64,000 nt of DNA from assembly GCF_003149085.1 (NCBI RefSeq), contig NZ_QGDT01000002.1, positions 124,001-188,000 of the forward strand, read 5' to 3'. The notes beneath the pieces are model-generated. The model saw only the letters and a list, made by a program, of their open reading frames with translations, made no database searches and was not told where the DNA came from. Position 1 is the stretch's first letter. Every line of letters begins with the position of its first letter. Source of the stretch: Dyadobacter jejuensis. Its GTDB lineage: Bacteria; Bacteroidota; Bacteroidia; Cytophagales; Spirosomataceae. The position numbers were made by a program, and so were the translations under genes. This document shows, piece after piece, positions 1 through 64,000 of the stretch.

Positions 1-630
1 AACTTTTACGTGAAGATAGAAGAAAGGTTTGTCCAAAACCTCAACGCAAGGAAACTCGAGGGAAGCGGCAAGTCCAAGCGACTTTTACTACCTTGGGACG
101 CTCACTTTGCCTTTCTGGAAGTAAGTGCCGACTCCACATTCATAGGAAAGTCGCTTCAGGAGCTAAAAATACGGGAGAAATTTGGCATCAACGTCGTATT
201 GATAGAACGAGGAAGCAAGACCATTCGCCTCCCTAAGCCTACAGAAGTCCTTTATCCCTGCGACCGTATCGAGGTGATAGGAACCGATGCACAATTGGAA
301 GAATTTAAAGGACATATCGAGATCAATACCATCGATCATATGTTTCTTAATTCAGACGATATGATCGTCCTCGAAAAAGTAGAGATCCAATTGGACTCCA
401 AACTACTTGGTAAAACCATACGAAATAGCAAAATAAGGGAGATGATTCATTGTATGATCGTAGGCCTAGAGCGAAATGGGGAACGCATCCTTAACCCCGA
501 TTCTAATATGATTATCGAGTATGAAGACGTTCTTTGGATAGCTGGAGACAAGGAACTTATTAGGGAATTCTTCAAACAGAAAGAACCAAAAGCAGAATCG
601 AATTCGTCCCTTGCTATCGACGACTACTGA
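1..630 (+). CDS. C-terminal part of a cation:proton antiporter (CPA2 type) with two RCK_C domains; 5' end outside the window
   Basis: The frame is open from the first base, so the gene starts upstream; the GTG at base 10 is an internal valine. The visible ~209 residues begin with a short linker of the kind that follows the last membrane helix of CPA2 antiporters (FYVKIEERF, then NLNARKLE), followed by two tandem RCK_C/TrkA_C repeats at about residues 30-105 and 120-190. The repeats share the pattern 'GKSLQELKIREKFG' and 'GKTIRNSKIREM'. Such domains bind small ligands or ions and gate Na+/H+ or K+/H+ exchange at the inner membrane. The transported ion cannot be told from this part. The 3' end overlaps the convergent PLP-enzyme gene by 17 bp. 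Confidence 0.8.
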   Translation, partial: NFYVKIEERFVQNLNARKLEGSGKSKRLLLPWDAHFAFLEVSADSTFIGKSLQELKIREKFGINVVLIERGSKTIRLPKPTEVLYPCDRIEVIGTDAQLEEFKGHIEINTIDHMFLNSDDMIVLEKVEIQLDSKLLGKTIRNSKIREMIHCMIVGLERNGERILNPDSNMIIEYEDVLWIAGDKELIREFFKQKEPKAESNSSLAIDDY

Positions 631-1519
631 GCAGGCCTTGCAGTCCACCGGTATGGATGGTCACAATGCTGGAGCCTGGTTTAAAATAACCACGCTCCAG
701 CAACTGATATAGTCCATACATCATTTTTCCAGTATATATTTGCTCCAGCTGAATGTGATGCTCCCTGTGGAACCAATCTATAAACTCGAGCAACTCGGTA
801 TTCCAACGACCATAGCCACCAAAGTGAAAATCAGTAAACAGGCTTAGGGAGACATCTGGAGATAGCTCCCCAGCCAAATCTAAAATATCTTTTTCCAAAA
901 ACCCCCCGCCCTTTAGTACTGGAAAAGACAGTACCGAAGCACCCGCCGACAGGATTCCCGCCGCAGTACCGCCAGTACCGGAAGCTAGTGCATAGTAGTC
1001 GGGGCGCCGGCCGAGTTGCTCCCGCACTTCTCCCGTTAGCTCTGCTACTCCTTGCAAGGCCAGTGGTCCGGTACCCCCTTCAGCAATGATCATCGGTGAA
1101 TCGAAACGCTGGCACAGTTCATCTAAGAAGGGGCGTTCAGCCCGTTGCTTGTATTCCTGGCGAGTCACAAAAACCAGCTCCATACCCTGCGCTTCGCAAA
1201 AGGCGAGTGTAGAAGAGCGCTCTTTATCTTCGAGTTCCTCCCCTCTGACGACCCCTATGGTACGAAAGCCCAAGAGCTTACCAGCGGCCGACAAGGCGAA
1301 CAGATGGTTGGAAAAAGCTCCACCAAAGGTCAGGATGGTTTTCACATCCCTTTCGTTAGCCTCTTGTAAGGCATACTTTAATTTGCGCCATTTATTTCCC
1401 GAAACCAAAGGATGTATCAGGTCGTCGCGCTTTATATATAGCTCAACTTCAGCCGTTTTCGTCACCGAATCCGTGAGTCTCTGCAGAGGACTGGGTAAGG
1501 TAGTTGCAAGTAATTTCAC
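614..1519 (-). CDS. PLP-dependent D-cysteine desulfhydrase / ACC deaminase family protein
   Basis: About 301 residues of a fold-type II PLP enzyme. The lysine motif SGNKWRKLKYAL supplies the Schiff-base Lys and is followed by FGGAFSNHLFALSAAG, the cofactor and substrate loop of the D-cysteine desulfhydrase/1-aminocyclopropane-1-carboxylate deaminase family. A Gly/Thr-rich phosphate-binding loop (ASGTGGTAAG) follows at about two thirds of the length. Members release ammonia from D-cysteine (plus sulfide and pyruvate) or from ACC; the sequence alone does not decide which. I chose the GTG at 1519 because it sits after an A/T-rich run and gives the usual short N terminus (MKLLATTLPSPLQ); an in-frame ATG at 1558 would add 13 unusual residues. 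Confidence 0.8.
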   Translation of the reverse strand: MKLLATTLPSPLQRLTDSVTKTAEVELYIKRDDLIHPLVSGNKWRKLKYALQEANERDVKTILTFGGAFSNHLFALSAAGKLLGFRTIGVVRGEELEDKERSSTLAFCEAQGMELVFVTRQEYKQRAERPFLDELCQRFDSPMIIAEGGTGPLALQGVAELTGEVREQLGRRPDYYALASGTGGTAAGILSAGASVLSFPVLKGGGFLEKDILDLAGELSPDVSLSLFTDFHFGGYGRWNTELLEFIDWFHREHHIQLEQIYTGKMMYGLYQLLERGYFKPGSSIVTIHTGGLQGLLSSRR

Positions 1520-1596
1520 AATTTTTAATATTTTTGTAGTCTGAATACCCCAGCACAAGGGCTGTATGAAAGCCTATCATTCCTTATATCTACCGA

Positions 1597-2628
1597 ATGT
1601 CTATTGACTTACAAGAAATACCTTCCGAGGAAGACGATCTATTTGAACACTACAGAATCGTAGTCGATAAGGGACAAACCCCTATCCGGCTAGACAGATA
1701 CCTGAGCCATCATGTAGCCAATGCTTCTCGAACAAAAATACAAAATGGAATTGAAGCCGAGGCAGTAAAAGTAAATGACATCCCCAGCAAGGCCAGCTAT
1801 AAAGTAAAGCCCCTGGATGTTATTACCTTGTCGCTACCCGAGCCACCGAGGGATACGGACATCCTCCCCGAAAACATCCCACTGGACATCATATATGAAG
1901 ATGATGTGCTGCTGATCGTCAACAAACCTACCGGAATGGTGGTACACCCTGCGCATGGTAACTGGACAGGAACCCTCATCAACGCCCTGGTATATCATTT
2001 TAACAATCTCCCGACTGGTCGGAATGGCGAAGGACGTCCCGGACTGGTACATCGTATCGATAAAGACACCTCGGGGCTATTGGTGATCGCCAAAACGGAG
2101 TTTGCAATGAGTTTCCTTGCCAAGCAGTTTTTCGATCACAGTATTGAACGCACCTATCAGGCGATCGTCTGGGGCGTTCCTGACGAAGAGAAAGGCACTA
2201 TAACGGGGCATATCGGACGGAGTGCACGCGATCGCCGGGTGATGTCGGTATATACCGATGGTAGCCAGGGAAAGCATGCGGTTACGCATTATGAAGTCCT
2301 GCGGCCCTTGCGTTATATATCCTTGGTGAAATGTAATTTAGAGACAGGACGCACGCATCAGATAAGAGCCCATATGCAGCACATAGGCCACCCTATTTTT
2401 AATGATCCCAGCTACGGAGGCGACCGCATCGTGAAGGGAATAGCCAACGGCACTTATAAAACCATGGTACAAAACTGCTTTGGGATGATTTCAGGACAGG
2501 CGTTACATGCCAAATCGTTAGGCTTTATCCACCCTAGCAGCAAGCAATGGGTGCAATTTGATACCGAACTGCCCGAAAGCTTTCAGAACATCATCGATAA
2601 ATGGGAAACCTTTGTCCAATATCAGTAA
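1597..2628 (+). CDS. RluA/RluD-family 23S rRNA pseudouridine synthase
   Basis: 343 residues. An S4 RNA-binding domain lies at about residues 28-85 (RLDRYLSHHV start) and the pseudouridine synthase domain at about 95-320. The catalytic motif HRIDKDTSG lies at 152-160, with Asp155 as the expected nucleophile. The 'GRTHQIRAHMQHIGHPI' block typical of the family is present near residue 250. S4 plus this length fits RluD-like enzymes that modify helix 69 of 23S rRNA, but several RluA paralogues occur per Bacteroidota genome and the exact target is inferred. It diverges from the PLP-enzyme gene. Confidence 0.9.
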   Translation: MSIDLQEIPSEEDDLFEHYRIVVDKGQTPIRLDRYLSHHVANASRTKIQNGIEAEAVKVNDIPSKASYKVKPLDVITLSLPEPPRDTDILPENIPLDIIYEDDVLLIVNKPTGMVVHPAHGNWTGTLINALVYHFNNLPTGRNGEGRPGLVHRIDKDTSGLLVIAKTEFAMSFLAKQFFDHSIERTYQAIVWGVPDEEKGTITGHIGRSARDRRVMSVYTDGSQGKHAVTHYEVLRPLRYISLVKCNLETGRTHQIRAHMQHIGHPIFNDPSYGGDRIVKGIANGTYKTMVQNCFGMISGQALHAKSLGFIHPSSKQWVQFDTELPESFQNIIDKWETFVQYQ

Positions 2629-2678
2629 AATATAGTAAATTGTATTTTCATTAATCATTAAGAGTAGCGACTATAAGA

Positions 2679-3122
2679 ATGCAAATATCAACACGACAAG
2701 GTAAGGAAAGTGATATACCAGCAGTACTAGAACTGGTCAAAGAATTGGCCCTATACGAACGGGCCCTAGACCAAGTAAGTAATACTGAAGAAAAAATGCG
2801 TCAAGATTACGAGGATAAACTCTTCGATTTTTTCGTGGCAGAAGTGGATGGTACCATCGTTGGGCTTTCGCTGTACTATTATCGCTACTCTACCTGGAAA
2901 GGCAAGAGACTATATCTTGAAGACATCATCGTGACCGAATCTATGCGGGGAAGCGGTATCGGCAAAGTACTATTCGATGCCACTATTCAGGCAGCTAAGG
3001 CTAGTGCATGCAGCGGAATGATGTGGCAAGTATTGGACTGGAACACCTCTGCCGTCGGTTTTTACCGGAAATACGGCACCAATTTCGATAGCGAATGGAT
3101 TAACTGTAATTTGGACTTCTAA
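2679..3122 (+). CDS. GNAT-family N-acetyltransferase, SSAT (diamine acetyltransferase)-like
   Basis: 147 residues making a single GNAT domain. The acetyl-CoA loop is RGSGIGKVLFD at about residues 90-100. The blocks 'LYLEDIIV' and 'WQVLDWNTSAVGFYRKYG' are characteristic of the spermidine/spermine (diamine) acetyltransferase-like subgroup, so a polyamine or amino-acid amine substrate is plausible but not shown. It lies 50 bp after the pseudouridine synthase on the same strand and converges on trmD with a 15-bp gap. Confidence 0.85.
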   Translation: MQISTRQGKESDIPAVLELVKELALYERALDQVSNTEEKMRQDYEDKLFDFFVAEVDGTIVGLSLYYYRYSTWKGKRLYLEDIIVTESMRGSGIGKVLFDATIQAAKASACSGMMWQVLDWNTSAVGFYRKYGTNFDSEWINCNLDF

Positions 3123-3137
3123 GGCTTAGTTCAACAC

Positions 3138-3821
3138 TCAATCGAGCAGGTCCGGGCGTCGTGTGCGCGTTCGGATCAAAGCCTGCTCATAGCGCCAATC
3201 TTCTATCTTTGCTTCATGCCCCGACAACAAGATATCGGGCACTTTACTCCCTTCAAAATCGGCCGGCCTTGAGTAAACCGGTGGGGCGAGCAGGTTGTCT
3301 TGAAAAGAATCGGTAAGTGCTGACGTTTCATCGTTGAGCACCCCAGGAATAAGCCTCACGATGGAGTCGACCAAAACGGCTGCTCCGAGCTCACCGCCCG
3401 AAAGCACATAATCACCAATACTTAACTCTCTGGTGACGAACAGATCACGTACCCGTTGATCTACCCCTTTATAATGGCCACAAAGCATGATAAGATTCCC
3501 TTTGAGCGACAACTGGTTCACTATTCCCTGATTAAGGCGCTCCCCATCTGGCGTCAGGTATATCACCTCATCGTACTCGTGCCGGGATTGCAGGTCGCGT
3601 ATACAACGTGCTATAGGCTCCACTTGCATGACCATCCCTGCCCCCCCGCCAAACGCATAGTCGTCGATGGTGCGGTGTTTGTTGGTGGAATACTGCCGCA
3701 GATCATGGACTACAATCTCGGCATGGCCAGCCTGTTGGGCACGTTTTAGAATGGAATGCGAAAAAAAACTATGCAGCAGGTCGGGTACACAGGTAATAAT
3801 ATCAATCCGCATCGTCGGCAA
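3138..3821 (-). CDS. trmD: tRNA (guanine-37-N1)-methyltransferase TrmD
   Basis: 227 residues; a SPOUT methyltransferase that makes m1G37 in tRNAs and prevents +1 frameshifting. The N-terminal half has the [13 protein letters not shown] block; the trefoil-knot SAM site follows at about 110-160 ([12 protein letters not shown], then [11 protein letters not shown]), both near-invariant in TrmD. It is the last gene of the rpsP-rimM-trmD operon. The first ATG overlaps rimM by 20 bp; the fourth codon (ATG at 3812, MRIDIIT) is a more typical N terminus and shortens the overlap to 11 bp. Either way the two genes look translationally coupled. Confidence 0.96.
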
Positions 3822-4362
3822 TGTTTTCTGATTCAGTATCTAAATATACGTCTAAAAGCCCTTCGGGTAGGTTCACAAAAAGGATCTTTTGAGATTTATC
3901 GGCTTTCAAAACAATATCGTTGGCCGTAGGAATAAGGACTTCGGCACCTTTATACTTCATATTGATCAGATCCTGACCGTTCAAGGAGTACACTTCTTCT
4001 ACCACTCCCAAAGCACCCAGTTCTTGATCGCTCACCTGATAGCCCTTAATCTCGTGATAGTAAAACTGATCGTCGTCTAGGGATTGCAAATGATCGATAG
4101 GCAAGTACAAGGATGCTCCTACCAAGGCTTGCGCTTTTTCTATAGTATCCACATCCTCAAAAGTTACAATGGCGTTACTCTGCTTTTGAAGGTTCAGATC
4201 TTCGATAAAGTAGGGAACCAATTCCCCTTTCAATTCCACAAAAACCGTCTCCAAATCCTCATAATCGGACGGGTCGTCCACATCGAGAAAGAACACCAAA
4301 TTCCCGGCCATTCCGTGGGTACGAACAATGTAGCCTAGTAAAAAACAATTATCTTGATTCAC
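3802..4362 (-). CDS. rimM: 16S rRNA processing / 30S maturation factor RimM
   Basis: 186 residues. The N-terminal RimM beta-barrel (about 1-90) begins with the typical '[18 protein letters not shown]' block. A PRC-barrel domain follows at about 100-175, with the LIPTANDIV segment. RimM binds S19 and helps 30S head maturation. It lies between rpsP and trmD, which is the conserved order, and overlaps trmD. The 146-bp gap to rpsP has no evident gene. Confidence 0.95.
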
Positions 4363-4508
4363 GGCAATCCAAATTTTTTAAACCTATCCCTTTTTGCCTA
4401 AGTTGGCATTATATGACGCAAGAAACATCTTGCTTACCATTCACTTTAAACAAATATGAGCCTGACGGAGGACCGCAGACTCATATTTCTCCTAAATTCT
4501 ATAATTTC

Positions 4509-5075
4509 TTATTCAGCTGCAGGAGTTTCTGGCGTTTCGTCAGCAGGAGCTTCAACTTGTGCCTCATCTTCTGTGGCTTCAGCTGCTGGCTCTTCTACTA
4601 CTTCTTCTACTACCGGAGGTGCATTTTTCTTCGCGATCGCTTCTGCACGATTCTGGTTTACCTTACGTTCTGCATCCAACTTAGCATCTTTATCTGCTTT
4701 AAGTTTGTCTGCCAAAGATCCAGCTGCAGTAGCTTTACGGTCTGTTTTGGATACACTCCATTCTTCAAAGCGCGCATCGGCCACTTCTTGAGTGATGGCT
4801 CCTTTGATCACCCCTACTTGCAAATGCTTACGAAACATTACACCTTCGTGTTGCAAAATAGAGCGAGTAGTATCGGTAGGTTGTGCACCTTTCAACAACC
4901 AATCCACTGCCTTAGCAGATTCCAATACAATAGTTGATGGATTTGTACCTGGGTTATAGCTACCCAATTTTTCAATAAAGCGACCATCCCGTGGTGCTCT
5001 GGCATCAGCGACAACTATATCATAAATCGCCTTCTTTTTGCGTCCCCGACGCGCTAGTCTAATTTTAACTGCCAT
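4509..5075 (-). CDS. rpsP: 30S ribosomal protein S16 with long acidic C-terminal extension
   Basis: 188 residues, about twice the length of Escherichia coli S16. The first ~80 residues are the conserved S16 domain (MAVKIRLARRGRKK start; GRFIEKLGSYNP). The rest is a Lys/Ala-rich helical stretch followed by an Ala/Glu/Pro-rich acidic tail from about residue 150. Such extensions are usual in Bacteroidota, so this is not a fusion artefact. It is the first gene of rpsP-rimM-trmD and has a -7 box about 50 bp upstream. Confidence 0.97.
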   Translation of the reverse strand: MAVKIRLARRGRKKKAIYDIVVADARAPRDGRFIEKLGSYNPGTNPSTIVLESAKAVDWLLKGAQPTDTTRSILQHEGVMFRKHLQVGVIKGAITQEVADARFEEWSVSKTDRKATAAGSLADKLKADKDAKLDAERKVNQNRAEAIAKKNAPPVVEEVVEEPAAEATEDEAQVEAPADETPETPAAE

Positions 5076-5124
5076 TGTTTTGAAATGTTATGTTGGGATC
5101 TCGTCCCGAATAATAAATAGGCTG

Positions 5125-5132
5125 CAAAGGTA
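5125..5132 (-). promoter_or_regulatory. Candidate Bacteroidota -7 promoter element for rpsP
   Basis: On the minus strand the sequence reads TACCTTTG, an exact match to the TAnnTTTG -7 consensus of Bacteroidota sigma factors. It lies about 50 bp before the rpsP start, giving a short leader. I find no TTTG -33 partner at the usual distance. Confidence 0.55.
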
Positions 5133-5177
5133 CTAAAATTATACGACTATTGGAATAATGGACTCAAGAATAAAATG

Positions 5178-5453
5178 TTAATAGCCTCTAACCGGATCGG
5201 CTGTAGCCCTTTTGACCCATCGCAGTGCTTGAATGAGCAGATCCCTACCTTGCGGGACGGCATGCTTGGCAATCAATTTCTCTACCACAAAAGGCACCGC
5301 ATAGTTGAGCGGTGTGGGTAACCGACGGAGTAAGGTCTTTCCCAATATGGTACTAACGCTTAATTCGAGTCCCTGAAGGACGCTATTGGACGGGCCTGCA
5401 GTTAATAAATCCTTCACATAGGAAGCTGCAGGAGTTTTATTATTTTCAGACAT
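5178..5453 (-). CDS. Small conserved-looking hypothetical protein
   Basis: 91 residues; I do not recognise the family. It has an N-terminal polar segment, then a moderately hydrophobic stretch (about 25-65) with a basic patch (LLRRLPTP) and a basic C terminus (ALRWVKRAT). It may be a membrane-associated or amphipathic helical protein. It lies 119 bp downstream of the YtxH-like gene on the same strand, but a strong inverted repeat separates them. Codon use and base composition are like its neighbours. Confidence 0.6.
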   Translation of the reverse strand: MSENNKTPAASYVKDLLTAGPSNSVLQGLELSVSTILGKTLLRRLPTPLNYAVPFVVEKLIAKHAVPQGRDLLIQALRWVKRATADPVRGY

Positions 5454-5489
5454 AGTGCATATATTAAGTGAATATCCATTTAATCAAAA

Positions 5490-5554
5490 CACCCCATAAT
5501 CGATCTACAATGGATGGCGTTATCAATACGCCTCATAGCTGTCGTTATGGGGTG
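5490..5554. terminator. Nested inverted repeat, probable terminator of the YtxH-like gene
   Basis: Outer arms caccccataa (5490-5499) and ttatggggtg (5545-5554) are perfect complements. The 45-nt loop contains a second stem, ggcgt/acgcc. On the minus strand the structure follows the YtxH-like stop codon at 5573 and its last arm runs into TTTTG, as a Rho-independent terminator would. The long structured loop is unusual. Confidence 0.45.
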
Positions 5555-5572
5555 CTCTACTTTATCAGGGAT

Positions 5573-5854
5573 TTATAGCATTTCGACATCCTGCTTAACA
5601 CTTTTCAAATCCTCGGCCGACTTCTCAGTCTTATGCACATAGGCTTCCCCTTTAGACTTTAGCTCGTCCACTTTCTCCATGGCCTTGGCCTTGCTTTTCT
5701 CTAAAGCATCCAATAGTTCGGAGGCCAGGTCGTTGGTTTTCTTTTTCAGTTTTTTACGGGTTTTGTCGCCATCCTCTGGCGCACACAACATCCCTATAAC
5801 GGCTCCTACTACTGCTGCGGAAATTATGCCAATCAATGCTTTGCTATTTTTCAT
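5573..5854 (-). CDS. YtxH domain-containing protein
   Basis: 93 residues. An N-terminal hydrophobic segment (about 5-25, small-residue rich, ending in CAPEDG) matches the YtxH pattern of one glycine-rich membrane helix followed by 'APxxGxxTRxxLK'. The remaining ~65 residues are a charged, Lys/Glu-rich predicted coiled coil. YtxH proteins are small envelope or stress-associated proteins of unknown molecular role. Confidence 0.75.
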   Translation of the reverse strand: MKNSKALIGIISAAVVGAVIGMLCAPEDGDKTRKKLKKKTNDLASELLDALEKSKAKAMEKVDELKSKGEAYVHKTEKSAEDLKSVKQDVEML

Positions 5855-6183
5855 ACTAATATTTGTTAATTTGGTGAAAATCGAATGGAAAGATTAAAAA
5901 AGCATTCCAACCTCCCAACGAAAACTATAATATACTCAATTACTGACAATTAGACACCATTATTTATTCTGCATATCCTATATTTTAGCCAAAATGATGA
6001 ATTATTGGGATAACTTTCCACAGTAATCATGATATAACGCAACACAATCACCAAAATGGCGTATCCCTTGGCAAGGTTCTTGCTAGTTTGTATTTAAGGC
6101 CTTTTTCCTCATTTTGAAATAGGTAACCATAAACTACCAACCCCTCCTCTCTGAATATACAAATATAATCTAGAAGATGCCCT
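5855..6183. other. Intergenic region without a recognised gene
   Basis: 329 bp, A/T-rich, between the divergent YtxH-like and response-regulator genes. It must hold promoters for both, but I find no exact TAnnTTTG box with a partner. No tRNA-like or repeat structure is evident. Confidence 0.5.
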
Positions 6184-6552
6184 ATGAAAATTGTGATAAT
6201 TGAGGATGAAAAGGACTTGAGTACACTAATGCGCAACTTCCTTATAAAACAATTTCAAACCGACTCATCCGCCGCCGTGATTAAAATTGCACACACCTTA
6301 TCGGAAGGAAAACATATTGTAAGTAACCTGAAGCCTGATTGGATTTTTCTGGACAATAACCTTCCCGATGGTAAAGGCATCAACGAAATTGTTCATCTTA
6401 AATCGACCCCATCGCCTGACCCCGTCAAAGTAGTGATGATGAGTGCCATGACCAACCTAAGAGATGAAGCCCTACACTTGGGTGCCGACTTCTTTTTGGA
6501 TAAGCCTATCAGCTTCAATGCCGTTATCAAAATTATCGCCAGCAATTCCTAG
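6184..6552 (+). CDS. Single-domain response regulator (CheY-like receiver)
   Basis: 122 residues forming only a receiver domain. The acidic pocket is EDE at 7-9, the phospho-acceptor is Asp57 (WIFLDNNLPDG), the conserved Ser/Thr is in MMSAMT and the Lys is in FFLDKP near 110. There is no output domain, so it acts by protein contact or in a phosphorelay. No kinase is adjacent; the histidine kinase at 17.6-19.0 kb has its own OmpR-type partner. Its stop lies 90 bp from the convergent TPR gene. Confidence 0.88.
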   Translation: MKIVIIEDEKDLSTLMRNFLIKQFQTDSSAAVIKIAHTLSEGKHIVSNLKPDWIFLDNNLPDGKGINEIVHLKSTPSPDPVKVVMMSAMTNLRDEALHLGADFFLDKPISFNAVIKIIASNS

Positions 6553-6642
6553 AAAAGGTTCGTTATCCACCACACCTCTACTTTTTTTACTCAAATCGTA
6601 GAAAGAAATACCCAACGATTAGGTAAGACCTGAATCCGAGCG

Positions 6643-8922
6643 TCACCAGAAAACAGGGCACCTAGTGCCAGAACTGGCACGTTTCCCGGGCATTTTCACC
6701 TTCTGGGAGCGGTACTTGGTTCGTTTCCTTGATTTCGACTCTTCCTCTTGGGGAGCATAAGGCTCCATTTTAAAATCAAACTCAGGGATAAAATATTCCT
6801 CTCTATAATGCTCAGGAGGTAAAGGCATATAATGACGCCCTGGAAATGTAAGAGTATCGAAGGTGTAATCGTATAAAAAAATGGTCACAAAACCATCCCG
6901 ACTATATTTAATACCAATATCAGAATAAGGACCATCATCACCAGCCGAGGCCACCAATTTCATCATTTCCTCTTGTTTCCCTTTCAAAAGCACGTTCATA
7001 TTATATTGAAATACGCGGTGAAGGGAGTCCAACTGAATAGCCACCCCCAAGTAATAACGGGCATCTTTGACCATCTGTCTGCCTGCATACATCACAGCGG
7101 TATTATTCAAAGCACTCTTGTCCTGGTAATTCTGATAGCTAAGCTTGGCCTCATCATATTGTTCCCAGTATTTATATACATTGCCTTGATTTACATTATA
7201 CAATTTTCGGCTTGGTGCTGCAGCCATGGCATTTTTAAAATCAGCAAATGCCCCGTCATATCTTATATTGGCTAGGTTCACTTCGCGTTTCTGCTCGTGA
7301 CGGTTGCCAAGATAAGACTGTACGATTCCATGGTTATTCAACAAAAAGGGTAAGTCAGGGCGTTCCCCGAGCAAACTATCGAATAGGGCCATAGATTTGT
7401 CCAGTTGATCGTCCTCTAGCAATACTACGCCCCAGCCATTCTGAGCGTTAATGTTTTCGGGCTTTAAGGTTACTGCCTTTCTAAAAACCTGATACGCCTT
7501 GGTAAACATATCGAAATGGATGAGCAAGTTCCCATAATTGCTCCACATTTCACTATAGTTTTTTTCTAGCCCTAAGGCCTTGGCCAAATACTGACCGGCC
7601 CTACTATATTGTTTTTGGGCAATTAGGTTATTACTCATCCCAGCCATAGCTTCGTATCGATTTGGATCCAAGGCCAAAGCCGTTAAAAACGACTTTTCGG
7701 CCAGCTCCAAGCGTCCTAACTGCTGAGCGGTATAGCCTTTGGTCACAAACAGGTCGGCCTGCTGGGGGTTATTGTCATCCAAGGCGTCGCTCCCACTTTC
7801 AAAATCGTCCATAGCCCTCTGATAGCGCTTCCTGCCATAATTGGACACCGCCCTTCCCAAATAAGCCATTCCATAGGTATCATCCAGCTTTAGCGCCCTA
7901 TCGAACAAATTAAAGGCGAAGTCATACTCGTGTTTGGCCAGATGAACATTTGCTATTCCACAAAGCAAAGCAGGGGTTTCACGCATAGAGGAAGCCGCTA
8001 GCCGATAATAGCGCATGGCCATTTCCAATTGGTTTTTCCCGTAAAAAGCATGAGCCAGACCTAAATAAGCACTGGCTCTAAAACCTCTGTGGCCACTTTG
8101 AATGTACGCTTCAAATACCTCTTTGGCCTTAGAGAATTCATTTAAAGACAATAAGGAATTGGCATAACGGATTTGGGCTTTATGGAAGCGTCGGGCCACC
8201 TTTTCAAAATCCTTCACGGCACTTTTCTCTTGGTTCAAATCCATATACAAATCTCCACGAAGTAGCCGGTATGCAGCCAGTTCATCTTTGGATCGAATCG
8301 CTAGGGAAAGCTCATCGACAGCCTCTGCCTTTTCGCCATTAAGATGGGCCAATAGCCCCTTATTATAATGCCACTTGGCTGCCTTCCTCCCATAATTTAC
8401 CGATTGCGCATAATTATTAGCGGCCTCATAAGCCTGCTCACGTCCATAGCCATACAGCATATTAAGGTCTAAATGGGGCCTGCTGGGCACTTTTTGAAGA
8501 TCCTCTCTGGATCGTTTATACTCCCCTGCTAGCATGGCTACCAGCCCCCGATTGTAGCGAAGGTCGTCCGATTGGTTCGACAGGTCTAAGCCTTTCAAAA
8601 TCCGGTACGATTTATGAAAATTCCCACTCAAGGCCAGTAGTAGCGCTTCATTGTTCAGCCTGGCAATGGAATCGGAAGGGTTGTATTGGGCCTGGTGGTA
8701 TTTATTATAATGGGCTTTTAGCTGCCGAAGTTTCTTCTGATAATCGACCGACCTTAAAAGCGCCGGGTTATTTTCTTCAAAAGACTGGTTAAACAACGGC
8801 AATATTTCTTTTAAACCAGAATTACAATCATCGAAGTTTTGGGCATACCCTCGCAAGCCTGTCCAAAAACAAGCAAGCAATAGCCAAATAAAGGAATAAT
8901 CAGATGGAGTCCTTTTGTTCAT
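6643..8922 (-). CDS. Large secreted/periplasmic tetratricopeptide-repeat protein
   Basis: 759 residues. The N terminus has a hydrophobic segment (FIWLLLACFWTGLRGYAQ) that looks like a signal peptide ending near residue 28. From about 90 to 640 it consists of successive TPR units; clear ones include 'YMAYLGRAVSNYGRKRYQRA' and 'YSEMWSNYGNLLIHFDMFTK'. The last ~100 residues are not TPR and end in a Lys/Arg-rich tail. TPR arrays mediate protein contacts. No catalytic domain is visible and the partner is unknown. It is monocistronic. Confidence 0.82.
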   Translation of the reverse strand: MNKRTPSDYSFIWLLLACFWTGLRGYAQNFDDCNSGLKEILPLFNQSFEENNPALLRSVDYQKKLRQLKAHYNKYHQAQYNPSDSIARLNNEALLLALSGNFHKSYRILKGLDLSNQSDDLRYNRGLVAMLAGEYKRSREDLQKVPSRPHLDLNMLYGYGREQAYEAANNYAQSVNYGRKAAKWHYNKGLLAHLNGEKAEAVDELSLAIRSKDELAAYRLLRGDLYMDLNQEKSAVKDFEKVARRFHKAQIRYANSLLSLNEFSKAKEVFEAYIQSGHRGFRASAYLGLAHAFYGKNQLEMAMRYYRLAASSMRETPALLCGIANVHLAKHEYDFAFNLFDRALKLDDTYGMAYLGRAVSNYGRKRYQRAMDDFESGSDALDDNNPQQADLFVTKGYTAQQLGRLELAEKSFLTALALDPNRYEAMAGMSNNLIAQKQYSRAGQYLAKALGLEKNYSEMWSNYGNLLIHFDMFTKAYQVFRKAVTLKPENINAQNGWGVVLLEDDQLDKSMALFDSLLGERPDLPFLLNNHGIVQSYLGNRHEQKREVNLANIRYDGAFADFKNAMAAAPSRKLYNVNQGNVYKYWEQYDEAKLSYQNYQDKSALNNTAVMYAGRQMVKDARYYLGVAIQLDSLHRVFQYNMNVLLKGKQEEMMKLVASAGDDGPYSDIGIKYSRDGFVTIFLYDYTFDTLTFPGRHYMPLPPEHYREEYFIPEFDFKMEPYAPQEEESKSRKRTKYRSQKVKMPGKRASSGTRCPVFW

Positions 8923-9039
8923 TTTTGTTTAGGGCGCTACTCTCTATTGCGAACCTACATGGTTATGCTGACAATTCAAAACCTTTAACTAAACGACCCC
9001 AAAATAATCCTGTTCTCTAATCAGAAAAACTCAAACTAC

Positions 9040-9774
9040 TTATTTAGAGACGATTGGCTTCCATTTAATATTTCTAAACCACACGGTACTCCCCCAATCT
9101 TGCAAGCCTATTCTTCCTGTAAAATCTCCTTTGGCAATGGGCGCCTGATTAATTTTACTATTGGCCATTTTCTGTTTCCATTCCGGGCTACTCAACCGAT
9201 GCTCTTGTATCATAAACCCATTTTGATAGACCGTTAGCTTGTCATTTTTGAGTATAAAATGAATGCTATTCCATTCCCCCACCGGGTTGATCTCCCTCAA
9301 ACGGGCATTGGCCACGCTAAAGAAATCACCGGCCCTATGGGTGTTCTCCTTGGCTCCATCATAAATCTGATCGTCGAGTACCTGTAGTTCTAGGCCAGTA
9401 GTGTAAACTTTGGGGTAGCGTTTTTCTTCCTTAACAAAGAAAAATATGCCACTATTGGTATATTTCTCCACCTTCCACTCCGCCTTAAATTCGAAATCGC
9501 CTTTTATAATTTGATCGGTAACTAAGTCTCCGCCGTTTGGCGCCTTATTACCCGCCCTTACCGGGACCGACAATTTCAAAGCACCCGTTTCTACCTGCCA
9601 GTCCTTCCCTGGCACTCCTCCTCCATACACATGCCACCCCTTCAAACTGGACCCATTAAAAAGCAACTTCCAACCTTCGGCAACTTCGCTGTTACTCAAC
9701 TTGTTGGGAATCTGGGCCTGAACAGCCGTCACCCATAACACAACCAATAAACTACTAAAAATTCTACCACTCAT
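9040..9774 (-). CDS. Secreted DUF1080 (3-keto-disaccharide hydrolase family) protein
   Basis: 244 residues. A signal peptide is visible (about 1-20, ending in VQAQ). The rest is one DUF1080 jelly-roll domain with the typical opening 'EGWKLLFNGSSLKGWHVYGG' and the blocks 'GIFFFV', 'GEWNSIHFILK' and 'GRIGLQDWGSTVWFRNIK'. The family is now linked to hydrolysis of 3-keto sugars and is abundant in environmental Bacteroidota. It acts in the periplasm or outside. No sugar dehydrogenase is adjacent, so the substrate is open. Confidence 0.88.
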   Translation of the reverse strand: MSGRIFSSLLVVLWVTAVQAQIPNKLSNSEVAEGWKLLFNGSSLKGWHVYGGGVPGKDWQVETGALKLSVPVRAGNKAPNGGDLVTDQIIKGDFEFKAEWKVEKYTNSGIFFFVKEEKRYPKVYTTGLELQVLDDQIYDGAKENTHRAGDFFSVANARLREINPVGEWNSIHFILKNDKLTVYQNGFMIQEHRLSSPEWKQKMANSKINQAPIAKGDFTGRIGLQDWGSTVWFRNIKWKPIVSK

Positions 9775-10261
9775 CTTATCTAAAAATTTATAAACACTAC
9801 AATTTAAACATTTATAAACAATTATTAGACATTCGGTTGTTAGAGCTTATTAGAAATCCACAGACTCGGCAGTATCAATACCACTAAAGTTATATTGGAG
9901 TAAACTTATCGGGACGATTAGGTATTGCTGTTGGCTGTCGGCATTGAGCGGCCAGATTTCCCCAAAAAACGATTAACTAGCTTATCGCTGACAGACCCCT
10001 TGCCAATGGTGAAAATGCATCTAAAATATCATTCCTATTACGGTCTAGTATTCAAATCCTATTCTACCGGGCTGCCTGTTTCAGATCATGAATAATAAGT
10101 TAGCGTGCAACACGTAAATAATTTGCAAGATATAATCAACGTAACGCAATCCCGTAAACGTACCAGATCCGATATAATTGAAGTCTAGACCCTTAGAAAC
10201 CTTTAGGCCGAACCTCTACAGATTAAAAAGGATAGAGAGATGCAAAACAATATCGACTCCG
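9775..10261. other. Intergenic region without a recognised gene
   Basis: About 490 bp between the DUF1080 and maltose phosphorylase genes. Close to the DUF1080 start is a direct repeat of tttataaaca (about 9788 and 9811). I see no open frame with protein-like character, no tRNA and no clear promoter box. Confidence 0.4.
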
Positions 10262-10297
10262 TACCCATAGTACTTATTTTATGAAGTACTATGGGTA
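10262..10297 (-). terminator. Perfect 13-bp hairpin after the maltose phosphorylase gene
   Basis: The arms tacccatagtact (10262-10274) and agtactatgggta (10285-10297) are exact complements around a 10-nt loop, 12 bp past the stop codon at 10309. There is no T tract, so it may act as an mRNA 3'-end stabiliser as much as a terminator. Confidence 0.55.
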
Positions 10298-10308
10298 GGA
10301 GATTTATA

Positions 10309-12630
10309 TTATAATTCAACAGTTTCGGTCTTCCCTGCGCCGACGAAGAGTCTTTGACCATACAACAAAAGACTAAGGTCGACTTCAGAAATATTTTGGA
10401 CCGATACGGCCGCCTTAGTCACTCGTACCGACAAAAGGCTGCCCCGATAACCGATCCTAAAGGTGTAAGCTTCCCACTGCTCAGGGATATAGGGCTGTAG
10501 CAGCAATAAGCCGTCCTGGGTCCTCTGGCCAGCAAAGCCCTTTACAACGCTCATCCAAGTCCCAGCCATGGACGTGATGTGCAGGCCATCTTCCGTATCA
10601 TTATTATAGTCGTCGAGGTCGAGGCGTGCCGTTCTCAGGTACATTTCATAGGCCTTTTCTTTAAGTCCTAGCCTAGCCGCCAAGATGGAGTGCACACATG
10701 GAGACAGGGAGGACTCATGGACGGTCATGGGCTCATAAAATTCAAAATTCCTACGAATCTCGTCTTCCTGAAAATCCTCTTCGAACAAATATATACCTTG
10801 GAGCACATCGGCTTGTTTGATAAAGCAGGACCTTAAAATACGATCCCAGGACCATTTTTGGTTGATAGGCCTATGCTCTGCTATATCGTTGACATGGAGC
10901 AGTTCTTTATCCAAAAATCCTTGCTGTTGTAAAAACACCCGGCGATGTTCATCGTAAGGAAAATACATATGGTCTACAATATGCCGCCAATCGCCCATTT
11001 CGCCATTCAGGTCAAAATTGGTTTTAAAAATTACTTCATTCAGCCGGCTGCTATTCGTTTCCCAAAGCTTATTAATGACCGTTAACGTGTATTTTAGGGT
11101 CCAAACGGCAATGTAATTGGTATACCAGTTATTATTGACGTTGTTCTCGTACTCATTGGGACCGGTTACGCCCAGCATTACATACTTCTCTTGCTGAGTG
11201 GACCAATGAACCCTTTGTTTCCAAAAGCGAGAAATCCCAATTAAGACCTCTACCCCCAGTTCATTCACGTAGGATTCGTCGCCTGTGTAACGGGTGTAGT
11301 CATAAATCGCAAAGGCTATGGCCCCGTTCCTATGAATCTCTTCGAAGGTGATCTCCCACTCGTTATGACATTCTTCACCATTCATGGTCACCATGGGGTA
11401 CAGCGCAGCCCCATTGTCAAAGCCTAATTTTTGAGCATTCTCTATGGCTTTTTCAAGATGCTTATAACGGTAAACAAGGAGGTTTCTAGCCACCTTACTA
11501 TCGGAAGTAGCCAGGTAGAATGGAATACAATAGGCTTCTGTATCCCAATAGGTGCTACCTCCATATTTTTCACCCGTGAAGCCCTTAGGCCCTATATTAA
11601 GGGTTTCATCTTCGCCGGTATACGTTTGCTGCAGATGAAAAATATTGAAGCGAATTCCTTGCTGAGCGGCTATATCACCTTCTATAATGATATCGTTTCG
11701 CTCCCATTTCTCTGCCCAAGCCTGTATATGTTCGGCACGCATCTGCTCAAATCCTTTTTCATATACCCGATCCAGATATGCCTTAGCTTGGTCGCGTAGC
11801 AACGCTACCTCACCAGTAGTAGTCGACAGATTAACGGCATATTTATAGACTATCAGCTCCTGGCCCTCTTGTACCTCCATAGTCACGGTCCCGGCTACGT
11901 ACTTTTCATTTCGAATAGGCAAGGCTTGATAATCCTTCTTCAACTCATTGACTTTGACATCGAAGCGCATCCCAGTAGCGACCTTAAACTGCTCTACTCC
12001 GTAGGGGTTGGGCTTGGTTTCCATCACCAAATACCCTTCAGAAAAGCTGGTTTCTCGATGGAGTTCATTCCAGAAAGATTCGTCGTAGTTGGAATCCCGG
12101 TTAAACACATTACCGTCCAAATAGGGAGTGACGGTGATAGGCCCATTGAAGTTGAGCGGGGTAACACTGTACCGTATGGCGGCGGCACGGTCGTCGGCCA
12201 TGCTGCAAAACCGGCTGGAGCTGATCCTTATCCGACGCCCTTCCGACATGACCACCGTAGCCGTACGCTCGAGGATACCCTCCTTCATATGGAGTACTCT
12301 ACGGAAATCTTCTATCATTCCTTTATGAAGATCTAAAGTCTCCTCCCCTATTTTGACGTCGATCCCCACCCAGTTACAGGCGTTTAGTACTTTGGCAAAA
12401 TAATCAGGGTAACCGTTTTTCCACCAGCCTACCCGAGTCTTATCGGGGAAATAGACCCCTGCCACATAATTACCCAATAGGGTCTTGCCTGAATAGGCTT
12501 CTTCAAAATTCCCTCTTTGTCCCATGCGCCCATTTCCTAGGCTCATCAGACTTTCCGAAATCTCATTATGAGCTTCATGGAAACCATCTTCCACAATACA
12601 CCATTCATCTTGCGTGATATAGTTCTTCAT
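10309..12630 (-). CDS. GH65 maltose phosphorylase
   Basis: 773 residues, usual length for GH65 phosphorylases, and no signal peptide, so cytoplasmic. It converts maltose and phosphate to glucose and beta-glucose 1-phosphate. The N-terminal beta-sandwich starts with the typical 'GFHEAHNEISESLMSLGNGR'. The (alpha/alpha)6 barrel carries YWDTE (361-365), HNEWEITFEE (422-431) and GPNEYENN, where Glu493 is the expected general acid; 'LHITSMAGTW' lies near the phosphate site. The HNEWEITFEE block matches maltose phosphorylases better than trehalose or kojibiose phosphorylases in my memory of the family; specificity is therefore likely but not proven. The adjacent beta-phosphoglucomutase, which uses its product, supports it. 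Confidence 0.88.
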   Translation of the reverse strand: MKNYITQDEWCIVEDGFHEAHNEISESLMSLGNGRMGQRGNFEEAYSGKTLLGNYVAGVYFPDKTRVGWWKNGYPDYFAKVLNACNWVGIDVKIGEETLDLHKGMIEDFRRVLHMKEGILERTATVVMSEGRRIRISSSRFCSMADDRAAAIRYSVTPLNFNGPITVTPYLDGNVFNRDSNYDESFWNELHRETSFSEGYLVMETKPNPYGVEQFKVATGMRFDVKVNELKKDYQALPIRNEKYVAGTVTMEVQEGQELIVYKYAVNLSTTTGEVALLRDQAKAYLDRVYEKGFEQMRAEHIQAWAEKWERNDIIIEGDIAAQQGIRFNIFHLQQTYTGEDETLNIGPKGFTGEKYGGSTYWDTEAYCIPFYLATSDSKVARNLLVYRYKHLEKAIENAQKLGFDNGAALYPMVTMNGEECHNEWEITFEEIHRNGAIAFAIYDYTRYTGDESYVNELGVEVLIGISRFWKQRVHWSTQQEKYVMLGVTGPNEYENNVNNNWYTNYIAVWTLKYTLTVINKLWETNSSRLNEVIFKTNFDLNGEMGDWRHIVDHMYFPYDEHRRVFLQQQGFLDKELLHVNDIAEHRPINQKWSWDRILRSCFIKQADVLQGIYLFEEDFQEDEIRRNFEFYEPMTVHESSLSPCVHSILAARLGLKEKAYEMYLRTARLDLDDYNNDTEDGLHITSMAGTWMSVVKGFAGQRTQDGLLLLQPYIPEQWEAYTFRIGYRGSLLSVRVTKAAVSVQNISEVDLSLLLYGQRLFVGAGKTETVEL

Positions 12631-12654
12631 TTTTCTATGGTTTTCAATGTCATT

Positions 12655-13329
12655 TTACCTCCTAATACGTTCAAATCCCAATGCTTCGGTTAAAGAAGCA
12701 AGTTGCAATGCTTCGAAACCAGGAAGCACCATATCTGCCTCACTAAGCACATCCACTTGTCCTATTCCAACGGTTTTCATCCCTGCGGCATTCCCTGCTT
12801 GCACCCCTGCCAATGCGTCCTCAAACACGATGGTAGCTGCCGGGTCCACACCAAGTTCTTGAGCCCCTAATAAGAACACCTGTGGGTCTGGCTTCCCTTT
12901 GGTCACCCGATTGCCGTCTATTAGGGCTTCAAAAACGGGGGTCATCTGTAGACGTTCCAGTATCAAGGGGGCATTTTTACTGGCCGAACCCAGCCCTATT
13001 TTTATATCGTTATCTTGTAATTCCTTAAGAAAATCGTGCACTCCGGGTAATGCATCCGAAGGAACGATCTGCTGACATAATTCCAGATATCTTTCATTTT
13101 TTATCGTGGCCTGAACCACCCTTTCCTCCATCGGCAGGTCTACCTCCCCCAGTTTCAGTATGATGTCGAGGCTTTCCATACGACCTATCCCTTTCAAAAG
13201 TTCATTCTGTTCTAAGGTCAAATCGAATCCATAACGCTGGGCCAGCTCTCGCCAAGCGATATAATGGTACTGGGCAGTATCGACAATAACTCCATCGAGA
13301 TCAAAAAGGCAAGCTTGTAGTGCAGACAT
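12655..13329 (-). CDS. pgmB: Beta-phosphoglucomutase
   Basis: 224 residues of the HAD superfamily. The nucleophile motif FDLDGVIVDT has Asp10 and Asp12. A C1-type helical cap follows (about 15-90), including LLKGIGRMESLD. Motif II is GLGSASKNA and motif III/IV is 'GKPDPQVFL' with IVFEDALAGVQAG. It interconverts beta-glucose 1-phosphate and glucose 6-phosphate, feeding glycolysis with the product of the maltose phosphorylase whose start lies 24 bp downstream in the same operon. Confidence 0.93.
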   Translation of the reverse strand: MSALQACLFDLDGVIVDTAQYHYIAWRELAQRYGFDLTLEQNELLKGIGRMESLDIILKLGEVDLPMEERVVQATIKNERYLELCQQIVPSDALPGVHDFLKELQDNDIKIGLGSASKNAPLILERLQMTPVFEALIDGNRVTKGKPDPQVFLLGAQELGVDPAATIVFEDALAGVQAGNAAGMKTVGIGQVDVLSEADMVLPGFEALQLASLTEALGFERIRR

Positions 13330-13387
13330 ATCATTTCAATTTTAATATCTTGCAAAATAGTGAAAGAACAACATATATTAATATTCC

Positions 13388-13422
13388 TTTGGCAATATCG
13401 GAATAATGTCTTTTTATTTTTG
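13388..13422 (+). promoter_or_regulatory. Candidate promoter of the GH13 gene
   Basis: TATTTTTG at 13415-13422 matches the TAnnTTTG -7 consensus, with a TTTG at 13388-13391 as a possible -33 box. The spacer of 23 bp is at the long end. It lies in the 141-bp divergent region shared with pgmB, about 50 bp before the GH13 start. Confidence 0.4.
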
Positions 13423-13470
13423 GCGCAAACCATCGCCATTAGGCCTTAAACAGTAAATTATACTCATACC

Positions 13471-15216
13471 ATGACCCTAAGAAATAAAGATAAGTTTATA
13501 ATATACCAAATATTCACACGTATATTCAGCAATCAAAACACAACCAACCAATATTCTGGGGACCTAGCAGTAAACGGTTCGGGTAAGTTCAACGATATCA
13601 ACCATGCTGCGCTAAAATCCCTGCAAAAATTCGGGATAACCCATGTATGGTATACCGGGGTTATAGCCCATGCAAGCCTTACCGATTATAGTGCCCATGG
13701 CCTCCCTGCCGACCACCCCCTCATCGTAAAAGGAAAAGCCGGATCGCCCTATGCCATTCGAGACTATTATGACGTAGATCCTGATTTGGCCGAAAATATT
13801 GAAAACAGAATGCAAGAATTTGAGGATCTCGTCGAGCGGACACACCAACAAAATCTGCAGGTGATCATCGATTTTGTCCCCAACCATGTGGCTCGCTCCT
13901 ATCGGTCCACGGCCCGCCCCAAGGGCGTAAAGGACTTTGGCGAAAACGACGACGTGACCCAAGGATTCCACCCTCAAAACAACTTCTACTATATTCCTAA
14001 CAAGGAATTCATCGTGCCAGAGGGCCCCGAACCCCTCGTAGAAGTACAGCATCCTTATCATGAAGTACCGGCCAAAGCCACTGGGAACGATGTATTTAGT
14101 GCTCAACCCAGTGCTTATGACTGGTATGAGACGGTCAAACTGAACTATGGCGTCGACTACCTGAATCATCGCAGTACTCACTTCGACCCCATACCATCCA
14201 CTTGGCATAAAATGTATGAAATCCTCGCCTATTGGACCTCCAAAGGAGTCGATGGCTTTCGCTGCGACATGGCAGAAATGGTTCCCGTGGAGTTCTGGGG
14301 CTGGGTGATACCGCAAATCAAGGAGTTGAATCCCAATATACTATTTATTGCCGAAATCTATAACCCTTCCTTATACCATCAGTATATTGCTCAAGGACAT
14401 TTCGACTATTTATACGACAAGGTAGGCCTTTACAACACCCTAAGACCCCTTATGGAAGGGCGTGGGGATGCCAATGACCTAACGCGTATCTGGCAGCAGG
14501 AATCGGGAGATATCTCGGAGCATATGCTTCGGTTCTTAGAGAACCATGACGAGCAGCGAATTGCCTCCGAATTTTTTGCTGGCGACCCCTGGATAGCCGT
14601 GCCCGCTATTACACTAAGTGCCACGATGCATACCGGCCCATTTATGCTATATGCAGGCCAGGAGCTGGGTGTTAACCCCCAAATAGCCGAAGGATTTCAG
14701 GGACACGACGGCCGAAGCACTATATTTGACTATTGGGGAATCCCCGAAATGCAGGAATGGATTAACGGTGGCCAGTTCAACCTTCGAAAAATGAAGAAAG
14801 GCACCAAGGAGCTACGAGCATTTTACGCAGAATTGAACCAGCTGATTACCTCTCAAGAAGCGATTCATTCGGGAGCCTTTTACGACCTTCAGTACGTCAA
14901 TATTAACGGGCAAAGTCGAAACTATGATGGATCCAGACTATACTCCTTTTTACGGCATACTGATCATCAAAAACTCCTATTAATTTTTAATTTTGACCGA
15001 CAACAAACCTTTCAAACATCGGTAAAAATACCTTATCACGCTTGGCACGAGGTAATGGGACTGGACCAACCGGAGCATTATACTTTACAGCCTATATTTC
15101 GAAATGAAGGAAAAAGTGAGCGCATAGAGGCCACAGGCATCATTGAGGAGGGTATTGACCTCAAGCTTCAGCCTTTGCAGGTATGCATTTTCATGATTGA
15201 AAGAAAAAAACAGTAA
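13471..15216 (+). CDS. GH13 alpha-amylase-family glycoside hydrolase
   Basis: 581 residues, without signal peptide, so probably cytoplasmic. The four GH13 regions are present: DFVPNHV (134-140), GFRCDMAEM with nucleophile Asp266, FIAEIYN with acid/base Glu295, and ENHDEQR with Asp360. The catalytic barrel runs to about 470 and an all-beta C-terminal domain follows. It likely hydrolyses or transfers alpha-glucans, giving maltose for the divergent maltose phosphorylase operon. Exact subfamily (alpha-amylase, neopullulanase, glucanotransferase) is not resolvable here. Confidence 0.85.
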   Translation: MTLRNKDKFIIYQIFTRIFSNQNTTNQYSGDLAVNGSGKFNDINHAALKSLQKFGITHVWYTGVIAHASLTDYSAHGLPADHPLIVKGKAGSPYAIRDYYDVDPDLAENIENRMQEFEDLVERTHQQNLQVIIDFVPNHVARSYRSTARPKGVKDFGENDDVTQGFHPQNNFYYIPNKEFIVPEGPEPLVEVQHPYHEVPAKATGNDVFSAQPSAYDWYETVKLNYGVDYLNHRSTHFDPIPSTWHKMYEILAYWTSKGVDGFRCDMAEMVPVEFWGWVIPQIKELNPNILFIAEIYNPSLYHQYIAQGHFDYLYDKVGLYNTLRPLMEGRGDANDLTRIWQQESGDISEHMLRFLENHDEQRIASEFFAGDPWIAVPAITLSATMHTGPFMLYAGQELGVNPQIAEGFQGHDGRSTIFDYWGIPEMQEWINGGQFNLRKMKKGTKELRAFYAELNQLITSQEAIHSGAFYDLQYVNINGQSRNYDGSRLYSFLRHTDHQKLLLIFNFDRQQTFQTSVKIPYHAWHEVMGLDQPEHYTLQPIFRNEGKSERIEATGIIEEGIDLKLQPLQVCIFMIERKKQ

Positions 15217-15302
15217 TTACCAGCTTTCCTTGGCAAGCTTTTATAGTGGTGTGGAGAATACGGTGAGGACCTTGGCCATAGGTATTGATTACTCTTCCTC
15301 AG

Positions 15303-15316
15303 CATGAGTACTCATG
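15303..15316. promoter_or_regulatory. Perfect 14-bp palindrome upstream of the DUF1460 gene
   Basis: catgagtactcatg is its own reverse complement and lies 85 bp before the DUF1460 start, in a gene-free 184-bp spacer. It could bind a dimeric regulator. This rests on symmetry alone. Confidence 0.25.
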
Positions 15317-15400
15317 ATCCTATTGGCCGTCCTGAAGAGGCGTATTCATGTGGGTTATCGGAGATGAACTTTGGTTTTATAAGGCTATAAAATAAGTAAA

Positions 15401-16264
15401 ATGAATCGAATAAATTATCTGACCCTTCCTTATGCAGGAAGATGGTCGACCCTCTTGTCTATTTTTCTTTTGGCCTCCACCGCGGTGGCACAGAACGAGA
15501 TTCAGCAACAATTTGAAAAAAAGATGGACCTGCCCAACACCGGGGACATAGGCTTGGAAGTGCTCCGGATGGCCGAATCCTTCTTGGGAGTTCCCTATAT
15601 GGCACAAACCCTGGAAACAAACAAAACAGAAAGGCTGGTCTGTAAGCTCGACGGCCTCGACTGTACCACCTTGGTCGAATCCACCATAGCCTTGGTGGTG
15701 GCTAAGGAACAAAATAAAAGCTTAGATGACTATAAGAGGGAATTAAGGAATCTACGATACCGCAAAGGCGTCATTGAAGGCTATGCTTCCCGCCTTCATT
15801 ATGTACTCGATTGGCTTTACGAAAATGAGAACCGTGGACGGCTCGAAGACATTACCGAGCGACTTGGCGGTGTCCCCTTTAAGAAGGAGATAAACTTTAT
15901 GAGCAACCATGCCAACTTATACCCTGCCTTGGCCCCATCGGAAGTGTGGAAAAAAGTAAAAAGCCAGGAGGCAATTATCAATACTAGAAAGCATTATTAT
16001 ATCCCCAAAAACGACATTAAAAGAGCGGAAGCTTCCTTAAAAAATGGCGATATCGTCGCTTTTACCTCGACGATAGACGGCCTGGATTGTAACCATATGG
16101 GGTTAATTACCAAAATCGGTAACCGGGCTTATTTACTACATGCCTCCTCCACCGAAAAAAAAGTGATACTATCCAAAGTACCACTGGCAGAGTATACCTC
16201 GTCGGTACCCAAACATTCCGGTATTTTGGTGGCGCGATTAAAGGAGATTATAGACAATGAATGA
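15401..16264 (+). CDS. Secreted DUF1460 protein (N-acetylmuramoyl-L-alanine amidase-like)
   Basis: 287 residues. A signal peptide spans about 1-30 (ending STAVAQ). The DUF1460 domain carries a Cys in 'LDGLDCTTLVEST' (about residue 86), which in this papain/NlpC-P60-related family is the likely nucleophile. A second 'DGLDCNHMGLI' block near residue 228 supplies the conserved His, and 'YLLHASS' follows. Family members cleave or bind muropeptides in the periplasm. The stop overlaps the start of the MscS-channel gene by 8 bp, implying co-translation and a link between wall metabolism and osmotic release. Confidence 0.8.
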   Translation: MNRINYLTLPYAGRWSTLLSIFLLASTAVAQNEIQQQFEKKMDLPNTGDIGLEVLRMAESFLGVPYMAQTLETNKTERLVCKLDGLDCTTLVESTIALVVAKEQNKSLDDYKRELRNLRYRKGVIEGYASRLHYVLDWLYENENRGRLEDITERLGGVPFKKEINFMSNHANLYPALAPSEVWKKVKSQEAIINTRKHYYIPKNDIKRAEASLKNGDIVAFTSTIDGLDCNHMGLITKIGNRAYLLHASSTEKKVILSKVPLAEYTSSVPKHSGILVARLKEIIDNE

Positions 16265-17321
16265 AGTAATAGAACTACTGAATTATAAAAACAGCCCCTG
16301 GCTGGGAATACTACTGGCCCTAATGATAGGCTTGGTGATCAGCTACAGTCTGATAAAAGCCATAAAGGTTACTGCCAACAGGAAGGACTGGCCCTTGATA
16401 AGGGTCATTCAACGAAACCTAACCAATGTCCTTTATTTTTTTATTCCTTTAGCTATCGAAACCGCTGTCACCAAGGCATACGCCCTGGTGAATACCGATT
16501 ATCAAATTCTACATGCCCTTAGCAAAGTAGCTCTGATAGCCGTTAGCACCTGGCTGGCCATCCGTATTGTAATCATCATTGAAAAATACCTCATTCAGAA
16601 GCTCGATTTTGAAAATGAAGATAACCTGCATGCACGTAGGTTATTCACCAAAATCAAGTTTATTAAGCGGATGGTTGTCATCATTATGATTATCATAGGG
16701 ATATCGGTACTATTAATGAGCTTTGAGAGTGTTCGACAATATGGAGTCGGTATACTGACTTCTGCAGGAATAGTGTCTGTAATTATCGGTTTTGCCGCTC
16801 AAAAATCTTTGGCCAACTTACTTGCGGGTATTCAGATTGCCTTTACACAGCCTATCAAAATCGATGATGTCGTCATCGTAGAAGGCGAATGGGGCCGTAT
16901 TGAAGAAATAAACCTGACCTATGTTGTAGTCAATATATGGGATATGCGCAGGCTGGTATTGCCCATTACCTATTTCGTAGACAAGCCCTTTCAAAACTGG
17001 ACGCGAAATGATAGCGCCCTGATAGGTACAGCCTTCTTTAGACTCCACTTCAAGACCGACGTCCCGACCCTTCGCAATCAGTTGCATATCATCCTTAAAG
17101 AGACGCCCCTATGGGATGGCAAAGTTTGGGCACTTCAGGTCACCGACACCAAGGATCAGTATATGGAGGTAAGGGCTATCATGTCCTCCCGCAACTCCTC
17201 GCTCACCTTCGATCTTCGCTGCCATGTACGCGAAAAACTTATTGAGTTCATCGTACAGAACATGCCCGAGGCCATGCCAAAATTCTTCCTGGAAGGCACC
17301 AGTCATCCAGACCAGCCCTAA
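16257..17321 (+). CDS. MscS-family mechanosensitive ion channel
   Basis: 354 residues. Three or four membrane helices occupy about 15-165, followed by the pore helix 'GILTSAGIVSVIIGFAAQKS' and the MscS beta domain ('LLAGIQIAFTQPIKIDDVVIVEG', then WGRIEEINL). The C-terminal alpha/beta domain is present; there is no cyclic-nucleotide or periplasmic extension. It opens under membrane tension and protects against hypo-osmotic shock. It overlaps the DUF1460 gene by 8 bp. Confidence 0.9.
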   Translation: MNEVIELLNYKNSPWLGILLALMIGLVISYSLIKAIKVTANRKDWPLIRVIQRNLTNVLYFFIPLAIETAVTKAYALVNTDYQILHALSKVALIAVSTWLAIRIVIIIEKYLIQKLDFENEDNLHARRLFTKIKFIKRMVVIIMIIIGISVLLMSFESVRQYGVGILTSAGIVSVIIGFAAQKSLANLLAGIQIAFTQPIKIDDVVIVEGEWGRIEEINLTYVVVNIWDMRRLVLPITYFVDKPFQNWTRNDSALIGTAFFRLHFKTDVPTLRNQLHIILKETPLWDGKVWALQVTDTKDQYMEVRAIMSSRNSSLTFDLRCHVREKLIEFIVQNMPEAMPKFFLEGTSHPDQP

Positions 17322-17331
17322 ACCAAAAATC

Positions 17332-17634
17332 GGCTTCCAGAAGCCCGGAAACCAATTTTTACTTACTACTCACCTAACTCAATTCAAATAATTGAATGTT
17401 ACTTTTTATATTTTCAAATAAATATATCAGCAAAGGAATAGAACCAACCTGCGTATCTTAATCGCCGGCCCGATCGGCTTTCGTTGATATGCTATATTAA
17501 TATCAGAAGAGGAAATAGGGACTCGAAACGGCGTCAATCTACGCTCCCTCTCTTCGCTATCATAGAGCAATAACTTATATAACAAAGAACCAACTGAGGG
17601 GTTAAACTGCCATTAATCCAGAATTAAAAACGTG
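17332..17634. other. Intergenic region; weak hairpin, no gene seen
   Basis: About 300 bp between the convergent MscS and histidine-kinase genes. A short stem ggcttc/gaagcc (17332-17345) 10 bp after the MscS stop, followed by AATTTTT, may be a weak terminator. The rest is A/T-rich and shows no coding character. Confidence 0.35.
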
Positions 17635-19005
17635 TTAAAAAGAAGGGAATAGCAGGGTAAATGTGGTTCCTTCTCCCAGTTTTGTGTCGACGTCGATGCT
17701 CGCTCCTTGCATCATGAGTATACGCTTCGTAAGGGCGAGTCCTATACCAAAACCCGACTTATCCATCGTAGAGGTACTCCTATAAAAAGTATCAAATATA
17801 TAGGGAAGTTCGTCGGGGTCCATACCAGCACCATGGTCTTCGAAGGTTATAAGAATCCCTTCGGCGGGTACCTTCAGCACCACTCTAACTTTTTTATTGT
17901 CGCTGTACTTGCAGGCATTGTCCATCAGGTTTACAAAGGCCGTACGAAGCAGACTTTCGTCCCCATACCTGATCAGCAGGTCTTCGTTATCGGGGATGTC
18001 ACTGTACAAGATTTCTACTTGATAGTCGGGATGCCTCTGCTGAACGAACGATTTGGCTAGCCAAAGGACCTCATCCACTCGAATACGTTGAAAAGTCACT
18101 TTAAAAGCCTCTTCCTCGGTGCGGGCTAGGTCGAGCAGGCGATTCACCAGTTCATTCATCTCCTTGACTTCCCCGAGGATCCCCTTTAGTGCATCCTGGT
18201 AATTTTCAACTTCTCGCCGCTTCATTAGGGTTACTTCCACTTCGGTCATGATCAGCGCCAAGGGGGTCCGAAGTTCATGGGATGCGTGAGAAACAAAATT
18301 CTTCTGAGCCACAAAGGCGATTTGAAGCCTATTGAGCATAGAATTAAAGGTTTCTGCCAATAAGGCGAGCTCATCTTTTTCGCGGCCCACCGATACCTTT
18401 TGGTGCAGGTTCCCGGCCGATATTCTATTCACTTGCTCTATGATGTCGGACACGGGTCGGATGGCGTCGGTAGCAAACTGCCAGCCCGCCACAGCCACCA
18501 GCACCAGGCAAAGCAGCCAGCCGATCAGCAGTATTTCTCTCAAGCGCTGTAGCTGGTTAAGGCCCAGAAGATCCTGAGCCATAGCCACGATCACCCAGGG
18601 GTTGTTTTGGCTCTGTAGGATATGCCTAATTACGATGACATCCTTTTTGCCAATTTTGGTCTTGACATCGGTGCCTCCCCTCACTTCTGCCAGGGTGCTT
18701 TTGGGGAGATCGAATTCACTGCTCCCACTACTAAAGATCACTGAATCCTGACCATTATATACCGTAATTTCTTCATCCAGAAGCAGGGTATTATTGGCCT
18801 TCTCAATCTTTACAATTTCCTCATTGGTCAGGGCTCCCCCACCCTCCACCAATTGGGCGATGGTTTGCCCGCGCTCATTGAGAAACGAATAAAATTGTTT
18901 CTCACGGTATTGATCGTAAAAAAAGTAAATCGAAAGGCAAAATAGGGCCATAATGGACCCTACCAGCATAGTAAAAAGTAAGGTTAGCCTCGACTTTATA
19001 TTCAT
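17635..19005 (-). CDS. Membrane sensor histidine kinase with HAMP domain
   Basis: 456 residues. TM1 (about 8-30) and TM2 (about 158-177) flank a ~125-residue periplasmic sensor region of unrecognised type. A HAMP domain follows (about 180-232), then HisKA with phospho-acceptor His243 in SHASHELRTP, and an HATPase domain with N box 'NLMDNACKYS', G boxes 'DHGAGMDP' and 'GFGIGLAL'. It overlaps the upstream response regulator by 4 bp (ATGA), so the two form a classic two-component pair. The signal is unknown. Confidence 0.93.
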   Translation of the reverse strand: MNIKSRLTLLFTMLVGSIMALFCLSIYFFYDQYREKQFYSFLNERGQTIAQLVEGGGALTNEEIVKIEKANNTLLLDEEITVYNGQDSVIFSSGSSEFDLPKSTLAEVRGGTDVKTKIGKKDVIVIRHILQSQNNPWVIVAMAQDLLGLNQLQRLREILLIGWLLCLVLVAVAGWQFATDAIRPVSDIIEQVNRISAGNLHQKVSVGREKDELALLAETFNSMLNRLQIAFVAQKNFVSHASHELRTPLALIMTEVEVTLMKRREVENYQDALKGILGEVKEMNELVNRLLDLARTEEEAFKVTFQRIRVDEVLWLAKSFVQQRHPDYQVEILYSDIPDNEDLLIRYGDESLLRTAFVNLMDNACKYSDNKKVRVVLKVPAEGILITFEDHGAGMDPDELPYIFDTFYRSTSTMDKSGFGIGLALTKRILMMQGASIDVDTKLGEGTTFTLLFPSF

Positions 19006-19679
19006 TCCTCTTTGAAAATATATCCCATACCAACCACGGTATGGATCAATTTGTTAGGGTAATCCTTATCTACCTTTTTACGTAAAAAGTTAATATAGAC
19101 ATCAATTACATTGGTACCTGTATCGAAGCGTATGTCCCATACCTGCTCGGCAATGTCGACCCGAGATACCACCCTACCTCTATTACGCATCAGGTATTCC
19201 AGCAAGGCAAATTCCTTGGCCGTAAGATCGATCCGGTTACCAGCCCGACGTGCCACCTTTTCATCCAAGTTCAACTCCAGATCGGCCAGAGCCAATACCT
19301 GAGCCCCTTGTTCTCGACCGTTGGAGCGCTGCACCAAGGCCTTGATTCGCGCAATTAACTCCCTAAACTCAAAGGGTTTTACCAGATAATCGTCGGCTCC
19401 TGCTTCAAAGCCATCGAGCTTGTCCTCTATAGTCCCCAAGGCGGTCAAGAACAAAATCGGCGTAGCGAGACCGTCCTTTCGTAACTGACGTGCAAGGTCG
19501 TATCCATTGAGTAAGGGTAAATTGACATCCAGGATAATAAGGTCAAACTTATAATTAGTGGCCATTTTTTTTCCCAATTGACCATCAAAAGCGAGCTCTA
19601 CCTCCCAGGATTGTTCTTCGAGTCCTCTTTTGAGAAACCCTCCCAATTTAGGCTCGTCTTCAACGACTAATAATTTCAT
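19002..19679 (-). CDS. OmpR-family response regulator
   Basis: 225 residues from the ATG at 19679 (MKLLVVEDEPK); a longer frame upstream to 19835 is open but adds 52 residues that do not belong to the family. Receiver domain with ED at 7-8, phospho-acceptor Asp51 (LIILDVNLPLLNGY), Thr in FLTALG and Lys in DYLVKPFEF. The winged-helix Trans_reg_C domain is about 128-222 (DLTAKEFALLEYL, RGRVVSR, TNVIDVYINFLRKKVD). It is the partner of the overlapping histidine kinase and probably autoregulates the pair. Confidence 0.93.
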   Translation of the reverse strand: MKLLVVEDEPKLGGFLKRGLEEQSWEVELAFDGQLGKKMATNYKFDLIILDVNLPLLNGYDLARQLRKDGLATPILFLTALGTIEDKLDGFEAGADDYLVKPFEFRELIARIKALVQRSNGREQGAQVLALADLELNLDEKVARRAGNRIDLTAKEFALLEYLMRNRGRVVSRVDIAEQVWDIRFDTGTNVIDVYINFLRKKVDKDYPNKLIHTVVGMGYIFKEE

Positions 19680-19904
19680 ATTCGATCTTGGTTTTAGCAT
19701 TTTTATCTTACCTCGTCGACGCAATATTCCCAACCGATAGCTGACTTGCTGGGGACGTACTCCGAAAAAACTCTCCAATGTAACCACTATTTTGAAGGAA
19801 AAAACCAACAAAATAACCCTTCGATTGGACACCAATATTGGGACATTATTGGATCAAAAAAAAGCCATCCTTAAGTGGTATGGCCCTTTAATAGTATTTT
19901 AATG

Positions 19905-20462
19905 CTAATAATAATCCGAATCGGCACCATATTTATTACCATCGCCGAAGGAGTCCAACTCATCCTCTTCATTGGGCATGGTTTTTAATGCTTTTTTAAT
20001 CAGGCCGATTTGCCCTCCATGATAAATATCATGATGCATCACCCCATGTACCAAGGTATGGTAAGAGTAATCCCGCCCAGGAACATAAGTTTCCAGAAAG
20101 CTATCGTCGGTGAGCTTTTGCAACTCGGTAATCAGTTCTTCTTGCGACAAACTTAGCTCCATCTGCAAGGCTTCCCACTCAAAGTCATCGACCACCGGAA
20201 ATTTCTTCCAATCCTTATCTTTGGTGGTAATATCGAACTCTTTATCCCCTTGAAGTTTACGAACCGCAAAAATCCTCCAGGTAGTAAGATGATAAACGAT
20301 CTCGGCGATGGAATGCGTATTAGTCGACAGTCGCCTTTCAGCAAGCTTTGGTGTAACGTCCCTTAGGCTTTCGACCAAGGAGTTCCCAAACCACACTTCT
20401 TCACTTTCATAGGTATCGTTAAGTAAGTCTATGATCCTTAATATTTCTTCTTTAGTTTCCAT
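19905..20462 (-). CDS. DinB-family protein
   Basis: About 185 residues from the ATG at 20462 (METKEEILRII). It has the four-helix DinB fold pattern with candidate metal-binding histidines in 'IAEIVYHLTTWRIFAVRKL' and in 'LVHGVMHHDIYHGGQIGLIKK'. DinB/YfiT-type proteins are metal-dependent thiol transferases or of unknown role. It ends in an acidic tail. It is monocistronic. Confidence 0.85.
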   Translation of the reverse strand: METKEEILRIIDLLNDTYESEEVWFGNSLVESLRDVTPKLAERRLSTNTHSIAEIVYHLTTWRIFAVRKLQGDKEFDITTKDKDWKKFPVVDDFEWEALQMELSLSQEELITELQKLTDDSFLETYVPGRDYSYHTLVHGVMHHDIYHGGQIGLIKKALKTMPNEEDELDSFGDGNKYGADSDYY

Positions 20463-20697
20463 ATTTATATTCAAATGCAAGTGGTCAATTTAGCATTTTT
20501 TGTTTTAAACTGCATATTTGTTCCTACTTTTTACTTATTAAGCAATTTATGCTGCGAAAGTACTTCGGGCATCCAACCATTTTGGCTCCATAATTGTCCC
20601 TATAAAGTGTGGAGAGCCCACCATCTATGGATTGAACCCACTAAAATAAAATCTCCGAATATTTTTTTCGTTGTTAAATAGATAAAACATACAACTC

Positions 20698-21306
20698 ATG
20701 AAAAACCAAATAATCTCTATTGCCTTAATACTCTTCACAGGACTGCTGAGCTCCTGCAATGACGATCCCGTTGCCGATTTGTCGAGCGAAGAGTCGCTGG
20801 TATATTATACCAACCGCGACAAATCGGTTGATTTTATTCAATACAAGACCTTTAGCGTGGCCGATTCCATCCTGGTCATTCAGAATAATCGGCAGGGCTA
20901 TTCCCTTACCAGCATAGACAAGGACATGCTCGAAGGCATTATTGCCAATATGAAAGCGTTGGGCTATACCTACGTGGGCCCCAATGACAATCCAGACCTA
21001 GGGCTTACCGCCTCTTGGATTTCGGATACTTATCTGAATGTAGCCAGTATTCCTATTTCATCTTATTGGGGCTACGGTGGCTACGGATACGGCTATGGCT
21101 ACCCGAGCTATTACCAATACTACCAGACTCAGGAAAATTATTGGCTGGTTAATATGTTGGATTTTAAAAATGCCGACACAACCAAAAAAAGTTTCCCTGT
21201 CGTGTGGAATGCACAAATTAAAGGGAATGATATAGAAAACCCGCTACTCATCAATACGATGGTCGATGCATTATTTTCTCAGTCCCCGTACCTTAAACAG
21301 AATTAA
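20698..21306 (+). CDS. DUF4136-type lipoprotein
   Basis: 202 residues. The N terminus is a lipoprotein signal (lipobox LLSSC, Cys at about residue 20). The domain has the DUF4136 pattern: an early 'DFIQYKTFSVADSI', a segment on a 'GYTYVGPNDNPDLGLTASW' theme, and a glycine/tyrosine-rich loop (about 120-140). The family is made of small periplasm-facing lipoproteins of unknown role. It precedes an outer-membrane barrel gene by 26 bp, so the two are probably one transcription unit. Confidence 0.78.
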   Translation: MKNQIISIALILFTGLLSSCNDDPVADLSSEESLVYYTNRDKSVDFIQYKTFSVADSILVIQNNRQGYSLTSIDKDMLEGIIANMKALGYTYVGPNDNPDLGLTASWISDTYLNVASIPISSYWGYGGYGYGYGYPSYYQYYQTQENYWLVNMLDFKNADTTKKSFPVVWNAQIKGNDIENPLLINTMVDALFSQSPYLKQN

Positions 21307-21332
21307 GCTTGAAGGCCCGATATTTCAATAAA

Positions 21333-21995
21333 ATGACAGCAATGAAAAATATAATATTAATGGCTTTCCTTTGCATAGCCACCGCCTCGTTGGCACAAGA
21401 TAAGCCTAAACTTTACACCTTACCTTCTCCATTCGAAAGGTACAATTATAGCCTCGCTACCATCCGTTTTGGGGCTGCTGTCCCAATAGGGCAGCTCTCG
21501 GACCAGTACATAGACAAGGCTACTTTCAAAAATTTTTCGGCCTCTCTCGAATGGGTCCTCCCCAACAGGCTTTCGATTGGTGGGGAAATTGGATCTTCCA
21601 ATCTCCAAAAAAGAATTCCTAGGGCCGTTTACGAATTCGAAGACCAAACCATATCGGCCGTTCAAACCCGCACCCTCGTTTTACAACCTTTTCAGGCATT
21701 TGTGAACTACCATTTTGCCAATAAAAATGACCGGATACAACCTTACATTCAGCTGAGTGGTGGAGGCAGCCGGGTCGATTATAGCCTCTATTACGGGAAC
21801 TTGGTGGATCAATACCAGAAGATTAGGCCCACTTATGGCGTGGGAGTAGGTTCCAAGTTCCTCTTCAAGCCTGATGGATCCGTAGGAGCCGATCTGCGAG
21901 CCAAATATACCAATACACCTTTCAAATACGATTATATAGATGGCAATGCCTCGACGCTAAACGTATCGGTGGGGATATTTTACCGCTGGTGGTAA
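21333..21995 (+). CDS. Outer-membrane beta-barrel protein
   Basis: About 220 residues. I start at the ATG at 21333; a second ATG at 21342 directly begins the signal peptide (MKNIILMAFLCIATASLAQ). The mature part has alternating beta-strand patterns and ends in an aromatic residue (FYRWW) as porin-like barrels do. The size fits an 8-strand barrel (OmpW/OmpX-like or 'outer membrane beta-barrel' family). It follows the DUF4136 lipoprotein gene; a joint envelope role is inferred. Confidence 0.75.
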   Translation: MTAMKNIILMAFLCIATASLAQDKPKLYTLPSPFERYNYSLATIRFGAAVPIGQLSDQYIDKATFKNFSASLEWVLPNRLSIGGEIGSSNLQKRIPRAVYEFEDQTISAVQTRTLVLQPFQAFVNYHFANKNDRIQPYIQLSGGGSRVDYSLYYGNLVDQYQKIRPTYGVGVGSKFLFKPDGSVGADLRAKYTNTPFKYDYIDGNASTLNVSVGIFYRWW

Positions 21996-22010
21996 GCCCT
22001 ACTTGACAAT

Positions 22011-22044
22011 AAAATCGCCCGAATGATACCATTCGGGCGATTTT
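22011..22044. terminator. Bidirectional Rho-independent terminator
   Basis: Perfect 15-bp stem aaaatcgcccgaatg (22011-22025) with cattcgggcgatttt (22030-22044) and a 4-nt loop, with T runs on both strands. It sits between the convergent barrel gene and pheA. Confidence 0.9.
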
Positions 22045-22055
22045 GTTATAACCTA

Positions 22056-23153
22056 CTAAGAAACACGCACATAGCTACCCAACCATTTGAGGTGTGTGCC
22101 GTACTTTTGAATAATTTCCTGAATGACCGGATCATCGTAGTGACCGATAAACTCTACCAGGAACCAGGCTCTAAACGACGCTTCTCCACGCACTGGCCTA
22201 CTTTCGATTTTGGTGAGGTTGACGCCCCTATCGTTAAAGTCTTTCAAAAAGTCGTACAAAATACCAGGCCTGTTGGTGTTAGGTAGATTGGCAATAATCG
22301 TCGTTTTGTCCTCCTCACTTTTGGCGTTCACAATATCCTTGGCCAGGATCAGAAACCTCGTTATATTCTGATCACTATCTTCAATGTTCTCGAAAAGCAT
22401 GGGCACCTCGAAAATTCGTGCAGAAATGGAAGAACAAATGGCCGCCGAATCCGGCTCCGTGGCCGCTATTTTGGCCGCTTTCGAGGTGGACTCCACCGGG
22501 ATAATCTCCACGGATTCATCAGAAATATACTCCTTCAAAAATTTACCACATTGCCGAAATGCAATGTCTTTCGAATAAATCCGCTTAATATCCTTCAGAG
22601 AGTCGGCCTGAGAAACGAACGAAAAGTGGATAGGCAATAGCACCTCAGCCACAATCGTCAGATTTTTCTCCCTCAAGTAGTCTACCGTTTCCACCACAAT
22701 CCCCTCTTGGTTGTTCTCTATAGGTACTACTCCAAACTTGGCCCTGCCAGTTTCTACACTTTCGAATACAGAATGGATGCTGGGAAGTACCAAATACTCA
22801 CTCATGGCACCGAATCGGCCTTCGGCCGCTTGATGCGTAAAACTACCTTCGGGCCCCAAATAAGCTACACGCTCTGGCAATTCCAGATTTCGTGATACGG
22901 CAAAAATTTCAAAAAATATAGCATCTATCGCCGAGCGTGTCAGCAACCCATTATTATTCCTTTCCAGTCGGTCCAAAATCTGTTTTTCTCGCTCGGGCCT
23001 ATAAATGATGGCATTCGACGAGCGCTTCAGATCCCCTACTTTTTTGACGACCTCCATTCGTTCATTGAGTAGATGGAGCAACTGATTGTCCAGCTCATCA
23101 ATTTTATTCCTTAAGTCTAATAAATCCACTAGTATAACTTTTATATTGAGCAA
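22056..23153 (-). CDS. pheA: Bifunctional chorismate mutase / prephenate dehydratase (P-protein)
   Basis: 365 residues. A type II chorismate mutase domain is at about 10-92 (LDLRNKIDELDNQLLHLLNER), prephenate dehydratase at about 96-275 (VAYLGPEGSFTHQAA; 'FGVVPIENNQEG') and a C-terminal ACT domain at about 285-365 with 'NRPGILYDFLKDFNDRGVNLTKIESRP' split across the Phe-binding loop. It converts chorismate to phenylpyruvate, with feedback control by phenylalanine. An in-frame GTG at 23129 is an alternative start closer to the family N terminus. It lies 12 bp downstream of parE. Confidence 0.95.
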   Translation of the reverse strand: MLNIKVILVDLLDLRNKIDELDNQLLHLLNERMEVVKKVGDLKRSSNAIIYRPEREKQILDRLERNNNGLLTRSAIDAIFFEIFAVSRNLELPERVAYLGPEGSFTHQAAEGRFGAMSEYLVLPSIHSVFESVETGRAKFGVVPIENNQEGIVVETVDYLREKNLTIVAEVLLPIHFSFVSQADSLKDIKRIYSKDIAFRQCGKFLKEYISDESVEIIPVESTSKAAKIAATEPDSAAICSSISARIFEVPMLFENIEDSDQNITRFLILAKDIVNAKSEEDKTTIIANLPNTNRPGILYDFLKDFNDRGVNLTKIESRPVRGEASFRAWFLVEFIGHYDDPVIQEIIQKYGTHLKWLGSYVRVS

Positions 23154-23165
23154 CTTTTGGTAATC

Positions 23166-25040
23166 CTACATGGCCAAGGCCAATTCTTCTATAGATTTTT
23201 CTGTCTTCAGATTTTCTATGATGAATTTCTGACGATCAGGCGTATTTTTCCCCATATAATAGGCCAACAACTTTTGAATGGAGGTTTCCTTTTGCAGAAT
23301 GATAGGCTCCAGATGCATATCCTCCCCTATAAAACGGCCAAATTCGCTTGGGGAAATCTCACCTAACCCCTTAAAACGGGTAATCTCTGGCTTATTACCT
23401 AGTTTCTCTACCGCTGCCTGTTTCTCTTCCTCCGAGTAGCAATATATGGTTTCCTTTTTATTTCTTACCCTAAATAAGGGAGTCTCCAGCACGTACAAAT
23501 GCCCATTCCTGACCAGATCCGGAAAAAATTGAAGGAAAAATGTCATCAATAATAATCGTATATGCATGCCGTCAACGTCGGCATCTGTGGCGATTACAAT
23601 CCTATTGAACCGAAGGTTTTCCACTCCATTTTCAATATCTAATGCATGTTGAAGTAGATTAAACTCCTCATTTTCGTAAACAATTTTCTTGGTCAGGCCA
23701 AAGCAGTTGAGGGGCTTCCCCCTGAGACTAAATACGGCCTGAGTCTGGATATTTCTAGACTTCGTAATAGAGCCACTAGCCGAGTCACCTTCGGTAACAA
23801 ACAGGGTGGTCTCATACCTTAGCTCATTTTTGGCGTCGGTCAGGTGCATCCGACAGTCTCTCAACTTCTTATTATGCAAATTGGCCTTTTTTGCCCTTTC
23901 ATTAGCAAGTTTCTTAATCCCTGCCAATTCTTTTCTTTCCCTTTCCGACTGTTCGATCCGCTTTTTAATGGCGTCGCGAGTCTCGGTATGCATGTGTAAA
24001 TAGTTGTCGAGCCGTTCTTTTACAAAATCGTTGACAAAAGTACGAACGGTAGGGCTGTTTGGGTCGGGCGTGACGGTATTAGATCCTAGCTTAGTTTTGG
24101 TCTGCGACTCAAATACCGGCTCCTGAATACGCACCGCCACGGCGGCTATAATAGAAGAACGCACATCCTCAGGGGCATAATCCTTCCCAAAATGCTCCCG
24201 TACTGCCTTTACGATAGACTCTCTAAAGGCACTCAAATGGGTGCCCCCTTGGGTGGTATACTGTCCGTTAACAAAAGAATAATATTCCTCACCATACTGG
24301 TTTCCGTGGGTCATGGCAAACTCTATATCCTCGCCTTTCAGGTGAATAATGGGATACCGAATGGCCTCAGGGTCCGACTTGCTTTGAAGTAAATCTAAAA
24401 GCCCATTTTGAGAAATATACTTCTGCCCATTAAAAACAATCGTTAACCCGGCGTTCAGATAACAGTAATTCCAAATCATGTTATTCAAAAACTGAGGGAT
24501 ATACCTAAAGTTTTTGAAAATAGTCCCATCTGGCTCAAAAACCATATGTGTACCATTCCTCTGGTTGGTGGGCTCCTCTCCCGACTCATGGGTAAGCACC
24601 CCTTGTTGGAATTCGGCAATCTTGGCCTTCCCATCCCTAAAAGAGCTCACTTTAAAATAATGAGAAAGGGCATTTACCGCCTTGGTACCCACCCCATTGA
24701 GTCCCACAGACTTCTGGAAGGCTCCGGAGTCATACTTCCCTCCGGTATTAATCTTAGACACACAATCCACTACCTTTCCTAGGGGGATGCCCCGCCCATA
24801 GTCCCTCACCTCTACGCGATGTTCCGAAATTTTTATTTCTATAGTCTTTCCATTCCCCATCATATGTTCATCGATGGAGTTATCAACTATTTCCTTTACC
24901 AAAACATATATTCCATCGTCGATCGACGATCCGTCGCCCAGCTTACCAATATACATCCCAGGCCGCAGACGAATATGTTCCTTCCAATCCAGAGACCTTA
25001 TACTATCTTCATCGTACTGAACGTTAGTCGAATTATCCAT
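23166..25040 (-). CDS. parE: DNA topoisomerase IV subunit B (ParE)
   Basis: 624 residues. GHKL ATPase domain at the N terminus with '[13 protein letters not shown]' and '[10 protein letters not shown]'; transducer domain with QTKTKLGS, the ParE/GyrB-type lysine loop; TOPRIM domain with '[12 protein letters not shown]' and '[16 protein letters not shown]'. The length without a GyrB-type insertion and the short C terminus fit ParE. It decatenates daughter chromosomes together with ParC. parC is not next to it; pheA follows instead. Confidence 0.93.
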
Positions 25041-25121
25041 ATTTATATTTATTCTGATGTATAATAAAGTACCTATAAAACTATTTTCAGGTCGGGGTAT
25101 TAAATAAATAAACTAGAATCG

Positions 25122-25140
25122 TAACTTTGTAACACAAAGT
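25122..25140 (+). promoter_or_regulatory. Candidate promoter of the polysaccharide locus, overlapped by an inverted repeat
   Basis: TAACTTTG (25122-25129) exactly matches the TAnnTTTG -7 consensus. The same bases form an inverted repeat actttg (25124-25129) / caaagt (25135-25140) with a 5-bp spacer, so a repressor or the start-site region could be symmetric here. No -33 TTTG is found. The leader to the chosen SLBB start would be about 175 nt. Confidence 0.45.
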
Positions 25141-25311
25141 ACTTTTTAAACCGACAAATAGAAATTCTTTAAAAATAGGAAAAATCTAATTTACTTTGTC
25201 CAAAATATGAAAACCAAATACACACGAAAGCGCTCATCGGATTGCAAAAGTAATAAGTCCAATGATGGTTTAACCAAATTCATGAGAAATCCTGGTACAA
25301 TAACGCAATAT

Positions 25312-27810
25312 ATGAACCGAATAAAGTTAGTTTCACGTCGCAAGCACATTTTCTCGTATCTTCTCTGCTTCTTACTCACCATTCCAGCTTTCTCACAGGT
25401 TACTGCTCCCACTACCGGGCCAGCGAGTACTGGGGGGCAAACGCAAGCACCCACTCAATCGGGCAATACGCGAGGCACCACGCAAGGCAACAGCCAGCAG
25501 GGAGTGCCTACCAACCAGACCAACAATCCCCAAGGAAAAACAAACGCCCAAGTAGGCAACGACGGGAATGCAACGGATGGTCAAAACGCTCAGGAAGGTA
25601 ACGACCAAGGCCAAAACGTGGACGACCAAGGGAAGGTAAACCGTGGAACGACCAATGCGCTGTCGGCAGCCGAAGAGGCCAAGCAAGTGCTCCGTAACAA
25701 AATATATGGCTATTCTATATTTGCCAATAAGAACTTCAACCCCATTCCTGAATTCCAGATCAGCACACCTACCAACTATATAGTGGGATCTGGCGATCAG
25801 CTGAACGTCTATCTGTACAACTATGCAGAGGCTACCTTCGAGCTCCTCGTTAACCGGGATGGATTTGTTACCATTCCTAAAGTAGGGAATGTATATGTGG
25901 CTGGCCGAACCATCGAAGAGGTTCGGAAGATCTTAATCGACAAGCTCGCACGCTTTACTCCAGGACTGATAGGAAATGGCGGACAGACGGCCCAAACCAA
26001 GCTTATGGTAACTCTAGGAGAGGTTCGTACCATCAAGGCTTATGTATCGGGTGAGGTAATCAACCCGGGCTCTTATGAATTGACTTCCCTATCCTCCGCT
26101 TTCAATGCCTTGTATCTGGCGGGAGGGCCCAATGAAATTGGCTCTTTCCGGGACATACGCGTAGTTAGAGCGGGGAAAGTCATTACCCACTTAGATATTT
26201 ATGATTTCCTGTCGAATGGTAAAATTGATGGAGACGTTAGGCTCCAGGATAACGATAACGTTATCGTAGGGTATTACCTCAAAAGAGTAGAAATTGACGG
26301 CTTGGTAAAAAGACCCGGGCTCTTCGAAATGAAACCAGGGGAAACGCTTCAGGACCTGATCAACTACGCGGGTGGGTTTTCGGATAAGGCGTACCGGGGC
26401 CGACTTAAGATTGAACGCATCACTTCTACTGAACGCCGGATAGTGGACGTACCCGAAGCCCAATATGGTCAATTCGAATTGCTTACTGGCGACTTGGTAC
26501 ACGTAGAAACGGTATTGGACCGCTTCGAAAATATTGTGACCATAGAGGGGGCTGTCATGCGCCCAGGGAATTACGCATTGGAAAACAGTGCAACTCTAAA
26601 ACAACTGGTAGAAAATGCCCAGGGCCTTCGTGAAGACGCCTTTGTAGGAAGGGTGAATGTACTACGTACGCGTACCGACCTCACCATCGAAAACATATCG
26701 CTTAACTTTGCCGACATCTTAAATGGCACCGTTCCCGATCTGATCCTTAACAGACTAGACCAGGTCGTGATTCCTTCAAAATTCGAGATGGCCCAGTCGG
26801 CCGTTATCACGGTTGAAGGCGAAGTTAACAACCCTAAGATCACTGAAAATGAAGGGCAATTTGCATATACCAGCAATATGACCTTAGAAGACGCCCTGCT
26901 ATTGGCAGGTGGGCTAAAGGAATCGGCCTATGCGTCGGAAGTGGAAGTGGTAAGGAGAAAGAGGAACAGCCCCGCTGGAGCAGCCAATGCCCAGATAGCC
27001 GAAGTGTATAAATTTAATGTAGACCGCGACCTTACTCTCAATAGCAACGAAAGCAACTTCGTTCTTTTCCCATTCGATCAGATCATCGTCCGCAAGTCAC
27101 CAAATTATGTAGAACAACAGTCGGTATTTCTGGAAGGGGAAGTATTGGTTACGGGTCCTTTCAGCATTATTAACAAAAATGATAAAATTAGCGACATCAT
27201 CAATAGAGCCGGAGGACTTACGGAACTGGCCTACCCCGAAGGGGCCACCCTACTCCGCCGTACGGTTGTTACTAGCTTACAGGAGGCTACCGACTACCTG
27301 GCCGAAGAAGCCAGCGAGCAGAGCATCAAAGAAGGCCGTATCATAGGTGATCAGCCCAATGTTAAAGAGGAATCGATTGGTATTAAGCTAAAGAGTATCC
27401 TGAAGAATCCGGGATCTTTTGAAGACTTAGTCGTACAAGAAGGGGATATTATTAGGGTGCCTAAGCGCCTGGAAACGGTGCAAGTAAATGGAGCGGTATT
27501 GTACCCGACCACCGTTAAGTACGGAAAAGGTCTTAACTTTACCGATTATATTTCTCAATCGGGAGGATTTACCGTATCCTCATTAAGAAAGAGTTCCTAT
27601 ATAAAATACCCTAATGGCAATATTGACAGGACCAGACGATTCTTGTTCTTCAATGTATATCCGAAGGTAGAGCCGGGTTCTGAACTGTTTATTCCGCAGC
27701 GTGCAGCACCTAGCCTAACTCCGCAACAAGCCATACAGACAACAACTGGCATATTATCGTCTGTGATGACCTTAGTAGTAACCATTTTAGCATTCCGTAC
27801 GATCCAATAA
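25312..27810 (+). CDS. SLBB-domain polysaccharide export protein (Wza-like)
   Basis: 832 residues from the ATG at 25312, which directly opens a signal peptide (RRKHIFSYLLCFLLTIPAFSQ); an ATG at 25207 in the same frame would put 35 polar residues before it. A ~75-residue Gln/Gly/Asn/Thr-rich low-complexity linker follows, then a Poly_export domain ('YIVGSGDQLNVYLYNYAEAT') and a series of about six SLBB domains with repeated 'VEGEVNNPK'/'GAVMRPGNY' motifs, ending in a C-terminal hydrophobic helix. There is no lipobox. It is the likely periplasmic/outer-membrane conduit for the polymer made by this locus. Confidence 0.88.
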   Translation: MNRIKLVSRRKHIFSYLLCFLLTIPAFSQVTAPTTGPASTGGQTQAPTQSGNTRGTTQGNSQQGVPTNQTNNPQGKTNAQVGNDGNATDGQNAQEGNDQGQNVDDQGKVNRGTTNALSAAEEAKQVLRNKIYGYSIFANKNFNPIPEFQISTPTNYIVGSGDQLNVYLYNYAEATFELLVNRDGFVTIPKVGNVYVAGRTIEEVRKILIDKLARFTPGLIGNGGQTAQTKLMVTLGEVRTIKAYVSGEVINPGSYELTSLSSAFNALYLAGGPNEIGSFRDIRVVRAGKVITHLDIYDFLSNGKIDGDVRLQDNDNVIVGYYLKRVEIDGLVKRPGLFEMKPGETLQDLINYAGGFSDKAYRGRLKIERITSTERRIVDVPEAQYGQFELLTGDLVHVETVLDRFENIVTIEGAVMRPGNYALENSATLKQLVENAQGLREDAFVGRVNVLRTRTDLTIENISLNFADILNGTVPDLILNRLDQVVIPSKFEMAQSAVITVEGEVNNPKITENEGQFAYTSNMTLEDALLLAGGLKESAYASEVEVVRRKRNSPAGAANAQIAEVYKFNVDRDLTLNSNESNFVLFPFDQIIVRKSPNYVEQQSVFLEGEVLVTGPFSIINKNDKISDIINRAGGLTELAYPEGATLLRRTVVTSLQEATDYLAEEASEQSIKEGRIIGDQPNVKEESIGIKLKSILKNPGSFEDLVVQEGDIIRVPKRLETVQVNGAVLYPTTVKYGKGLNFTDYISQSGGFTVSSLRKSSYIKYPNGNIDRTRRFLFFNVYPKVEPGSELFIPQRAAPSLTPQQAIQTTTGILSSVMTLVVTILAFRTIQ

Positions 27811-27815
27811 CGACC

Positions 27816-28886
27816 ATGTCACAAAATACACCATCTATACCCGACGACCAACTTACGCCAAAGGACGTTATTGAAAAACTAGTCCTGGTTAAGGATGCCA
27901 TCATTAGAAACTGGAAATTCTTAATATTGTTTCCATTAATCGGACTTGGCATCGGATTTGTGCTCGACAAGGTGCTGAAAAACCCCACTCAATATGAGGC
28001 TGTGGTCGTGTTTAACTTAGGAGCAGGTGGCCAGAATAACGGCTTGGGCGACGTAGCAGGCTTGTTGGGGCTAGGTTCTGCTCCCGATGCCAATATTTTT
28101 ACTGGGGAGAACTTCTTCTATTTCGTAAAATCAAGGCCCGTTCTTGAACGTAACCTAATGAAAGAGGTAGAGGTAGACGGGAAGAAAATGCTCCTAGCCA
28201 ACTATTTTATATTAAAAAGTGGCATAAAGGATAAAGAATGGAAAGACAGGCCCGATATGGAGAACTTTCAGTTCAAAGAGTCGGACCCCGCCAAAATGAC
28301 CCTTGACGACCATGTAGTGCTCAACGAAATCGTTACCAAAGCCGCCAACAGCACTGAAATTGGAACGCTGGACAGGAAGTCGTCCTTTATTGCCTTGGCC
28401 ACTAGCATGGAAGATGAATTACTGGCTGGCCTGTGGGTCACCAACTTACTGGATACGGTAGAAGAAATGTATACCGAAAACCAAACTCAGAAAACAAGGA
28501 AAACCAGAGACCTCTTAAAAAGGCGTGCCGATTCACTGGCCACTGTGTTGGGCATCACCGAGCATAAGCTCGCCAAGCAAATGGACAATAGCCAACAGTT
28601 GATCTTTGCAGCACCCAAGCTTCAAACTTCTAGTACCGAACGTAAGTCGGCATTCTTACAACAGCTTTACTATGAAGCGCTAGGAAGTGTAGAAAAAATG
28701 AATGTTTCCCTCGTGCGGGAATCCCCTTTATTCACCAAGATTGAGGACATAAAGGTACCTCTAGATATGAAATACGAAGATTCGAAAAGAGCTAAAATCG
28801 GGGCCTTGGCGGGCTTCCTCCTTTCCCTCATTTTCATTTACTTCAAAACTGTTTTTTCTACAGTTCCACAAAAAGAACAATCATAA
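27816..28886 (+). CDS. Wzz/GNVR-type chain-length determinant-like membrane protein
   Basis: 356 residues with TM helices near both ends (about 35-55 and 328-346) around a periplasmic, mostly helical segment with heptad-like stretches (about 225-270). A proline-containing first TM region (LILFPLIGLGIGFVLDKVL) resembles Wzz. There is no tyrosine-kinase domain. It sits 5 bp after the exporter gene, the usual partner order, and probably sets polymer length or couples export. Confidence 0.78.
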   Translation: MSQNTPSIPDDQLTPKDVIEKLVLVKDAIIRNWKFLILFPLIGLGIGFVLDKVLKNPTQYEAVVVFNLGAGGQNNGLGDVAGLLGLGSAPDANIFTGENFFYFVKSRPVLERNLMKEVEVDGKKMLLANYFILKSGIKDKEWKDRPDMENFQFKESDPAKMTLDDHVVLNEIVTKAANSTEIGTLDRKSSFIALATSMEDELLAGLWVTNLLDTVEEMYTENQTQKTRKTRDLLKRRADSLATVLGITEHKLAKQMDNSQQLIFAAPKLQTSSTERKSAFLQQLYYEALGSVEKMNVSLVRESPLFTKIEDIKVPLDMKYEDSKRAKIGALAGFLLSLIFIYFKTVFSTVPQKEQS

Positions 28887-28895
28887 CCTATTAAC

Positions 28896-29723
28896 ATGCT
28901 ACATAACATTACCATCAAGGCAGGAGGATCTGAAAAGGACTACTGGAAGGATCTATGGCTGAACCGCCAATTACTACTCATTTTATCGAAAAGGGATATA
29001 TCGGTTCGCTACAAGCAAACGCTGTTGGGAGTGGCATGGAGCGTACTTCGACCTTTAATGACGATGACCGTCATGGTTTTCGTATTCAGCTACTTAGCCA
29101 AGATCAAAAGTGATCCGGGCATCCCCTATCCACTCATGGTATTGAGTGGGCTGACCATCTGGACCTTTTTTGCCAATACCTTCACCCAGATCAGCAATAG
29201 CATTCTGATTAACTCTAATCTGGTTTCTAAAGTCTACTTCCCGCGTCTATTGATGCCTTTGAGCTCCATAGCGGTGGGGTTCGTCGATTTTCTGATTGCC
29301 TTTGGAATCTTCCTCTTCCTGACAGCCGTATTCCAGCACCCTTTGAGTATCAATTTAATATACCTTCCATTTTTTGTGCTCCTTACCTTTACCACTTCCT
29401 TAGGTTTTGGGCTATTTTTTGCCGTACTCAATGTACGCTTTAGGGATATTGGCCAGCTGATTCCGTTTATGGTTCAAGTAGGAATGTATGCTTGTCCGGT
29501 AGCGTATAGCAGCACCTTGGCTCAAGGTACCTGGTTCGAAAAATACTACAACCTCAACCCACTGGTAGGGATCATCGATGGGTTCCGCTGGTGTCTTCTC
29601 GGTGATAAAGCTTACTTCAACCCAGCAAGTCTGATTTCTACCGCTATTATATCCACCGTGGTTCTGGGCCTTTCCCTGATTTATTTCCGTAAAAAGGAAA
29701 ATAGTTTCGTTGATCATATCTAA
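28896..29723 (+). CDS. ABC-2 type polysaccharide exporter permease (Wzm-like)
   Basis: 275 residues with six predicted TM helices. The amphipathic N terminus 'LWLNRQLLLILSKRDISVRY', then KQTLLGVAWSVLRPL, are hallmark ABC2 O-antigen/teichoic-acid permease sequences. The C-terminal motif 'YNLNPLVGIIDGFRW' is also typical. It forms the pore with the adjacent ATPase and moves lipid-linked glycan across the inner membrane. Confidence 0.93.
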   Translation: MLHNITIKAGGSEKDYWKDLWLNRQLLLILSKRDISVRYKQTLLGVAWSVLRPLMTMTVMVFVFSYLAKIKSDPGIPYPLMVLSGLTIWTFFANTFTQISNSILINSNLVSKVYFPRLLMPLSSIAVGFVDFLIAFGIFLFLTAVFQHPLSINLIYLPFFVLLTFTTSLGFGLFFAVLNVRFRDIGQLIPFMVQVGMYACPVAYSSTLAQGTWFEKYYNLNPLVGIIDGFRWCLLGDKAYFNPASLISTAIISTVVLGLSLIYFRKKENSFVDHI

Positions 29724-29739
29724 ATGACTATTTTTGCTT

Positions 29740-30993
29740 ATGTCTGTAATTGTAGCTGAAAATATCAGTAAAAAATATATCATAGACCACCAACGTAAGA
29801 ATGGTTCGTCTAGCTTAAAGGATATCGTATCAGATAAATTTGATAATATATTCAAGTCAAAAACTCAAAACGACTCTAGTAAGGAGGAATTTTGGGCCTT
29901 AAAAGATGTCAGCTTTAAGATAGATCAAGGCGACCGAATAGGGATAGTTGGCCATAATGGGGCGGGAAAATCGACTTTACTCAAAATATTGAGTAGGATT
30001 ACCGAACCCAGCACCGGCGAAATCCGTATTCAAGGTCGTATTGCCAGTCTATTGGAAGTAGGTACTGGCTTCCACCCCGAACTAACCGGAAGGGAGAATA
30101 TATTCTTAAATGGTGCTATTCTGGGGATGGCCAAGAGTGAGATCAAACAATCTTTCGATGCTATTGTCGATTTTGCTGGTGTCGAGAAATTCTTAGATAC
30201 TCCTGTGAAGCGCTACTCTTCGGGGATGTATGTGCGGTTAGGCTTCGCTATTGCAGCACATTTGAACCCCGAAATACTCATCGTGGATGAGGTATTGGCC
30301 GTTGGCGACACCGAATTCCAGAAGAAATGCCTGGGCAAAATGAGAGACGTTTCCGAAAGTGGACGTACGCTTTTGTTCGTGAGCCATAATTTGACGGCTA
30401 TTCAGGCCTTGTGCAATAAGTCATTCTATTTTGAAAAGGGCCGCCTGATCGACCAAGGCGACACTACCCATATTGTTACCAACTATTTGAGCAAAGTATC
30501 GCACAAATCGTTGGAGAAACATTGGGACCATATTCATGATGCTCCCGGTAACGACGAAGTACGCATCAAGTCCTTCAAGTTAACCCCCGACTTCCAAGAT
30601 AACCTTTCCCATATTGACGTCCGTACGCCTGTAGATTTCGAATTTGAGTTCTGGAACATGGTAGAGGGTGCCAATCTAAACTTGAGCATGCATTTGTACA
30701 CCTTTACTGGTGAATGTATTTTCAACGTTGGGACACCATCACAGGCCTTTGGAAAAGGATTGGTGAAAGGGGTATGCCAGCTACCAGGCAACTTCCTTAA
30801 CGATGGATCCTATGTGGTATCCATGATGATCGTGAAAGACACCAGCACGGTTCTTTACAATATGGAGGAAGCCTTAATTTTCGATATTGAAGATTACCGA
30901 GAGAATGTTACCTGGTACGGTAAGTGGCCAGGCTATATTCGTCCCCAATTAAATTTTTCAATACAACAATCTGAACACCTAGTGAATGATTAA
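29740..30993 (+). CDS. ABC transporter ATPase with C-terminal glycan-binding domain (Wzt-like)
   Basis: About 417 residues from the ATG at 29740 (MSVIVAENISKKY). Nucleotide-binding domain with Walker A GHNGAGKSTLL, the 'ELTGRENIFLNGAILGM' block, signature YSSGMYVRLGF, Walker B ILIVDEVLAVGD and the His switch FVSHN. From about 260 an extra ~155-residue beta-rich domain corresponds to the Wzt C-terminal domain that recognises the finished O-polysaccharide. So polymer completed in the cytoplasm is expected to be selected for export. It overlaps the next gene by 8 bp. Confidence 0.93.
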   Translation: MSVIVAENISKKYIIDHQRKNGSSSLKDIVSDKFDNIFKSKTQNDSSKEEFWALKDVSFKIDQGDRIGIVGHNGAGKSTLLKILSRITEPSTGEIRIQGRIASLLEVGTGFHPELTGRENIFLNGAILGMAKSEIKQSFDAIVDFAGVEKFLDTPVKRYSSGMYVRLGFAIAAHLNPEILIVDEVLAVGDTEFQKKCLGKMRDVSESGRTLLFVSHNLTAIQALCNKSFYFEKGRLIDQGDTTHIVTNYLSKVSHKSLEKHWDHIHDAPGNDEVRIKSFKLTPDFQDNLSHIDVRTPVDFEFEFWNMVEGANLNLSMHLYTFTGECIFNVGTPSQAFGKGLVKGVCQLPGNFLNDGSYVVSMMIVKDTSTVLYNMEEALIFDIEDYRENVTWYGKWPGYIRPQLNFSIQQSEHLVND

Positions 30994-32068
30994 CGTCACT
31001 AAAACTTTCTTGCCCGATCAAGAACAATATTTGGAGTATGTACGGGGAATTTGGGAGAGAGGGTATCTTACCAATAACGGACCTTTGCTTCAGGAACTGG
31101 AATCGCAATTAAAGTCCTACCTGGGGGTGGATCATCTATATTTTTGTTCGAACGGGACCATTGTATTACAGATCGCCATAAAGGCTTTGGAGCTAGAAGG
31201 TGAGATCATTACGACGCCATTCTCTTACTGTGCTACTTCTAACGCGATACTATGGGAAAATTGCCTGCCCGTATTCGTCGATATTGATGCCAATACTTTT
31301 AATATAGACCCCGCCAAAATAGAAGCTAGCATTACCGACAAGACTACCGCCATATTGGCCACTCATGTATATGGGAACCCTTGTGATGTGGAAGCTATAG
31401 AGCAGATTGCTCAAAAGCACCAGCTGAGGGTCATCTATGATGCAGCACATGCCTTTGGTGTTTCGTATAAGGGCCGTTCCCTTCTTTCTTTTGGGGATAT
31501 CAGCACCTGTAGCTTCCATGCTACCAAAGTCTTTCATACCATTGAGGGCGGAGCCCTCATTTCGAACCATCCTGAGCTCGATAAAAAGCTACATCTGCTC
31601 AGAGCCTTCGGTCATCAGGGCGACGAAGTATATCTGTATGCCGGAATCAACGGTAAAAATTCAGAATTCCATGCGGCCATGGGGCTATGTAATCTACCTC
31701 AGGTACGGAGTATAATAGAGGCTCGCGCCCAAATCTTCGATTGGTACCACGAGGGCCTTGACTGGGAGCATATGAGCAGGCCCCAGTTGATGGACGATGT
31801 GGAGTACAACTATGCCTATTATCCGGTAGTACTACCATCCGAAGAAAAGCTTAAGGGCGTAATGAAAGCCCTGGCAGCACAGGAAATAATTCCAAGAAGG
31901 TATTTCTACCCCTCTTTGAACACCCTTTCCTTTATGCCGCAGCGCTTCGACTGTCCCATTTCCGAAGATATATCCTTAAGGGTAATGTGCCTACCCTTGT
32001 ATGTGGGACTTCCTCAAGAAGATGTTAAAAGAATCTGTAATATTATAAACGATTATTTGTCGGCCTAA
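30986..32068 (+). CDS. DegT/DnrJ/EryC1/StrS-family sugar aminotransferase
   Basis: 360 residues of fold-type I PLP enzyme. The 'NGPLLQELESQLKSYLGVDH' start, 'TTPFSYCATSNAILWEN', the Asp in 'VIYDAAHAFGVSY' and the PLP Lys in 'CSFHATKVFHTIEGGAL' are all present. It probably transfers an amino group to a 3- or 4-keto-NDP-sugar, making an amino-deoxy sugar for the surface polymer. The NeuD/PglD-like acyltransferase at 34.9 kb could acylate that amine. The dehydratase that makes the keto sugar is not in the window. Confidence 0.93.
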   Translation: MINVTKTFLPDQEQYLEYVRGIWERGYLTNNGPLLQELESQLKSYLGVDHLYFCSNGTIVLQIAIKALELEGEIITTPFSYCATSNAILWENCLPVFVDIDANTFNIDPAKIEASITDKTTAILATHVYGNPCDVEAIEQIAQKHQLRVIYDAAHAFGVSYKGRSLLSFGDISTCSFHATKVFHTIEGGALISNHPELDKKLHLLRAFGHQGDEVYLYAGINGKNSEFHAAMGLCNLPQVRSIIEARAQIFDWYHEGLDWEHMSRPQLMDDVEYNYAYYPVVLPSEEKLKGVMKALAAQEIIPRRYFYPSLNTLSFMPQRFDCPISEDISLRVMCLPLYVGLPQEDVKRICNIINDYLSA

Positions 32069-32072
32069 TCTT

Positions 32073-34121
32073 ATGGTTATTTTTTACTGGATAGCCTTTT
32101 TGGTCTTTATAATAGGGATTGGGGGCGTTGCAAAGCGCATCGCCAGCCCCTCCTTGTCCGAATGGCTCATCATATGCTTTACCCTATTCACCGGTACGGT
32201 AGTCCCTACCGGATTCCTGCTATCGGCCCTAGACCTTACAGCGAGCACCCTTTCGTGGATTTTGGTAAATTTTGCCCTATTGGGCATTCACTACCTGCTA
32301 TGGACGCGCCTTAGTCCGGGGCGTCGGGCCATCCCCCTGGCTGCCATATTGAGCAATCGGGTCCGTACCTTCAAGGTATGGTACCTAGAACTTTCGACTT
32401 ATCTGAAATTCCTTTTCCTGGTGATGATCTCTACCTTTATTGTGGTAGCGATTACCAATCTGATACTGGTACTCTTTACCGTCCCCAACGAATGGGATAG
32501 TATGACGGGGCATTTGAATAGGGCGGTGCGCTATATTCAACGGGGAACCATGGCTCATTTTGGGGGTACCAACTGGAATATGGATACCTATCCCAAAAGT
32601 GTTACCGCCATTCAGATTTATACCTACCTGATCAGCGGGAAGATTGAGAATGCCTTCAAGTTTATCCACCATATTGCCTATTATATTACCCTTGCATCAG
32701 TTTTTGGAATCGCCCAAAGGATAGGCAGGAACCTGTCGGCCAGTTTGTTTTGTGCCTTGGCTTATGGATTTTTCCTAGACTTTCTGATGCAAGCCGTCAC
32801 CACCGAAACCGACAGCGTGCTGGCAGCCTATCTAAGTTGCCTTTTGTATTTCCTTTTCAGTTTTTATGCTACCAAAGAAAATAAGTACCTGTATCTCTCG
32901 GGTATGGTATTTGGGCTAGTACTAGGGCATAAGGTTACCTTTGTTCTGTTAATGCCCTCGGTATTCGTTATAATGCTCTATACCGTATTTTTGGCCCCCT
33001 CTTTTGCCGTATTTTTCCAAAGGTTCCTCAAATTATCGATCTCTATTGGTTTGGCCTTGATGGTCTATACCTTACCCACGGGATACATCAAAAACATCCA
33101 AGTATTTGGCCACCCTATTGGGCCCCCTACCGCCTTAAAGCATCAGTCGGTAGAACGGGCGGGAACCATCCGGAATTGGGCCGAACAAGGGAGTCGGAAT
33201 GTGGTACGCTATGGATACGACTTTTTTAATTTGGATGGCATCCGTAATGCCCAGTGGGGGTACGATCTCAATACCGTCATCCGCAAGCCGATCGTGTTTT
33301 TAGAAGATAAGCTACAGATGGGCTTAGATGAGGAAACCTCATTTACCATCATCCCCTTCTCCTTCCAACGTCGGTTCGACTTTTATAATGCCAATCCCTA
33401 TTGGGGAATTTTTGGGTTCGCCCTCATTCTCCCACTTATCGTACTGGTGTTTTTCAGGGTTCTTAACTCAAGGGTACATTGGTTCTTAGCGGCAGCCTTT
33501 TTCCTACATTTTGCTGCCATTTCCTATTCTGCGGCTTACGATCCTTTTAAAGGGCGCTATTTTATAGAGACAGGCCTTTTTGGCGTACTATTTCTATTGC
33601 TGCTGTTTAGTAATCATCGCCTGTCGATCATCAAACCACGGCGTCAGCTATGGAAAGCATATATTGGAATGGTGGTCGTACTCGCCTGTGTTTCGGCCGT
33701 CATGTCGGTCTATCTCAACGTTCGATGTTTGCCTATTTCGGCTTACGGTCATGAATCAGCCTTGACCATGGACCGCATCGCATATCAGACCTTCGCCCGT
33801 CCCGACGTCACCAAAGCCTATCAAAAATTCGACTCCTTGGTACCACAGGACGCCGTTGTAGCTCTCGCTACCATCAACGACGACTTTGAATACCCATTAT
33901 ACGGTAAAAACCTTACCCGAAAACTCATCACCATCAACCCCTTTGAGCAAGGCTTACAACCTATACCCGAAGAGGCTGAGTACCTCTTTTATGACCGTAG
34001 TGTAATTAACGACACGACCAAAATAAAAGCATTGCCCACAGACATCCGGCTTGGAACCGACACCACCATGGTGAACCTAATCGTAAAAGGGGAGGATCAT
34101 TACCTCCGGAAATTAAAATAA
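32073..34121 (+). CDS. Large multi-pass membrane protein, glycosyltransferase-39/83-like
   Basis: 682 residues with about 12-14 TM helices and a C-terminal soluble part from about 590. An early extracytoplasmic loop holds 'VPNEWDSMTGHLNRAVRYIQ', where the Asp lies where ArnT/PMT-type lipid-linked glycosyltransferases carry theirs. It may modify or glycosylate lipid-linked glycan at the periplasmic face. The family match is by topology and the loop only. Confidence 0.65.
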   Translation: MVIFYWIAFLVFIIGIGGVAKRIASPSLSEWLIICFTLFTGTVVPTGFLLSALDLTASTLSWILVNFALLGIHYLLWTRLSPGRRAIPLAAILSNRVRTFKVWYLELSTYLKFLFLVMISTFIVVAITNLILVLFTVPNEWDSMTGHLNRAVRYIQRGTMAHFGGTNWNMDTYPKSVTAIQIYTYLISGKIENAFKFIHHIAYYITLASVFGIAQRIGRNLSASLFCALAYGFFLDFLMQAVTTETDSVLAAYLSCLLYFLFSFYATKENKYLYLSGMVFGLVLGHKVTFVLLMPSVFVIMLYTVFLAPSFAVFFQRFLKLSISIGLALMVYTLPTGYIKNIQVFGHPIGPPTALKHQSVERAGTIRNWAEQGSRNVVRYGYDFFNLDGIRNAQWGYDLNTVIRKPIVFLEDKLQMGLDEETSFTIIPFSFQRRFDFYNANPYWGIFGFALILPLIVLVFFRVLNSRVHWFLAAAFFLHFAAISYSAAYDPFKGRYFIETGLFGVLFLLLLFSNHRLSIIKPRRQLWKAYIGMVVVLACVSAVMSVYLNVRCLPISAYGHESALTMDRIAYQTFARPDVTKAYQKFDSLVPQDAVVALATINDDFEYPLYGKNLTRKLITINPFEQGLQPIPEEAEYLFYDRSVINDTTKIKALPTDIRLGTDTTMVNLIVKGEDHYLRKLK

Positions 34122-34129
34122 CGCTAACC

Positions 34130-34146
34130 TGGCCCTTTTAGGGCCA
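34130..34146 (+). terminator. Compact hairpin between the GT39-like and WbqC genes
   Basis: tggccct (34130-34136) and agggcca (34140-34146) form a 7-bp GC-rich stem with a TTT loop, 9 bp after a stop codon. There is no strong T tract, so it may be a partial terminator or attenuator inside the locus. Confidence 0.4.
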
Positions 34147-34177
34147 TTAGCCCACATCAAAAAAACGCGCAGGCATT

Positions 34178-34876
34178 ATGACCCTAGGTATTATGCAGCC
34201 ATATATATTTCCCTATATAGGCTATTTTCAATTGATCAAGGCAGTAGACCAATTTGTGATTTATGACGACGTCAATTTCATCAACAAAGGCTGGATCAAT
34301 CGCAACAGAATCCTAGTGGGAGGACAAGCCTATCAATTTACTATTCCCTTAAAGGATGCCAGCCAGAATAAACTTATTCTGGAAATCGAAATTTCTAAGG
34401 ACCAGGCTTGGAGAAAGAAATTATTGAAAACCATCCAGCAATCCTATCTAAAGGCGCCTAATTTCGGTGTAGTATTTCCTATGCTTCAGGAAATAATTCA
34501 GACTCCCTATACCAATATTGCCGAACTTACCGTTCAGGCATTGATACGGCTATGTACCTATATGGACATAGACACCGAAATTATCCCCTCTTCGCGTATA
34601 TACAACAACACCCACCTCAAAGGCCCGGAGCGTATTTTAGACATTTGCCATCAAACCGGTGCCAACGCCTATATCAATGCCATTGGCGGTCAGGAATTGT
34701 ACGATAAAAATAGATTTGAACAGGAGAAAATAGCCCTTTCTTTTATCAAAAGCCTACCAATCTCCTACCAGCAACTAAAAAATGAGCACATTCCTTGGCT
34801 TTCAATCATAGATATCCTTATGTTTAATAGTCCAAAGGACGTAAACAAATTCTTAGACCAATACGAATTAGTATAA
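34178..34876 (+). CDS. WbqC-family protein
   Basis: 232 residues. The N terminus 'MQPYIFPYIGYFQLIKAVD' followed by FVIYDDVNFINKGWINRN is diagnostic for WbqC, and 'AYINAIGGQELYDK' also fits. WbqC proteins occur in O-antigen and capsule loci, often near DegT aminotransferases; the reaction is not established in general, with roles in amino-sugar modification proposed. It precedes the acyltransferase gene by 3 bp. Confidence 0.9.
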   Translation: MTLGIMQPYIFPYIGYFQLIKAVDQFVIYDDVNFINKGWINRNRILVGGQAYQFTIPLKDASQNKLILEIEISKDQAWRKKLLKTIQQSYLKAPNFGVVFPMLQEIIQTPYTNIAELTVQALIRLCTYMDIDTEIIPSSRIYNNTHLKGPERILDICHQTGANAYINAIGGQELYDKNRFEQEKIALSFIKSLPISYQQLKNEHIPWLSIIDILMFNSPKDVNKFLDQYELV

Positions 34877-34879
34877 TAT

Positions 34880-35539
34880 ATGTCAAAAGTTATCATCTTC
34901 GGAGTACTGGATACGGCCGAACTAGCACACTACTACCTACAGCACGATTCAGAACATGAGGTGGTGGCATTCACTATTAACAAAGAGTATTTAGAATCCG
35001 ACAGCTTCAAAGGCCTTCCTGTAGTACCCTTCGAAGAGGTTGAGAAACACTTTGACCCTACAGAATATAAGTTTTTTGCCCCGATGACGGGACGGAACAT
35101 GAACCGCAACCGGGAGAGTATCTATCACCAAGCCAAGGAAAAAGGCTACTCCTTTATTTCTTATATCAGCTCGAAAGCCACTATTTTTGATAGAAGCTTG
35201 ATAGGCGAAAACTGTTTTATCCTAGAAGACAACACCATTCAGCCATTCACCACCGTGGGAAACAACGTGGTGATGTGGAGTGGAAATCATATTGGTCATC
35301 ATGGCAGCATACAGGACCATGTTTTTTTTACTTCTCATGTGGTCCTTTCCGGGCATTGTCTCGTAGAATCTTATAGCTTTTTCGGCGTGAATAGTACGAT
35401 CAGGGATTATACAAAAATTTCGAAAGGTACCTTGGTAGGCATGGCCTCGGCCATCACGAAGGAAACCGAAGAATGGGGAATTTATATTGGAAATCCAGCT
35501 AAAAAGGTTCCAGGAAAGAAAAGTTACGATGCTTATTAA
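34880..35539 (+). CDS. NeuD/PglD-like sugar O/N-acyltransferase (left-handed beta-helix)
   Basis: 219 residues. An N-terminal nucleotide-sugar-binding Rossmann-like part (VIIFGVLDTAELAHYYL) is followed from about 95 by hexapeptide repeats (LIGENCFILEDNTIQPFTTVG; 'FFGVNSTIRDYTKISKGTLV'). His residues in 'NHIGHHGSIQDH' are placed like the catalytic base of PglD. It probably acylates the amino sugar made by the DegT enzyme. Confidence 0.85.
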   Translation: MSKVIIFGVLDTAELAHYYLQHDSEHEVVAFTINKEYLESDSFKGLPVVPFEEVEKHFDPTEYKFFAPMTGRNMNRNRESIYHQAKEKGYSFISYISSKATIFDRSLIGENCFILEDNTIQPFTTVGNNVVMWSGNHIGHHGSIQDHVFFTSHVVLSGHCLVESYSFFGVNSTIRDYTKISKGTLVGMASAITKETEEWGIYIGNPAKKVPGKKSYDAY

Positions 35540-35604
35540 AAAAATTGGCGAATCATGATCGGTCGAAATGGCTATAACAGCACGAAAATAAAAGCGGTAG
35601 GGGA

Positions 35605-36831
35605 ATGACGCAGAAAAAAATATTATTCGTTTGCCATGATGCCAATAGGGCAGGCAGCCAATTACTCTTACTTCAACTCATCAGACTGTTGAAGGAAAGA
35701 GGTGTACCCATGCATCTGTTGCTTTGCGATGGAGGCGAGTTGGAAAAAGATTTTGAGGAAGTCATTAGCATCACCAGGTTTTACCATCAAAATCCGGACG
35801 GGACTACCCTACCCCTGACGGATAAGCTATTAAAGAAAGTAAGCCTTTATAAGCTATATGAAGAATATACCGTTCAAAAGGCCAACGATCGTATTATTGC
35901 CGAGCTTAAAAGTCAGAATATTGGACTTCTATTTATCAATTCGGTAGCCAATGCTACGATTTACCACGATTTCCTACAGTTTTTCCATGACCTCCCCGTG
36001 GTACTTTTTGTCCACGAATTGGCCATGTCTGTCAAAATATACACCTACGAAAAGCACCTAAACTTCCTTTTAAGGAAGACCGACCATTTGATTGCGGTAG
36101 CCCAAGCGGTTGCCAATTTTTATGTCAAAAAATACGATTTCCCCTTGCGGAACGTCAGTATTTTCACCCTGATCGACCATGCCCTGATCGACCAAAAGCT
36201 GGAAAGGGTGCAACATGGTGTGCTCGAAAAAAATTACAAAATTCCGGAGGAAGCCATCGTCATTGGTGGCTGTGGCAATGCCGAATGGCGGAAGGGCAAT
36301 GATATATTTAACTGGATCGCCAGAAAGGTCATACAAACTACCAGCCCACTTCCTGTATTTTTTGTGTGGGTAGGTGCTGGCCCACAACACGAAATATACG
36401 AATTGATACAGAGCGATATCCGCCTCATGGGCCTGTCGGATCGTATCATACTGATCCCGCCAACTCCTCAGGTACTGGACTATATTAACCGCTTCGACGT
36501 ACTGCTCTTATCCTCTCGCGAAGACCCCTACCCTTTGGTGGTATTGGAAGCCGCCTTGCAGGAGATTCCGGTAATCTGCTTTAAGGATGCTGGAGGAGCT
36601 CCCGAACTTATAGAAGCGGACGCCGGCTTTGTCGTTCCGTTTTTGGATATAGATGCCGCGGCTGAAGCGGCGATCAAACTGGTGCTGGACCCCGCACTGC
36701 GTGAAAGCCTTGGGCAAACAGCCCGCCAAAAGGTACTCGCAAGACATAATACGCTTAAAAGCATCGGTAACATCGAAGCCATTATACAAAAGTTTATACC
36801 TTTGCAGGTTTCGGAAAAGCAGAATCAATGA
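35605..36831 (+). CDS. Glycosyltransferase family 4 (GT-B)
   Basis: 408 residues. The N-terminal domain begins with 'ILFVCHDANRAGSQLLLLQL'. The C-terminal Glycos_transf_1 domain has 'GGCGNAEWRKGNDIF', 'FVWVGAG' and the donor-binding E-x7-E in EDPYPLVVLEAAL. It is a retaining, cytoplasmic-face transferase building the glycan. The stop overlaps the next gene by 4 bp. Confidence 0.9.
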   Translation: MTQKKILFVCHDANRAGSQLLLLQLIRLLKERGVPMHLLLCDGGELEKDFEEVISITRFYHQNPDGTTLPLTDKLLKKVSLYKLYEEYTVQKANDRIIAELKSQNIGLLFINSVANATIYHDFLQFFHDLPVVLFVHELAMSVKIYTYEKHLNFLLRKTDHLIAVAQAVANFYVKKYDFPLRNVSIFTLIDHALIDQKLERVQHGVLEKNYKIPEEAIVIGGCGNAEWRKGNDIFNWIARKVIQTTSPLPVFFVWVGAGPQHEIYELIQSDIRLMGLSDRIILIPPTPQVLDYINRFDVLLLSSREDPYPLVVLEAALQEIPVICFKDAGGAPELIEADAGFVVPFLDIDAAAEAAIKLVLDPALRESLGQTARQKVLARHNTLKSIGNIEAIIQKFIPLQVSEKQNQ

Positions 36832-37811
36832 CAATTGCCTTTACTATTTGCTCGATAAATTACCTAGCCCAGGCCCGCACCCTCGGCGACTCATTAAAAA
36901 AAACGAATCCTGAGGTTCGTTTTTTCATAGGATTAGTCGACCGCCTCGAAGGGGTAGCCTTTCAGGAAGCGTATTTGCCCGAATACCCTATGATTGAGAT
37001 CGACAAGATCGAAATTGAGGATTTTGACGAAATGGCCAATCGCTATAATATTACGGAGCTCAACACGGCCGTCAAGCCATTCTACTTCACCTATTTTTTC
37101 AGAAATTACCCGGAAGCTACCAGGGCGATATACTTCGACCCAGACATCATCGTATACCAGCCGCTTACCGAGTTACTCCATAACGTAGACCGCCACGGGG
37201 CCGTGCTGACGCCCCATATCAATAGCGCTATAGAGGATCGGCTCACTCCCAACGAATTACACCACCTCAATACAGGAATCTACAACTTGGGCTTTGTAGC
37301 CTTCGGGCGTAACCAAGCCAATATCGACTACCTCCATTGGTGGGAAGAGAAACTGAGATACGAATGCTATATCGATCTTTGTAATGGCCTATTTACCGAT
37401 CAACATTGGATGGATTTTTTGCCCATTTTTGTCGATGGGGTACATATAGAACGCAGCCCTGGCTACAATGCCGCCTATTGGAACTTGCATGAACGCACCT
37501 TCTCCGAAGGTAATAATGGGTTTATAGTCAATGACCAACACCCCCTTATATTTTTTCATTATAGTGGGTATGACCCTGCCAAGCCCGAAGTGCTCTCCAA
37601 ATATCAGGATCGCTTTGAGTTGTCACGTCGTCCCGACCTAACCCATCTGTTTAAAATATACCGAGAAAGTTTACTTAACTTAGGCAATGCCTATTACCGA
37701 AACTTTCCCTGTGCCTATATTAAGCCAGTGGTTGTCAAGCGTTATTTACGGGTACGCAAATGGCTCAAAAAACCCTTTGAATCTGTGATCAATCGGCTTC
37801 AAACAACCTAA
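36828..37811 (+). CDS. GT-A type glycosyltransferase with intact DxD (GT8-like)
   Basis: 327 residues. It starts 'FTICSINYLAQARTLGDSLK' and has the metal-binding DPD at 104-106 (IYFDPDIIVYQPL). 'LNTGIYNLGFVAFG' and the later 'FTDQHWMDFLPIFVDG' resemble GT8-like and related transferases. It overlaps both neighbours (4 bp and 1 bp). It is a paralogue of the gene at 38608, which lacks the DPD. Confidence 0.8.
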   Translation: MTIAFTICSINYLAQARTLGDSLKKTNPEVRFFIGLVDRLEGVAFQEAYLPEYPMIEIDKIEIEDFDEMANRYNITELNTAVKPFYFTYFFRNYPEATRAIYFDPDIIVYQPLTELLHNVDRHGAVLTPHINSAIEDRLTPNELHHLNTGIYNLGFVAFGRNQANIDYLHWWEEKLRYECYIDLCNGLFTDQHWMDFLPIFVDGVHIERSPGYNAAYWNLHERTFSEGNNGFIVNDQHPLIFFHYSGYDPAKPEVLSKYQDRFELSRRPDLTHLFKIYRESLLNLGNAYYRNFPCAYIKPVVVKRYLRVRKWLKKPFESVINRLQTT

Positions 37812-38593
37812 TGAGAGAGCTCGTCACCGTTATTATCCCTGTTTTCAATACCGCCCTGTCGCCCACCGAAAACGCTATACTGGACCAATCTTTAGGCCTG
37901 TTGAAAAGCTACCCGATCATTTTTATTGGAGCCGAAGGAAATGGCCTCGTCAAGGATATGCCTATTAATGACTTAAAAACTCAGTTCATCACTTTTCCTG
38001 CCAAGTATTTTAGTTCTCGAAAAGCGTTTTCTAAATTACTACTGCTAGCCGATTTTTATGAACGATTCAGCTGGAGCGAGTTTTTACTGATACACCCTCT
38101 CAATACTTGGCTGCTTCGAGATGAGCTACATTATTGGTGCAAACAGGGCCACGACTTACTCATGGCACAACCCGATTGGCAGCAATGCACCATACAACCG
38201 GGCCTTAGGGGGCAGTTTAAAAGGATTATGGGTCCTTCACCCGGGGAAAAAGTATCCTTGGGAACCGCCTTTGGGATGGGTGGATTTTACTTGTGCCATT
38301 TAGAACGTATTCGTTCGGTTCTAAAGAAATTCAAAAATGAAGCCTATCAATACCGTCACGCAGAAGCAATTGACAATGCCGAAGCCGTTTTCTTCGAACT
38401 TGTTCCGAATAGAACCTTACCCCAATTGAGAAGACCCACCACCATCGTCGAGAACTTTTTTGCCCTCCAGCAGGGGCAATTCGCAGGGATGGAAAAGGGA
38501 TTAAGTAAAAAAAACCTTCCATTTGCGATCACGGGCATTCGCACAGGCCTAGAGCTATCGCAAACCCTGCAGAAATTAGCCCGCAGCCATTAA
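37811..38593 (+). CDS. DUF5672-like putative glycosyltransferase with altered catalytic motif
   Basis: 260 residues. The N terminus 'LVTVIIPVFNTALSPTENAI' and the central 'LRDELHYWCKQGHDLLMAQP' match the DUF5672 pattern. In the family a Gln-x-Asp motif normally precedes that block; here the corresponding residues read HPLN (95-98), so the Asp looks replaced by Asn. It could be inactive, work without a metal or serve as a scaffold. Start and stop of neighbouring genes overlap here (TAATG). Confidence 0.65.
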   Translation: MRELVTVIIPVFNTALSPTENAILDQSLGLLKSYPIIFIGAEGNGLVKDMPINDLKTQFITFPAKYFSSRKAFSKLLLLADFYERFSWSEFLLIHPLNTWLLRDELHYWCKQGHDLLMAQPDWQQCTIQPGLRGQFKRIMGPSPGEKVSLGTAFGMGGFYLCHLERIRSVLKKFKNEAYQYRHAEAIDNAEAVFFELVPNRTLPQLRRPTTIVENFFALQQGQFAGMEKGLSKKNLPFAITGIRTGLELSQTLQKLARSH

Positions 38594-38607
38594 ATAGTTT
38601 CAAAAAA

Positions 38608-39561
38608 ATGAATATTATATATACTGTCTGTAACCGAAAATCATTACCTCATGCCTTGGCGCTTGGCGACTCGGTTCGTAAGCACCAACCCACCGATAGA
38701 TTTGTGCTGGGCTGGGTCGACGACGTGATCCCGAATCAGCTACCCAAGGATGTAGAACTATTGGAGGTTACTAAGCTAGGCATTCCACAATGGGAGGCTA
38801 TGAAGACCCAGTACTATACCTATGAGCTCCTGGCAGCGACGCGCCCCTGGTTTGCTCAGCAACTGATCGGGCAGCTAACTTCATCAGACAGGCTGATATT
38901 TTTGGCTCCCACAGTGGTACTTTGGACCGACTTGCAGCATAGTTTACAACGTGAAGAACAGGCACTTTTTACCCCCCAAGCCAACCGACCCATACCTAAA
39001 AGTGCGTTACTTAAGGACCATCAGATCCTGAATACGGGGATGTTTCATGCCGGGTCCTGGATATTAAGCGCGAGTGATCAAGGCAAGGATTTCCTTGGCT
39101 GGTGGGCTCAACGGACTCAAGACCGAGCCTATTTTGACCTATGCCAGGGCATGTGTATGGACCAGTTATGGCTCAATTACGCCCCGATACACCTCCCTAA
39201 TTGGGGAAAATTAGCTGCTGACAGCTGGCATTACGGACTCAATAAATTGGCATTTCAAGATATTACGCTACAAAATAGCAAACCATACTTAAACAATATG
39301 CCCGTATGGTCGACAGACTTTGCCGGAATCACCTTCTTCGACCCCATATGGTCGGACTATAGCAATTCGGTAAGAAATCGGCCTCAATTTGCCACCTTAC
39401 TCAATGCCTACCAACTCCAGCTGGATGGGCTCAAGACCGAATATGGTTTGGGGGGCAATGCTGGTTATGGGAAAGTGGCCCAGATAAGTCCGAATAGGCT
39501 CCTGCGCAACAGAACGGCTAAAAAAATAAAATTGATCACCACATTCATAGATAATTACTAA
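38608..39561 (+). CDS. GT8-like glycosyltransferase paralogue lacking the DxD motif
   Basis: 317 residues, collinear with the product of the gene at 36828: 'YTVCNRKSLPHALALGDSV', 'ILNTGMFHAGSW' and 'DLCQGMCMDQLWLNYAPIH' align with its counterparts. At the position of that protein's DPD this one reads APT (100-102, IFLAPTVVLW). It is therefore a probable pseudoenzyme or a transferase with another metal site. No frameshift or stop is seen, so it is maintained as a gene. Confidence 0.72.
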   Translation: MNIIYTVCNRKSLPHALALGDSVRKHQPTDRFVLGWVDDVIPNQLPKDVELLEVTKLGIPQWEAMKTQYYTYELLAATRPWFAQQLIGQLTSSDRLIFLAPTVVLWTDLQHSLQREEQALFTPQANRPIPKSALLKDHQILNTGMFHAGSWILSASDQGKDFLGWWAQRTQDRAYFDLCQGMCMDQLWLNYAPIHLPNWGKLAADSWHYGLNKLAFQDITLQNSKPYLNNMPVWSTDFAGITFFDPIWSDYSNSVRNRPQFATLLNAYQLQLDGLKTEYGLGGNAGYGKVAQISPNRLLRNRTAKKIKLITTFIDNY

Positions 39562-39564
39562 CCC

Positions 39565-40470
39565 ATGATAAGGGTTAGGAATGGACCAAATATGACATTT
39601 CTCCAAACACATACTCGAGCATTAAGGGAATTAATATCCCCGACAACGCTACCACCGGTGGTCGAGACGGCCGCTGGCTGGCCCAAGCTTACCATTATTA
39701 CGCCCTCCTATAATCAGGGCGATTTCTTGGAGCGGACCATACTGAGTATTATCAACCAAGGCTACCCCAACCTCGAATATATGATTATTGACGGGGGCTC
39801 CACCGATCATAGTGTAGAGGTAATCCGTAAGTACGAAAAACACCTAACTTACTGGGTGTCAGAAAAGGACAAAGGGCAGGTCGACGCGATCAACAAGGGG
39901 CTGGCTCGTGCTACAGGGGAGTATATTGCCTTTCAAAACTCAGACGACGTCTATTTTCCAGGCACACTCCGGCGCTTCGGCCAAGCGGCCCAACAACGCC
40001 CCGACGATATACTCTATGGTGACTTATTTATGATCACCACCGACGATGAAGTCACCGAATTGCTTAAAACAACCTCTTATAGCCTGCAATGCCAACTTTT
40101 GGAAGGCATGCAGATACACAACCAATCCTTGTTTTTCAAAAAGTCGTTGGTCGACCGCCATGGTCCTTTCGACGCACAGTTTCGTTTCGCCTTCGACTAT
40201 GAATTTATTACCCGATATACGATCGACGGAAAGTCGACCGTTAGGAAAGTCGAAGGGTTGGCGGGGGCCCTTAGGGTGCATGCCGACGCCAAGTCCTCAA
40301 CCATAGCCACAGTGGGGGTAAGCGAACATGAACAAATTCAAAAAACTTATCTTGCAGCGAGTTCTTTGGCACCCACCAAATTAAGCTACCTTTGGTGTAG
40401 AATGCGCAAGATCCTTTATTTTGCGACCAACTTCGATTTCAAATACATACTATACAGAACCACCAGATGA
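39565..40470 (+). CDS. Glycosyltransferase family 2
   Basis: 301 residues. GT-A fold with 'PKLTIITPSYNQGDFLERTI', MIIDGGSTD, 'DKGQVDAINKGLARATGEYI' and the DxD-like FQNSDDVY near residue 130. It is an inverting cytoplasmic transferase for glycan assembly. An ATG at 39592 (MTFLQTH) is an alternative start. The stop overlaps the polymerase/ligase-like gene by 4 bp. Confidence 0.93.
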   Translation: MIRVRNGPNMTFLQTHTRALRELISPTTLPPVVETAAGWPKLTIITPSYNQGDFLERTILSIINQGYPNLEYMIIDGGSTDHSVEVIRKYEKHLTYWVSEKDKGQVDAINKGLARATGEYIAFQNSDDVYFPGTLRRFGQAAQQRPDDILYGDLFMITTDDEVTELLKTTSYSLQCQLLEGMQIHNQSLFFKKSLVDRHGPFDAQFRFAFDYEFITRYTIDGKSTVRKVEGLAGALRVHADAKSSTIATVGVSEHEQIQKTYLAASSLAPTKLSYLWCRMRKILYFATNFDFKYILYRTTR

Positions 40471-41798
40471 ACTGGAGTTTATTAAATATTTGGCAAAACT
40501 TTACCTATCTCAGATACTCCTTGGGCATTATGATGATGTTCAATGGGTTTCCCCTTATTTTCTTTATTAGGGACACCCTGAAGATAGGTCCTGCAAGCAG
40601 TGTATTTACGGCGGCTTTTATGTTGCTAGCACTACTGCTAATGACCCCGCCACATTTATTTAAACGCTATTATAAGCCAAATCCCATCCTATTCAACCTA
40701 GGATTGGGATTCTTGGTCATAGCCTTCTATTATTTTATGTTTATCAACACCTCTGGCAAGGCTGTTGCCGATATGGGAAACTTCGTGTTTACGGGTGCTT
40801 TCCTATTTCTGTTGATGCATATCCCCAATGATATCCGGGATACCTTGCTGGTCATGATATTCCTAGTTTCGTTGTTCTGTAATGTTACCTTGGTGTATTC
40901 TTTACTTACCGACCCCAATTGGTCGCCAGGCATGCGGGCTGCGGTCAATTTCTCTAACGAAGGGGCACAACCCGGAGGAAATCCGCATATTACGGCCCGA
41001 AATGGCGTCATTTGCCTCGTATCGGCATGGGTCATGTTGGTGGAGACCAAGGGGATATTCACAAAAATCTTCCTATTTTTCGCCAGTCTTTTCAGCCTGG
41101 GTGTGGTGATACTCTCCTTAGCCAAGTCGAGCTATTTGGGTATAGGACTCATGATAGGGTCTTATTTTATCTTTAAGTTCAAGGCCAAGAACATTGTGAC
41201 GTCCATTATTGGATTGTTCAAATTTAGCAATATGGTCATCTTAATGATCATCCTGTTGATCATCAATTATTTCCTCAACCGATACGCCGATGTATACTAC
41301 CTGATAATGGGTTATTGGGATGTGTTCGAAAATAGGATCCTGGATGTAATCTTTACCTCTACCGGTTTGCGACTATCGGAAACGGCCGATGTTGACTATT
41401 CCGCGATGGGGCGAGTCAGCGGTTTTGGGACCTTCGTCGAAACCTTCTTTTCCTGGAACGTATTCCTGGGTATGGGTTATAAATACAAATACCTCGATGT
41501 ACCCATCCTAGAGTCGTTTGTGAATCATGGGGTATTTGGCTTTGTTTTCTTTGCCGGTTTCAACCTATTCCTTTTCATTTTTGCCTTTAGGGAGGTCAAG
41601 CGTAATACGCACCCCTTGAATACCTTTTTGGCCTATTTCTTTATTTCCATGTCTATTTTATTAGCCACTGGCGGCAGGCCCTACGACGTTACCTTCTGGT
41701 TCCCTTATGCAGTCATGATACGCTTCCTGGGCGTTCATTATCCCGCTACTGGTATAGCGAGCAGTAGTAGTGCACCGTCCTTGGAAGCCGCCCGATAG
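40467..41798 (+). CDS. O-antigen polymerase/ligase-like membrane protein (Wzy/WaaL type)
   Basis: 443 residues with about 10-12 TM helices and a large extracytoplasmic loop around 265-330, the topology of O-antigen polymerases and ligases. The loop has Arg residues (NRILDVIF; STGLRLSE) and is followed by GRVSGFGTFVETF. Whether it polymerises the glycan or ligates it to a lipid cannot be decided from sequence. With an ABC exporter in the locus, a ligase role is the more economical idea. Confidence 0.7.
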   Translation: MNWSLLNIWQNFTYLRYSLGIMMMFNGFPLIFFIRDTLKIGPASSVFTAAFMLLALLLMTPPHLFKRYYKPNPILFNLGLGFLVIAFYYFMFINTSGKAVADMGNFVFTGAFLFLLMHIPNDIRDTLLVMIFLVSLFCNVTLVYSLLTDPNWSPGMRAAVNFSNEGAQPGGNPHITARNGVICLVSAWVMLVETKGIFTKIFLFFASLFSLGVVILSLAKSSYLGIGLMIGSYFIFKFKAKNIVTSIIGLFKFSNMVILMIILLIINYFLNRYADVYYLIMGYWDVFENRILDVIFTSTGLRLSETADVDYSAMGRVSGFGTFVETFFSWNVFLGMGYKYKYLDVPILESFVNHGVFGFVFFAGFNLFLFIFAFREVKRNTHPLNTFLAYFFISMSILLATGGRPYDVTFWFPYAVMIRFLGVHYPATGIASSSSAPSLEAAR

Positions 41799-41859
41799 GA
41801 TGGACCTAACCCATACTAAATAAAACTAACAACCGATATAAATCGCATCATTCGTTTAA

Positions 41860-42930
41860 ATGAAAGGAAGAGTAGAACAATTGGATGGTCTGCGAGGGAT
41901 ATTTTCTGTTCTGGTGGTGGCCCATCATCATAATGCTTTTAAGGAATCCATTTTCTACAACAACTTTTTCGTTATCAATTCGGATCTTTTTGTAGACTTT
42001 TTTTTCGTTCTCAGCGGATTTGTGATTGCGATGAACTACAACGATCGGATTAAAAGCCCGTCCGATTTTTTTAGTTTCCTAAAAAAACGGATCATACGCC
42101 TTTACCCACTCCTGGTATTTACTGAACTCGTCTTTCTGCTCTTTAATATTATAGGGGATCATAGCCCGCTGAAAAACTTCAGCATGGATCCTATGTATTA
42201 CGTGCGGACCGTCACGGATACGCTAACCTTTATGGGCTCTACCCCCATTTTTGGCGACTGGATAGGCCTCAACTACCCATCCTGGTCCATCTCCGCCGAG
42301 ATGATCGCCTACGTCGTGTATGGCCTGGTCATCCTATTGGCCCTTCGAAACCGCTATGTTGTCCTTACGCTTATTTCCATGGCTTGCATAGGGTTCATAG
42401 TCTGGAAGGGGGATTATATCTTGGCTTATGACTATGGCTTCATCCGTGGCATCCTCTGCTTTTGTGTAGGCGTTTTTACGCATTTGCTACTCTCCAAAGT
42501 ACGCCTCCGTCTCAGTACCGCCGAATTCCCCTTTATCATCCTCATGGTGGCGGCCATGTATGCGACCCATCATTGGGAGCTCCATCTAGGAAAACTGATG
42601 TTTCCCTTTATATTCTCCATGGGTATCATCGTATTTTCAAGCTCTACTGGTCCCCTTACACGGCTCTTGAGTAGTGGTCCCATGCAATATCTGGGAAAAA
42701 TCTCTTACTCCATTTATTTGAACCATGCCATCGTTTTGATTCTAATGAATGTAGTTCTATTCCGCTTTTTCAAACTATCACCCACTGAGCCCATGATTTT
42801 TGCCTCTTTGGTAGGCTCTATTGCCCTTACAATCGCCTACTCCCATCTAACCTATCACCTGGTTGAAATGCGGATAGGCAACTATTTTAGAAAAAAAACG
42901 ACTACATCTCGAACTATTAGCAGTCATTAA
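41860..42930 (+). CDS. Acyltransferase-3 family membrane protein
   Basis: 356 residues with about 10 TM helices. 'QLDGLRGIFSVLVVAHHHN' and 'DLFVDFFFVLSGFVIAMNY' are the family hallmarks, and 'YPSWSISAEMIAY' matches the second conserved region. Such enzymes O-acetylate (or otherwise acylate) surface sugars using a cytoplasmic acyl donor. It is the last gene clearly tied to the polysaccharide locus. Confidence 0.9.
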   Translation: MKGRVEQLDGLRGIFSVLVVAHHHNAFKESIFYNNFFVINSDLFVDFFFVLSGFVIAMNYNDRIKSPSDFFSFLKKRIIRLYPLLVFTELVFLLFNIIGDHSPLKNFSMDPMYYVRTVTDTLTFMGSTPIFGDWIGLNYPSWSISAEMIAYVVYGLVILLALRNRYVVLTLISMACIGFIVWKGDYILAYDYGFIRGILCFCVGVFTHLLLSKVRLRLSTAEFPFIILMVAAMYATHHWELHLGKLMFPFIFSMGIIVFSSSTGPLTRLLSSGPMQYLGKISYSIYLNHAIVLILMNVVLFRFFKLSPTEPMIFASLVGSIALTIAYSHLTYHLVEMRIGNYFRKKTTTSRTISSH

Positions 42931-42981
42931 ACCTTTTGCACGGCTAAATGGTTATTTATAAAAAAATAAATAACTTATATT

Positions 42982-43278
42982 ATGGCTACTTTCAAAGAAC
43001 TCATCAACAGTAATAAACCCGTCGTGGTCGATTTTTTTGCGGAATGGTGCGGCCCCTGTAAGACCATGAAGCCAATTCTAGAAAATGTAAAATCGGACCT
43101 AGGCGATTCGGCCTCTATTATCAAGGTAGATGTAGACAAGAACCCTTCTGCCGCTCAAGCCTATAAAATTCAAGGAGTACCCACCCTCATTATTTTCAAA
43201 CATGGCAAGCCAGTATGGAGGCAATCAGGCGTGGTTCAAGCCGACCAGCTAAAATCAGTAATTAAGAAATATCTCTAA
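42982..43278 (+). CDS. trxA: Thioredoxin
   Basis: 98 residues, a single thioredoxin fold with active site WCGPC at 22-26 and cis-Pro in GVPTLIIFKHG. There is no signal peptide, so a cytoplasmic disulfide reductase. It lies 51 bp after the acyltransferase and 14 bp before nagA. Whether it is the main thioredoxin of the cell is not known. Confidence 0.93.
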   Translation: MATFKELINSNKPVVVDFFAEWCGPCKTMKPILENVKSDLGDSASIIKVDVDKNPSAAQAYKIQGVPTLIIFKHGKPVWRQSGVVQADQLKSVIKKYL

Positions 43279-43292
43279 TATTGAGTCCATAA

Positions 43293-44408
43293 ATGACTGG
43301 CATCCAACAAGTATTCGCAGCAAATGTATATTCGGGAACTACGCATCTCACCCATCAGGTGCTCACCATTCGGGAGGGGCGGATCCTAACGATGGCTCCC
43401 GGCGAACCTACCGAAGGGATGCCGTCCTACAGCCATCTCGCTCCCGGCCTATTCGACATCCATATCAACGGCGGGGAGCACTTTCATTTTACACAAAAAC
43501 CCGACGAACATACCCTGGCGGACATAGACGCTGCCAGCGCCTCCTCGGGGACTGCCTACACCTTACCCACGCTTATTACATCCGATACTGGCAACATCCT
43601 CCAAGGACTGCAGGCCGTTAGGAATTACCAAAGCAAAAACCCTACGACCGGTGTGTTGGGCATGCACCTGGAAGGGCCCTTTATAAACCCTAAAAAGCGA
43701 GGCGCTCATTTGGCACAATTTGTACGAAAGCCTAAAAACTCGGAGCTAAAGGAGATTATCCATGCAGGGGAAGGGGTATTAAAAATGATGACCATAGCCC
43801 CCGAACAATTTTCGGTGGAGCAAATCACCATGCTTCAAGAGGCTGGTATTGTTATTTCGGCTGGCCACTCCGATGCTACCTATCAACAGGCACAAGCAGC
43901 ATTCGGGCAGGGCATACGGCTGGTTACTCATCTATACAACGCCATGTCGGCATTCCACCACCGGGCTCCAGGATTGGTAGGGGCCACCTTCGACCACCCC
44001 GAAGTATACGCACCCATCATCGTCGACGGGGTTCATTGCGACTATGCCGCGGCACGTGTAGCCTATCAACTCAAGAAGAAAAAGCTAATCCTTATTTCCG
44101 ATGCCTTGTTCCTTCACCAAAAGGTAACGTCCTTCCAATGGGGAGACTTCGATGCGCAGCTGGTCGACGGTCAGTACGTGAACCAAGAGGGGAATTTGGC
44201 GGGAGGTGCCATTACCTTGGGCGAGGCTATTCATAACGCGGTAACCTTCCTGGGCATTCCACCCATAGAGGCCTTAGAAATGGCCACCTCACGGCCGGCT
44301 ATGGCCATGGGACTTAGTGAGCACATCGGCCAAATTGCCCCCGGATACCCCGCTGTATTCACGGCATTTAACCCATCCTTGACGAATTTTGAAGTGCTGC
44401 GCTTTTAA
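43293..44408 (+). CDS. nagA: N-acetylglucosamine-6-phosphate deacetylase
   Basis: 371 residues of the amidohydrolase superfamily. The H-x-N first-metal motif is in 'LFDIHINGG' (57-59). The metal Glu is in 'MHLEGPFINPKKRGAH', the His ligands in 'SAGHSDATYQQAQAAF' and 'LVTHLYNAM', and the catalytic Asp in ISDA. It yields glucosamine 6-phosphate and acetate during GlcNAc recycling or chitin use, which fits the GH18-like gene at the end of the window. nagB is not adjacent. Confidence 0.94.
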   Translation: MTGIQQVFAANVYSGTTHLTHQVLTIREGRILTMAPGEPTEGMPSYSHLAPGLFDIHINGGEHFHFTQKPDEHTLADIDAASASSGTAYTLPTLITSDTGNILQGLQAVRNYQSKNPTTGVLGMHLEGPFINPKKRGAHLAQFVRKPKNSELKEIIHAGEGVLKMMTIAPEQFSVEQITMLQEAGIVISAGHSDATYQQAQAAFGQGIRLVTHLYNAMSAFHHRAPGLVGATFDHPEVYAPIIVDGVHCDYAAARVAYQLKKKKLILISDALFLHQKVTSFQWGDFDAQLVDGQYVNQEGNLAGGAITLGEAIHNAVTFLGIPPIEALEMATSRPAMAMGLSEHIGQIAPGYPAVFTAFNPSLTNFEVLRF

Positions 44409-44480
44409 ATATATGGCGAAGTATTTATTGAATAAGGCCTTTAAAAAAGACCTCCTATACCTCAGCAATCATTAAATAGT

Positions 44481-44497
44481 CGAGGGTCTGCCCCTCG
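44481..44497 (+). other. Short GC-rich hairpin after nagA
   Basis: cgaggg (44481-44486) pairs with ccctcg (44492-44497) around a 5-nt loop, in the 211-bp gap between nagA and the PhoD gene. No T tract follows; possible 3'-end structure only. Confidence 0.3.
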
Positions 44498-44619
44498 TAG
44501 CGTGGAGGCCAGCCGTCTAATTGAGTAGAAAGTCGAATACCCGCACTTTCATTCTACAGCAAGAACGGATCGTTTTTTGTTACCACACTCAAACCTTTTG
44601 GCTCGCAAAACCCTATAAG

Positions 44620-46077
44620 ATGTCCTCGAATAACCGACGCATATTCCTAAAAAAAGCGGGTGCCGCCGTAGCACTCTCTTCACTTACATTTGACGAGAAT
44701 CTATTTACGTCACTCCCTACCCTGAAGGGAGAGCCTGACCTGTATTTTAGCAATGGTATCAAGATAGCGGAAGTGACTACCGATTCGGCCATTTTCTGGA
44801 CAAGGCTATGTGCCGACCGTACTCCCAAACCCGTAAAACACGAACGCCGTGAAGAGGTATTCAGACATCCCATCGATTTCGATGAAAATGGAAACGTCCC
44901 TGATATGGATGGGGCCGTAGCGGGTAAAAGTGGTATGGCAAGGGTTAAGCTTCGGCACAAATCCTTTCGCTATACTTCGGAGTGGATAAAAACCGATGCC
45001 GACAAAGACCATACTATCCAAATAGAAGTGGCCAATCTGAAACCGAATACCCGGTATGACGTGCTTTGGGAGGCTAAGAGCCAGGAAAATGGCCCTGTTT
45101 CTCGTAGTCAAGGACAATTTACGACCGCTCCAGCCCCCATGGCTACCGAGGATGTCAGTCTGGTAACGTCTACCTGCCAGTACTTTTGGTCATTCGACGA
45201 CCAGACTCGTGGGTTCCGCTCCTACGACGCCATGCGCCAATTAAAACCCGATTTCTTTATCCATACCGGCGACTATATCTATTACGACAAGCCGGGGCCC
45301 ATGGCCACTAACACCGAAAAGGCCCGCCACAAATGGCATGCTATGAACGGATGGCCTTCCCTACAGGATTTGTTTGCACAAACGCCCATCTATATGCTCA
45401 AGGACGACCACGACCTGCTTCGTGACGACGTAGACCCCAGCAAACCCAAATTTGGCGAGCTGACCTATACGGACGGCCTTAAAATATGGAGCGAAAATGC
45501 CCCCCTCCATGCCGAGCCCTATCGCACCATACGTTGGGGAAAAAACCTACAGATATGGCTCTTAGAGGGGCGTGAATTCCGTAGTAAAAACAAATCGGAG
45601 GATGGCCCCCAGAAGACCATATTAGGAGCCAAGCAAAAACAATGGCTGGAAGAAACCGTAAGTGCCTCCGATGCCACCTTTAAGCTGCTCTTCTCGGCTA
45701 CTCCGGTAGTTGGCCCCGACCGCCCCCAAAAGACCGACAACCATGCCAATAAAGCCTTTGAAACGGAAGGCAAATGGCTACGAAACCTTATCGCCAAACA
45801 AAACAATATGTACGTTGTAAATGGCGATCGCCACTGGCAGTACGTCTCCCAGGATGCCGATACCAAAATTATGGAGTTTGGCTCAGGCCCCGTTAGCGAC
45901 TTTCATGTTCAGGGCTGGGATGCCGACGACGTCCGTCCCGAACACCGCTTTTTGCGACTGAAAGGAGGCTTTTTAGGGATAACGGTAAAAACACGCCCCG
46001 ACAAAAAGACTGAAATCGCCTTTACGCATTACGACGTAAACGGGCAGGCGGTACATCGAGAAACATTTGAAGCCTAG
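44620..46077 (+). CDS. PhoD-family alkaline phosphatase/phosphodiesterase
   Basis: 485 residues from the ATG at 44620; the open frame extends to a TTG at 44521 but that part lacks family character. The N terminus (NNRRIFLKKAGAAVALSSL) resembles a Tat signal with an RR-x-F-L-K core. An N-terminal beta-sandwich is followed by the metallophosphatase core: 'FIHTGDYIYYD', 'YMLKDDHD', LLEGREFRS and 'VNGDRHWQYVS'. The usual LDxRxxR is LEGREFR here, a change in a metal-ligand region worth noting. It releases phosphate from phosphomono- or diesters in the periplasm. Convergent with the VOC gene (12-bp gap). Confidence 0.87.
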   Translation: MSSNNRRIFLKKAGAAVALSSLTFDENLFTSLPTLKGEPDLYFSNGIKIAEVTTDSAIFWTRLCADRTPKPVKHERREEVFRHPIDFDENGNVPDMDGAVAGKSGMARVKLRHKSFRYTSEWIKTDADKDHTIQIEVANLKPNTRYDVLWEAKSQENGPVSRSQGQFTTAPAPMATEDVSLVTSTCQYFWSFDDQTRGFRSYDAMRQLKPDFFIHTGDYIYYDKPGPMATNTEKARHKWHAMNGWPSLQDLFAQTPIYMLKDDHDLLRDDVDPSKPKFGELTYTDGLKIWSENAPLHAEPYRTIRWGKNLQIWLLEGREFRSKNKSEDGPQKTILGAKQKQWLEETVSASDATFKLLFSATPVVGPDRPQKTDNHANKAFETEGKWLRNLIAKQNNMYVVNGDRHWQYVSQDADTKIMEFGSGPVSDFHVQGWDADDVRPEHRFLRLKGGFLGITVKTRPDKKTEIAFTHYDVNGQAVHRETFEA

Positions 46078-46089
46078 CCGTACATCCAC

Positions 46090-46602
46090 TTAGTTTTGAT
46101 AAGCACCAGAAGAATAGGTGAGTTCATAACTATGCGTATAAATTTCAAATACGATGCCAAAGGGGTCTTCTACGTAGCACATCTTAAAGGGCTTGTCTTC
46201 CGGATAATATTCCCTAATCGGCATGCGTTGCTTGCCCCCTTTGGCCACTATTTTACTTATCAGCTCTTCAATATCTGGATCCTGAACGCAAAAGTGAAAC
46301 AGACCCGTATTGAAGGGACTGAACGCAGGGGCGTCCTTTATCCCATGAGGGAAAGAGAATAGCTCTACGCCAATGCCATCTGAAGTGGCTAAATGGGCAA
46401 TTTCGAATTCTTCCCAATCCTCCCCAAAAACGTCTATACACATTTGACCAATGGCCGTTTCTTTCTCCTTTTTCACTTTGGAGGGCTCCATAATCACATA
46501 CCAGCCCATCACTTCCGAATAGAAGTCTACGGCTTGCTGAATATTCGGAACGGTAAGTCCAATATGCGAAAATGATCGTGGATAATTTTTATTTCTTTTC
46601 AT
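46090..46602 (-). CDS. VOC-family (glyoxalase/bleomycin-resistance fold) protein
   Basis: 170 residues. 'FSHIGLTVPNIQQAVDFYSEV' opens a VOC domain with a metal-ligand His; a second half with 'GLFHFCVQDPDIEELISKI' and 'YVEDPFGIVFEIYTH' supplies the other His and Glu. It could be a dioxygenase, lyase or resistance protein; the substrate is unknown. It is divergent from the HxlR regulator, a frequent arrangement for a regulated enzyme. Confidence 0.87.
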   Translation of the reverse strand: MKRNKNYPRSFSHIGLTVPNIQQAVDFYSEVMGWYVIMEPSKVKKEKETAIGQMCIDVFGEDWEEFEIAHLATSDGIGVELFSFPHGIKDAPAFSPFNTGLFHFCVQDPDIEELISKIVAKGGKQRMPIREYYPEDKPFKMCYVEDPFGIVFEIYTHSYELTYSSGAYQN

Positions 46603-46655
46603 AGGTTCTATTTTTGCCTACAAAATTCGGCTATATTTACCCCAATAGCAACAAC

Positions 46656-46669
46656 TTACTAAAAAGTAA
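46656..46669. promoter_or_regulatory. Candidate operator between the VOC and HxlR genes
   Basis: ttact-aaaa-agtaa is a symmetric site in the 268-bp divergent region. HxlR regulators bind short A/T-rich symmetric sites of this style, so it may control both genes; this is inference from symmetry and position. Confidence 0.3.
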
Positions 46670-46870
46670 TATAGTACCCAAAAAGAGTATAATTAACATT
46701 ATCAACAGATTAGACTTATCACAAGTGTACAAATTGTTCTCAAAAAACGGATTGGGGCGATCCATTTTTTTCTAGACCCGATCATCTAGTGGATAGCTGA
46801 TGGCTCACTACCGGTCGTAAAAATGCGCACACACCATCATTCGTGATACGGTCTCTTAACTAAATTTATT

Positions 46871-47203
46871 TTGACTAAACCTGTAAACTGCCCCTTAGAC
46901 TACACCATGAATCTAATTGGCACCAAATGGAAACCCTTGGTTTTATTCCACCTACTAGAGGGCTCCATCCGCTCGGGAGTGTTGCAGAAGAAAATCCCCG
47001 GCATATCCAATAAGATGTTTACCCAAACCGTCAGAGAACTGGAAAAAGATGGACTGATCACCAGAAAAGTATTCCCAGTGGTTCCTCCACAAGTGGAGTA
47101 CAAACTAAGCGACCGAGGACGATCGCTAGAAACCATCTTAAGGGGATTGGACCGATGGGGTATGGAAGATAGTACACTAACCACGAAAGAACAGGCGTCC
47201 TAA
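46871..47203 (+). CDS. HxlR-family winged-helix transcriptional regulator
   Basis: 110 residues starting at TTG; the next ATG (46907) would remove the conserved N-terminal Cys-containing part. 'CPLDYTMNLIGTKWKPLVLF', 'GISNKMFTQTVRELEKDGLI' and 'PPQVEYKLSDRGRSL' are clear HxlR motifs. The N-terminal Cys is the residue that senses electrophiles or oxidants in several members. It probably regulates itself and the divergent VOC gene. The 3' end overlaps the convergent GNAT gene by 4 bp. Confidence 0.9.
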   Translation: MTKPVNCPLDYTMNLIGTKWKPLVLFHLLEGSIRSGVLQKKIPGISNKMFTQTVRELEKDGLITRKVFPVVPPQVEYKLSDRGRSLETILRGLDRWGMEDSTLTTKEQAS

Positions 47204-47760
47204 TTAGTACTGTACAATATGCCCAATTTATTTAAGGCCTGTGGGATAAGGGCCAATTGCATTTTCCTTAATTCATAAACATAACAAACGGATTGATCAA
47301 ACACCCGTTCTTGACGCCACTCAAAACCAAGCCGCTCATAAAACCGATGGGCCTTATGGTTACTTTTCAGAGGATCAACCAAAATTCCTGTTACCTCGGG
47401 ATTAGCAAAACATCTCAGAATGGCCAATTTCATCATGAAGCTACCATAGCCTTTGTTTAGGTTTTTCTCCTCTCCTATCCAGATATCGATGGCCCTCTTA
47501 TTGGGCTCCACCATTCCCCAATAATGGGTTTCTTCGTAATAAGGATCGATGATTTGAATAAAACCTATGGGTTCCCCCTGCAGTTCCGACACCAGTTGCT
47601 CACGCCATACTGGCGCCCTACCGAGTTCAAACTCCCAATTCCAGTCTTCACTAGGGTCACAGTCAATCACATGCTGTTGGGTATCCCAATACAGCAGCAA
47701 CTTAAGATCATCTATTGTGGCGGGTCGTAAGGTAATTATTGGGCTAATTCCTTTTTCCAT
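47200..47760 (-). CDS. GNAT-family acetyltransferase, AAC(6')-like
   Basis: 186 residues. 'LRPATIDDLKLLLYWDTQQHV' start, 'IGFIQIIDPYYEETHYWG' and the acetyl-CoA loop KNLNKGYGSFMMKLA, then 'HRFYERLGFEWRQERVF', match the aminoglycoside 6'-N-acetyltransferase-like branch of GNAT. Chromosomal members often act on other amines, so resistance should not be assumed. Confidence 0.83.
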   Translation of the reverse strand: MEKGISPIITLRPATIDDLKLLLYWDTQQHVIDCDPSEDWNWEFELGRAPVWREQLVSELQGEPIGFIQIIDPYYEETHYWGMVEPNKRAIDIWIGEEKNLNKGYGSFMMKLAILRCFANPEVTGILVDPLKSNHKAHRFYERLGFEWRQERVFDQSVCYVYELRKMQLALIPQALNKLGILYSTN

Positions 47761-47809
47761 AATATCGACTGTTATAGGCGCTATGAGGCAGAACAGACTT
47801 GGCGATTGC

Positions 47810-48262
47810 TCAATTACGGAGCGTACTCAAATAGGTCCAGATGATCCATAGTACCTGCATGGGTATTCTAAACCATAAGTATGCGAGACCAGGTCCATCG
47901 AAGGTCCCCGTTTGGTAATTTACATGATGGTAAGAAGCGTAAATATTGGCCGGTAGCATCAGTAAAAGAAACAGGATAAGTGCCCATCCCGAGGGCCCTT
48001 GAAGACGAGGAATGAGCAAGCCGACAGCCAATAGAATTTCAAATAGTCCGGTTAGATATACAAGGCCTTCTTTATACGGAATAAAGGCGGGGATCATCAG
48101 GGACATACCTTTCGTAAAGGCAAAATGCCCAATAGCCGTAAATACCAACATCACAGACATCGCAATCCTGGCCGACAAGGCCATATCATATTCCTTCTTT
48201 ATCCCCTTCAAGACAAGCATTGAGATCGCAAAAGTGATTAAAAGTACGAGTAATGGTTTCAT
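47810..48262 (-). CDS. DoxX-family membrane protein
   Basis: About 150 residues from the ATG at 48262 (MKPLLVLLITFAI); a longer frame to 48313 is open but adds a polar leader. Four TM helices and the 'GLFEILLAVGLLIPRLQG' block match the DoxX/DoxD-like family of small quinone-linked or redox-associated membrane proteins. It lies 63 bp downstream of the Crp-like gene on the same strand. Confidence 0.8.
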   Translation of the reverse strand: MKPLLVLLITFAISMLVLKGIKKEYDMALSARIAMSVMLVFTAIGHFAFTKGMSLMIPAFIPYKEGLVYLTGLFEILLAVGLLIPRLQGPSGWALILFLLLMLPANIYASYHHVNYQTGTFDGPGLAYLWFRIPMQVLWIIWTYLSTLRN

Positions 48263-48299
48263 AACATGGTAAATTAATGTATTACAAAGGTCCATTATC

Positions 48300-48325
48300 C
48301 TTAGGTCATTCACACTGAACCTAAG
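48300..48325 (-). other. Hairpin immediately after the Crp-like stop codon
   Basis: cttaggt (48300-48306) and acctaag (48319-48325) form a 7-bp stem directly abutting the stop of the Crp-like gene and preceding doxX. No T tract; possible operator or partial terminator. Confidence 0.3.
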
Positions 48326-48892
48326 TTAAGTAATGCGGCTGCGTATTCTGCTTAAGGCCTGCGGGGTGACGCCTATATAGGAAGCAATGTAGTTTAATGG
48401 TATTTGCTTCAGAAGCTGCGGTCGTTCCGAAAACAGATCGAGGTACCTTTCCTCTGCCGATTTGCTCAGTAGGGCCATTTCACGTTTCGATTTGACCAAA
48501 AACATTTTCTCGGCCATTTTTCGTCCAATCAGATTGCCATGCTCCGTTTTCTGATACACCTCTTCCAAATCAGCACGTGTGATTCGCCATAAATCACTAT
48601 CTGTCAGGGTTTCAATTTGATAGTCGGAAGGCCTTTGTGTTAAAAAGGAATCATAACCTGTCACGAACTCTTTTTCGAATAAAAACCCGAAAGTCAAATC
48701 GTTCTCCTCCCCTTCGATATAAAACCGGACTATTCCCTGGGTAATAAAGGATAGATAGTGCTCCACTTCTCCTGCCTGCAGCAGAATAGAATTTTTTTTG
48801 AGCGCTACCCGCTGTAGCTTCGATGAGAAAAACGCCCAGTCTGCCTCACTCATAGGGGTAATTTTTTCAATAAACTCCCTGATTTCATTCAT
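48326..48892 (-). CDS. Crp/Fnr-family transcriptional regulator
   Basis: 188 residues from the ATG at 48892 (MNEIREFIEKI); an upstream ATG at 48922 is possible. The cyclic-nucleotide-binding-like barrel (about 20-115) has 'EVEHYLSFITQGIVRFYIEG' but lacks a clear cAMP-binding RxS motif, as usual for the Bacteroidota subgroup. The C-terminal helix-turn-helix is 'PLNYIASYIGVTPQALSRIR'. It probably controls the downstream DoxX gene; the ligand is unknown. Confidence 0.87.
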   Translation of the reverse strand: MNEIREFIEKITPMSEADWAFFSSKLQRVALKKNSILLQAGEVEHYLSFITQGIVRFYIEGEENDLTFGFLFEKEFVTGYDSFLTQRPSDYQIETLTDSDLWRITRADLEEVYQKTEHGNLIGRKMAEKMFLVKSKREMALLSKSAEERYLDLFSERPQLLKQIPLNYIASYIGVTPQALSRIRSRIT

Positions 48893-49083
48893 AGCAAAGG
48901 GTCTCGTTCTATTGGATACCATCTATTAAGGCGATGACATCGTACCACAATAGTATAGAAACTCTAGGGAGAAATCAAGTGTAGCAAGTAACCATTATTT
49001 CAAATTAATCAAATAAAGAATCTCAAAAATAAGGGTTACTTTAGAGTTCTTAAAAAATTTTCAAAATTCTATAAGTCAGTCCA

Positions 49084-50067
49084 ATGAAAAGTAAAATGAA
49101 CAGGAGAGACTTTGTCGTTAAATCTGGATTATCGGGTAGCGCATTATTTTTGAGCGACTTGAAAGGTTCAATGGCGAAAAGTGCGACCGTAAAAATAGGG
49201 ATCATCACCGATTTGCATCATGACATTATGCATGATGCCATCGATCGCCTTTCGAAATTCATCGAGGCCATGAATCATGAAAAGCCCGATTTTATAATTC
49301 AGGCAGGCGATTTTTGTATCCCTAAAAAAGAAAACAAACCCTTACTCGATGTATGGAACCAATTTGATGGACCCCGACACCATGTATTGGGCAATCATGA
49401 TACCGACGGTGGCTATACCCGCGAGCAAACGGTGGCCTTCTGGAATGCCCAAGGCAAATATTATTCTTTCGATCAATCGGGCTTCCATTTTATAGTCCTC
49501 GATGGCAATGAGCACAACGAAAGCGAGTCCCGCCCCCCTGGTTACGCACGCTATATTTCGGCTACTCAACTTAACTGGCTTCGCGACGATCTGAAAAACA
49601 CCACACTACCCACCGTTGTGTTCTGTCATCAAGGGCTCGACAACGACGCCGGAGGCTTGGAAAATGGCACCTTGCTACGCTATACGCTGGAGCAAGAAAA
49701 AAGCAAAACGGGAAAGCCAAAGGTCAAAATGGTGATTAGCGGACACCACCATCAAGACTATTGCAACTTGATCAACGACATTCATTACGTGCAGATCAAC
49801 AGTGCCTCTTATCAATGGCTCGGAGGCGACTATCAGGAAATCAGGTACTCCAAGGAGGTGGACAAGGCCCGTCCTAATATCAAATATACCGTACCTTATC
49901 GAGAGCCAATATGGGCCGTTATCGAAATAGTAGATGGTAAAGAGATTCGGATTAAAGGCAAAAAAACGGAATTCGTAGGTTCTTCCCCAGCCGATTTGCA
50001 GGTGGAAATGGATACTTACATCTATCCCATCGTACCCTTTATTTCAGATAGAATTTTGAAGATTTGA
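49084..50067 (+). CDS. Secreted calcineurin-like metallophosphoesterase
   Basis: 327 residues. The N terminus MNRRDFVVKSG followed by a moderately hydrophobic stretch resembles a Tat signal. Metal motifs are in order: GIITDLHHD, IIQAGDFC, VLGNHD, VVFCHQG and VISGHHHQD. It hydrolyses a phosphoester, perhaps a phosphodiester or nucleotide, outside the cytoplasm. It is monocistronic and followed by a terminator-like hairpin. An ATG four codons in (49096) is an alternative start. Confidence 0.88.
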   Translation: MKSKMNRRDFVVKSGLSGSALFLSDLKGSMAKSATVKIGIITDLHHDIMHDAIDRLSKFIEAMNHEKPDFIIQAGDFCIPKKENKPLLDVWNQFDGPRHHVLGNHDTDGGYTREQTVAFWNAQGKYYSFDQSGFHFIVLDGNEHNESESRPPGYARYISATQLNWLRDDLKNTTLPTVVFCHQGLDNDAGGLENGTLLRYTLEQEKSKTGKPKVKMVISGHHHQDYCNLINDIHYVQINSASYQWLGGDYQEIRYSKEVDKARPNIKYTVPYREPIWAVIEIVDGKEIRIKGKKTEFVGSSPADLQVEMDTYIYPIVPFISDRILKI

Positions 50068-50087
50068 AACATGACTCCAGAAAAATC

Positions 50088-50121
50088 CCTAGCGACTGGC
50101 CGATCACGAGCCGTCGCTAGG
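50088..50121 (+). terminator. Terminator-like hairpin after the metallophosphoesterase gene
   Basis: cctagcgac (50088-50096) and gtcgctagg (50113-50121) form a 9-bp stem 20 bp after the stop, followed by AATTT. Confidence 0.55.
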
Positions 50122-50236
50122 AATTTCGGATACTGACTTGAGTTATTTGAAACCAACTATAGTCCATGAATAGAACAGCATCCAATAGGACATTCATGAG
50201 TTGATTGTAAAGGCACTGAACCCATTCTTTCGCTCA

Positions 50237-50407
50237 TCAGAGAATAGTGGCAGGCTCCAATAAGCTATGTTGCATTGAAAAAAGGTTCGTATTTTTTAAC
50301 GCTTCTGGAACCACCATATGGTAACGACGAGCGGCACTAAGTACAATGGTATTGACCATGGCCGCATAAACATCTGTTTCTGGGAACTCTGAAAAACAAA
50401 CATTGCA
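50237..50407 (-). pseudogene. Detached C-terminal segment of the ATP-grasp gene
   Basis: Directly after the TAA at 50408-50410 the same frame stays open for 56 codons to a TGA at 50237-50239. The translated piece looks like real protein (FSEFPETDVYAAMVNTIVL, then SAARRYHMVVPEAL) and would continue the C terminus that D-Ala-D-Ala-ligase-like proteins have after their NxxPGLT motif. It suggests that the gene was longer and that CAA or a similar codon became TAA. Alternatively the stop is read through or is a sequencing error. Confidence 0.55.
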
Positions 50408-51328
50408 TTAAACTGGAAAGGTATTACAATGTGCCGTTAACCCCGGGAAGCCATTCACGTCAAAAACCCGAAATTGCCCATTTGCATCCAATTTTCCGTC
50501 CAACCTAATAATATCCTGAACATCCAACGCCTTCCAGACTTTTGGTAGGATCTCATCGAGCTGATTTAAAATATTTGATTCCTTGACCCGAATCATCTTT
50601 TTGTTCGTTCCCCAAGGCAATTTCCTTTCCTCATGGCCCAGCACAGCCTTATTGCCTATCTGGTAATGTGTCGCTAAGTGGAGTGTTTCATGGCCTATCA
50701 CAAACCTGGCAGCAGTAATGTCATGACCCGGAAGGAAGGACTCGACGATTACACCTTGGTTATAAGCCTGCAATATCTGGCGTGATTTCCTAATAGCATC
50801 CGCTTCGTTGTATACCACTGAGTCGGTAGAGATACCAATTCCGCAAGATTCCCCAGTCAATTTGACGATTACAGGATAGGTCAGCCCGGCCTTTTGAAGT
50901 ATGTTTTTCTCATTCCCCATGTCTTCTGGATTGATAAAAGTAAAATCTGGTACGGGCACTCCATTTTCCCTTAAAATCTGCTGACAGACATGCTTCTGCA
51001 GCAGATTTCGAAGAGAGTTGGCACTAGACCCTATGGTCTTGAACTTAAATCTGTCAATGATCTCGCCCATCCAAACGAGCTCTGTACCGGGCTTGTCGGC
51101 GTTTACGTGGTAAGCATTGGGCAAAAGTAGGGTTTCAGCATCGAGCCTGGATAAGAGCCTTTCTAGTTCTGATACATTTTTCACCTCGAAAGTTTCTACC
51201 TTAACATCACTTTGTTCTAGGTTTTTTACAAAATGCCTCAGGGTTTCATTATCTGGTAGCCAGCCATTTTGCCAATGGCCTTGGCTGTTGATAATAGTTA
51301 CGGTCATTTCACTGTGCGTTTTTATCAT
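50408..51328 (-). CDS. ATP-grasp, D-alanine-D-alanine ligase-like protein, apparently cut short by an in-frame stop
   Basis: 306 residues up to a TAA. There is an N-terminal pre-ATP-grasp segment (MTVTIINSQGHWQNG), then the ATP-grasp with 'YPVIVKLTGESCGIGIS' (ATP-binding loop), 'IVESFLPGHDITAARFV' and the metal/active-site 'FDVNGFPGLTAHCNTF'. That last motif normally lies 40-60 residues before the end of such ligases, whereas here only a few residues follow, so the protein looks truncated (see the adjacent segment). It may ligate amino acids, but not necessarily D-Ala. Full length without the stop would be about 363 residues. Confidence 0.72.
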   Translation of the reverse strand: MIKTHSEMTVTIINSQGHWQNGWLPDNETLRHFVKNLEQSDVKVETFEVKNVSELERLLSRLDAETLLLPNAYHVNADKPGTELVWMGEIIDRFKFKTIGSSANSLRNLLQKHVCQQILRENGVPVPDFTFINPEDMGNEKNILQKAGLTYPVIVKLTGESCGIGISTDSVVYNEADAIRKSRQILQAYNQGVIVESFLPGHDITAARFVIGHETLHLATHYQIGNKAVLGHEERKLPWGTNKKMIRVKESNILNQLDEILPKVWKALDVQDIIRLDGKLDANGQFRVFDVNGFPGLTAHCNTFPV

Positions 51329-51492
51329 GGTACATCGATTTTAGCTAAGGAATGCTTCTCCCCCTTTATATATTGATTTAATTATACAAAAAATCGAATT
51401 TTGTTCATGCAATAAAATTAGCACTAGTTTATATATACCATAATACGATTACTTATTTTTAATAAGTACTAACACCTATAGTATAAAAACAT

Positions 51493-51525
51493 AAATACCG
51501 GTTTGTTTTAAACAAACCGGTATTT
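51493..51525. terminator. Long near-perfect hairpin, probable terminator
   Basis: Arms 51493-51508 (aaataccggtttgttt) and 51510-51525 (aaacaaaccggtattt) are exact complements with A/T-rich flanks giving T runs in both directions. It stands upstream of the ATP-grasp gene and about 360 bp beyond the carbonic-anhydrase-like gene, so it could end that operon's transcript. Confidence 0.65.
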
Positions 51526-51586
51526 TATTCTACAATATTATAGAAATTTTGATTTTAACCAAGAAAAAATAATATCATTTTTTTAT

Positions 51587-51840
51587 TCAAATCTGTTCAT
51601 TCGTCATAGGGTGGGCCAGCTCTCCTCCCCAACTGCCAGGGTTTAAGCTTTCGTCTACTTCATCAATGGTACAGTGAAGCGCAGCAAGCTGAGTTCTGGC
51701 GGGAGATGCGCTTTTCACTAGATTTTGGTAAGGCAATAAACGGCTAGGTTCGCCTCATTCCTAGAAGATACAAAATGCTGTCGGCCCCATGTAAATTGGC
51801 CGCTACATCTAACACAGGCCAACCAACGGGAGATGGGTAA
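51587..51840 (-). pseudogene. Possible decayed gene remnant
   Basis: On the minus strand two pieces in different frames look protein-like. The first, about 51835-51750, reads 'LDVAANLHGADSILYLLGM'. The second, 51754-51587, contains 'RLLPYQNLVKSASPARTQLA' and then ALHCTIDEVDESLNPGSWGG. A frameshift would join them. There is no start, and I do not recognise the family. The rest of the 557-bp gap between the ATP-grasp gene and the LCIB-like gene holds only the hairpin at 51493. Confidence 0.3.
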
Positions 51841-51885
51841 CACCTCTCTTTGTTTTTTGGTATGTATTCGACTTGCAGGAAATCG

Positions 51886-52629
51886 TTAATCGAGACGATT
51901 CAGGTAGTTATGGTGTTCGTTGGTGGAAAGGTCAATCACTTCAAAACGTCTTATTTCGGTAAATGAGCCCATGTCTCCATCACTGTTAATGAGAATGGCC
52001 CCCAGGAGTATCACGTATTTACATTTATACTGGGTCTTCTCGATCAATTCTCCAATGCGCTTATCTATCGCTTCATAGATCACCTCTGTGGCCTCAAATA
52101 TAGGCGTTGGGCTAGACAACACCCTTTCCTTTTCCTGATATAGAATCTGTTCGATGGTGTTCATTTGATAATCCAATTCGGTAATATGTCCGGCTGTAAT
52201 TTGGTTATCGATGAGCTTTCCTAAGGCGCCTTTCGCAGCACCACAGCAGCCACTATTTTTGTTCTGGCCCGATCGATGAATTTCGCCAAGCTTACCATCT
52301 TTGGTTACACCGATATGGGGGCCATAATAAATAAATACGGCCCCTTCGTCGGGGACATGGCTGGCAAATGCCCCCATACCCGTCAGTCCGGTAAAGGGGA
52401 ATCCATCCAAGCCCCCCATTTTGAAGGGTCCCAAAAACTCCTGGGTACGCACCGGGTATTGAATGCTGTTCACATCGTCGCTACATATACTGTCGGCTAA
52501 CATAACCTGCTTGGGCTCCAAGTCAAGCTCCCATTCCACAAAATCTATGATTTTGTTTACACTGTCGATGGTGGTGATGGCCTTTGGATACCATTTCTGA
52601 ATGATGGCCAATTTCTCTCTTTTCTTCAT
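51886..52629 (-). CDS. LCIB-family beta-carbonic-anhydrase-like protein
   Basis: 247 residues, no signal peptide. I assign it to the LCIB/LCIC family first known from green-algal CO2 concentration. The visible motifs are SICSDDVN with Cys49 and Asp51, 'LGPFKMGGLDGFPFTGLTGM', 'IYYGPHIGVTKDGKLGEI' with His105, and SGCCGAAKGAL with Cys128/129. Cys-His-Cys are the zinc ligands and the Asp after the first Cys is part of the catalytic dyad in this beta-CA-like fold. It would interconvert CO2 and bicarbonate in the cytoplasm. It lies 15 bp after the bestrophin gene. The assignment rests on motif memory; active-site competence is inferred. Confidence 0.75.
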   Translation of the reverse strand: MKKREKLAIIQKWYPKAITTIDSVNKIIDFVEWELDLEPKQVMLADSICSDDVNSIQYPVRTQEFLGPFKMGGLDGFPFTGLTGMGAFASHVPDEGAVFIYYGPHIGVTKDGKLGEIHRSGQNKNSGCCGAAKGALGKLIDNQITAGHITELDYQMNTIEQILYQEKERVLSSPTPIFEATEVIYEAIDKRIGELIEKTQYKCKYVILLGAILINSDGDMGSFTEIRRFEVIDLSTNEHHNYLNRLD

Positions 52630-52644
52630 ATTGATGATGGTTGT

Positions 52645-53628
52645 TTACAGGAGTATGTTGTTAGTCGGGGTGATCGGTTCGGGAAGGTTGGTCTCATCGA
52701 TCATCTCCCTCAAATCGATTTCGATGGTACGGCTGAGGGCGGCCATGGGAATATCGTTGGCTCCCCCTTCAAAAGGGTTTTCGGTGGATTCTCCCACTTT
52801 TTCCATAGAGGTAAAAACCCAGGATACCAGCACTGAAAATGGAATGGTGAGCCATACATAAATATCGCCCAGCTTTTGAAATTCGTGGAGCATACCAAAA
52901 GGCAGCATCAGGACCATTAGCCACACAAAAAATAAATTGATACTGGCAAACTGCCTGGGGTACGGGAAGTTCTTGATCCTTTCGCTTTTACCTTGATGGT
53001 CGTATAAATCAGCCAATCGTCTTTCCATTTCCACATATTCGTAGGCTTGAATTTTACCCGCTGCTCTCAGGGCTTTAAGGTCCTTGGACTGTAAGGCTAT
53101 TAATTGGGTAGCCCGGTTCGATTTGCCCAGGACCTGCTGAAGTTCGGCTCCGCTCAGGTATTTTTTCAATTCGACCTCGAGGTCACCCTCCCACTCAGGC
53201 ACCTTATAATATTTGAGGAATTCCACATTATAGGATTTACTCGAATTTTCCCAAGGCTGCTTTTTACGTAGCTGAAAACGAAGGGCAGTAAGCCAGGCGA
53301 TATGTCGGTATATAAGCCGCTCAGTGGCCTCCCGATCGGCCACAAAATCTTTACTGAGGATTCCCCAAGTGCGACTGGTATTGACCACCCCTCCCCAGAT
53401 CTTCCTAGCCTCCCATAAGCGGTTGTAGGTTTGGGTGTTTTTAAAACCTATAATAAATGCCGCTGCCGTGCCCACCAAAGCTACGGGGACCCAGGGAATG
53501 GCTAGCCATGTTAGACCAAACACCTGATATAAAATCGTGGGTACGGTGCCTATCAACAGCAGCACATAAACGTCACGCCTGGTCCACATTAAGAATTCCG
53601 ATATTTTATAATGACTTCCTGTATGCAT
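52645..53628 (-). CDS. Bestrophin-family (RFP-TM) ion channel
   Basis: 327 residues. TM segments are at about 20-38, 42-62, 228-245 and 255-270, with the hallmark 'FKNTQTYNRLWEARKIWGG' after TM2 and the C-terminal ENPFEGGANDIPM (about 283-295), the Ca-clasp-like/family signature. Bestrophins form pentameric channels; animal members pass Cl- and bicarbonate, algal ones are implicated in bicarbonate delivery, while at least one bacterial member is cation-selective. Ion choice is thus open. It is the middle gene of a three-gene operon, 2 bp after the potassium-channel gene and 15 bp before the LCIB-like gene. Confidence 0.9.
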   Translation of the reverse strand: MHTGSHYKISEFLMWTRRDVYVLLLIGTVPTILYQVFGLTWLAIPWVPVALVGTAAAFIIGFKNTQTYNRLWEARKIWGGVVNTSRTWGILSKDFVADREATERLIYRHIAWLTALRFQLRKKQPWENSSKSYNVEFLKYYKVPEWEGDLEVELKKYLSGAELQQVLGKSNRATQLIALQSKDLKALRAAGKIQAYEYVEMERRLADLYDHQGKSERIKNFPYPRQFASINLFFVWLMVLMLPFGMLHEFQKLGDIYVWLTIPFSVLVSWVFTSMEKVGESTENPFEGGANDIPMAALSRTIEIDLREMIDETNLPEPITPTNNILL

Positions 53629-53630
53629 AA

Positions 53631-54302
53631 TTATGTATGGTTTGAAGAATTGGTAAACTTGCTAATTAATATCCCTACCAACACTACCGAGTAAAACTGC
53701 CCTGCAATTCCGATCAGAGAGGCGGCTAGTTTGGTATAATGGACATTGGGAGTAATGTCGCCATAGCCTATACTGGTTAAGGTAATAGAGCAAAAATATA
53801 CGAGGTCTATAAAGGTATGAGCCGGGGTAGTATAGTTAATTCCTTTAAAAGAATTTGTATCGGAATACACCCACATTTGAAAAGTAAAGACGGAAATTTC
53901 TATGAGTAAAAACATACCACAGGCAGCCGCCGAAATGATGTCGGTATTGATATATCGGGGCCTCAGCAGAAACTTAAAGACTTCTAGAAAGATGAATATA
54001 AAAAAAACAATATAGCTCAAGTTAAGCAAGTGCATAAAAGTGGGTATCCCCTTAAAAAAGGGAAGCAGGACCGGAAAACCGATTACAATGAGGGTGAGTA
54101 CATTTTTAACGATGTTTTTCACCTTGCCTTTTTCTATAAAAACCCCCACACTGGCCAGGCCAAGGATAACCATATTGATGGGCCAAAGAATTTCAATATA
54201 AAAAGGCAGATCTCTTACTACAATACCGATATATAAATGTTGTAAAAGAGCCAGAAGCAACAGTTCATACTTTCTATTTTTTACGATTTCTTTGACATTC
54301 AT
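53631..54302 (-). CDS. Potassium channel (Ion_trans_2 type)
   Basis: 223 residues with about six hydrophobic segments and a pore loop carrying the potassium selectivity filter TSIGYGD (176-182) between the last two helices. There is no S4-like Arg repeat and no RCK domain, so gating is unknown. It is the first gene of the operon with bestrophin and the LCIB-like protein; a role in balancing charge during anion flux is inference. Confidence 0.9.
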   Translation of the reverse strand: MNVKEIVKNRKYELLLLALLQHLYIGIVVRDLPFYIEILWPINMVILGLASVGVFIEKGKVKNIVKNVLTLIVIGFPVLLPFFKGIPTFMHLLNLSYIVFFIFIFLEVFKFLLRPRYINTDIISAAACGMFLLIEISVFTFQMWVYSDTNSFKGINYTTPAHTFIDLVYFCSITLTSIGYGDITPNVHYTKLAASLIGIAGQFYSVVLVGILISKFTNSSNHT

Positions 54303-54395
54303 CGGCCAAAACTTATTAGATTATTTCACGTTGTACCTTTTACTCTTTTTACTAAAGCTCTACTTCGAATATTAATAATTCTATTAGAGCGTAGC

Positions 54396-54424
54396 CAAAA
54401 CTATTTTCTATCGGATATTTCAAA
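54396..54424 (-). promoter_or_regulatory. Candidate promoter of the K-channel/bestrophin/LCIB operon
   Basis: On the minus strand TTTG (54424-54421) is followed after 17 bp by TAGTTTTG (54403-54396), an exact TAnnTTTG -7 box. The spacing fits Bacteroidota promoters, and the start codon at 54302 follows about 90 bp later. Confidence 0.5.
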
Positions 54425-54981
54425 TGATAAGGTGTATTAATCCAAGTCAATAAAGACACAGTATTAAATATCACATCAACTAAATTACTACCCTGTAATG
54501 TATCCTTTTTTTGAATAATAAATACAATATCCCACTACAAAAAAAACGTCAAAACTTCGCTCTTCCCTCCCCACCTACAATAACAAGGGAGTTATACAAA
54601 GATGATTTCTTTAGCGAATCAGAACGAAAACAGTGAATTTCAGGGATCTAAGGCGACAATATGCGCCCTTTGGTTCCATTTCCGATCCTCTGTAGCCAGC
54701 CCAATATTCTGGCAAAATCATACATCCTTTAATTTCTGAGTTCTGCCAAAGAACCGAATTTCCCCGAACTGTAACACACGGCCGCCTCCTTAAACCTACC
54801 TATTTAGAATACAGAAACGCGCCAATTATTCGATCGTGAAATCCGATTACTATAGTAGCTATACGCACTCCTATTTAGAATAATTGGCTTTCTAAACATG
54901 TTCCTTAACCTGTGGGCTAAGCTTCTGAAAGGAAAGGTTAATTACTGGTGGTCTGTGGAATCCCCCCCGTAGCCGTTGCGT
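54425..54981. other. Gene-free region with an 11-bp inverted repeat
   Basis: No coding character seen. gccaattattc (54821-54831) and gaataattggc (54878-54888) are perfect inverted copies. A direct repeat cctatttagaat starts near 54799 and 54870, close to both arms. The arrangement could be a small mobile-element scar or a cruciform; I cannot assign it. Confidence 0.35.
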
Positions 54982-55113
54982 TTACCTCCGCACGGAATCT
55001 CCATCGTAACCATTGAAATGGTTATAGCCAATGAGTTTGGCTATCTTTTCGTCGACATAAATGGTGATGCAGTAAGCCATTGGGTGAATTTTGCATACCA
55101 GGCGGGATTCGGT
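54982..55113 (-). pseudogene. Possible short coding remnant
   Basis: A 43-codon open frame on the minus strand reads protein-like (RLVCKIHPMAYCITIYVDEK, then IAKLIGYNHFNGYDG). An ATG at residue 12 would give only 32 residues. The family is not recognised, and it may be a relic or a small peptide gene. Confidence 0.2.
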
Positions 55114-55211
55114 TTATACCAAATCTTATCTGTAACCAAGGCTTAGATGGCCCTTTTCGCAATTTCGGGTATGGTCTAAGAACTTTCTTCTATTTGGTAG
55201 TATAATATCAA

Positions 55212-55247
55212 AAAAGGAGCCCTATTAATATCAATATGGCTCCTTTT
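55212..55247 (-). terminator. Rho-independent terminator of the DUF6515-like gene
   Basis: aaaaggagcc (55212-55221) and ggctcctttt (55238-55247) form a 10-bp stem; on the minus strand it runs into TTTTTT, 30 bp past the stop codon at 55279. Confidence 0.85.
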
Positions 55248-55278
55248 AGATGACAAGAAGGATGTTTTCTAATTGATA

Positions 55279-55851
55279 TTACTGCTCAATAAAGCCCACC
55301 ACTTCATAAGCTCTCGTACCATCTATCTGGATTTTTTCGTATAACACGTTGTTAAACTCGTAAAAAGTACTTCCATTTACGACCACCCGTTCATAGTCAT
55401 CTGGGAGCTCGTAAATTATGGTACCGATTTCTGGTTCCACTACTTCATAGCCATTATCAACATTGATATAATATATACCGTTGAACCAAAAGTAATTTCT
55501 ATTTGGGTGCCTTACGGAAATGTATCCCACTGGCAAGGTTGGTATTCTAAAGCCAATTCTGGGGGGGATAACAATATAACTTCCTCCTGAATAGGTGTAA
55601 AATTTATTACTAGAATAATAGTATTGGGTCCCTTTATGGTCTATAACCGATTTGTTCGGTATGATTCTTACCGCTTCAACTTTCTTTTGGCCCTTTTTAT
55701 AGGTCACTGATTTACTTGGTACCCGTACATTTGTTTTCTTCTCACTTCCTGGTTTTTTAGAATTTCTTGAATTCTGAGCATACATATTTCCGTGCCCCGA
55801 AATAAAAAACATCATTAATAATAGGAATGAAAACCTTTTAACTTTTCTCAT
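55279..55851 (-). CDS. Secreted DUF6515-like protein
   Basis: 190 residues. Signal peptide about 1-26 (ending NMYAQ), then a Lys/Ser-rich linker, then from about 60 a repetitive beta-rich domain in which 'YYSSNKFYTYSGGSYIVIPP', 'YFWFNGIYYINVDNGYEVV' and 'FYEFNNVLYEKIQ' echo each other, with 'IPTLPVGYISV' between. This is the pattern I associate with DUF6515, a periplasmic family of unknown role. Monocistronic with its own terminator. Confidence 0.7.
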   Translation of the reverse strand: MRKVKRFSFLLLMMFFISGHGNMYAQNSRNSKKPGSEKKTNVRVPSKSVTYKKGQKKVEAVRIIPNKSVIDHKGTQYYYSSNKFYTYSGGSYIVIPPRIGFRIPTLPVGYISVRHPNRNYFWFNGIYYINVDNGYEVVEPEIGTIIYELPDDYERVVVNGSTFYEFNNVLYEKIQIDGTRAYEVVGFIEQ

Positions 55852-56009
55852 AATATATGTTTTAGTTTGTAATTGGTTTTAGGACTATTCTGCCTTAGAA
55901 AGGTTTAAAACAACTCAAAAAATAAATAATTAAGCCTAGTCAAATTATAAATTTATCGGATCACGAATTGCATCATTTTAATTTGTGGGTATCCCATGAT
56001 CAAGTCTCT

Positions 56010-57185
56010 TTATCGTATTCTATTATTATTTTCCAACGCCCATATCCCTATCATTGGCCCTATGGCCAAAAGGGTATAAATGGCTGTGGAGTCGGTTCGT
56101 TGTAATAGCATAGCCAGTGACTGAATGCTAAGGATGGTGATTAAAAAGCCCAGACTATTCACAATGGTAAGCGCAGTACCTTTTAGCTCTGCGGCGGAAT
56201 TTTGAGCTACAAGCGTCGATAAAAGAGGGGAATCTGCCACAACCACCATTCCCCAGAAAATTAGAAAGCTTATAAAAAGTACTTCATTTTCAGTGCCAAA
56301 TAATAACGGAGCCATCAGGCAGCAAGTGCCTGATAGGTAAAGGGCTATTTTTGCCGTGCTTCTCGTCCCTACCCACTCGGCCACATAGCCGCTGAGCACA
56401 CAGGCGGCCCCACCTATACCAATGATTAGGAAAGACAAAAGGGGGATATTAAAAGTCACTTGAGGATGCTGATGGCTGTAGGTTTTGAGCATGATGGGAA
56501 CAAAAGCCCAGAAGGCATATAGCTCCCACATATGGCCAAAATAGCCAAAAGCCACCGAGCGAAACTCCCGACGCCGAAACACGGTGAAACAGCTGGAGAG
56601 CTTAGACTGTTGACTAGGCTTCCGAAAAGGGCCGTCGGGCACCAAAAGGACCATCAATATTCCGCCCGTAAGGGCCAGCGATGAGGTGACCAGCAACACG
56701 TATTTCCAAGGATAAGTGGCCGTCATTTCTTTCAGCAAATGAGGAAAAGCGGTACCGACGACCAAGGCCCCTACCAAAAACCCTAGGGATTTTCCAAGTC
56801 CTTTTTCATAGTAATCTGCTGCGATTTTCATTCCCACTGGATAGATACCGGCCAGAAAAAACCCAGTTAAAAAACGCAAGACGAGGAGCGAGGCTAAGCC
56901 GTTGCCCTCCCAGATAACTCCCAAATTGAATACGGCACCGCAGACCGCACTCACCAAAAACACCTTGGAAGGGGAATACCGATCGGCAATAGAGAGAATA
57001 GCGAATAGCAGTGTACCTACTATAAACCCAAACTGAACGGCGGAAGTCAGATGCCCTAAGGCTCCTTCTTGAAGGTCAAAATTATGAACCAGATCGTTGA
57101 TCACCCCGTTTCCTGCAAACCATAATGAGGTACAACAGAACTGAGAAATCACTATGACTGGAAGTATTAACTTGGAATTTTTCAC
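56010..57185 (-). CDS. MFS transporter
   Basis: About 391 residues from a GTG at 57185 (MKNSKLILPVIVISQFCC); the open frame reaches an ATG at 57269 but the added residues are polar and unlike family N termini. Twelve TM helices, with 'DRYSPSKVFLVSA' in loop 2-3 and 'GTRSTAKIALYLSG' in loop 8-9, fit the major facilitator superfamily. The substrate is unknown. It follows hupE on the same strand at a 135-bp distance. Confidence 0.85.
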   Translation of the reverse strand: MKNSKLILPVIVISQFCCTSLWFAGNGVINDLVHNFDLQEGALGHLTSAVQFGFIVGTLLFAILSIADRYSPSKVFLVSAVCGAVFNLGVIWEGNGLASLLVLRFLTGFFLAGIYPVGMKIAADYYEKGLGKSLGFLVGALVVGTAFPHLLKEMTATYPWKYVLLVTSSLALTGGILMVLLVPDGPFRKPSQQSKLSSCFTVFRRREFRSVAFGYFGHMWELYAFWAFVPIMLKTYSHQHPQVTFNIPLLSFLIIGIGGAACVLSGYVAEWVGTRSTAKIALYLSGTCCLMAPLLFGTENEVLFISFLIFWGMVVVADSPLLSTLVAQNSAAELKGTALTIVNSLGFLITILSIQSLAMLLQRTDSTAIYTLLAIGPMIGIWALENNNRIR

Positions 57186-57320
57186 TGGGTATAGGGTATT
57201 GCCTGAGATCAAAGGGCTGCATTTTAATTTATATTTTGCGCACCCTCCGATTACAACACGAACAGGCATTAAAAAAATCCAAAAATCATTTTGGCTGAAC
57301 TACCAGTAGCGGATCTACCT

Positions 57321-58649
57321 CTAGACGGAAGCTTCATTTTTAGACGGTTGTCGGTTTAATGATATAATCAAGGATAAAATACTTATCAGATACAAGCCTA
57401 GGAGCAGGTAATGGCTATAAGGATAAATCAGGTCGACTAGCTGCGTTACAGAATTAGGTTGCTCACTAATTCTTTCCATAATCCAGCCCAGGGCAACCAC
57501 CATGATTAGGCCCGCCAAAAAGTTTCTTACATAGCCAAATACGGTGGTTTGGCTTAACATTATAAATGCAGGAACGGTAATCACGATGACCATCAATTGC
57601 ATGAATTCTATTCCTAGATTAAAACCTAAAACACTTAAAAACAGCTCATAACTATCTAAATTGAAATGGTATAAAGTTTGGGAAAAGGCCAAACCATGTA
57701 TCAATCCGAAACCCGTTGCGATCCATAATTCTTTATTATAAAACAAGGGTTTAACGGCATGTATGGCGGAAATAAAAATGGATACCGCTATCAACACTTC
57801 AATCCATTGAACCGGAAAGTCCTGTATCCCTAAGGTGCCAATTAACAAGGTTAGTGAGTGACCCAGAGTAAATGCTGTGATGATTTTCAAAAGCTTAGTC
57901 AAGCTATATTTAATACCACCATAGCCAGCCCATTTCTCATTACGAACCAATAGGCAAGCAGGCAATAAGAGCGTTAGTATAAAAAGCAAATGATCGGTAC
58001 CCTCTTTAATATGCTGCATGCCATACGACACCATACCCATAAATCCCTGAACACCATCCCCCTTTTCCAAGTGAATTTCTAAGGGATAAATACGGTTGTC
58101 TTCGGTATCCACCCGAATGATGCCTATTTCAGATGGCTTGTTCTGTAGCCTACCTTTTTCCCAGTCGTTGCGTATCGATACAAAAGCCACATGGTTGCCT
58201 ACCCGATGCATGATCAAGTCGTAGTCCAAAGTAAATCGTCGGGTATTTTCTCCCTGTTTAGGGCTTAGTACCAGGCTTACATTCAATTCTCGAATGGGTC
58301 TACCACTGATTGCATCCTTTTCTTGATCAAGATGCATGTCTGTAATAGATACCCTCCAGGGTTGTTTAGGGTCAACATAGGCATGGACATGCTTTAGAAC
58401 ATAGGTTTCTAACTCTTCTTTTTTTGTTTGCAGAAGCGTTTCCGGGCTCTCCTCTAAGTTTTGACCCATAGCCAGGCTCAGTTCACTCAGGGGCAATTGT
58501 AGTTCTAAGGCCAGCAGCCGTGGACTTATATCCATTACAGCCATAGTCGTTGGACTTTGGTGGGCATATCCCTGGGTGACCACCAAGACCCCTATCATGG
58601 TAACAATCAATTGCTTGAAGCAATTGATTGTTAAAAAGGAATAGCTCAT
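57321..58649 (-). CDS. HupE/UreJ-type membrane protein with N-terminal periplasmic domain
   Basis: 442 residues. A signal peptide (about 1-30) leads into a ~190-residue extracytoplasmic domain, then six or seven TM helices with the HupE/UreJ_2 motifs 'MQHIKEGTDHLLFILTLLLP', FTLGHSLTLLIG and 'GFGLIHGLAFSQTLY'. The conserved His/Asp residues suggest transition-metal transport; no hydrogenase or urease genes are near. Its start is 3 bp past the DUF3500 stop. The first 16 codons contain a 14-bp perfect hairpin. Confidence 0.85.
   Translation of the reverse strand: MSYSFLTINCFKQLIVTMIGVLVVTQGYAHQSPTTMAVMDISPRLLALELQLPLSELSLAMGQNLEESPETLLQTKKEELETYVLKHVHAYVDPKQPWRVSITDMHLDQEKDAISGRPIRELNVSLVLSPKQGENTRRFTLDYDLIMHRVGNHVAFVSIRNDWEKGRLQNKPSEIGIIRVDTEDNRIYPLEIHLEKGDGVQGFMGMVSYGMQHIKEGTDHLLFILTLLLPACLLVRNEKWAGYGGIKYSLTKLLKIITAFTLGHSLTLLIGTLGIQDFPVQWIEVLIAVSIFISAIHAVKPLFYNKELWIATGFGLIHGLAFSQTLYHFNLDSYELFLSVLGFNLGIEFMQLMVIVITVPAFIMLSQTTVFGYVRNFLAGLIMVVALGWIMERISEQPNSVTQLVDLIYPYSHYLLLGLYLISILSLIISLNRQPSKNEASV
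58602..58632 (-). promoter_or_regulatory. Perfect hairpin within the first codons of hupE-like gene
   Basis: 58602-58615 and 58619-58632 are exact 14-bp complements with a 3-nt loop, spanning codons 6-16. Such a stem near the start could limit translation of HupE relative to the upstream DUF3500 gene, or act as an attenuator. Confidence 0.45.
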
Positions 58650-58652
58650 AAA

Positions 58653-59744
58653 TTATAATCCGATATAATCTTGATCATGATCGCGGTATACACTGTGATA
58701 ATGAATCAAAGAGGGATATACCACACCCGTTTGGCAGATAAATTCTATCCATATCCCGGGTCCATCGATTCGTACATAATCCGCATTGGCTGTAAAAAAG
58801 CTACTAGACGTACCTGATAAGCCAGAAGAGTTCCCAGAATAGGTAACATAGGTATCGGCTAGATCGGCCGTATAGCGTGCTTTGTAGTTGGCTGCCGTGG
58901 ATTCATTGAGGTCATCTAGCCATGGGTCCATAGCCGCTAATACCTTCGCTTGAGCGGTAGAACTTAAGGCACTTACCTTCACCCCCAATTTGGTAGCTGG
59001 AAAGGTATTGCTGGTTGAACCCGGCACTAACAGGCAGTCTGAGAAGACCGTAGAAATTTTTGCAGCAGCAAGCTCATCCTTCGTGAAAGAGGCTAACATA
59101 TCGGCCATAACCGCTCTTTCTGTAGCCATTGGCGTGTAAGTGGTACCGGAGGTGGTGAAGGTTATAGGCTCTACCCCTTGATGTGATGGCGTAATGCTGA
59201 CTACCTCACCCGCATCAAAAGTAACATTGGCAGCATAATGATGCCCTCCCACCTGCAGCATCCATTTGCCCGTAGTGCTTGGAGTACCTAGAAATCCTAT
59301 GACATAATTACCACTACCATAAGGCCCGCCCGCTGCAGCCGATAAATTATCATCAGACAATGTGGTTTGTATAAATTGATTATAACCTTGGTCCGTTGTA
59401 TTGCCCATTACCTCCGCTAACAATGCTTTGGCCGCGAGGAGTTGCGTGCTCGACAGCGCACTAAACTTAAGTCCAAGGCGCGTACTACCATTTTCAGGTA
59501 AGTTGGACCACTTTTTTGCATTGGTCAGGTTCAGGGAATTTACACTGGTAGTTTGCTGGGTCGTACTGAGTGTCCCGAGATAGTTATTGGCCAAACATAC
59601 GATTTTATCGACCCCAGTAGAAGCATCACAATCAGAGGTGACCACTTCGGTAATCGTGTCGATGTCTTCCTCTTCTTTATTGCAGGAAAACAGCAAAGAA
59701 AAAGCCGCAATAATGGCGATGGACTTTAAATTTGTTACGCTCAT
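58653..59744 (-). CDS. DUF3500 lipoprotein
   Basis: 363 residues. Lipoprotein signal with LLFSC (Cys about 21) and an acidic stretch after it (NKEEEDIDTI). The DUF3500 domain holds two echoing modules: 'GLKFSALSSTQLLAAKALLA' and 'GVKVSALSSTAQAKVLAAMD'; 'MLQVGGHHYAANVTF' and 'IDGPGIWIEFICQTGV' are further family blocks, with conserved His near the end (HYHSVYRDH). It is the first gene of a pair with the HupE-like transporter; the His-rich features suggest metal handling but the function is unknown. Confidence 0.85.
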   Translation of the reverse strand: MSVTNLKSIAIIAAFSLLFSCNKEEEDIDTITEVVTSDCDASTGVDKIVCLANNYLGTLSTTQQTTSVNSLNLTNAKKWSNLPENGSTRLGLKFSALSSTQLLAAKALLAEVMGNTTDQGYNQFIQTTLSDDNLSAAAGGPYGSGNYVIGFLGTPSTTGKWMLQVGGHHYAANVTFDAGEVVSITPSHQGVEPITFTTSGTTYTPMATERAVMADMLASFTKDELAAAKISTVFSDCLLVPGSTSNTFPATKLGVKVSALSSTAQAKVLAAMDPWLDDLNESTAANYKARYTADLADTYVTYSGNSSGLSGTSSSFFTANADYVRIDGPGIWIEFICQTGVVYPSLIHYHSVYRDHDQDYIGL

Positions 59745-59898
59745 AATTTATTTATTAATAGTCATATTCCTGTTAGACTCCAATTTTTGATAGAACCGTC
59801 GCCTGAAAACTATTTTTTAAAAAAAATTATAAGCCCTACCCTTTCAACCAATAAACAGTCACTGAGGTGTTAAGTTAAGACAAGCAAGGTCATGGACA

Positions 59899-62151
59899 CT
59901 ACACCAGTAGCAGGCCATTATTAATCAATATTTTAAATGCCCTAGATTCCGTAAAGGCATCCATCGCTCCAAAATTTTGTCTGTCAAAGTCCTCCCTAAA
60001 CTGTTCCCAGGTAACGGGTGGCCGATCACCTATTCGCAGCCTAGGCCACCAGTTGTCGAGCCATTGGGCCATAGGAAGGGAAACTTCTATCGCCCACTCC
60101 TTTCGTTTATTGTAAAAAACCAACTCCGCTAACCCCTCCTCTAAATCCTCCGTTTCGGGAATGCTGCCTAGCCAAATCACCAGGGCATTGGGACGAACCG
60201 TCGAGTCGCTGGTATCGTCGATGGCCTTTTCTATAAACCGACGCGGGACCGTGGTTTTGGGCACCTTAAAGTCGAACCATTTGGATAGGGGGAAATCTAG
60301 GCAGATGCCATGCATATAATTGAAAAGGGATTTTCTTAGTCCTTCGCCAAACAAATCGTGATCGGCACCGGTAGGGTCGGCATGCTCTAGGTCATTATTT
60401 GCGAAATCACCAAGGCCAGGTCCCAGTTTTTGAACGTCGAATGCTTCGGGATGTAGCCCCACGGGGCTGTGGGCGGTCATGGCAAAGCGGTGCCAGAAGC
60501 CCGATTGTACCACGCCATGGTCGAAGAGCTGACGTACCATTTCAAGGGAGTCGATGGTCTCCTGGGCCGTTTGGGTTGGGAAGCCATACATCAAATAGGC
60601 ATGCACCATTATTCCCGCTTTGGTAAAAGCCTGGGCTACCCGAGCCACCTGGGCTACGGTCACGCCCTTTTTCATGCGCTCCAAGAGGCGGTCGGAGGCT
60701 ACCTCCAGCCCCCCCGAGATGGCGATACAGCCCGAAGCCTTTAACAACCTACAGAGGTCGGGGGTAAAGTTCCGCTCGAAACGGATATTGGTCCACCAAA
60801 CGACCGTGATCTTGCGGCGGACGATCTCGATGGCCAGGTCGCGGAGCAAAGCCGGCGGGGCGGCCTCATCCACAAAATGAAAGCCATTTTGCTGGGTCTG
60901 CTCGATGATCTCCTCGATACGGTCGCAGAGCAGGGATGCCGTCATGGGCTCGTAGCGACGGATATAGTCGAGAGAGATGTCGCAAAACGAGCATTTACCC
61001 CAATAACAGCCATGAGCCAGGGTGAGCTTGTTCCAGCGCCCATCGCTCCAGAGCCGGTGCATAGGATTCACCACCTCAATGACCGACAAATAATCCATCA
61101 ACTTCAAATCCCGATAATCGGGAGTTCCCGTATCCCGCTGGGCCACATCTTTTTCCTTGGCTCCATTCCAGTATACTACCTGCCCATCTTCAAGAGAAAA
61201 CACCCGCTTAAGTTCTTGAATGGGACGTTTTCCATCCAGATGCTCGAGTAACAGCTGAAGGGGGGCTTCCCCATCGTCGAGGCAAACATAGTCTACATAC
61301 TTAAACAGATTGGGTTCTTTCAGCGACCGTAATTCCGTATTGACAAATCCCCCCCCAAACAAGACTTTGATATGGGGATAATGTCTTTTGATAAACTGAC
61401 CACATTTCAGTCCTCCATACAAATTACCCGGAAAAGGTGCTGAAATGCATACTTCCGAGGGTTGCTGCCGTTCCAGATGTACTTGCAGACATTCGGTCAG
61501 GATGGTGGTCAATAGGGTATCCGGGGCACTGAGGGCGCTTTCCATTTCATCAAAATGGGTAGCAGAGCGTCCAAGTCTTTCGGCATAGCGGCTAAAACCA
61601 AAATAAGGATCGATGCCCTCTTGAATAAGGTCGCCCAGATCCTCGAGATAGAGCGTGGCCAGGTGGCGCGCCTTGTCGTGAATCCCCATGCTACCAAAGG
61701 CCCAGTCCAGATCCTCGAGCTGTAAGAAGCGAGCACCTTCAGGCAGATAGCTCCTATCGCAAATACTATGGGCGAGGGTAGGGTTCTGGTTTTTTAAAAA
61801 ACGGATGACCGGATCAATGGTGGAGATATAATCGTCTTTTAAAGCATATATTCTGTACGACTCCTCCGAAAGCGCCACATCCGAATCGTCCAGAATTTGA
61901 AACATACGTCTTAGGCCCCCCGAAGAAAACAGGGCTAATATCACCTCGATGCCTAAGTCGGCCTGGAATGAGGTCCGGTTTAGGGTATTCAGAAACCCCT
62001 TCAAATAGGCCGTAGCCGGATACGGGGTATTTAATTGGGTAAAAGGTGGGGTGATGAGTAAGGTGGACCGTTTCAAATTGTATGCAATTAATTTTGGGGG
62101 CAAAGTTACGGCATTTAAGCAGGAATTAGGAAACTTCCCCTCTGTATCCAT
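59899..62151 (-). CDS. B12-binding-domain radical SAM protein with CX4CX2C cluster motif
   Basis: 750 residues. It begins 'LLITPPFTQLNTPYPATAYL', as in radical SAM proteins with an N-terminal B12-binding fold. The Rossmann-like part (about 225-310) lacks the DxHxxG cobalt-ligating His. The cluster motif is GCYWGKCSFC with Cys382, Cys387 and Cys390, i.e. CX4CX2C instead of CX3CX2C. A TIM-barrel follows (ISGGLEVASDRLLERMKKGV; 'MVHAYLMYGFPTQTAQETID') and a ~150-residue C-terminal domain of unknown type. An in-frame TTG at 62076 is an alternative start. Substrate unknown; no RiPP precursor is visible nearby. Confidence 0.82.
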   Translation of the reverse strand: MDTEGKFPNSCLNAVTLPPKLIAYNLKRSTLLITPPFTQLNTPYPATAYLKGFLNTLNRTSFQADLGIEVILALFSSGGLRRMFQILDDSDVALSEESYRIYALKDDYISTIDPVIRFLKNQNPTLAHSICDRSYLPEGARFLQLEDLDWAFGSMGIHDKARHLATLYLEDLGDLIQEGIDPYFGFSRYAERLGRSATHFDEMESALSAPDTLLTTILTECLQVHLERQQPSEVCISAPFPGNLYGGLKCGQFIKRHYPHIKVLFGGGFVNTELRSLKEPNLFKYVDYVCLDDGEAPLQLLLEHLDGKRPIQELKRVFSLEDGQVVYWNGAKEKDVAQRDTGTPDYRDLKLMDYLSVIEVVNPMHRLWSDGRWNKLTLAHGCYWGKCSFCDISLDYIRRYEPMTASLLCDRIEEIIEQTQQNGFHFVDEAAPPALLRDLAIEIVRRKITVVWWTNIRFERNFTPDLCRLLKASGCIAISGGLEVASDRLLERMKKGVTVAQVARVAQAFTKAGIMVHAYLMYGFPTQTAQETIDSLEMVRQLFDHGVVQSGFWHRFAMTAHSPVGLHPEAFDVQKLGPGLGDFANNDLEHADPTGADHDLFGEGLRKSLFNYMHGICLDFPLSKWFDFKVPKTTVPRRFIEKAIDDTSDSTVRPNALVIWLGSIPETEDLEEGLAELVFYNKRKEWAIEVSLPMAQWLDNWWPRLRIGDRPPVTWEQFREDFDRQNFGAMDAFTESRAFKILINNGLLLV

Positions 62152-62340
62152 CGCATTTCAATCAATAACAAAACTGACAGCAACCTAGGATCTTGGGCGC
62201 CCTGAAGACGCATAAAAATCGTAATTGCTACTCGACGTCCCGAATTCACAAATACTTAATGCCCGACATTGGTCTGATTTAGGTTTTCTGTGGTAATATT
62301 ACTGGTTGATATCGAAACGATTCATGAAAGCTATTCACCT

Positions 62341-63720
62341 ATGAAATACCCCTTACTATCTTTATGTTTGCTAGCCATTTGTTTACCAGCGCTAGCCCAG
62401 GAACACAAATCTTACCCGGCGAGTCCCTTCCCCGACCGGGTGATATTGGGCTGGAAAGGCGACCCCGCCCATAGCCAGGCCGTCAATTGGCGCACCGACT
62501 CCACCATCACAGAGGGGATCGCCGCCATTCACGAAGCCGACGCCTCTCCGGACTTCCAAGCCCATGCCAAAATTATCAAAGCCCAAAATCTACCTACGAC
62601 CATCGAAGGCAAATCGGTGATGAACCATGAGGTAAACTTTACAGACCTGAAGCCTGCTACGCAATATGTGTACCGGGTAGGTGACGGAAAATACTGGAGC
62701 GAGTGGTTTCACTTCACTACCGCTTCCGACAAGGCGGACCCAGTTTCTTTTATCTACTTCGGAGATGCGCAAAACGATTTGCGCAGCATGTGGTCACGGA
62801 CCATCCGAGGAGCATTCTCCAACGTTCCTAAAGCCAACTTTATCGTTCATGCCGGGGACCTTATCAACCGGGCCAATGCCGATAACGAATGGGGAGAATG
62901 GTTTGAGGCGGGAGGCTGGATCAACGGCATGATCCCTAGCCTTTCTACACCTGGCAACCATGAATATTACCGCGACGACCAGAAGAAAGCCTTCGTCTCT
63001 CAACAATGGAGACCCCAATTTGCTCTGCCCGAAAATGGCCCTTCAGGATTTACAGAGACCGCCTATCATATCGATTACCAGGGTATCAAGCTGATATCCA
63101 TCGACTCCCAAGGCGCTATGCTCGATAGCATGTCGATGCTCAACCAAGCCAAATGGATGGAAGCTGTTCTAAAGGAAAACACAAACAAATGGACGGTTGT
63201 ATTCCACCACCACCCCATCTACTCCACCAAAAATGGTAGAGATAACGACGACTGGAGGGAGATCATGGAACCCCTATATAAAAAATATGGGGTCGATATC
63301 GTCCTCCAAGGCCATGACCACACCTATGGACGGGGGATTAACATGCCCGAAGGCCAAAGCCGCAAAAAACCCGACGGCCCTATCTATGTGGTTTCGGTAA
63401 GTGGCCCTAAGATGTACGATATCGGACTTCAAAACTGGATGGACCGCGCCGCCTCCAATACCCAGCTATATCAGATTATCGATATTGCCAACGACAAGTT
63501 AAGCTACAAGGCCTTTACGGTAACCGGTGAACTGTACGATAATTTTGAACTTACGAAAGACAAGAAGGGGGTGAATACCCTTATCGAAAAAGAGCACACC
63601 CTGCAGATGAAAGAGCGGCTAGAGCTCCCTGCCCGACTTCAAAAGCAATTTAAAGATGCCGAGCTGCAGGAATATAACGAGCGATTCAAAGCTTACAAAA
63701 AGCGTAAGGGGCTGAAATAA
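62341..63720 (+). CDS. Secreted metallophosphoesterase with N-terminal FN3-like domain (purple-acid-phosphatase-like)
   Basis: About 459 residues from the ATG at 62341, which opens a signal peptide (MKYPLLSLCLLAICLPALAQ). An FN3-like domain (about 25-125; 'NFTDLKPATQYVYRVGDGKY') precedes the phosphoesterase domain with FIYFGDAQND, HAGDLINR, STPGNHEYY, VVFHHHPIY and LQGHDHTYGR. The domain order is that of purple acid phosphatases. The GDxxY motif reads GDLIN, so the Tyr that gives the purple colour seems absent. It likely releases phosphate in the periplasm or outside. Confidence 0.87.
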   Translation: MKYPLLSLCLLAICLPALAQEHKSYPASPFPDRVILGWKGDPAHSQAVNWRTDSTITEGIAAIHEADASPDFQAHAKIIKAQNLPTTIEGKSVMNHEVNFTDLKPATQYVYRVGDGKYWSEWFHFTTASDKADPVSFIYFGDAQNDLRSMWSRTIRGAFSNVPKANFIVHAGDLINRANADNEWGEWFEAGGWINGMIPSLSTPGNHEYYRDDQKKAFVSQQWRPQFALPENGPSGFTETAYHIDYQGIKLISIDSQGAMLDSMSMLNQAKWMEAVLKENTNKWTVVFHHHPIYSTKNGRDNDDWREIMEPLYKKYGVDIVLQGHDHTYGRGINMPEGQSRKKPDGPIYVVSVSGPKMYDIGLQNWMDRAASNTQLYQIIDIANDKLSYKAFTVTGELYDNFELTKDKKGVNTLIEKEHTLQMKERLELPARLQKQFKDAELQEYNERFKAYKKRKGLK

Positions 63721-63738
63721 GCCACCCTAAGTTGTAGT

Positions 63739-63788
63739 AACAATGCCTGCAAGAACATCTATCCTGAGATACACTTGCAGGCATTGTT
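63739..63788. terminator. Bidirectional terminator between the PAP-like and GH18-like genes
   Basis: aacaatgcctgcaag (63739-63753) and cttgcaggcattgtt (63774-63788) are perfect 15-bp complements; TTTTT follows on the plus strand. Both convergent genes end next to it. Confidence 0.85.
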
Positions 63789-63789
63789 T

Positions 63790-64000
63790 TTACTTAAAGG
63801 TATCGTAGATGGTGCCTAACAAATATCCCTTGGGATCGGAATCGTATTCCCAGAACATCACCCCCGCCATTTTGTTTTTCAACACATAGTCACACTTCAC
63901 TTTTACCGATTCCTCCTCGTCATAGCTGATCATCTGTCCCGTCTCGGCATTATAGATATACGGCACTTGGGCCTTTTCGTCCCTAAAGACTTTAAACCCC
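63790..64000 (-). CDS. 3' end of a GH18 (chitinase-like) gene, cut by the window edge
   Basis: The visible ~69 residues are the C terminus of a GH18 barrel: YDEEESVKVKCDYVLKNK followed by MAGVMFWEYDSDPKGYLL, where the Trp in the last barrel strand closes the substrate site. This is the typical 'K..YV...GGVMFWE...D' ending. The catalytic DxxDxDxE is outside the window. GlcNAc oligomers from such an enzyme would suit nagA at 43.3 kb. Confidence 0.82.
   Translation of the reverse strand, partial: GFKVFRDEKAQVPYIYNAETGQMISYDEEESVKVKCDYVLKNKMAGVMFWEYDSDPKGYLLGTIYDTFK

Follow-up and report, generated by a model that had tools for sequence, protein, structure and literature searches.

A bestrophin–LCIB gene pair that recurs in Bacteroidota and its possible part in CO2-coupled acid loading

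A bestrophin gene and a gene for an LCIB-type carbonic anhydrase (CA) form a recurrent module in Bacteroidota, in which their adjacency exceeds chance. In the window (the whole 64,000-nucleotide stretch of Dyadobacter jejuensis DNA analysed here), they stand in one row with a predicted potassium channel (Table 1). The parts are already known; their three-gene arrangement in a bacterium is a new variant, and a literature search with terms aimed at a bacterial LCIB–bestrophin row found no earlier report. We tentatively read the row as a CO2-coupled acid-loading and salt-release module, which the gene neighbourhoods and residue comparisons make possible but short of probable.

The three-gene row and its LCIB-type protein

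Table 1. Features of the row and its 3' flank (window positions)
Feature	Position	Strand	Basis
Potassium channel, six-helix type, 223 aa	53631..54302	-	ORF; Ion_trans_2 41.9 bits
Bestrophin, 327 aa; neck Thr54-Phe58-Phe62	52645..53628	-	ORF; Bestrophin_2 PF25539 164.5 bits; KpBest E 2.6e-30
LCIB-type carbonic anhydrase, 247 aa	51886..52629	-	ORF; PF18599 253.9 bits; PDB relatives
Terminator-like hairpin, 15 pairs then T-rich stretch	51493..51525	-	Consensus match only

The first-pass annotation described three minus-strand genes separated by gaps of 2 and 15 bp, and the ORF coordinates agree. From this spacing, we infer a single transcript. A hairpin scan found no terminator-like hairpins in either gap; the hairpin in Table 1 (read 51525-51493) lies 3' of the LCIB gene, ahead of the next same-strand gene, and the region has 5 hairpins of this kind, close to the shuffled expectation (mean 3.6, s.d. 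2.2). The region upstream encodes a HupE/UreJ_2 protein next to an MFS transporter (57321-58649, minus strand), which has no evident connection with the row.

The assignment of the 247-aa protein to the LCIB family is borne out. Its match to LCIB_C_CA (Pfam cut-off 25 bits) covers positions 2-223 of the 223 in the profile; NCBIfam, on the other hand, has no family that matched either this protein or the window's bestrophin. A PDB search returned as solved relatives 6kfs (E 8.5e-31), PtLCIB4 (3e-27), LCIB (4.1e-8) and LCIC (9.3e-8). A structure model built from 28 sequences (pLDDT 85.7; Foldseek E 4e-17) matches the folds of 6kfs and 5b5y with Z 26.4 over 231-235 residues, LCIB with Z 21.3, LCIC with 19.9 and beta-CAs with about 9. 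All 28 aligned homologues keep Cys49, Asp51, His91, Arg119, Cys128 and Cys129. The Cys-His-Cys zinc ligands and the Asp/Arg pair are thus all in place; the match to His162/Arg194 of LCIB, residues named in PMC5876011, comes from our own alignment. His91 and Ser50 align to H88 and S47 of PtLCIB4 (as numbered in the PDB titles) and, by our own residue matching, Ser50 is kept where a PtLCIB4 mutant has Arg.

Chlamydomonas LCIB and LCIC are themselves described as lacking CA activity in passages of PMC8825250 and PMC5876011, where one review ties the inactivity to disorder of His162 and Arg194. Because the window's protein keeps its active-site residues, and the algal inactivity is tied to that disorder, it is likely to be catalytically active.

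Elsewhere among the LCIB loci collected, L013 (G031) carries a second LCIB-like gene (1447-2169, minus strand) 16 kb from an intact LCIB. It has lost the Cys/His zinc positions and adjoins two response-regulator-like genes; its product is a dead enzyme or a sensor. In Spirosoma lacussanchae (L084), LCIB is split into two open frames (6001-6303 and 6466-6765, plus strand), with no bestrophin behind them and an H+-pyrophosphatase family gene ahead.

Recurrence and inheritance of the pair

When 84,980 species genomes were scanned, 259 LCIB relatives turned up, and the analysis used the best 80 loci among them. This choice favours close relatives, and L070/L083 and L115/L116 are each two loci from a single genome. 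In 44 of these best 80 of 259 loci, spread over many Bacteroidota families, the bestrophin gene is no more than 250 bp from LCIB, so the recurrent neighbourhood that had been predicted is found. The two genes always share a strand (44/44, none opposed), with the bestrophin upstream in 38 pairs and downstream in 6, and the gap is ≤30 bp in 38 of the 44. Bestrophin lies farther off in another 3 of the 80 loci; in the other 33, some of which end at contig edges, the flanking DNA has none. One row (L113) sits on a contig named Limnohabitans, from a Pseudomonadota MAG, and is nearly identical to a Chitinophagaceae row; this is probably a binning error.

On an LCIB tree of 108 rows, linkage to bestrophin needs a minimum of 21 changes, 8 of which are imposed by starred branches (mean 36 after shuffling), so the link has been repeatedly made or lost. 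LCIB and bestrophin distances correlate over 53 adjacent pairs with r 0.42, a value that includes shared species history and that none of 5000 permutations reached. In a survey of the phylum, LCIB was found in 35 of 395 genomes, PF25539 in 89 and both in 6, five of which are the window's genome or belong to its class. The other large LCIB group (f42) mostly lacks bestrophin, which was matched in 1 of its genomes; the pairing therefore belongs to one LCIB group and not to the whole family.

The linked bestrophins are equally confined: 54 linked rows all fall inside one clade of 58 (SH-aLRT 98). A clade dedicated to LCIB is ruled out by its many unlinked members in the window's genus. There, LCIB occurs in 13 of 48 genomes, every one of which has a clade bestrophin, either beside LCIB (9 genomes) or 4.5-5.6 kb off on the same strand (4 genomes). 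Since the clade bestrophin is also present in 29 of the 35 genomes without LCIB, LCIB is an accessory and the 13/13 co-occurrence is not significant.

On the LCIB tree, the window's protein has its nearest company in Flammeovirgaceae, Chitinophagaceae, Weeksellaceae and others, and the rest of the genus has LCIBs that sit in different groups. This scattered placement points to horizontal transfer; a search of 72,556 plasmid records returned no match. Five genomes of the genus (L257-L261) have the gene order of L239, with neighbours 76-96% identical and LCIB absent, so that LCIB is gained or lost at a bestrophin locus that itself stays in place.

Such clean presence or absence at one conserved locus would suit a non-enzymatic LCIB, a subunit that senses CO2/HCO3- or has a structural part and gates the bestrophin. 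The inactivity of algal LCIB/LCIC fits the same idea, as does the physical contact of Chlamydomonas LCIB/C with BST1 and BST3, with which it shares low-CO2 induction (PMC6708349). A mere scaffold would have no need of zinc, Asp and Arg residues that are invariant in 28 relatives, and the retention of Ser50 speaks against it too. We consider a non-enzymatic subunit unlikely.

The bestrophin and its cation partners

The 327-aa protein clears the PF25539 cut-off of 27 bits in Pfam and aligns with the KpBest chains (4wd7) without a gap in the pore helix; the window's genome has three bestrophin matches in all. At the neck, its three residues (Table 1) stand where KpBest has Ile-Ile-Phe. Animal and anion-selective eukaryotic bestrophins have Ile-Phe-Phe (IFF), and KpBest is a Na+ channel that the I66F substitution shifts towards Cl- (PMC8496536). 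Plant VCCN1 is a Cl- channel with a Pro-Leu-Phe neck (PMC9076864); as it conducts Cl- with Leu at the same position, Phe by itself proves nothing about selectivity. We lean towards an anion-selective bestrophin in the window, though the first-pass annotation's warning that bacterial bestrophins can select cations still applies.

Phe occupies the neck position in 58 of 58 LCIB-linked rows (54 distinct sequences) and in 4 of 55 unlinked ones; the comparison left out rows shorter than 240 aa (fragments in L118 and L124), and its unlinked set, made up of the leading PF25539 entries and of our own choices within that list, favours other clades. As a mark of LCIB linkage, Phe58 is ruled out by 20 additional clade members of the genus that have no LCIB beside them, all 20 with a Thr-Phe-Phe neck. 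It marks the clade, and counts as one event and not as 54 independent ones.

A profile of the linked bestrophins scored 51 bits against the PDB chains 7ek1 and 7pl9, which are VCCN1 and an algal bestrhodopsin. An unlinked Bacteroidota bestrophin profile scored 160 and 176 bits against the same chains. Judged by these scores, the linked bestrophins fall outside the plant/algal subfamily and lie farther from it than other Bacteroidota bestrophins do. This disfavours common descent as the basis for the claim that the row is the same partnership as in algae. The bacterial and algal pairs appear to be of independent origin, so that the meeting of the same two families in both carries more weight as evidence on function.

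The 223-aa protein is a predicted tetrameric K+ channel. It exceeds the Ion_trans_2 cut-off (22.5 bits, Pfam), its filter TSIGYGD spans residues 176-182 (positions 53777-53757), and the TxGxGD columns are invariant in 12 aligned homologues. The channel profile matches the pore regions of KCNQ, SK and K2P chains, and a low-confidence model (pLDDT 61.7) has about six long helices and a pore helix. Among the best 80 of 259 loci, such a channel is found in 11, adjoining the bestrophin in 10 and, in L057, beside an LCIB that has no bestrophin; it is adjacent in 11/11 and appears nowhere else among the 969 ORFs of these loci. The channel had been put forward as a fixed partner, and its presence in 10 of the 44 adjacent pairs does not sustain that.

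Other cation routes occur in its stead. A TMEM175 K+ channel is encoded behind LCIB in L114 and 2 bp ahead of a bestrophin in L234. CPA1 antiporters lie beside LCIB and bestrophin in L115-L117, beside LCIB alone in L109 and beside bestrophin in L094, L102, L122, L245 and L263. KefF and KefC genes occur in L008-L011 and L044, those of L009 in one contiguous row with the bestrophin; within the genus, they follow LCIB in five genomes. A further partner, a membrane H+-pyrophosphatase, precedes LCIB in L079, with members of its family in L084 and L120. Many loci have none of these partners, and among the neighbours selected for Pfam scanning, 30 of the 44 adjacent pairs had no recognisable cation route; representatives were scanned and the others joined to them by sequence clustering, so further partners may be missed. 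In two Runella genomes (L065 and L068; 6776-7099, plus strand), a gene of the HopJ family, known here by family name only, lies 31 bp behind LCIB. In L238 (1862-9141, plus strand), genes for a GAF protein, a histidine kinase, a LytTR regulator, bestrophin, LCIB, KefF and KefC are contiguous, and this row is a regulated version of the module.

The physiological role of bacterial bestrophins is termed unknown in PMC4893618. A distinctly unlikely explanation of the row is general salt release for turgor or membrane potential, by a Cl- or cation bestrophin with the K+ channel, LCIB being only co-regulated. Conduction of Na+ by KpBest (PMC8496536) is in keeping with it, and clade members often occur without LCIB, some beside CPA1 (L245, L263). 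Six clade members in the genus, moreover, cluster with GAF, histidine kinase and LytTR regulators. The tight LCIB pairing, which many families show and which comes in either gene order, asks instead for a link to CO2/HCO3-.

Possible functions and comparison with known systems

That link might be inorganic-carbon acquisition on the algal pattern, with carboxylases supplied from an internal HCO3- level that the bestrophin or LCIB raises. LCIB family membership argues for this, as do the algal contacts with BST1 and BST3 and the shared low-CO2 induction noted above (PMC6708349). Further, indirect support for a role in inorganic carbon comes from three genomes (L028, L031 and L038) in which an SbtA-type bicarbonate transporter and a P-II gene run divergently from a distantly related LCIB, whose other flank carries a glyoxalase-like gene. 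These loci are a separate LCIB context in a heterotroph-looking group of the phylum: their LCIBs are 37-39% identical to the window's, and no bestrophin lies within 3.6 kb of flanking DNA.

Other evidence makes acquisition doubtful. The potential across the membrane is negative inside, and a passive anion channel therefore lets HCO3- out and cannot concentrate anions. The first-pass annotation had bicarbonate supplied by uptake through the bestrophin; in a negative-inside cell, the direction through such a channel is exit. It had also noted no visible carbon-fixation genes, and a genome-wide search indeed gave no match to the RuBisCO large chain (PF00016); DabA (PF10070) had no match in the genome either. 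Three other beta-CA matches (187.6, 138.8 and 48.4 bits) undercut the suggestion that LCIB is the CA the cell needs. The inorganic-carbon module as first conceived has in its favour the LCIB family, the recurrence of the pair and, indirectly, the SbtA/P-II genes beside distant LCIBs; algal descent and uptake are not supported.

The reading that we prefer, CO2-coupled acid loading with salt release, takes the channel in its passive direction. Cytosolic LCIB would hydrate metabolic CO2 to HCO3- and H+, and HCO3- would leave through the bestrophin down its electrochemical gradient. Exit of K+ through the channel would balance the charge, and H+ would be retained. The net effect would be K+ and HCO3- out with H+ kept, i.e. 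K+/H+ exchange such as KefF/KefC and CPA1 would perform in related clusters, with LCIB coupling the anion channel to CO2. The cell might use this for pH and turgor control, under an alkaline load or for acidification against electrophiles; Kef-type K+ efflux with H+ influx acidifies the cytosol (PMC10224563).

Several results support acid loading: the adjacency in 44 of 80 loci, on one strand and in both gene orders; a linkage repeatedly made or lost; the kept active-site residues and the LCIB fold; the varied cation routes beside the pair; and, in all linked bestrophins, the Phe that turns KpBest to Cl-. Against it stand the 30 of 44 pairs with no cation route beside them, the 33 of 80 loci without bestrophin, the frequency of the clade bestrophin without LCIB, the neck Phe as a clade trait and the Na+ conduction of KpBest. 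Algal LCIB/LCIC are inactive, SbtA beside distant LCIBs speaks for uptake, and the other three beta-CA matches could hydrate CO2 without LCIB.

A bolder version of the acid-loading reading, which we hold with low confidence, is that LCIB, an anion bestrophin and a K+ channel make up a CO2-powered, pump-free K+/H+ exchanger, interchangeable with Kef or CPA1 for fast acidification of the cytosol in Bacteroidota, algae having recruited both families independently for CO2 trapping.

Among known systems, the DAB/Mps bicarbonate complexes are also bacterial and join CO2 hydration to an ion gradient (PMC13144422), but their membrane protein is unrelated and the window's genome has no DabA match. KefF/KefC stands in related clusters where the window has its K+ channel, with the same net effect proposed; it is one antiporter with a flavoprotein subunit, whereas the window has two channels and an enzyme. 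KpBest of Klebsiella shares the bestrophin family (Table 1) but combines an Ile-Ile-Phe neck with Na+ conduction (PMC8496536), where the window's protein has Thr-Phe-Phe. PtLCIB4 (5b5y) and the CCM-related protein 6kfs have in common with the window's LCIB the fold, the Cys-Ser-Asp motif and the His and Cys positions; identity is 28-29%, and the window's is a bacterial gene beside channels.

The closest parallel in composition is the Chlamydomonas CO2-concentrating mechanism, whose LCIB/LCIC and BST1-3 belong to the same two protein families. The window differs in that one bacterial row also encodes a K+ channel, the genome gave no RuBisCO match, the active-site residues are kept and the bestrophin comes from another subfamily (as judged against plant/algal PDB chains). 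In the algal mechanism, whether LCIB acts as an enzyme and how LCIB and bestrophin cooperate are unsettled. A compact bacterial row with its active-site residues kept is a tractable system for the pair, away from photosynthesis, and culturable Bacteroidota are among the named loci (Flavobacterium, Pedobacter, Runella and Chryseobacterium). Bacterial bestrophins, for their part, gain a concrete partner and a testable function.
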